In this document: one piece after another, positions 1-20,125 of the stretch
Numbering within the stretch: position 1 is the first letter of the stretch
How the letters are laid out: each line of letters begins with the position of its first letter
Virus record (IMG/VR): IMGVR_UViG_3300047487_000047
Span: 1 to 20,125 of that record
Source of the DNA: a virus
Reading direction: 5' to 3' (one strand)
DNA: 20,125 nt
The notes under the pieces: generated by a model
The model's input: the letters and a program-made list of their open reading frames with translations, nothing else
Database searches by the model: none
Told to the model about the DNA's origin: nothing
Program-made: the position numbers and the translations under genes

Positions 1-945
1 GACGAGGCACTCATGTACCAGGAGTTCCCGCCGACAGAAGACTATGCCTTCGTGATGACAGGCACTTCCTTCTTCTCCACCACCCGGTGTACAGAAGCAG
101 CCAAGGCTTCCAAGACCCTTGCGCCCGACCATTACCGCTATGCCTTCGGTTCTCTCTTCCAGGACACGGAAGTCCTCAAGAGCACGGAAAGGCTAGGCGT
201 CCTCAAGGTTTACGAAGAGCCTATAGACAACGCCTACTATGTCATCGGAGCAGACCCGGCTTACGGCAGTTCTGACTGGGCAGACCGTTTCTGCATCCAG
301 GTCTTCCGCTGCTACGCTGACGGGATGGAGCAGGTGGCCGAGTTCGCCACCTCTGAACTCAATACCTACCAGTTCGCCTGGGTTATTGCCCACCTCGCAG
401 GTGCCTACAAGAACTCCACGCTGAACTTGGAGGTGAATGGGCCTGGTCAGGCCGTCATCAACGAGATCAGGAATCTCAAGCGGATGGCCGTGAGCATGAA
501 CAATGCCACGGGGCGTGGTCTGCTGGATGTGCTGGGCAGCATGACCAACTACATCTGGCGCCGGAATGATGCGCTGGGTGGCATCTCCAACTCCATAGGC
601 TACGTCACCACCCACGCCAGTAAAGAGCGGATGCTCAACTACATGAAGGATTACTTTGAGCGCGGGATGATGGAGATCAAAAGCATGGACACCCTAGAAG
701 AGATGAAGGGTATCGTGCGGGAAGGTGGCACCATCCACGCCCCAGGCAGGGCCAAGGATGACCGGGTGATCGCCTCTGCGCTGGCTGCGGTGGCATTTGC
801 AGAGCAGGTGCAGCCCAGGCTTATAGCCGCGAGGATTACCCGCAACATCTCCCAAGCCCAAGACAACATGACGGTGCAGGAAGCGCAGATAGGGCGCAAC
901 GTGGCCGACTACCTCAAGAAGATCGGGATGTACGGCACCAATTAA
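1..945 (+). CDS. terL: Terminase large subunit, C-terminal nuclease part (5' truncated by window edge)
   Basis: This is the nuclease half of the phage DNA-packaging motor subunit, which cuts concatemeric DNA while the N-terminal ATPase (outside the window) pumps it into the prohead. The frame is open from base 1, so the gene begins upstream; the ATG at base 13 is internal. The RNase H-like metal site can be traced as GADPAYGSSDWADRF (first Asp at codon 253-255), LEVNGPGQAV (acidic Glu about residue 144 of the visible part) and GRAKDDRVIASALA (third acidic pair about residues 253-254). This D-E-D order is typical of TerL nucleases. The stop TAA is followed after 32 bases by the HNH gene. Identification of the domain is firm; the Walker motifs cannot be seen here. 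Confidence 0.93.
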   Translation, partial: DEALMYQEFPPTEDYAFVMTGTSFFSTTRCTEAAKASKTLAPDHYRYAFGSLFQDTEVLKSTERLGVLKVYEEPIDNAYYVIGADPAYGSSDWADRFCIQVFRCYADGMEQVAEFATSELNTYQFAWVIAHLAGAYKNSTLNLEVNGPGQAVINEIRNLKRMAVSMNNATGRGLLDVLGSMTNYIWRRNDALGGISNSIGYVTTHASKERMLNYMKDYFERGMMEIKSMDTLEEMKGIVREGGTIHAPGRAKDDRVIASALAAVAFAEQVQPRLIAARITRNISQAQDNMTVQEAQIGRNVADYLKKIGMYGTN

Positions 946-951
946 CAAGAT

Positions 952-974
952 ACAATCTCCTAAAAGGAGGTTGT
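952..974 (+). promoter_or_regulatory. RNA hairpin sequestering the Shine-Dalgarno of the HNH gene
   Basis: Bases 952-961 (ACAATCTCCT) pair with 965-974 (AGGAGGTTGT) across an AAA loop. All ten positions pair, one of them as a G-U wobble (956-970). The AGGAGG Shine-Dalgarno core lies wholly in the 3' arm, 7 bases before the ATG at 978. No U-tract follows, so it does not look like an intrinsic terminator. Hairpins that block translation are established for several T4-type phage homing endonuclease genes; assigning that role here is inference. Confidence 0.6.
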
Positions 975-977
975 TCT

Positions 978-1520
978 ATGGACTCGGACAAACGGAAAGA
1001 GCAAAAGCGTCTAGCAGCACAGCGGTATCGGGAGCGTCATCCTGATGTTGTTAAAGCTAGGAATCGAGATCAGTACGAGAAGAACAGGAAAGACCGCATT
1101 GACTACGCAAAAAGCTACTACCTCAAGAACAAAGACAAAAGACTAGAGCAAACCAAGCAGCGATACCAAGAGAATAAAGAGCTGCAAAGCAAGAAGTACA
1201 AGGACTTTAGAAAAACAAATCCAGACTTTGTTCGTGAGCGAGACAGGAAGTACTACATCAAACGAAAGTACGGTCTAACGTTGGAACAGCTAGGTGATCT
1301 TTGGGTGAGTCAAGATGGTAAGTGTGCAAACACAAGATGCGGCTCAACGTTGTTCAGAGGTCTGGGTGGATACGCTATCGATCACTGCCATAGTTCTGGG
1401 AAAGTTCGTGGCTTGTTGTGTATGGCTTGCAATGTTGCTCTTGGCCACATGGATGACAAGATTGAAAAGCTGATGGGACTGATTTACTACCTCAGAAGCA
1501 AGGGCGTCGTTAATGCATGA
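978..1520 (+). CDS. HNH endonuclease, recombination endonuclease VII type
   Basis: This is a 180-aa endonuclease with a very basic N-terminal half (residues 1-95, Lys/Arg/Gln/Tyr-rich, likely helical DNA binding) and a C-terminal endonuclease VII-like HNH domain. The domain begins at YGLTLEQLGDLW (residue 98). Zinc ligands are visible as C116/C121 and C148/C151, and the catalytic set as D135-H136-x-H138 with N152. This matches the T4 endonuclease VII pattern of Cys pairs plus DHxH and Asn, except that the first pair is CxxxxC rather than CxxC. The start is set by AAAAGGAGG at 962-970, which is held in a hairpin. The gene is visibly A-rich compared with terL and portal, which suggests a recent arrival. 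It is probably a free-standing mobile or homing nuclease. A role in resolving DNA junctions for packaging is the alternative. Confidence 0.85.
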   Translation: MDSDKRKEQKRLAAQRYRERHPDVVKARNRDQYEKNRKDRIDYAKSYYLKNKDKRLEQTKQRYQENKELQSKKYKDFRKTNPDFVRERDRKYYIKRKYGLTLEQLGDLWVSQDGKCANTRCGSTLFRGLGGYAIDHCHSSGKVRGLLCMACNVALGHMDDKIEKLMGLIYYLRSKGVVNA

Positions 1521-2307
1521 CAAGTTAACAGTCGTGGCCATCTACGGCCACAACAGCGGAGAAAGCGCGGTTCCATCTCTGGAGCGTTCGCTACTAGAAC
1601 TTCCTGGTGCTCAAGGCTTGCTGATCTCTCCTCGCAGGCCACGCAACCTTCCTAAGCACATCCGGCACAAGAAGTGCCACAAGATGACCTACAAGCAGTA
1701 CAGCCTCTTCGTGATGTACTGCCTGCACACCTACATCAAGACAGAGTTCTGCCTCATCGTGCAGGACGACGGGTGGGTGCTCAACGGACAGAACTTCACC
1801 GAGGACTACTACCAGTACGACTATGTAGGAGCGCCTGCCCACGCAGCAATGGTCGGAAACAACTATCACATCCAGTTTTCCTGGCAACACGAGAAAGACC
1901 CGCTGGTGGTGCAAAACGGAGGGTTCTCCCTGCGCTCCCGCAAGTTCCTGCGCCAGCTTGCCAAGAGCGGCATCGTCTGGAAGCACTTTGATGTAGAACC
2001 GTTCTGCAACGAGGATGTGCAGCTGTGCACTTGGCTGCGCCCGGAGCTGGAGAAACACGGCATCAAGTTCGCGCCCGTGGAGGTGGCCAAGCACTTCAGC
2101 ATGGAATATGCCGGTTTAGGCTTCCACGACGACCTGGACTTCTCAAAGCTGGTGGGGCATCACGGCCCTACCCGCAAACTTGTCGGTGATAACCACATCA
2201 AGATCACCGCACCCATGTCAAAAGTGAGTGATTACTACCGAGAGCTGGAGTTTCTCCACTTCCTGCAAGAAAAAGGCTATGCCCTGGAGTGTCATGAGCC
2301 ATCCTGA
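1513..2307 (+). CDS. DUF5672-like putative glycosyltransferase
   Basis: This 264-aa protein looks like the DUF5672 family, which has a GT-A-like glycosyltransferase character. Supporting blocks in order are MTYKQYSLFV (58-67), VQDDGWVL (83-90, the DxD-like acidic site for a sugar nucleotide and metal), DYVGAP (103-108), QNGGFSLRSRKFL (134-146), NEDVQLC (166-172) and FAPVEVAKHFSME (186-198). No signal peptide or membrane segment is visible, so it is cytoplasmic. It starts 8 bases inside the end of the HNH gene, with AAGGG at 1500-1504 as the SD, so translation is probably coupled. Its substrate cannot be read from sequence; a virion protein, phage DNA, or host surface sugar are all possible. 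It is an accessory (moron-like) gene between terminase and portal. Confidence 0.72.
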   Translation: MHDKLTVVAIYGHNSGESAVPSLERSLLELPGAQGLLISPRRPRNLPKHIRHKKCHKMTYKQYSLFVMYCLHTYIKTEFCLIVQDDGWVLNGQNFTEDYYQYDYVGAPAHAAMVGNNYHIQFSWQHEKDPLVVQNGGFSLRSRKFLRQLAKSGIVWKHFDVEPFCNEDVQLCTWLRPELEKHGIKFAPVEVAKHFSMEYAGLGFHDDLDFSKLVGHHGPTRKLVGDNHIKITAPMSKVSDYYRELEFLHFLQEKGYALECHEPS

Positions 2308-2815
2308 GCAAATGCGCTTTGTCGCAAGCCTCACCCGCACCTTCCCCTGGCACTTCCGCAACACCAAGGTGGTGGAAGTAGGCTCGCTGGACATCAACGG
2401 CTCTGTGCGGCAGTTCTTCTACGAGCCAACCATCTACATCGGCTGCGATGTTGGCCCAGGCCCAGGCGTAGACCTCGTGTGCCCAGGGCATGAGCTGCCG
2501 TTTGTGGATAAGTTTGATGTCGCCATCTCCTGCGAGTGCTTTGAGCACGACAAACACTGGCAAAAGACCTTCGCCAAGATGGTGGATATGGTCAGAGACA
2601 ACGGCCTGGTCATCTTTTCCTGCGCCACAACGGGTAGACCCGAGCATGGAACGACCAAAAGCAACCCTTTTGACGCTCCATTCACCAACGATTACTACAA
2701 AAACCTCACAAAAGAGGACTTTGAGAGCACTTTTGACCTCAAAAAGCTGTTTTTGAAGTACGAATTCAGCGTAAATGAGGGGTCTAAAGACCTCTACTTT
2801 TGGGGTCAAAAATGA
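2294..2815 (+). CDS. Class I SAM-dependent methyltransferase
   Basis: This 173-aa protein has a small Rossmann-type methyltransferase fold. Motif I is VVEVGS (26-31), the acidic end of beta-2 is IGCDVG (Asp52), and the post-motif strand is FDVAISCECFEH (74-85). A long helix and VIFSCATTG (strand 5 region) follow, then YYKNLTKEDF near residues 134-143. I prefer the ATG at 2294 (MSHPEQMRF), preceded by GGAG at 2286-2289, over an in-frame ATG at 2228 whose extra 22 residues look like translated antisense-free filler from the upstream gene. It overlaps the putative glycosyltransferase by 14 bases. The CECFEH block is typical of small-molecule or sugar/lipid methyltransferases (Methyltransf_11-like), and no DNA methylase DPPY motif is seen. 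Acting after the glycosyltransferase on the same glycan is a reasonable inference, not shown. Confidence 0.75.
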   Translation: MSHPEQMRFVASLTRTFPWHFRNTKVVEVGSLDINGSVRQFFYEPTIYIGCDVGPGPGVDLVCPGHELPFVDKFDVAISCECFEHDKHWQKTFAKMVDMVRDNGLVIFSCATTGRPEHGTTKSNPFDAPFTNDYYKNLTKEDFESTFDLKKLFLKYEFSVNEGSKDLYFWGQK

Positions 2816-2817
2816 CC
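2778..2817 (+). promoter_or_regulatory. Two adjacent stem-loops covering the next gene's SD and start codon
   Basis: Stem 1: bases 2778-2784 pair with 2789-2795, including one G-U (2780-2793), around a TAAA loop. Stem 2: GGTCA (2804-2808) pairs with TGACC (2813-2817) across AAAA. It takes in the ATG at 2812-2814 and part of GGGG 2802-2805, the only SD-like stretch. The methyltransferase stop TGA (2813-2815) is inside stem 2, so an upstream ribosome would open it. A translational-coupling role is inferred. The sequence is also coding, so chance is possible. Confidence 0.35.
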
Positions 2818-3204
2818 AAAATATGGCCAAAAAGTGAGCTTTTCAGGCTTATGGAGCGGTTTCACGCCGATAAAGAGCGTGGAATCAGCATAAAACTGTT
2901 CTGCGAGCTGTGCGGCATAGGCACCCAGACCTTCAAAGACGTGTTTCTGTACAAGAAAGCGCCTATGAGCGAGATGGTGCAGATCAGAGTGAGCAAAGGC
3001 TACAACGAATGGCTGCAGGGACGGGTGCGGATCATGCAAAACCGTGACCAAACCCGCTTTGTGGACTACCGGCGTGAGGCAAAACCACCTCTGATGCCCT
3101 CCACCAGCCTACAAGTCACGCCGCAAGGCATCAAAGTCCGTGTCGGCATGGTCAACCGCCACGACTATCAACAACCTGACCTAGATGAAGCACTAAGAGG
3201 GTAA
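2812..3204 (+). CDS. Unrecognised 130-aa phage protein with helix-turn-helix-like segment
   Basis: I do not recognise a named family. The start ATG (2812) overlaps the methyltransferase stop in an ATGA arrangement. A TTG four codons upstream is in frame but less likely. Residues 25-60 (ISIKLFCELCGIGTQTF and the basic stretch after it) resemble a helix-turn-helix with a small-residue turn at GIG. Residues 60-90 are basic (RVRIMQNRDQTRFVDYRR). The C-terminus has a short beta-like piece (SLQVTPQGIKVRVGMV). There is no membrane or signal segment. Because it sits between terminase and portal and may bind DNA, a packaging helper or regulator is possible. A small terminase normally precedes terL, and nothing here proves that role. 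Confidence 0.6.
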   Translation: MTKIWPKSELFRLMERFHADKERGISIKLFCELCGIGTQTFKDVFLYKKAPMSEMVQIRVSKGYNEWLQGRVRIMQNRDQTRFVDYRREAKPPLMPSTSLQVTPQGIKVRVGMVNRHDYQQPDLDEALRG

Positions 3205-3207
3205 CTT

Positions 3208-3708
3208 ATGGCTGTCCTGCACGACTACTTCTGCTCCGAGCACGGAATCTTTGAGGCTTGGGAAGCAAAATGTCCTATGAAGCTCTGCAAAGGTGAGATT
3301 TCACGGGTGTTTTTGCAACCAGTGAGCCTCAAGAGCGACAAAACCAAGGCAACAGACAAGAATCTGAACAATCTGGCGCTGGATTTCGACATGACCGACA
3401 TCAAGAGCACCCGCGAGGGTGAGCACCAAACGGGTTACCTCAAGCGCAACAACAAACTCACCGACAAACAGTTTGAAGAGGCAGGCGAGATCATGGCTCA
3501 ACAGCAGCAGCGCGAGCAGCGGCCTGGCGACTCCGTGATCTGGGGCGGCGGCGGCAGTATTTCCATGAACTCGGTGCTGGGTGGCCAGTTCAAGTCGGTG
3601 GCAGGCGAGCAGGTGGGCATCCACCCCAAGCAGGCCGGTAATTTGACGGGGCCACGCGCTGCAAGTTACATTCCCGACCAAGACAACCTACAGGTTGACA
3701 AGTCATGA
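3208..3708 (+). CDS. Zinc-ribbon-like head-module protein of unknown function
   Basis: This is a 166-aa protein whose N-terminus has metal-ligand-like residues C9, H12, C22 and C27 (FCSEHGIFEAWEAKCPMKLC), resembling short zinc ribbons of FmdB-like and phage proteins. The rest is polar. Residues 44-85 are Lys/Asp-rich, a Gln/Arg-rich helix (AQQQQREQRPGD) lies near 97-108, and a GGGG segment (WGGGGSISM) lies near 112-120. The start is supported by AAGAGGG at 3195-3201. The gene ends in an ATGA overlap with the portal gene, so the two are translationally coupled and probably act together in head assembly. I cannot assign a function. Confidence 0.7.
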   Translation: MAVLHDYFCSEHGIFEAWEAKCPMKLCKGEISRVFLQPVSLKSDKTKATDKNLNNLALDFDMTDIKSTREGEHQTGYLKRNNKLTDKQFEEAGEIMAQQQQREQRPGDSVIWGGGGSISMNSVLGGQFKSVAGEQVGIHPKQAGNLTGPRAASYIPDQDNLQVDKS

Positions 3709-5378
3709 GAATCCCGACCGATCACCTAGAGCGCGAGCAGTTCTATCTCGACCTCATCGAGAAGTGCGAAGTTTCTTTGAACTCTCGCAAAGCCGACTAT
3801 CTGGGTCTTCGGTCATGGTTCATGTTTGGCTCGGGGCTGGATTCGGCCCCAGCCATCTACAACAAGATTCAGCCGCATATCGACCAGCTCACGAGCTTTC
3901 TGTATTCGGCTGAAACCACACGCTTTTCCATCGTCACCGGCGCGTCTGTGCCCGACGAAGAGCACAGCAAGATTCCTGTTCTGACCCGCGCTCTCAACGA
4001 CGAGTGGGCCAACTCCAACGCAGACCAGGTTTTCTCCCAAGCCGTTACTTGGTCGCTGTGCTACAACTCCACGTTCATCAAACTCGTGATGAACAAGGGC
4101 ATCCACCCGTTCTTGGTGGAGCCAAGCTGCATCGGTGTGCTGCGCGAGGACATCCCAAACCTCAGCGCACAAGAGGCGATGATTCAGGAGTACTACATCA
4201 CCAAGAGTGAGCTGTACGCACGCCTGTACAGCCACCCGCGCCGGGAAGAGATCGTCAAGCGTGTCAACGCTACCGAGCATCAGCGCACCGACAGTCCTGA
4301 AGGTGTCGAGCGCATCCTGATGTCGCAGACCAACCCGACGATGTACGGCAACGTCAACCTCGACCTCAGTGGCAACGAGCGTTACAAGGCCCAAGTCTCG
4401 GAAGACACGGTTCGCATGATCGAACTCTACGTCTACGACGACGACATTAAGGACTACCAAGTCATCACCAAGGCAGACCCGGACGTCATCATCTATGACC
4501 GTCCCAACGAAACCATGTTTATGAAGGGCGAGCTTCCCTTCATTCAGGTTTGCCCGAATCCGCTGTACGACTACTTCTGGGGTGCCAGCGAAGTTTCGCG
4601 CCTGGTCTACCTGCAAGAACTCCGCAACAAGCGCATGGCAGAAATCCTAGACCTGCTGTCCAAGCAAGTCTCGCCTCCTACTGCGCTGATCGGGTTCACG
4701 GGTCTGTTGGACGAGAAGAACTTTGCGCTCAACCGCGCAGGCGGCTTGCTCTCCACCGATATGCCCAACGCAAAGGTTGAGAAGCTGGCCCCGAACATTC
4801 CTAACGACCTGTTCAGAGAAATCGGTGAGATTGACCTGATGTTTGAAGAGGCATCAGGCATCGTGTCCGTACTTCAAGGCCGGGGAGAAGCTGGGGTTCG
4901 CTCTTCGGGCCATGCTTCTCAACTCGCTCGTCTAGGCTCCAGCCGCGCCAAGAAGCGTGCGCTCATCATCGAAGATGCGCTAGAGAAAATGGCCACGCTG
5001 TACCTCAAGGCCATGCAGCTCTACAGCCCAACCCACTACAAAGACACGCATGGCGTGCCTTTTGTTGCAGATCAGTTCACCAACGACTTTATGGTGAAAG
5101 TGGACGCTCACTCCAACTCGCCAATCTTCATGGAAGATATGCGCCAGATGGCCTTCTCGCTCTACAACGCCAAGGTCATTGACAAGGAGTCGCTGCTGGA
5201 TTTGGTCGATCCTCCCATGAAGCAGCAGCTCAAAGAGCGTCTGAAGATCATGGAAGAGAAGGAAGCTGCCGCGCAGGCCGCAGCCGCAGCGGCCAAGCAA
5301 CCCGCACCAGAATCTGTCCCGCAGCCTCCCCAAGAGGCTGGCGGCGGGATGTCAGCAGATATGCCCCTCATCCAATAA
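3705..5378 (+). CDS. Portal (head-tail connector) protein
   Basis: This 557-aa protein is the dodecameric ring at the packaging vertex, through which DNA enters and leaves the head and on which TerL docks. The N-terminal LRSWFMFGSGLD region is followed by a helical stem/wing. EASGIVSVLQGRGEAG and SGHASQLARLGSSRAKKRAL around residues 380-420 form the long-helix crown region typical of portal proteins near terL. The C-terminus ends in an acidic-basic helix (LKERLKIMEEKEAAAQ), then an Ala/Pro/Gln tail that may be disordered. Length fits podovirus-type portals (about 500-725 aa). The start overlaps the previous stop as ATGA. The stop TAA is part of the next gene's SD (TAAGGAG). The assignment rests on position, size and helix pattern. 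Confidence 0.88.
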   Translation: MRIPTDHLEREQFYLDLIEKCEVSLNSRKADYLGLRSWFMFGSGLDSAPAIYNKIQPHIDQLTSFLYSAETTRFSIVTGASVPDEEHSKIPVLTRALNDEWANSNADQVFSQAVTWSLCYNSTFIKLVMNKGIHPFLVEPSCIGVLREDIPNLSAQEAMIQEYYITKSELYARLYSHPRREEIVKRVNATEHQRTDSPEGVERILMSQTNPTMYGNVNLDLSGNERYKAQVSEDTVRMIELYVYDDDIKDYQVITKADPDVIIYDRPNETMFMKGELPFIQVCPNPLYDYFWGASEVSRLVYLQELRNKRMAEILDLLSKQVSPPTALIGFTGLLDEKNFALNRAGGLLSTDMPNAKVEKLAPNIPNDLFREIGEIDLMFEEASGIVSVLQGRGEAGVRSSGHASQLARLGSSRAKKRALIIEDALEKMATLYLKAMQLYSPTHYKDTHGVPFVADQFTNDFMVKVDAHSNSPIFMEDMRQMAFSLYNAKVIDKESLLDLVDPPMKQQLKERLKIMEEKEAAAQAAAAAAKQPAPESVPQPPQEAGGGMSADMPLIQ

Positions 5379-5387
5379 GGAGCAACC

Positions 5388-5555
5388 ATGCAAAACAACG
5401 GTTCCCCGTCTTCTGGCGTGCAGCAACCCTCGGCAGACCAGCCCCGCTACTCGACAGAACAACTGCGTAGCGAGGAAAAGGCTCCGACCATGCAGTACCG
5501 GCAGACGAATATCAAGACTTATACGGGTCGCTACAACCGCGATAATCGCCGCTAG
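5388..5555 (+). CDS. Small 55-aa basic protein of unknown function
   Basis: This short reading frame has a strong SD, TAAGGAG at 5376-5382, which includes the portal stop codon. The ATG follows at 5388. The protein starts MQNNGSPSSGVQQPSADQ, polar and probably disordered, and ends with a basic, Tyr/Asn-rich tail (YTGRYNRDNRR). There are no Cys, no membrane segment and no known domain. Its place right behind the portal gene and its tight ribosome site argue that it is translated. A small head or connector accessory is a guess. Confidence 0.6.
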   Translation: MQNNGSPSSGVQQPSADQPRYSTEQLRSEEKAPTMQYRQTNIKTYTGRYNRDNRR

Positions 5556-5557
5556 TC

Positions 5558-5586
5558 TTGACAAGCCGGAAGTAAACACTTACAAA
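5558..5586 (+). promoter_or_regulatory. Candidate sigma70-type promoter
   Basis: A perfect TTGACA (5558-5563) is separated by 17 bases from TACAAA (5581-5586), which matches 4 of 6 positions of TATAAT and lacks the conserved last T. It lies in the 50-base gap after the 55-aa gene, one of the few spaces in the window where a promoter could fit. It would drive the 152-aa gene, scaffold and coat genes. Confidence 0.35.
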
Positions 5587-5605
5587 CGCGCCCAAAGAGG
5601 TGACC

Positions 5606-6064
5606 ATGAGCGTACCTGCCGAAAAATTGATGGAACTCATGCGGGGCCAACGCTCCGCAGGCACCAATGCCCCCAAGGTAGAAGTGGAAATCGAAGAAAA
5701 AGACGAGATGTCGTCGGAAGACACGCCCCCGATGGGCGCTCCGATGTCCACGCCTGAACCCAAGATGGGCAGCAAAGAAGGCGCACTCGTCAATATCGGC
5801 ATGGTTATCGACCTTCTGGAGCAGTCTCTGCCTGCACTGGGCGCAGATTCGGAAGAAGGCAAGACGATCATGGATGCCATCTCCAAGCTCAACAAGATGC
5901 TCGGTGGCCGCAAGGCGTCTACCAACGAGTTGCAGCAAGCCGAGATCATGCAACTCATGCGAACTCTCCCCCAGGCCGGTGGCGCAACGCCTGAAGGGCG
6001 TGCTATGGCACAAGCGCCGATCCCTGGTGCTCCCATGATGGGCGCACTGCAACCCCCAATGTAA
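5606..6064 (+). CDS. Unrecognised 152-aa head-module protein
   Basis: The start ATG (5606) is 5 bases after AAAGAGG (5594-5600). A GTG two codons upstream lies on the SD itself and is rejected. Residues 1-55 are acidic and Pro/Met-rich (EVEIEEKDEM, then PPMGAPMSTPEPKMG). Residues 60-105 look helical with a Leu/Ile pattern (NIGMVIDLLEQSLPALG, then MDAISKLNKMLGG). The C-terminus is Met/Pro/Ala-rich and probably flexible. It lies between portal and scaffold and could be an assembly factor or minor head protein. I do not recognise a family. It ends in TAA nested in the SD of the next gene. Confidence 0.7.
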   Translation: MSVPAEKLMELMRGQRSAGTNAPKVEVEIEEKDEMSSEDTPPMGAPMSTPEPKMGSKEGALVNIGMVIDLLEQSLPALGADSEEGKTIMDAISKLNKMLGGRKASTNELQQAEIMQLMRTLPQAGGATPEGRAMAQAPIPGAPMMGALQPPM

Positions 6065-6074
6065 GGAGTCTTAA

Positions 6075-6257
6075 ATGGACTTGTTCAAGCCCCGTGGAGC
6101 AGCCGCTCCCCGTCGTCCTACTGACAACAATCAGCAGAACGGCCAAATGGTCAACACCCCTCGCTTCTCTCAGTTTGGTGGCCTCGACAACGCCAGCAAG
6201 TACAAGAAGAACGCGATGGCTGTTCAGAAGCCCGGTGACGGTAAAAAAGTTATCTGA
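6075..6257 (+). CDS. Small 60-aa basic protein of unknown function
   Basis: AAGGAG at 6063-6068, overlapping the previous TAA, sets the ATG at 6075. The protein begins MDLFKPRGAAAPRRPTDNNQ and stays polar and basic to KKNAMAVQKPGDGKKVI. It has no Cys, membrane segment or recognised motif. An overlapping frame (6094-6276) encodes a similarly long Ser/Thr/Arg product but has no ribosome site, so this frame is the likely gene. It resembles the 55-aa product (5388-5555) only in size, charge and disorder. Like that gene it sits inside the head operon. Confidence 0.6.
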   Translation: MDLFKPRGAAAPRRPTDNNQQNGQMVNTPRFSQFGGLDNASKYKKNAMAVQKPGDGKKVI

Positions 6258-6268
6258 CAACCAGATAA
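6250..6268 (+). other. Perfect 7-bp hairpin between the 60-aa gene and the scaffold gene
   Basis: TTATCTG (6250-6256) and CAGATAA (6262-6268) are exact inverted repeats around ACAAC. The hairpin holds the 60-aa gene's stop (6255-6257) and touches the AAGAGGG SD (6267-6273) of the scaffold gene. The stem is AT-rich and lacks a U-run, so it is not a clear terminator. An RNA processing, stability or translation-tuning element is possible. Confidence 0.4.
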
Positions 6269-6280
6269 GAGGGTAAAGCT

Positions 6281-6811
6281 ATGTCACTCGAAAACCTTGA
6301 CCAATCCGCTCGTGATGAGCTGGCCGCTCTGGCCCAGCAACTCGCTGAGAATCCCGCGACTCGCAAAGAGTTTTTGCGAATGACCAAGAAGGTCAAACCT
6401 GATCTTCCCATTCCTGAGCTTGAGCTTGAGCAGACCGTCCAACAGGCGGTGTCGCAGAATGACCAGCGTGTTCAACAGCTGGAAGCAAAGCTGCGCGAGA
6501 AAGAAGCAATGGAAACCCTGCAGAAGCGCCGTGATGGGCTGCTGAAGAAGGGACTCATTGACAACGAGGAAGAAGTCAAGGCTGTGGAAAAGCTCATGCT
6601 GGAGCGCGGTATTACCAACCACGAGACAGCAGCCGAGTATCACAAGTGGATGAAGCAGGCTGCAACGCCGACCTCTTCTGGCTACAACCCTTCAGCCGTC
6701 AAGTCCTTTGACCTGAATCGTTACTGGAAGAACCCGGCAGGCGCAGCCCGTGAAGAAGCTGTGAAGGCCCTCAATGAGTTGCGTAAACCTACGCGACCCA
6801 TCGGGCTGTAA
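6281..6811 (+). CDS. Probable capsid scaffolding protein
   Basis: This 176-aa, Glu/Lys/Gln-rich, mostly helical protein lies immediately upstream of the major capsid gene, the classic scaffold position. Residues 45-85 (LELEQTVQQAVSQNDQRVQQ and onward) have heptad spacing consistent with a coiled coil. Residues 85-125 form further charged helices. The C-terminal part (NPAGAAREEAVKALNELRKP) is a basic helix like the coat-binding tail of P22-type scaffolds. There are no catalytic residues of a prohead protease. It is shorter than P22 gp8 (about 300 aa). The SD is AAGAGGG at 6267-6273. Assignment is by context and composition, not sequence recognition. Confidence 0.7.
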   Translation: MSLENLDQSARDELAALAQQLAENPATRKEFLRMTKKVKPDLPIPELELEQTVQQAVSQNDQRVQQLEAKLREKEAMETLQKRRDGLLKKGLIDNEEEVKAVEKLMLERGITNHETAAEYHKWMKQAATPTSSGYNPSAVKSFDLNRYWKNPAGAAREEAVKALNELRKPTRPIGL

Positions 6812-6841
6812 AGAGGGTAATTTTTAACTCAAGGAGGCCCT

Positions 6842-7843
6842 ATGGCTATTGGTGGCGGCATCCTCCCAGCAGCAGGTTCAACTCAGCTTACCGAGTTGAC
6901 CTATGTTACTCGGAGAGCCTTTATTCCCAAGATGGTTGTACAGCTGTACAACTCGACTCCGCTCATGGCGGCTCTGATTGCCAACAGTCAGCAAGCCTCC
7001 GGCGGTGTCTCTTCCGTGGTCGTGCCCGTGCAGGGCGCTCAGTTCGTAAACGCTCAGTGGTCTGACTACAGCGGCTCGTTCGCTCAGCCGTCAGTCCAGC
7101 AAGGCGCTTACAACGCTGAGTTCAACCTCAAGCTGATGATCTCCCCCGTGCCGTTCCTCGGCATGGAAGGTGCCGTTCAGCAAGACGCAGCCGTTATCCC
7201 TCTGATCGAAGCTCGCATGAACGATGCGACCAACGTGATGATGGACGCAATGGCCACCTCGCTGTACAACAACACGTCCAACACGCAGCAGTTCACTGGT
7301 CTGCCGCTGGCCGTGGCCGATTCCGGCACCTACGGCAACATTGACCGCTCCACCTATACCTGGTGGAAGAGCAAGCAGTACGCTGCAGGCTCGGTCAACC
7401 CGACCCGTCAAAACATCCTGCAGTACATTTCCGGCACCGTGAAGAACGGCGCTGAGATGCCCAGCTTCGGTGTTTGCGGTTTCGGTACCTGGACGCTGTT
7501 GGCCCAAGACTTTGTGGGTCAAGAGCAGTACGTCATCACCCCAGGCTCTGGATTCGACGGCGACCCCAACGGACCGCAGGCTGCATTCCGCGCCCTGATG
7601 GTGGCTGGCGTGCCGATCTATCCCGATCCGTACTGCCCGGAAGGCACGGTGTATTTCCTGAACACCAACTACCTGTCGCTCTACATCCATGAGCAAGGTT
7701 CGTTTGTGTTCACGGGCTTTGAGAGCACCCTGCCGAACTGGCAGATTGGCTACGTCGGTGCGGTTTTGATGATTGCCGAATTGGTGAACGTCAAACCCAA
7801 GTCGATGGCCAAGGTGACGGGCTACAACTACCTCACACTGTAA
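6842..7843 (+). CDS. Major capsid protein (HK97-fold type)
   Basis: This 333-aa protein should build the icosahedral head and is expected to be the most abundant virion protein. The SD is among the strongest in the window (AAGGAGG just before the ATG). Features typical of HK97-fold coat proteins are a polar N-arm with RRAFIPKMVVQLYNSTPL (24-41), the SPVPFLGMEGAVQQ block (101-114) at the start of the long spine helix, and FTGLPLAVADSGTYGNIDRS (151-170) with TYTWWKS after it. The C-terminal part contains VCGFGTWTLLAQDF and LPNWQIGYVGAVLMIAELVN. No cleavage protease gene is seen nearby, so maturation may occur without proteolysis, as in P22. The stop TAA is fused to the next gene's SD. Confidence 0.88.
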   Translation: MAIGGGILPAAGSTQLTELTYVTRRAFIPKMVVQLYNSTPLMAALIANSQQASGGVSSVVVPVQGAQFVNAQWSDYSGSFAQPSVQQGAYNAEFNLKLMISPVPFLGMEGAVQQDAAVIPLIEARMNDATNVMMDAMATSLYNNTSNTQQFTGLPLAVADSGTYGNIDRSTYTWWKSKQYAAGSVNPTRQNILQYISGTVKNGAEMPSFGVCGFGTWTLLAQDFVGQEQYVITPGSGFDGDPNGPQAAFRALMVAGVPIYPDPYCPEGTVYFLNTNYLSLYIHEQGSFVFTGFESTLPNWQIGYVGAVLMIAELVNVKPKSMAKVTGYNYLTL

Positions 7844-7856
7844 GGAGTAACTCGTC

Positions 7857-8177
7857 ATGGCACTCGGACTCAACAAAATCCTCGTTGCAGGCGCTCTGAC
7901 CAACTCGGCAGGCGCTTACTGGCAGACCACCACCGTCACCGCCACTACGGCTGGTGTGGTTGTGCCTGCTGGTACCTACCTGATGTTTCCCACGGCTAAC
8001 GTGACGGTCACCGCCAACAACGGTTCAACCATCACCACGCTGATGGCCAACAACACGGGTGGCGTGCTGATCTCTGACGGCATCAACGTGTTCGTCAACG
8101 CTGCTTCCACCAACACCACCGTGACCTTCGTCACCGTGGACGGTGGTCAGGCCGTGTCTAGCACTTACACGTCGTAA
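7857..8177 (+). CDS. Small beta-rich head protein, possible capsid decoration
   Basis: This 106-aa protein directly follows the coat gene, with SD TAAGGAG at 7841-7847 made from the coat stop. It is rich in Thr, Val, Ala and Asn with alternating hydrophobics (WQTTTVTATTAGVVVPAG, NVTVTANNGSTITTLMAN, TNTTVTFVTVDGG), implying an all-beta, Ig-like or beta-tulip fold. There is no Cys, signal or membrane segment. Position and composition suit a decoration or stabilisation protein on the head surface. No named family is recognised. Confidence 0.65.
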   Translation: MALGLNKILVAGALTNSAGAYWQTTTVTATTAGVVVPAGTYLMFPTANVTVTANNGSTITTLMANNTGGVLISDGINVFVNAASTNTTVTFVTVDGGQAVSSTYTS

Positions 8178-8186
8178 GGAGCCGAT

Positions 8187-8597
8187 ATGAACGCGAATCA
8201 TGTAGGCGCTCTCTACCCTGACCGATTCGGCAGCTTCGGCGTTGGCAAGAAAGCCACCGTGGACATTGGTTCCACGGGTAATGCCGTGGCTACCATCTTC
8301 ATGGATGGAGGCACCAGCTACATCGTTCGCCGTATCGTTGTTGCAAACGCCAACAAAAGTATCGCCACCGGCAATGTCAGCGTTCTCACCAGCAATGATG
8401 GGAACACGAGCAATGCCATCGGCTCTGCTACCTTGTTGGCAAACATCACCAGCACCTCTACTTTCCAGGACATGACGCTTGCAGCTGGCGCGGCCACTAC
8501 CGTGTACAGCTCAGGCGCTCTGTTCGTGAAGGTCAACACTGCGGTGTCTGGTGGCACTTGCGACATCACGGTCTTCGGTGACGTTGTGACGCTATGA
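8187..8597 (+). CDS. Second beta-rich head or neck structural protein
   Basis: This 136-aa protein uses SD TAAGGAG at 8175-8181, again built on the previous stop. Residues 20-60 (KKATVDIGSTGNAVATIFMD then YIVRRIVVANANKS) and 100-136 (ATTVYSSGALFVKVNTAV, CDITVFGDVVTL) alternate hydrophobic and polar residues, so an all-beta fold is likely. It is a different sequence from the 106-aa neighbour although similar in composition. It ends in an ATGA overlap with the next gene. A head-decoration or head-completion role is inferred from place and fold. Confidence 0.62.
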   Translation: MNANHVGALYPDRFGSFGVGKKATVDIGSTGNAVATIFMDGGTSYIVRRIVVANANKSIATGNVSVLTSNDGNTSNAIGSATLLANITSTSTFQDMTLAAGAATTVYSSGALFVKVNTAVSGGTCDITVFGDVVTL

Positions 8598-8935
8598 GTG
8601 ATTTGCTCTACATAACCAATGGCACGGAGCAGAGCTTCTCTGCGGAGTTCTGCAACGTGACCTACGAGTTCAAGGCGGGACAATCTATTGGGATTCCAGT
8701 AGCTGCAGCCCGTCATATCTTTGGTTATGAAGATGCAGACAAGATGCCGTACCTGACTCGCTTGGGTTGGGTACGGCTCAACACCGAATACGAACAAGGA
8801 TTGGAGAAGCTCAGTAAGATCGCAATGTCTACTGAGCTTCCTAGCAAAGGCCGCTCGTTACCCTCGGCGGCTGGTGTCGTTCCCCTGCTCGTTGAAAAAC
8901 GGGCAGCGGGGAAAGCCAGTCCCAGGGTCGCTTGA
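8594..8935 (+). CDS. Conserved-looking 113-aa phage protein of unknown function
   Basis: The start overlaps the preceding stop as ATGA (8594-8597), so translation is coupled. Residues 1-60 have a beta start (LLYITNGTEQSFSAEFCN, YEFKAGQSIGIPVAAARHIF) then GYEDADKMPYLTRLGWVR. This arrangement of Phe-Gly-Tyr, Lys and LGW occurs in phage proteins encoded between coat and adaptor genes. A short helix (EYEQGLEKLSKIAM) and a basic Ser/Pro/Ala tail follow. There is no known catalytic motif. It is probably a minor virion or assembly protein. The function is unknown to me. Confidence 0.62.
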   Translation: MSDLLYITNGTEQSFSAEFCNVTYEFKAGQSIGIPVAAARHIFGYEDADKMPYLTRLGWVRLNTEYEQGLEKLSKIAMSTELPSKGRSLPSAAGVVPLLVEKRAAGKASPRVA

Positions 8936-8947
8936 TATGGACGCTTC

Positions 8948-9790
8948 ATGGCAACACTATCTTCCTATCTCACGGAAGTGCAACGCCTCTTGCACGATGC
9001 AAATAGCGTCTTTTGGAGCGAGTCGGAACTAACCGACTACATCAACGAGGCTCGGGAAGAGGTTGTACGCGACACCGGCTGTCTGCGTACCCTGCAGATT
9101 TCCTACACGCCTCTAGCACCTGACGGCACTGCGGCCACGATCTGGACGCAAGGTGCAACTGTCACCACCGGCAGTTACATCTTCTCCAACATTTTCATCT
9201 ACGAGGTTGTGACCGGCGGTGTGCTCGGCACTTCTGCGCCTCCCTACCCCAGTGGGGCCAACGTCTTCCCGCCCAGCACCAGCTTCACGGATGGCACAGC
9301 CACGCTGCGCTATGCCGCCAATGCTGAAATCATCCCCTACTCGGCTTTGCCGCAGGGAGATGAGACGCTGGATGTACTGAACATCACGCTTTACTGGGGT
9401 AATTCGCGCATTCCGCTGCGGTATCTGTCCTGGTCTGACTTCAACGCACAACTGCGTTACTGGCAGAACTATGTGGGCAGGCCCGTGTGCTTCTCCACCT
9501 ACGGCCAGAAAGCCATCTACATCTCGCCGGTACCCGACCAGTCCTACACGATTGAGGTGGATACCGTCCGACTTCCTCTTCCATTGAGCCTGTCTACGCC
9601 CAACGCTGTAGACGAGATCAAGGCTCCGTACACCAACCCTGTCCAGTTCTACGCCGCCTACAAGGCCAAGTACAAGGAGCAGAGCTACGGAGAAGCGGAA
9701 ATCTTCAAACAACAATACCTCAAGGATGTGCAGGGAGTCCTTAACTCCGTGTACACCCGCCGCATCCCCAATCCATACTCGCAGATTTAA
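8948..9790 (+). CDS. Head-to-tail adaptor (P22 gp4-like / DUF6682-like)
   Basis: This 280-aa protein should form the ring beneath the portal. The N-terminus has the typical helical adaptor opening: YLTEVQRLLHDANSVFWSES (7-26), then LTDYINEAREEVVRDTG (28-44). The C-terminus has TNPVQFYAAYKAKYKEQSYG then EAEIFKQQYLKDVQGVLNSV, helices that contact the portal in gp4-like proteins. Between these, residues about 62-125 (WTQGATVTTGSYIFSN, YEVVTGGVLGTSAPPYPSG, FTDGTATLRYAAN) form a beta insert that makes it longer than P22 gp4 (166 aa). The SD is weak (GGAC). It is followed after 3 bases by the gp10-like gene. Neck assignment is by pattern and order. Confidence 0.75.
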   Translation: MATLSSYLTEVQRLLHDANSVFWSESELTDYINEAREEVVRDTGCLRTLQISYTPLAPDGTAATIWTQGATVTTGSYIFSNIFIYEVVTGGVLGTSAPPYPSGANVFPPSTSFTDGTATLRYAANAEIIPYSALPQGDETLDVLNITLYWGNSRIPLRYLSWSDFNAQLRYWQNYVGRPVCFSTYGQKAIYISPVPDQSYTIEVDTVRLPLPLSLSTPNAVDEIKAPYTNPVQFYAAYKAKYKEQSYGEAEIFKQQYLKDVQGVLNSVYTRRIPNPYSQI

Positions 9791-9793
9791 GTC

Positions 9794-12040
9794 ATGGCAG
9801 CGGCTGAGCAGAAGAAGTCCTACGCTGTCATCAAGAACTTCCTTGGTATCAACACCAAGGCTAACCGTACTGCGATTGACGAAAAAGAGTTCGCCTGGAT
9901 TGAGAATGCCATGCCTATCGGGTTTGGCAACATCAAGATCGTCCAAGCTCAGAAGGCAACTCTAGACAGCACAGCCAATGCTGTCGTGTTTGGCAACACG
10001 GTCACGCACATCAGCTCTGCCAACATTGACCTCAATGACTACATCATTGTCTTCAGCGAGAACGGTGCAGCACAGTATTTCGACCTCACGACACAGACAA
10101 AAGGCAATGTAGCCCCCAGTGGCACATTCTCCGGCGGTGATGCCAACACCGCTCAGTACAAGAACGAGCGGGTCATCATTGCAGACCCTGAGAACGGGCT
10201 GTACAACTGGAATGGCACAAGCCTGGTCAGCGGCAATTCCGTAGGTTTTATCGGAATCACCAACCCAGGCTCTGGCTACACACAGGCTCCGCTGGTCACC
10301 ATCTCGGCTCCCAACGAGGCTAACGGGGTACAGGCTCTAGCAGAAGCCACTATCTCCACCGCAGCGGGTGGCGTGCGTGCCATCACCGTAGACGCTCCCG
10401 GCAGCGGCTACACCTCTGTCCCGCTGGTGACGATCTCCGCTCCTGACATCGCAGGCAGCATCACCGCCAAGGCTACAGCTGCGCTTGCCAGTGGAAATGT
10501 GGTGTCTGTTACCGTTACAGAGCCGGGTACCGGCTACATCAAGACACCAACCGTCACGATCACAGACGGTGGTGGCTCCAACGCCAATGCCATAGCCACC
10601 ATCAGCACGGGTTCTGTCACGAGCATCTTCCTGACAGAAGCAGGCTCAGGCTACACCTCACCGCCTAGCGTCACCATTGAGGCAAGCCCAGGCGGCACGA
10701 ATGCCACGGCCATCTCGCAGCTCACCACCTTCAAAAAGGGCACCGTCTCTGTGGTGGTGACGAGTGGCGGCACAGGCTACAGCAACGCAGCCAACGTGGT
10801 GGTGACCATCGGTAACGCCACGGGTTACACCACGCAGGCCAACGCCACTGCCATCGTCAGCGGCAACACAGTCAACCAGGTCATCATGACCAACCCCGGA
10901 GCAGGCTACACCGCCAACTCCAACGTGGTGGTCACGATTACAGGCGGTGGAGGCAGCAACGCAGCAGCCAAGGCTATCGTCAACACCGATGATGTGCAAG
11001 ATGTGGCGACCTTCGGTGGCCGTGTCTGGGTAGCATCAGGGAGAACCCTGTACTACTCCGCTGCAGACAGTGCGACTGACTTCACTTCTGTCTCCGCAGG
11101 TTCGCTCACGCTGAGCGACTCCACCCTGCGCGGGAACATCAAGGCTATCGTTTCTGCCAACAACTTCCTGTACATCTTTGGCGAGACGAGCATCAACATC
11201 ATCTCTGACCTGCGTGTAACGCCAGAGGGCACCACGCTATTCACGAACACCAACGTCAGCGCCAGTATCGGGACAGGCCGCACAGATGCCATCTTCCCGT
11301 ACTTCCGCAGCTTGCTGTTCATGAACGATTACGGGATGTACGCACTGGTGGGTTCTACCACCAGCAAGCTGTCAGACCCGTTGGATGGACTGTTTACCAA
11401 CATCGACTTCAACGAGCCGATTACAGGTGGGCAGGTGCTCATCAACAACATCCTGTGCGCGGCTTTCAACTTCACCTACAACGACCCAACCACTTCTCCT
11501 GCAACTCCACGGCAGATTCAGGCCGTGTTTTTCGACAAAAAGTGGTTTGTCACGAGTCAAGGCAGCATTGACTATGTGGCTTCTGTGCCGTTTGGGGGAA
11601 CGATTAAGCTCTACGGGGTGGATGACACCGACCTGTACCAGCTGTACGGTGACCCTGCAGCCAACATCAACAGCACCATCCGCACTGCGCTCATGCCGCT
11701 GGGTGACCCCATCCGCACCAAGCAGGCATTGAAGTTTGGTATTGAGGCAACGCTTACCTATCCGGCTACGCTGAATGTCACAGTTGATAGCGAAACTGGT
11801 TCTAGTCCGACCTACACCGCTGAGAACTTCATCAACTGGACTAACAACCTTGGCAACACGGTTGAATGGACTAACAATGCGATGGAGACGGTTGGGTGGC
11901 TTACGGTGTCTGGGTACTACCTGTACAAGTCAGATGCCCAGCAGTATGGAAAGTATCTAGGTTTGACGCTCACGAGCACTGGCCCAGGCTTTGTCGTCAA
12001 CACGTTTGAGATGGAACACGAACTAAGAGTGAGGTTCTGA
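9794..12040 (+). CDS. Packaged-DNA stabilisation / tail hub protein, P22 gp10-like, with six beta repeats
   Basis: This 748-aa protein is expected to sit below the adaptor, closing the neck and holding fibres. Residues 1-140 (IKNFLGINTKANRTAIDEKE, then FAWIENAMPIGFGN) are the usual opening of gp10-like beta-propeller proteins. Residues 149-397 carry six repeats of about 40 aa centred on G-S/T/A-G-Y. Residues 400-560 resume the propeller: VATFGGRVWVASGRTLYYS, then NFLYIFGETSINIISD, then RSLLFMNDYGMYALVG. The C-terminus is beta-rich with Trp/Asn (INWTNNLGNTVEW). P22 gp10 is 472 aa, so the excess matches the repeat insert. No SD is visible before the ATG. Initiation probably depends on the ribosome ending 3 bases upstream. 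Confidence 0.72.
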   Translation: MAAAEQKKSYAVIKNFLGINTKANRTAIDEKEFAWIENAMPIGFGNIKIVQAQKATLDSTANAVVFGNTVTHISSANIDLNDYIIVFSENGAAQYFDLTTQTKGNVAPSGTFSGGDANTAQYKNERVIIADPENGLYNWNGTSLVSGNSVGFIGITNPGSGYTQAPLVTISAPNEANGVQALAEATISTAAGGVRAITVDAPGSGYTSVPLVTISAPDIAGSITAKATAALASGNVVSVTVTEPGTGYIKTPTVTITDGGGSNANAIATISTGSVTSIFLTEAGSGYTSPPSVTIEASPGGTNATAISQLTTFKKGTVSVVVTSGGTGYSNAANVVVTIGNATGYTTQANATAIVSGNTVNQVIMTNPGAGYTANSNVVVTITGGGGSNAAAKAIVNTDDVQDVATFGGRVWVASGRTLYYSAADSATDFTSVSAGSLTLSDSTLRGNIKAIVSANNFLYIFGETSINIISDLRVTPEGTTLFTNTNVSASIGTGRTDAIFPYFRSLLFMNDYGMYALVGSTTSKLSDPLDGLFTNIDFNEPITGGQVLINNILCAAFNFTYNDPTTSPATPRQIQAVFFDKKWFVTSQGSIDYVASVPFGGTIKLYGVDDTDLYQLYGDPAANINSTIRTALMPLGDPIRTKQALKFGIEATLTYPATLNVTVDSETGSSPTYTAENFINWTNNLGNTVEWTNNAMETVGWLTVSGYYLYKSDAQQYGKYLGLTLTSTGPGFVVNTFEMEHELRVRF
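10238..10984 (+). repeat. Six tandem G-[STA]-G-Y beta repeats (protein level)
   Basis: Each unit runs roughly V-x-x-I/V-x-V-x-x-x-G-S/T-G-Y-x-x-x-P-x-V-T-I plus a variable Gly/Asn/Ala loop, as in ITNPGSGYTQAPLVTI, VDAPGSGYTSVPLVTI, VTEPGTGYIKTPTVTI, LTEAGSGYTSPPSVTI, VTSGGTGYSNAANVVV and MTNPGAGYTANSNVVV. Nucleotide copies have diverged, so these are old protein repeats rather than recent duplications. They are probably a surface-exposed beta-sandwich or solenoid insert. Confidence 0.8.
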
Positions 12041-12041
12041 A

Positions 12042-13964
12042 ATGACTGTCCCGTATTCCTTTGCCAACGCGACTGTTTCTATTCCGCTGTCGCAGCTGGA
12101 CTCCAACTTCAACACGCCCGTCACGCTCGGCAACACCGCTATTCAGTTGGGCAACACGGTTACCACGCTCAACAACATGACGTTGGCTAACGTGACCATC
12201 AGCAGCGGCAATGTCACGATCACAAACGTGACGGTGACGACTGCCAACGTGACCACGCTCAACGCAGCAACAGTCATTGCCACGACGGCCAACGTCACTA
12301 CTGCCAATATCACGACTGGGAACGTCACCACAGCCAACATCGTCACTGCCAACATCACCACCGGCAATGTGACGAACATGAGCAGTGGCAACGTGACGAT
12401 CACGGGCGGCAGCATCAACGGCACCACGCTAGGCGCTAGCACCGCAAGCACGGCCAACGTCACCACCCTGACCACTTCCTCAACTGTCACGATCAACGGA
12501 GGAACCGCCAACGGAGTGGCCTACCTCAATGGGTCAAAGGTGCTGACCACGGGGAGTGCGCTGACTTTTGATGGTGTGAGTCTTGGTATTGGGGGTGTTG
12601 GCACATCGGACGGGCGGGCGGTTTTTTATGAGGCCGTGGCAGGGAGTGGTGCGGCTTTTTATAGTTCTGGCGGCAACTCTGCGGGCGTCATTGGAACGAC
12701 CAACGAAGCATCAACATCAAATGGCTTGCTTATCAATGCTTTTAGAAGCGGGGGGAAGATAGCGTTTAATGTTGCAGGCTCCGAACAAATGCGCCTGACC
12801 AGCACAGGGCTGGGTATTGGGACGAGTTCGCCTTCGTATTCAGTTCAGTCTTATGGTACAGCACCGGCGATTGCGGTAGGAGGTACAACTTATTTATCAA
12901 ATGCCGCGACTGTTGGCGCAAGTTTTATTTTGCGGTCTGAAAACACTTCTTCATGGGCTGGTACAAGAGAACTTGTTAGTTTTGATAGCGTCGGCAATGG
13001 CGCTGACCACAGAACTGGTTCACTTTCTGTAAAACTTAAAGCGTCAGCAGCGGCAAGTTCATTGACTGAATATTTGAACATCAATGCCGTGTCAGGTACG
13101 GCAGTTTTTTCTAATGTCAACCTCGGCTTGGGGGTTACGCCGAGTGCTTGGAGTGCGTTTAAGGCATTTGAGATTGCATCCGCAGGCAATTCGGTTTGGT
13201 CGGCAGGATCGAACGATATTCGTGTTGCATCAAACTACGTTTATAACGGCGGCGCCAAGTTTGCTGTCAATGGTCGTGCTGCGATGTACGAGCAAGGCGC
13301 CGGAATTCACTACTGGTACACATCTTCAACCTCCGGCACCGCAGGAAACGCCATCAGTTTCACGCAGGCGATGACGCTGGATGCGAGTGGGAATTTGCTG
13401 GTGGGGACGACGAGTACTATTGCAGGAGCAAAGGTTTCAGTTGTAGGAAATGTGCAGGACACTCTTGTGCGTTTTCAAAACCAAAACGCTACTGCTCCCG
13501 GAGGGTTAGATGTTCACTATTCAAACGCTGCAACAAATGACGCAAATAATTGGTTTTATTTGGCAAGAGATAGTGGAGCCACTCGTTTTTATGTACGCTC
13601 AGACGGCGGTATTGCCAACTACAGCGCTAATGATGTCAACCTATCCGACCGCCTAGAGAAAACGAACTTTGCACCGGCCAAGGATTACCTTGACACCATC
13701 TGCGCTATTCCGGTGCAGACGTTCAACTATATTGACCAGTCTGAAAACAATCCCGGCCTAACGCTAGGCGTGGTGGCGCAAGACGTTCAAGCAGTTGCTC
13801 CTGAGTTGGTCATGGAGTCAAACTGGGGCACTGAGGACGATCCCAAGATGCGCCTGAGCATCTACCAGACTGACCTTCAGTATGCATTGATGAAGTGCAT
13901 CCAAGAACTCAAGGCACAGAACGACGACCTCCGCGCCCGCGTAGCGGCGCTTGAAGCCAAGTAA
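12042..13964 (+). CDS. Tail fibre/spike with C-terminal S74 intramolecular chaperone
   Basis: This 640-aa protein is probably a trimeric host-recognition fibre. Residues 1-20 (MTVPYSFANATVSIPLSQLD) are an attachment segment. Residues 40-145 contain pentapeptide-like repeats. Residues 190-530 are beta-rich with fibre motifs such as SEQMRLTSTGLGIGTSSP. Residues 535-640 form the Peptidase_S74 chaperone domain (SDRLEKTNF, FNYIDQSENNPGLTLGVVAQ, then VAPELV and a coiled-coil end). By family knowledge this domain folds the trimer and then cuts itself off at the Ser-Lys dyad, here Ser535 and Lys540, spaced as usual by five. The intervening residues are D-R-L-E rather than the common D-x-R-L. The middle part of the gene is AT-rich. 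The SD is about GTGAGG before 12042. Confidence 0.85.
   Translation: MTVPYSFANATVSIPLSQLDSNFNTPVTLGNTAIQLGNTVTTLNNMTLANVTISSGNVTITNVTVTTANVTTLNAATVIATTANVTTANITTGNVTTANIVTANITTGNVTNMSSGNVTITGGSINGTTLGASTASTANVTTLTTSSTVTINGGTANGVAYLNGSKVLTTGSALTFDGVSLGIGGVGTSDGRAVFYEAVAGSGAAFYSSGGNSAGVIGTTNEASTSNGLLINAFRSGGKIAFNVAGSEQMRLTSTGLGIGTSSPSYSVQSYGTAPAIAVGGTTYLSNAATVGASFILRSENTSSWAGTRELVSFDSVGNGADHRTGSLSVKLKASAAASSLTEYLNINAVSGTAVFSNVNLGLGVTPSAWSAFKAFEIASAGNSVWSAGSNDIRVASNYVYNGGAKFAVNGRAAMYEQGAGIHYWYTSSTSGTAGNAISFTQAMTLDASGNLLVGTTSTIAGAKVSVVGNVQDTLVRFQNQNATAPGGLDVHYSNAATNDANNWFYLARDSGATRFYVRSDGGIANYSANDVNLSDRLEKTNFAPAKDYLDTICAIPVQTFNYIDQSENNPGLTLGVVAQDVQAVAPELVMESNWGTEDDPKMRLSIYQTDLQYALMKCIQELKAQNDDLRARVAALEAK
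12288..12377 (+). repeat. Six consecutive pentapeptide-like repeats in the fibre gene (15-nt period)
   Basis: Reading from 12288 the codons give ANVTT, ANITT, GNVTT, ANIVT, ANITT and GNVTN, each 15 bases, fitting the A/G-N-V/I-x-x pattern of pentapeptide repeats, which form quadrilateral beta-helices. Less regular units extend from about 12170 to 12440. Codons differ between copies. Confidence 0.7.
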
Positions 13965-13978
13965 GAAAGGAAACTGAA

Positions 13979-14305
13979 ATGGCAACGACCTTCAACTGGG
14001 TAATCTCTGCCCTTGACTGCTACCCTCAAGCCGAGGGTGAAACTGATGTGGTCTTCAACGTACATTGGAGTTGCAACGGCACTGACGGCACCTTCAATGG
14101 CTCTGTTTACAGCACCTGTGCTGTGACCTATACCGCAGGCTCACCCTACACGCCCTATGCCGATCTGACGCAAGATCAGGTGTTGGGATGGATTTGGGCT
14201 GATGGCGTGGACAAGAACGCCACTCAGGCGGCTGTTGCACAACAGATCGCCAATCAGGTCAATCCTCCAGTGGTCACGCCACCTCTGCCCTGGAGCCAGT
14301 CATGA
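13979..14305 (+). CDS. DUF7936-like small tail-fibre-associated protein
   Basis: This 108-aa protein has the recognisable opening MATTFNWVISALDCYPQAEG followed by TDVVFNVHWSCNGTDGTF, GSVYSTCAVTY and DLTQDQVLGWIWADG, then a helix and NPPVVTPPLPW. This matches my recall of the DUF7936 family, short proteins encoded beside phage fibre genes. No enzyme is known for that family. Three Cys residues lie near residues 14, 32 and 47. The SD is AAAGGA at about 13966-13971. Its stop overlaps the next start as ATGA. It is probably a fibre accessory or virion protein. Confidence 0.68.
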   Translation: MATTFNWVISALDCYPQAEGETDVVFNVHWSCNGTDGTFNGSVYSTCAVTYTAGSPYTPYADLTQDQVLGWIWADGVDKNATQAAVAQQIANQVNPPVVTPPLPWSQS

Positions 14306-14628
14306 TCAATGCGCCGTTTACTCCAAGCGGCAACACGGTCACGTTCACGGCCAACACGAGTGCAGCCACACCTGTGCAGGCGTTGTCAACCACGCTTGGT
14401 GGCAACCAGTACCGTGTCATCAACGCTGGCAGCAATACCGTGTTTATGGGTGTGGGAGGCACTGCAGCAGCTGCTACGGCAAATGCAGCTACCGTGGTGT
14501 CCTCTGGCGCTTCCATTCCGCTGTTGGCTGGCACAGACGAAATACTGACCTTTGCGCCAAACTCTTACTTCACAGGAGTTGCGGCTAGTTCGTGTGTCGT
14601 CTACATCACTCCTGGTGACGGTTCTTAA
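14302..14628 (+). CDS. Small beta-rich structural protein in the fibre block
   Basis: This 108-aa protein starts inside the ATGA overlap with the previous gene. The composition is Thr/Ala/Val/Gly-rich, with beta strands such as NTVTFTANTSAATPVQALS, YRVINAGSNTVFMGVGG and SCVVYITPGDGS. It resembles the small beta proteins in the head module in style but not closely in sequence. There are no known motifs. Its place among fibre genes suggests a virion surface or fibre-linked part. The function is unassigned. Confidence 0.62.
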   Translation: MINAPFTPSGNTVTFTANTSAATPVQALSTTLGGNQYRVINAGSNTVFMGVGGTAAAATANAATVVSSGASIPLLAGTDEILTFAPNSYFTGVAASSCVVYITPGDGS

Positions 14629-14630
14629 TC

Positions 14631-15437
14631 ATGCTCAAGACAGTCTCCTCCTATATCAACGCTATTGGTGCGTTGGTCTACAAAGGCACCTGGAATGCCT
14701 CGACCAACACGCCCACGCTGCAATCTGGCGTTGGTAGCAAGGGAGACTATTACTATGTTTCTGTCGCAGGTACAACCAACCTAGACGGAATCACAGACTG
14801 GCAGATTGGTGACCTAGCCGTCTTCAACGGCTCTGTTTGGCAAAAGATAGACAACACAGATGCTGTGCTGTCCGTCAACGGCCAAACAGGTGTTGTAGTG
14901 CTCGGCGCTACAGATGTTGGCGCTACTCCCAATACAGCTCATGTCTTGGCAGGAACAGGCATCAGCGGTGGTGGGCAACTCACAGGCAATGTCACCATCA
15001 ACCTTGCCAACACGGCTGTTGTCACTGGCACATATGGCAGTACCAGCAACATCCCGCAGATAACGGTTGATCAGCAGGGGCGCATCACCAGCCTGAGCAA
15101 TGTGTCGGTGGTAACGGGTGGAACTGTCAGCAATGTGGCCACCGGCACTGGACTGACGGGTGGCCCCATCACGACAACGGGCACTATTTCACTTGCCAAC
15201 ACTGCAGTTACCGCAGGCAGTTATGGTGGCTCTGGTGAGGTTGGCAGCTTTACGGTTGACCAGCAGGGCCGGATTACCGCTGCAGCCAATGTCACCATCG
15301 TGGCTACCTCAGTAAACCTGAGCAATACATCGGCTAACGCTACGTTTGCTACCGCAAGTCTTCCTCTAGACCCGGAAGGCTATGTCACGGTGCTCATCAA
15401 CGGTGCGTTCAAGAAGATTCCGTACTACGGCGTATGA
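14631..15437 (+). CDS. Second fibre/collar-like tail protein with tandem repeats
   Basis: This 268-aa protein has an N-terminus YKGTWNASTNTP with GDYYYVSVAGTTNLDG, then WQIGDLAVFNGSVWQKID and SVNGQTGVVVLGATDVGA. This module is common in phage fibre and collar proteins. It is followed by two tandem copies of a roughly 60-aa unit (about 14950-15114 and 15142-15305), each ending in TVDQQGRIT-x-x-x-NV. The C-terminus has PEGYVTVLINGAFKKIPYYG, which is plausible for capping. No S74 domain is present. It starts 3 bases after the previous stop, and its TGA overlaps the next gene's ATG (ATGA). A host-recognition or neck-whisker role is inferred. Confidence 0.72.
   Translation: MLKTVSSYINAIGALVYKGTWNASTNTPTLQSGVGSKGDYYYVSVAGTTNLDGITDWQIGDLAVFNGSVWQKIDNTDAVLSVNGQTGVVVLGATDVGATPNTAHVLAGTGISGGGQLTGNVTINLANTAVVTGTYGSTSNIPQITVDQQGRITSLSNVSVVTGGTVSNVATGTGLTGGPITTTGTISLANTAVTAGSYGGSGEVGSFTVDQQGRITAAANVTIVATSVNLSNTSANATFATASLPLDPEGYVTVLINGAFKKIPYYGV
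14950..15305 (+). repeat. Two tandem fibre repeats ending in TVDQQGRIT
   Basis: Copy 1 begins GTGISGGGQLTGNVTINLAN and copy 2 begins GTGLTGGPITTTGTISLAN. Both continue with NTAV, a G-x-YG turn, TVDQQGRIT and NV. The second copy is about 190 bases after the first, and nucleotide differences are spread across both. Confidence 0.7.
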
Positions 15438-15772
15438 ACTTCGACGACCTCACCACCGTGAAGTTTGGAGATGTGGACGGCTTGGGCAGGATGCTGTTTG
15501 AGAACGGTCTGCAACACCGTTTGTTCTACAACATCCTCGGAGATCAGGGCATAGGCATCCCTGACTATCCCATCATGGAGGCAGACCCTGGGAACTTGGA
15601 TGACTGGTTGTTTGTGCACAACCAGATGCACCAGGCGCTGGCTTCCATTCTCAACCTAGACAATCCTTTCCAGTTGCTGGACGCAGACTGGAACGTAGAA
15701 GAGGACTTCTACGACTGGTTGAGCGTACACGAGACTATTCACCGGCAGATTGCTGCAAGGCTAGGGGTGTGA
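15434..15772 (+). CDS. 112-aa protein with twin DWLxVHxxxH motifs, function unknown
   Basis: The start overlaps the preceding stop as ATGA. The striking feature is a duplicated helix motif, DWLFVHNQMHQALASIL (57-73) and DWLSVHETIHRQIAARLG (94-111), each with His-x3-His on one helix face (H62/H66 and H99/H103). A further His lies in LQHRLFYNILG (28). Acidic residues precede each motif. This could be a four-His metal site or simply a helical packing repeat. There is no signal or membrane segment and no recognised family. It sits between the fibre genes and the 1286-aa gene, so a virion assembly role is possible. Confidence 0.6.
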   Translation: MNFDDLTTVKFGDVDGLGRMLFENGLQHRLFYNILGDQGIGIPDYPIMEADPGNLDDWLFVHNQMHQALASILNLDNPFQLLDADWNVEEDFYDWLSVHETIHRQIAARLGV

Positions 15773-15773
15773 G

Positions 15774-18700
15774 ATGGCTACAAGACTAGGCACAGAAGGC
15801 GAGATGGAGCAGCTGGACGCTGATGTTTTTGACCTTATGCAGCGTGAGCAAGGGTCTGCTCCTGCCGCAGCTCCTTCCCCTGCCCCGGTTTCAGCTCCTG
15901 CTGCTGCTGCGCCTGCTCCCGCGCCTGCCGCGACAGGTGGTGTTGATGAGCAATCTACTGATCGTGGCGTGTACTACGACGCTGATTTGGGCTACTTCAC
16001 TAGCGCAAATGCAGAGCGTCAGATTGCAAAGCTGCGTGAGAAGTACACGGATTGGGAAATTACGCCCATCTTTACCGAGATTACGGATAGAGAAGGGCAG
16101 GTCACCTACGCAGAGCCAATCCTGCGCTATCAAATCAGGAAGGCTATTCCTGGTGGTCTGCTAGACATCCGTCTGTTAGATACAGCTGGCAATGAGACAT
16201 TCCGTGAAGTAGAGCGGCAACAAGGCTTCTTGCAAAGTCCAGTCGTTGGCATTCTTGTTTCTGCTGCTGTTCCAGGCTTGGGAGAGTTCTTTGCTGCTCA
16301 ACTGGCTGCAGCAGGTGCGCTGACAGGCGCAACCGCCACAACGGTTGGTAATGCGCTGGCCAAGATTGCCGTAGATGTGGCTACTGGCAAGGACTTGGAA
16401 GATGCGGTGCGGGATACCGCCATCTCTGCAGGTATCTCTGCGGGAATGCCCAACATTGCTCCTGCCATTTCTGAACTGGTAAGTGATCCTAATGTTGGAA
16501 AAATTCTTCAAAACGCAGGGGCTGCGGCAGTCAATGCTGCAGTAGGCGGAAAGGACGGACAGGGCATCCTACTTGCTGCTGTTGGTGCAGCGGCAGGCAC
16601 AGCCGCAGCTGTAGAAGGCGGTGCTACTGCAGGTCGTGCAGTGCAGAGTCTTATTACTAGCGGTGGTGATCCCACGGCTGCACTTGCTGCTGTTGGTGGA
16701 GGTCTTGCCGGACAGGCTGGTGAAGCTGTTGCTAGAGAAGTAACGCAGGGCGGTGATACAGGATTGCCAGAAGGTGTTGCAAGGCTTCCATCAACTCCTG
16801 ATACCGGCACACGGGTTACCACTGGGCCTTCTCTTCCAGAAACCAGAACCACGGTGACGACCACGGGCGGTGGTGAAGGTGGCGGTGGTACGGGCGGTGG
16901 ACAAGGTGGAGAAACGGCTGTAGACCCCAGCAGCCAAGAAGTCATTATTGCCCAGCAGTTCTTGCCACCAGGCGTGCGTATTCAGACTTTCAATCAGTTG
17001 GAAGCTGTGCGTGTGCTTTCACAGGCGAACCCTAACCTGCTTGCAAGCATGAGTCAGGGTGATCTGAACGAGGCCGCAGGATTCATCCTCAACAACCAAG
17101 AAGAGCAACTTGCTCAGCGTGCTGTTGTTACGCCGGTTGGACAAGGACTTGGACTTGCTCCACGAGCTACCACGACCTTTACTGTGGAGACGATTCCGCA
17201 AGATATGGGTGAAGCATTCACCGAGTCTAATGGAGCCGTTTACTTTCAACAGGGTGATAAGACATTCCGTGTTGCATCTCAAGACGATGTAAACCGCAGT
17301 CTTGGCGAGGTCACGCTATTTTTTGATGATAAAGGTCGTGCCTATTATGGGCTTCCTGTTCAAACACCAACAGGCAAGTTCATGACGGATGCCGAGAAAA
17401 AGGCAGACATTCAACAGCAGTATGTAACTGATGCATCACAACAAATTGATGAGTTTACCGGCCAGCCTTTGCTTCTTACGCCTAACACGGGAGGCAACAT
17501 TGGTGGTGACAATGCCGCTCGCTTTGTTGCTGCAGCAACAGCAAAAGGCGTTGGTGAGCAAATTGGCTATCTAGCAACAGCGACTGGTAGCCAAAAGCTA
17601 CAAGACATTGCTTCTGCGCTGACAAGTTACGGTAAGGGCGCAACTAGCGCCAATGTTCGTATTGGCCAAAACGATATTGTCAACTCCATTGCCAATGCAG
17701 AAGGGTTTGGCAAGGTTGTGGCTGGCATTACGGCGGCTCTACGCAATCCTGCAGCTGCTCTTGACTGGGGCTTTAGTGAAGGTGTGCAAGAGTTTGTGCC
17801 TCTTGTTGCAGGCGTGGGCGTTGGCCGTGCAGTTAGCGCAGCAACCAAGGCAGCGTTTGGGCAAAAGATTGCAAGCAAGTATGGTGTTGCTTCAGCTGTA
17901 GGCACTAACGCCACACTTGATGCTGGTGAGTCTGCGATTGCAACTTACCAGACGGTTAAAGATAGCCTCATTAACCGAGGGTTTAGCGAAGAGCGTGCAA
18001 CCAAGATTGCGCTTCCTGCTGCTTTTGCCTCTGGCCTTATCACGCTTATCACTACCGCACTAGGCGAGTCAGAGCTTGTTGCGGCAGCAACTAAAAATGT
18101 TCCTGGCTCTGTGACTCGCTCTCTTGCGCGAGAAATGCCTGCAGAGTGGGGTGAAGGTTTTGGACAAAGTGTTGTTGAAACCGTTGCCATAACCAATAAG
18201 TTGCCAACATTAGATCAAGCATTGACTGGCGGCACGCTTGAGATGTTGATTGCTGGCACCACAACTGGTGGCATTACTGCAGGACAGTCTGTGCTTACAG
18301 GTACAGGTACTGGCACGGAGACGGGAACTGGCGCAGGTGCAGGAACCGGCGCTGCAGCCGGTACAGGCGCAACCACTGGTACCGCAGCCACGACAGGAAC
18401 AGGTGCTGCTGCTACAACTGGAGGCACTGGCGCGGGTACTGCTGCCACTACAGGAAATGCAGGCGTAGTGATTGCCACGACTGGCAATACCGCGCTAGTC
18501 ATCGACAACAGTGGTGTCGTTTCTGTCGTCAACAACAACACAGGCGCAAATGCAGGCAGTGTGGTGACGCTAGACAGCACTGGTGGGAACATCACCAGCA
18601 ATACTGGTGCTACCAACACCAACCTCACCAACAGTGGGTTGACCAACAACACGCTAACGGTTTCTCAAAACACTGCCAACAACATCAACAACACAGTCAA

Positions 18701-19634
18701 TAACTTGGCCAGCACTGGTCTTGTTACCAACAACGATGTGACGAGTGGCGCTGCAGCTACAGCTGTTGTGCAGTTAGCGGCAACTACGGGAACCAGTGTT
18801 GAGACTGTCAACAACGCGACTAACACTCTTGTCAACAACGTCAACGCCGCCACTTCTACGACTGGTGGCGGTACAAACCTTGGCGTGGTCATTGCCGCAG
18901 ACACGACGACAGGCCAGGTTTTGGTGGCAGATACCACCGGCAACACGCAGATCGTCAATGCAGGTACAGGCGTAAATGTTGGCTCAACTGTAAATCTGAC
19001 TACAGACACGCAGACAGGCGGGACGGTGGCCAACAACGTCACGGCTGCGCCTGCAACTACTGCACAGGTTACTGCTGCACCCGAGACGACAGCAGCACCG
19101 GCCACCACAACCACACCGGAAACCACTGCGGCACCGGAAACCACGCCAGAAGTACAGCCCGAGGTGACTCCGGAGACAACGCCGACGACTACGCCGGAAA
19201 CGACTCCGACTACAACCCCGGAGACAACTCCTACTACCACCCCGACCACAACGCCAACTACAACGCCTGTCTCCACTCCTGAGCGTGAGGATGAGATCAC
19301 AGCGGAGTTGCTGCGGTTGATTGAGTTGGACAACTTGCGTGGTGTGCCTGACCTGCAGATAGAAGAAGAAACCACGGTGCCGGAAGAACCACAAGGCCCA
19401 ACAACAGAGGCTCCAGAAGAACAGCGTGGTCAAGCTGGGCGTGGAGGGGTTCGCATTCCTCTTGGCCAAACAATTCCTCTTGGTCGAGCCATTCGTGGTG
19501 TGACTCAGACCGGGCTACAAGAGTCGTTGACATCATTCAGGCCAGCGGGTGAAATTCGCGCTGGGACGGGCAAGCCTCGCCGTAATGTGTGGAATGAGGC
19601 TTCTTTGCGGCTAAAAGACGCATTAGGACTGTGA
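15774..19634 (+). CDS. Very large (1286 aa) composite virion protein, candidate ejection/internal protein
   Basis: No named family is recognised. Layout: residues 1-30 acidic, then an Ala/Pro linker (about 30-55). Residues 65-150 are a globular piece (DADLGYFTSANAERQIAKLR, PGGLLDIRLLDTAGNE). Residues about 156-345 are hydrophobic Ala/Gly-rich helices (SPVVGILVSAAVPGLGEFF and later GG-rich helices). Residues about 345-390 are a Thr/Gly linker. Residues about 390-840 are mixed helical, with LITLITTALGESELVAAA near 749-772. Residues about 839-896 are Gly/Thr/Ala repeats. Residues about 897-1090 are Asn/Thr-rich with a duplicated module. Residues 1094-1168 are Thr/Pro repeats, followed by a basic C-terminus ending WNEASLRLKDALGL. 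Membrane-compatible helices and a place after the neck/fibre genes resemble P22-type ejection proteins; this is inference. The start follows GGGGTGTGAG closely. Confidence 0.6.
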   Translation: MATRLGTEGEMEQLDADVFDLMQREQGSAPAAAPSPAPVSAPAAAAPAPAPAATGGVDEQSTDRGVYYDADLGYFTSANAERQIAKLREKYTDWEITPIFTEITDREGQVTYAEPILRYQIRKAIPGGLLDIRLLDTAGNETFREVERQQGFLQSPVVGILVSAAVPGLGEFFAAQLAAAGALTGATATTVGNALAKIAVDVATGKDLEDAVRDTAISAGISAGMPNIAPAISELVSDPNVGKILQNAGAAAVNAAVGGKDGQGILLAAVGAAAGTAAAVEGGATAGRAVQSLITSGGDPTAALAAVGGGLAGQAGEAVAREVTQGGDTGLPEGVARLPSTPDTGTRVTTGPSLPETRTTVTTTGGGEGGGGTGGGQGGETAVDPSSQEVIIAQQFLPPGVRIQTFNQLEAVRVLSQANPNLLASMSQGDLNEAAGFILNNQEEQLAQRAVVTPVGQGLGLAPRATTTFTVETIPQDMGEAFTESNGAVYFQQGDKTFRVASQDDVNRSLGEVTLFFDDKGRAYYGLPVQTPTGKFMTDAEKKADIQQQYVTDASQQIDEFTGQPLLLTPNTGGNIGGDNAARFVAAATAKGVGEQIGYLATATGSQKLQDIASALTSYGKGATSANVRIGQNDIVNSIANAEGFGKVVAGITAALRNPAAALDWGFSEGVQEFVPLVAGVGVGRAVSAATKAAFGQKIASKYGVASAVGTNATLDAGESAIATYQTVKDSLINRGFSEERATKIALPAAFASGLITLITTALGESELVAAATKNVPGSVTRSLAREMPAEWGEGFGQSVVETVAITNKLPTLDQALTGGTLEMLIAGTTTGGITAGQSVLTGTGTGTETGTGAGAGTGAAAGTGATTGTAATTGTGAAATTGGTGAGTAATTGNAGVVIATTGNTALVIDNSGVVSVVNNNTGANAGSVVTLDSTGGNITSNTGATNTNLTNSGLTNNTLTVSQNTANNINNTVNNLASTGLVTNNDVTSGAAATAVVQLAATTGTSVETVNNATNTLVNNVNAATSTTGGGTNLGVVIAADTTTGQVLVADTTGNTQIVNAGTGVNVGSTVNLTTDTQTGGTVANNVTAAPATTAQVTAAPETTAAPATTTTPETTAAPETTPEVQPEVTPETTPTTTPETTPTTTPETTPTTTPTTTPTTTPVSTPEREDEITAELLRLIELDNLRGVPDLQIEEETTVPEEPQGPTTEAPEEQRGQAGRGGVRIPLGQTIPLGRAIRGVTQTGLQESLTSFRPAGEIRAGTGKPRRNVWNEASLRLKDALGL
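18290..18461 (+). repeat. Gly/Thr/Ala low-complexity tract in the 1286-aa protein gene
   Basis: Codons give nearly pure G, T and A, as in GTGTGTETGTGAGAGTG and ATTGTGAAATTGGTGAG, about 57 residues with two-residue periodicity. It is probably an extended, flexible or glycine-zipper segment. Confidence 0.7.
18462..19002 (+). repeat. Duplicated VVIA...GSVVxL module flanking an Asn/Thr-rich tract
   Basis: Copy 1 (about 18462-18576) reads GVVIATTGNTALVIDNSG with NTGANAGSVVTL. Copy 2 (about 18882-19002) reads GVVIAADTTTGQVLVADTTG with GTGVNVGSTVNL. The interval between them is Asn/Thr-rich (NNINNTVNNLASTG). This is a protein-level duplication of about 40 aa. Confidence 0.6.
19173..19268 (+). repeat. 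Four tandem 24-nt (8-aa) Thr/Pro repeats, E/T-TTPTTTP
   Basis: Units 19173-19196, 19197-19220, 19221-19244 and 19245-19268 encode ETTPTTTP three times and TTTPTTTP once. Thr and Pro codons differ between units. Thr/Pro-rich sequence continues on both sides (about 19055-19280). Confidence 0.85.
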
Positions 19635-19635
19635 A

Positions 19636-20125
19636 ATGGCATCGTTTATCAAAAACATGACCCAGGTTGGTGGCGGTTCCCGCCAGATTGCCCGTCTCCT
19701 GCAGGCGAAGGCTCCCCCCAACCATATGCTGGCCTATATCACGCCTGAAGAAGCAGAGGTGCTCAAGAGCCGTGGAGGTTCAGGAAGGCTTGACCCGGAG
19801 ACTGGAATCCCCAGTTTCCAGGTAGAAGAGCCTCCTATTGAGTTTGCTCCTCCACCTGAGCCTACCCAAGATATGGGTGGGCAGGAATTCACACCTGAAG
19901 CATTTGATCTATTTGGTGGCTATGAATTTCAGCCAACCTATGGGTTTGAACCACAGCCATTTACTCCTGCTCAAACCTTTCCAGTGCCAGAAATGCCTAG
20001 CCAAATGGTGGCAGTTGGTGGCGTTCCTGCAGAAGCTCAGCAGTTGGCGGCACAACCTGCGGCCAAACCTGCTGCCGCGCCTGCGCCTGCAGCTGGAGGT
20101 GGTGACTTCCTGCAGCGCCTAGCAC
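19636..20125 (+). CDS. Virion-associated protein with AYITPEEAEVL segment (3' truncated by window edge)
   Basis: The ATG at 19636 lies one base after the previous TGA, and the frame stays open to the window end (163 codons visible). Residues 1-30 are basic and helical (MASFIKNMTQVGGGSRQIAR). MLAYITPEEAEVLKSRGGSG (31-50) with a following ETGIPSFQ is a segment I associate with phage tail or ejection gene clusters. Then comes a Pro/Phe/Gln-rich, probably disordered stretch (about 60-130), an Ala/Pro linker like the one in the 1286-aa protein, and GGGDFLQRLA at the edge. Function is not assigned. A paired ejection or internal virion protein is plausible. Confidence 0.7.
   Translation, partial: MASFIKNMTQVGGGSRQIARLLQAKAPPNHMLAYITPEEAEVLKSRGGSGRLDPETGIPSFQVEEPPIEFAPPPEPTQDMGGQEFTPEAFDLFGGYEFQPTYGFEPQPFTPAQTFPVPEMPSQMVAVGGVPAEAQQLAAQPAAKPAAAPAPAAGGGDFLQRLA

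Follow-up and report, generated by a model that had tools for sequence, protein, structure and literature searches.

A hairpin over the ribosome-binding site of an inserted HNH endonuclease gene combines T4-like anatomy with a host-type promoter-like box in a phage unrelated to T4

The window, by which we mean the whole 20,125-nucleotide stretch of viral DNA analyzed (IMG/VR record IMGVR_UViG_3300047487_000047), begins with the 3′ part of terL, followed on the same strand by an HNH gene and a DUF5672 gene. The features of this region are as follows.

1–945, plus strand: 3′ part of terL, terminase large subunit (PF17289, E 1e-6; PHROG terminase matches; hundreds of relatives)
938–1513, plus strand: inserted unit, consisting of the last two terL codons and stop, the leader and the HNH gene (from empty-site comparison; limits uncertain by a few bases)
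951–956, plus strand: −10-like box TACAAT, the window's only TACAAT on either strand; six relatives have TATAAT or TACAAT there, after TG
952–961, plus strand: 5′ arm of the hairpin, ACAATCTCCT (read from the sequence and from RNA folding)
962–964, plus strand: hairpin loop AAA, where transcription is predicted to start, 6–8 nt past the −10-like box (from spacing)
965–974, plus strand: 3′ arm of the hairpin, AGGAGGTTGT, containing the Shine–Dalgarno sequence (SD) at 965–970
978–1520, plus strand: endonuclease VII-type HNH gene, 180 aa (PF02945, E 3e-20; PHROG 2914, endonuclease VII, E 1e-28; alignments)
1513–2307, plus strand: DUF5672 gene (PF18922, E 9e-18)

The HNH protein scores 72.3 bits against Endonuclease_7 (PF02945), for which the curated cut-off is 23.6, and together with the PHROG matches this bears out the endonuclease VII-type assignment made in the first-pass annotation. 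The gene is intact, and its product retains the zinc cysteines and the residues of the IDHCH/N motif; Cys 116, 121, 148 and 151, D135, H136, H138 and N152 are invariant in the HNH protein alignment. The composition of the gene (GC 0.456, GC3 0.51) differs from that of terL (GC 0.574, GC3 0.76). In L008, L009, L011 and L012, whose terL is 97% identical, the site is empty, with GGCA joined directly to GTGCATGAC, and neither the HNH gene nor the hairpin is present. The terL stop of these relatives overlaps the DUF5672 start, just as the HNH stop does in the window. The insert of ~575 bp takes the place of the last terL codons, and its far end restores the stop/start overlap with DUF5672. These comparisons support the reading of 978–1520 as an Endonuclease_7 HNH gene inserted exactly between terL and the DUF5672 gene. 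In this group of close relatives the gene is an optional insert confined to a single site, as expected of a free-standing homing endonuclease, and it is best explained as a mobile, free-standing and presumably homing endonuclease gene with its own leader.

A role of the HNH protein in packaging, as a constant partner of the terminase, is not supported, as only L055 has the gene among roughly 80 terL loci (L008–L090). Across the same loci, the slot just after terL holds several gene types (DUF5672 and others), and it therefore appears to serve gene exchange in general in addition to hosting the HNH gene. Elsewhere in the window, 12042–13964 encodes a tail fibre that carries long repeats of the NVTT type, and 15774–19634 encodes a protein of 1286 residues in which TTPETTPT repeats lie close to the end.

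The hairpin at 952–974 reads ACAATCTCCT-AAA-AGGAGGTTGT and consists of 10 contiguous pairs between 952–961 and 965–974, one of them U–G. Every base of the SD AGGAGG (965–970) lies inside the stem, and the ATG follows at 978 with a spacing of 7 nt. Sequence and folding thus confirm the ten-pair stem, 3-base loop and fully paired SD described at the outset. The segment 949–977 folds with −12.8 kcal/mol (z −4.5), and none of 200 dinucleotide shuffles was as good. When the upstream part was shuffled with the SD-to-ATG stretch fixed, 8 of 3000 sequences equaled the window energy, and a single one of 3000 had both as good an energy and as closed an SD. All longer RNAs folded, with flanks of up to 400 nt each and contexts of up to 800 nt, keep the stem in their minimum-energy structure at pair probabilities of 0.8–1.0, and AGGAGG is predicted to be 3% unpaired. 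The loss of the fold in longer transcripts, named in the first-pass annotation as evidence against the control, was thus not observed. This SD is the strongest in the window, tied with that of the capsid gene, and its accessibility is among the lowest (table of 23 starts, disregarding those at 2284 and 2806, whose positions were mis-set). The hairpin is real and exact, exceeds chance and holds across contexts. An intrinsic terminator was rejected as its identity, since the plus strand has no T run after the hairpin and the scan gave only a weak minus-strand match (969–957). An Rfam search matched no family.

In seven distinct relatives the HNH gene occupies the same position after terL, with proteins 39–64% identical to that of the window: L100 (64%), L173 (57%), L154 (53%), L093 (49%), L055 and its near copy L092 (48%), L103 (48%) and L005 (39%). 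The window, L055 and L093 have DUF5672 as the 3′ neighbor of the gene, and L100, L103, L154, L173 and L005 have other genes there. Since the downstream genes differ and all seven homologs directly follow terL, terL is the constant neighbor. The leaders of the near-identical contigs L002–L004 show no variation and are uninformative. In L100, terL (1126–2969) is broken up over two reading frames that overlap and have a repeated stretch (YWDGKLTSEEKEWTRDIKKLYNVEI) in common, as would result from a misassembly or from a tandem duplication accompanied by a frameshift.

The window and all seven relatives except L005 share the leader core GATAYAATC, 6–8 nt before AGGAGG, among HNH proteins as low as 44% identical. 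L005, whose HNH protein is 39–42% identical, has an unrelated leader and no local hairpin. In the six core-bearing relatives the core forms an extended −10 box (TGnTAYAAT), and the window box is without TG. The leaders from box to ATG are listed below.

Window: GATACAATC TCCTAAA AGGAGG TTGTTCT ATG
L100: GATATAATC GCTTTC AGGAGG GTTACTT ATG
L154: GATATAATC ATCTTA AGGAGG TGGTT ATG
L173: GATACAATC TGGTC AGGAGG AAAT ATG
L093: GATATAATC TTGTC AGGAGG TTGGT ATG
L055: GATATAATC TTTTC AGGAGG TCTGT ATG
L103: GATATAATC TTGTC AGGAGG TCAAA ATG

L154 and L173 were found through the leader pattern, so their cores are not independent evidence; the other four core-bearing relatives were found through protein or terL similarity. 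About 25 bases of the leader are identical between L093 and L103, despite HNH proteins of only 53% identity. Within 576 kb of terL loci, TATAAT occurs 35 times against 109–145 expected from di- or trinucleotide content, and TGnTATAAT twice against 9–11 expected, one of the two being the L055 leader; both motifs are three- to five-fold rarer than expected. The sequence TTGATATAATC, followed at a similar distance by CAGGAGG, also stands ahead of unrelated phage genes that have no hairpin, as expected of a promoter. In L108, L112 and L115, TTGATATAATCTAACAGGAGG lies directly ahead of ordinary phage genes and places a −10 box about 5 nt upstream of the SD, an arrangement that implies RNA starting at the SD. 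The conserved core is most readily interpreted as a promoter of host type, from which RNA would begin at the SD. Within the set, the window has the weakest box, which reads TACAAT, lacks TG and has no more than 3 of 6 matches at −35. Most leaders have no convincing −35 box, and a sigma-70 two-box scan gave no full promoter at the window leader. The earlier suggestion that a promoter may free the SD is favored by the conservation of the box among relatives, and the box of the window itself counts against it.

The SD-hiding hairpins are less uniform than the box. They are strong in the window, L093 (stem burying the SD, −18.1 kcal/mol with z −5.2) and L103 (SD buried, −13.8 kcal/mol), each of the three being better in energy than >99% of SD-fixed shuffles. 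L154 has a moderate 12-pair stem (−9.9) that includes the AUG and four of the SD bases. In L100, L055 and L173, pairing is weak or absent with the SD retained, so that the loss of pairing named in the first-pass annotation as evidence against the control is found in some relatives and not in others. The geometry also varies: the 5′ arm of L093 and L103 (CTCTTGATA) lies mostly before the box, most of which falls in the loop, whereas the window arm starts inside the box and ends shortly before the SD, and that of L154 likewise begins in the box. The compensatory stem changes anticipated among relatives were not found, as a MAFFT alignment gave no support for covariation in either hairpin register; one pair of the window-type register is U–A in L154 and L100 and C–G in the window, a single anecdote that the formal counts do not support. 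The combined excess of SD-to-AUG opening cost over shuffles is modest, with a Fisher p of 0.014 over the six relatives (window excluded) and 0.010 when L103 is also dropped, the leaders being mutually related. The promoter-like core is therefore conserved, and the hairpin appears to recur without being strictly conserved. Since the window and L093 use different arms, hiding of the SD probably arose or was remade more than once.

Taken together, the locus is compatible with a T4-like switch in which a host-type promoter sits inside the hairpin, a functional reading to which we give about even chances. Read-through RNA from terL would include the 5′ arm (952–961), which would pair with the SD and keep ribosomes off. 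A host-type −10 box, placed in the 5′ arm or, in some relatives, the loop, would start an RNA at about 962–964, at the SD edge; since this short RNA would be missing the 5′ arm, its SD would be free and the HNH gene could be translated. HNH expression would then be tied to its own weak promoter and not to the structural operon. Folding predicts that the unpaired fraction of the SD rises from 0.03 to 0.68 when the RNA starts at 962–964. The cost of opening the SD-to-AUG stretch falls in all seven leaders when the RNA starts after the box (window, 14.6 to 5.1 kcal; L093, 10.8 to 1.4; L103, 10.6 to 2.8), a drop that is partly trivial, as any truncation takes away pairing partners. The hairpin, the insertion and its empty sites, the conserved box and its spacing, and the predicted opening of the SD in shorter RNA come directly out of the analysis, and promoter activity, silencing of read-through RNA and homing are inferred. 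A broader and more tentative reading, for which the case falls somewhat short of even, is a portable cassette: a host-type extended −10 promoter starting at the SD, with an SD hairpin remade from lineage-specific 5′ arms, would silence a mobile endonuclease gene in any operon of phages unrelated to T4.

The main rival is translational coupling, in which the hairpin shuts out newly arriving ribosomes, whereas those that have just completed terL unfold it and reinitiate on the HNH gene, with no separate promoter required. The terL stop lies 15–29 nt from the SD in the leaders examined and falls at or in the hairpin in L093 and L103, where a ribosome footprint reaching 9–14 nt past the stop is predicted to raise the unpaired fraction of the SD from 0.0 to 0.32–0.42 and from 0.13 to 0.5–0.6, respectively; the HNH gene itself also overlaps the start of the next gene. 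The window SD, however, stays closed (0.03–0.04 unpaired) with a footprint up to 14 nt past the stop, and coupling leaves unexplained the GATAYAATC box, which is kept even where the hairpin is weak. We regard coupling on its own as unlikely, though it need not exclude a promoter switch.

It is also conceivable that only the box is functional and that a strong SD near a pyrimidine-rich leader pairs by accident. The weak or absent hairpins of L100, L055, L173 and L005, the differing 5′ arms without covariation, and the absence of a hidden SD in all 16 other endonuclease VII genes examined from named phages are in line with such an accident. The shuffles of the window, L093 and L103 leaders argue against it, as does the use of different arms by the window and L093, which indicates that hiding arose or was remade more than once; an incidental hairpin is improbable. 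A DNA-level role, with the leader acting as an operator or target-site mimic whose inverted repeat is bound by the endonuclease, has a precedent in I-TevI, which represses its own late promoter (PMC2988022), and the nearly identical L093 and L103 leaders do contain, at the DNA level, an inverted repeat that spans the −10 box. The arms of the window and L093 have no common repeat, however, and no resemblance to the terL junction of the empty-site relatives was seen in an informal comparison, making this explanation highly improbable.

If the promoter switch operates as proposed, the rule known from T4, that mobile endonuclease genes hide their start and an internal promoter frees it, would extend to unrelated freshwater phages with an ordinary host promoter, as a convergent solution. 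The relatives would then offer a natural series on one leader (strong, moderate, weak and no hairpin) for testing the value of hiding. Palindromic leaders that pair the −10 box with the region of the SD also precede unrelated genes, of phages or prophages, in L164 (TATAATCACC...GGTGATTATA) and L159; a promoter-in-hairpin design may extend beyond endonucleases.

In T4, the ribosome-binding sites of I-TevI, I-TevII, I-TevIII, segB, gene 49 and others are hidden in read-through RNA (PMC2988022, PMC3014915), and a review describes the same for mobE of Aeh1 (PMC2988022). A promoter in or beside the 5′ arm yields an RNA unable to form the hairpin (PMC2988022, PMC3014915). Under identical folding settings, the leaders of gp49, I-TevI and I-TevII gave −16.3, −12.7 and −15.5 kcal/mol, a range that includes the window (−14.2), and each has a late-promoter-like box in its arm or loop; nothing similar was found in the T4 leaders of mobC, nrdD, pin, td and nrdA. 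The window leader thus matches the T4-type control proposed in the first-pass annotation in hairpin strength and in having a promoter-like box, and the 5′ arm differs between lineages. T4 gene 49 (endonuclease VII) shares with the window gene the Pfam family Endonuclease_7, an SD hairpin of similar strength and a promoter-like box in the 5′ arm (PMC3014915, PMC2988022), but its product is a resident resolvase of DNA junctions, expressed through phage late transcription, whereas the window gene is an optional insert with a host sigma-70 type box. The T4-type homing endonucleases lie inside the transcription unit of another gene, with a ribosome-binding site hidden on read-through and a promoter of their own whose RNA is without the 5′ arm (PMC2988022); the window gene resembles them in its placement and in the predicted hiding of its SD, and may have a comparable promoter. 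They use late or middle promoters, whereas the window belongs to a non-T4 phage with a podovirus-type capsid, its insert lies behind terL, and the hairpin of its group varies between lineages. The free-standing endonuclease VII genes of T7-like phages (e.g., gene 13.5 of phiYeO3-12) are of the same family and are also extra genes within phage operons, but the 16 examined have no SD-hiding hairpin and several overlap the upstream gene. The SD-hiding leader thus appears to be a trait of the terL-linked HNH lineage and not of endonuclease VII genes generally. In Synechococcus phage S-H68 (L118, 600–650), psbA and psbD flank an endonuclease VII gene that starts right after a terminator-like hairpin (AGAGGAG TTAACA CTCCTCT, then a T run). 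The feature in the window is real and T4-like in its anatomy. It is best read, as far as function can be inferred from this anatomy, as a variant of the SD hiding and internal promoter known from T4, in which a host-type promoter box would be used in a different group of phages.
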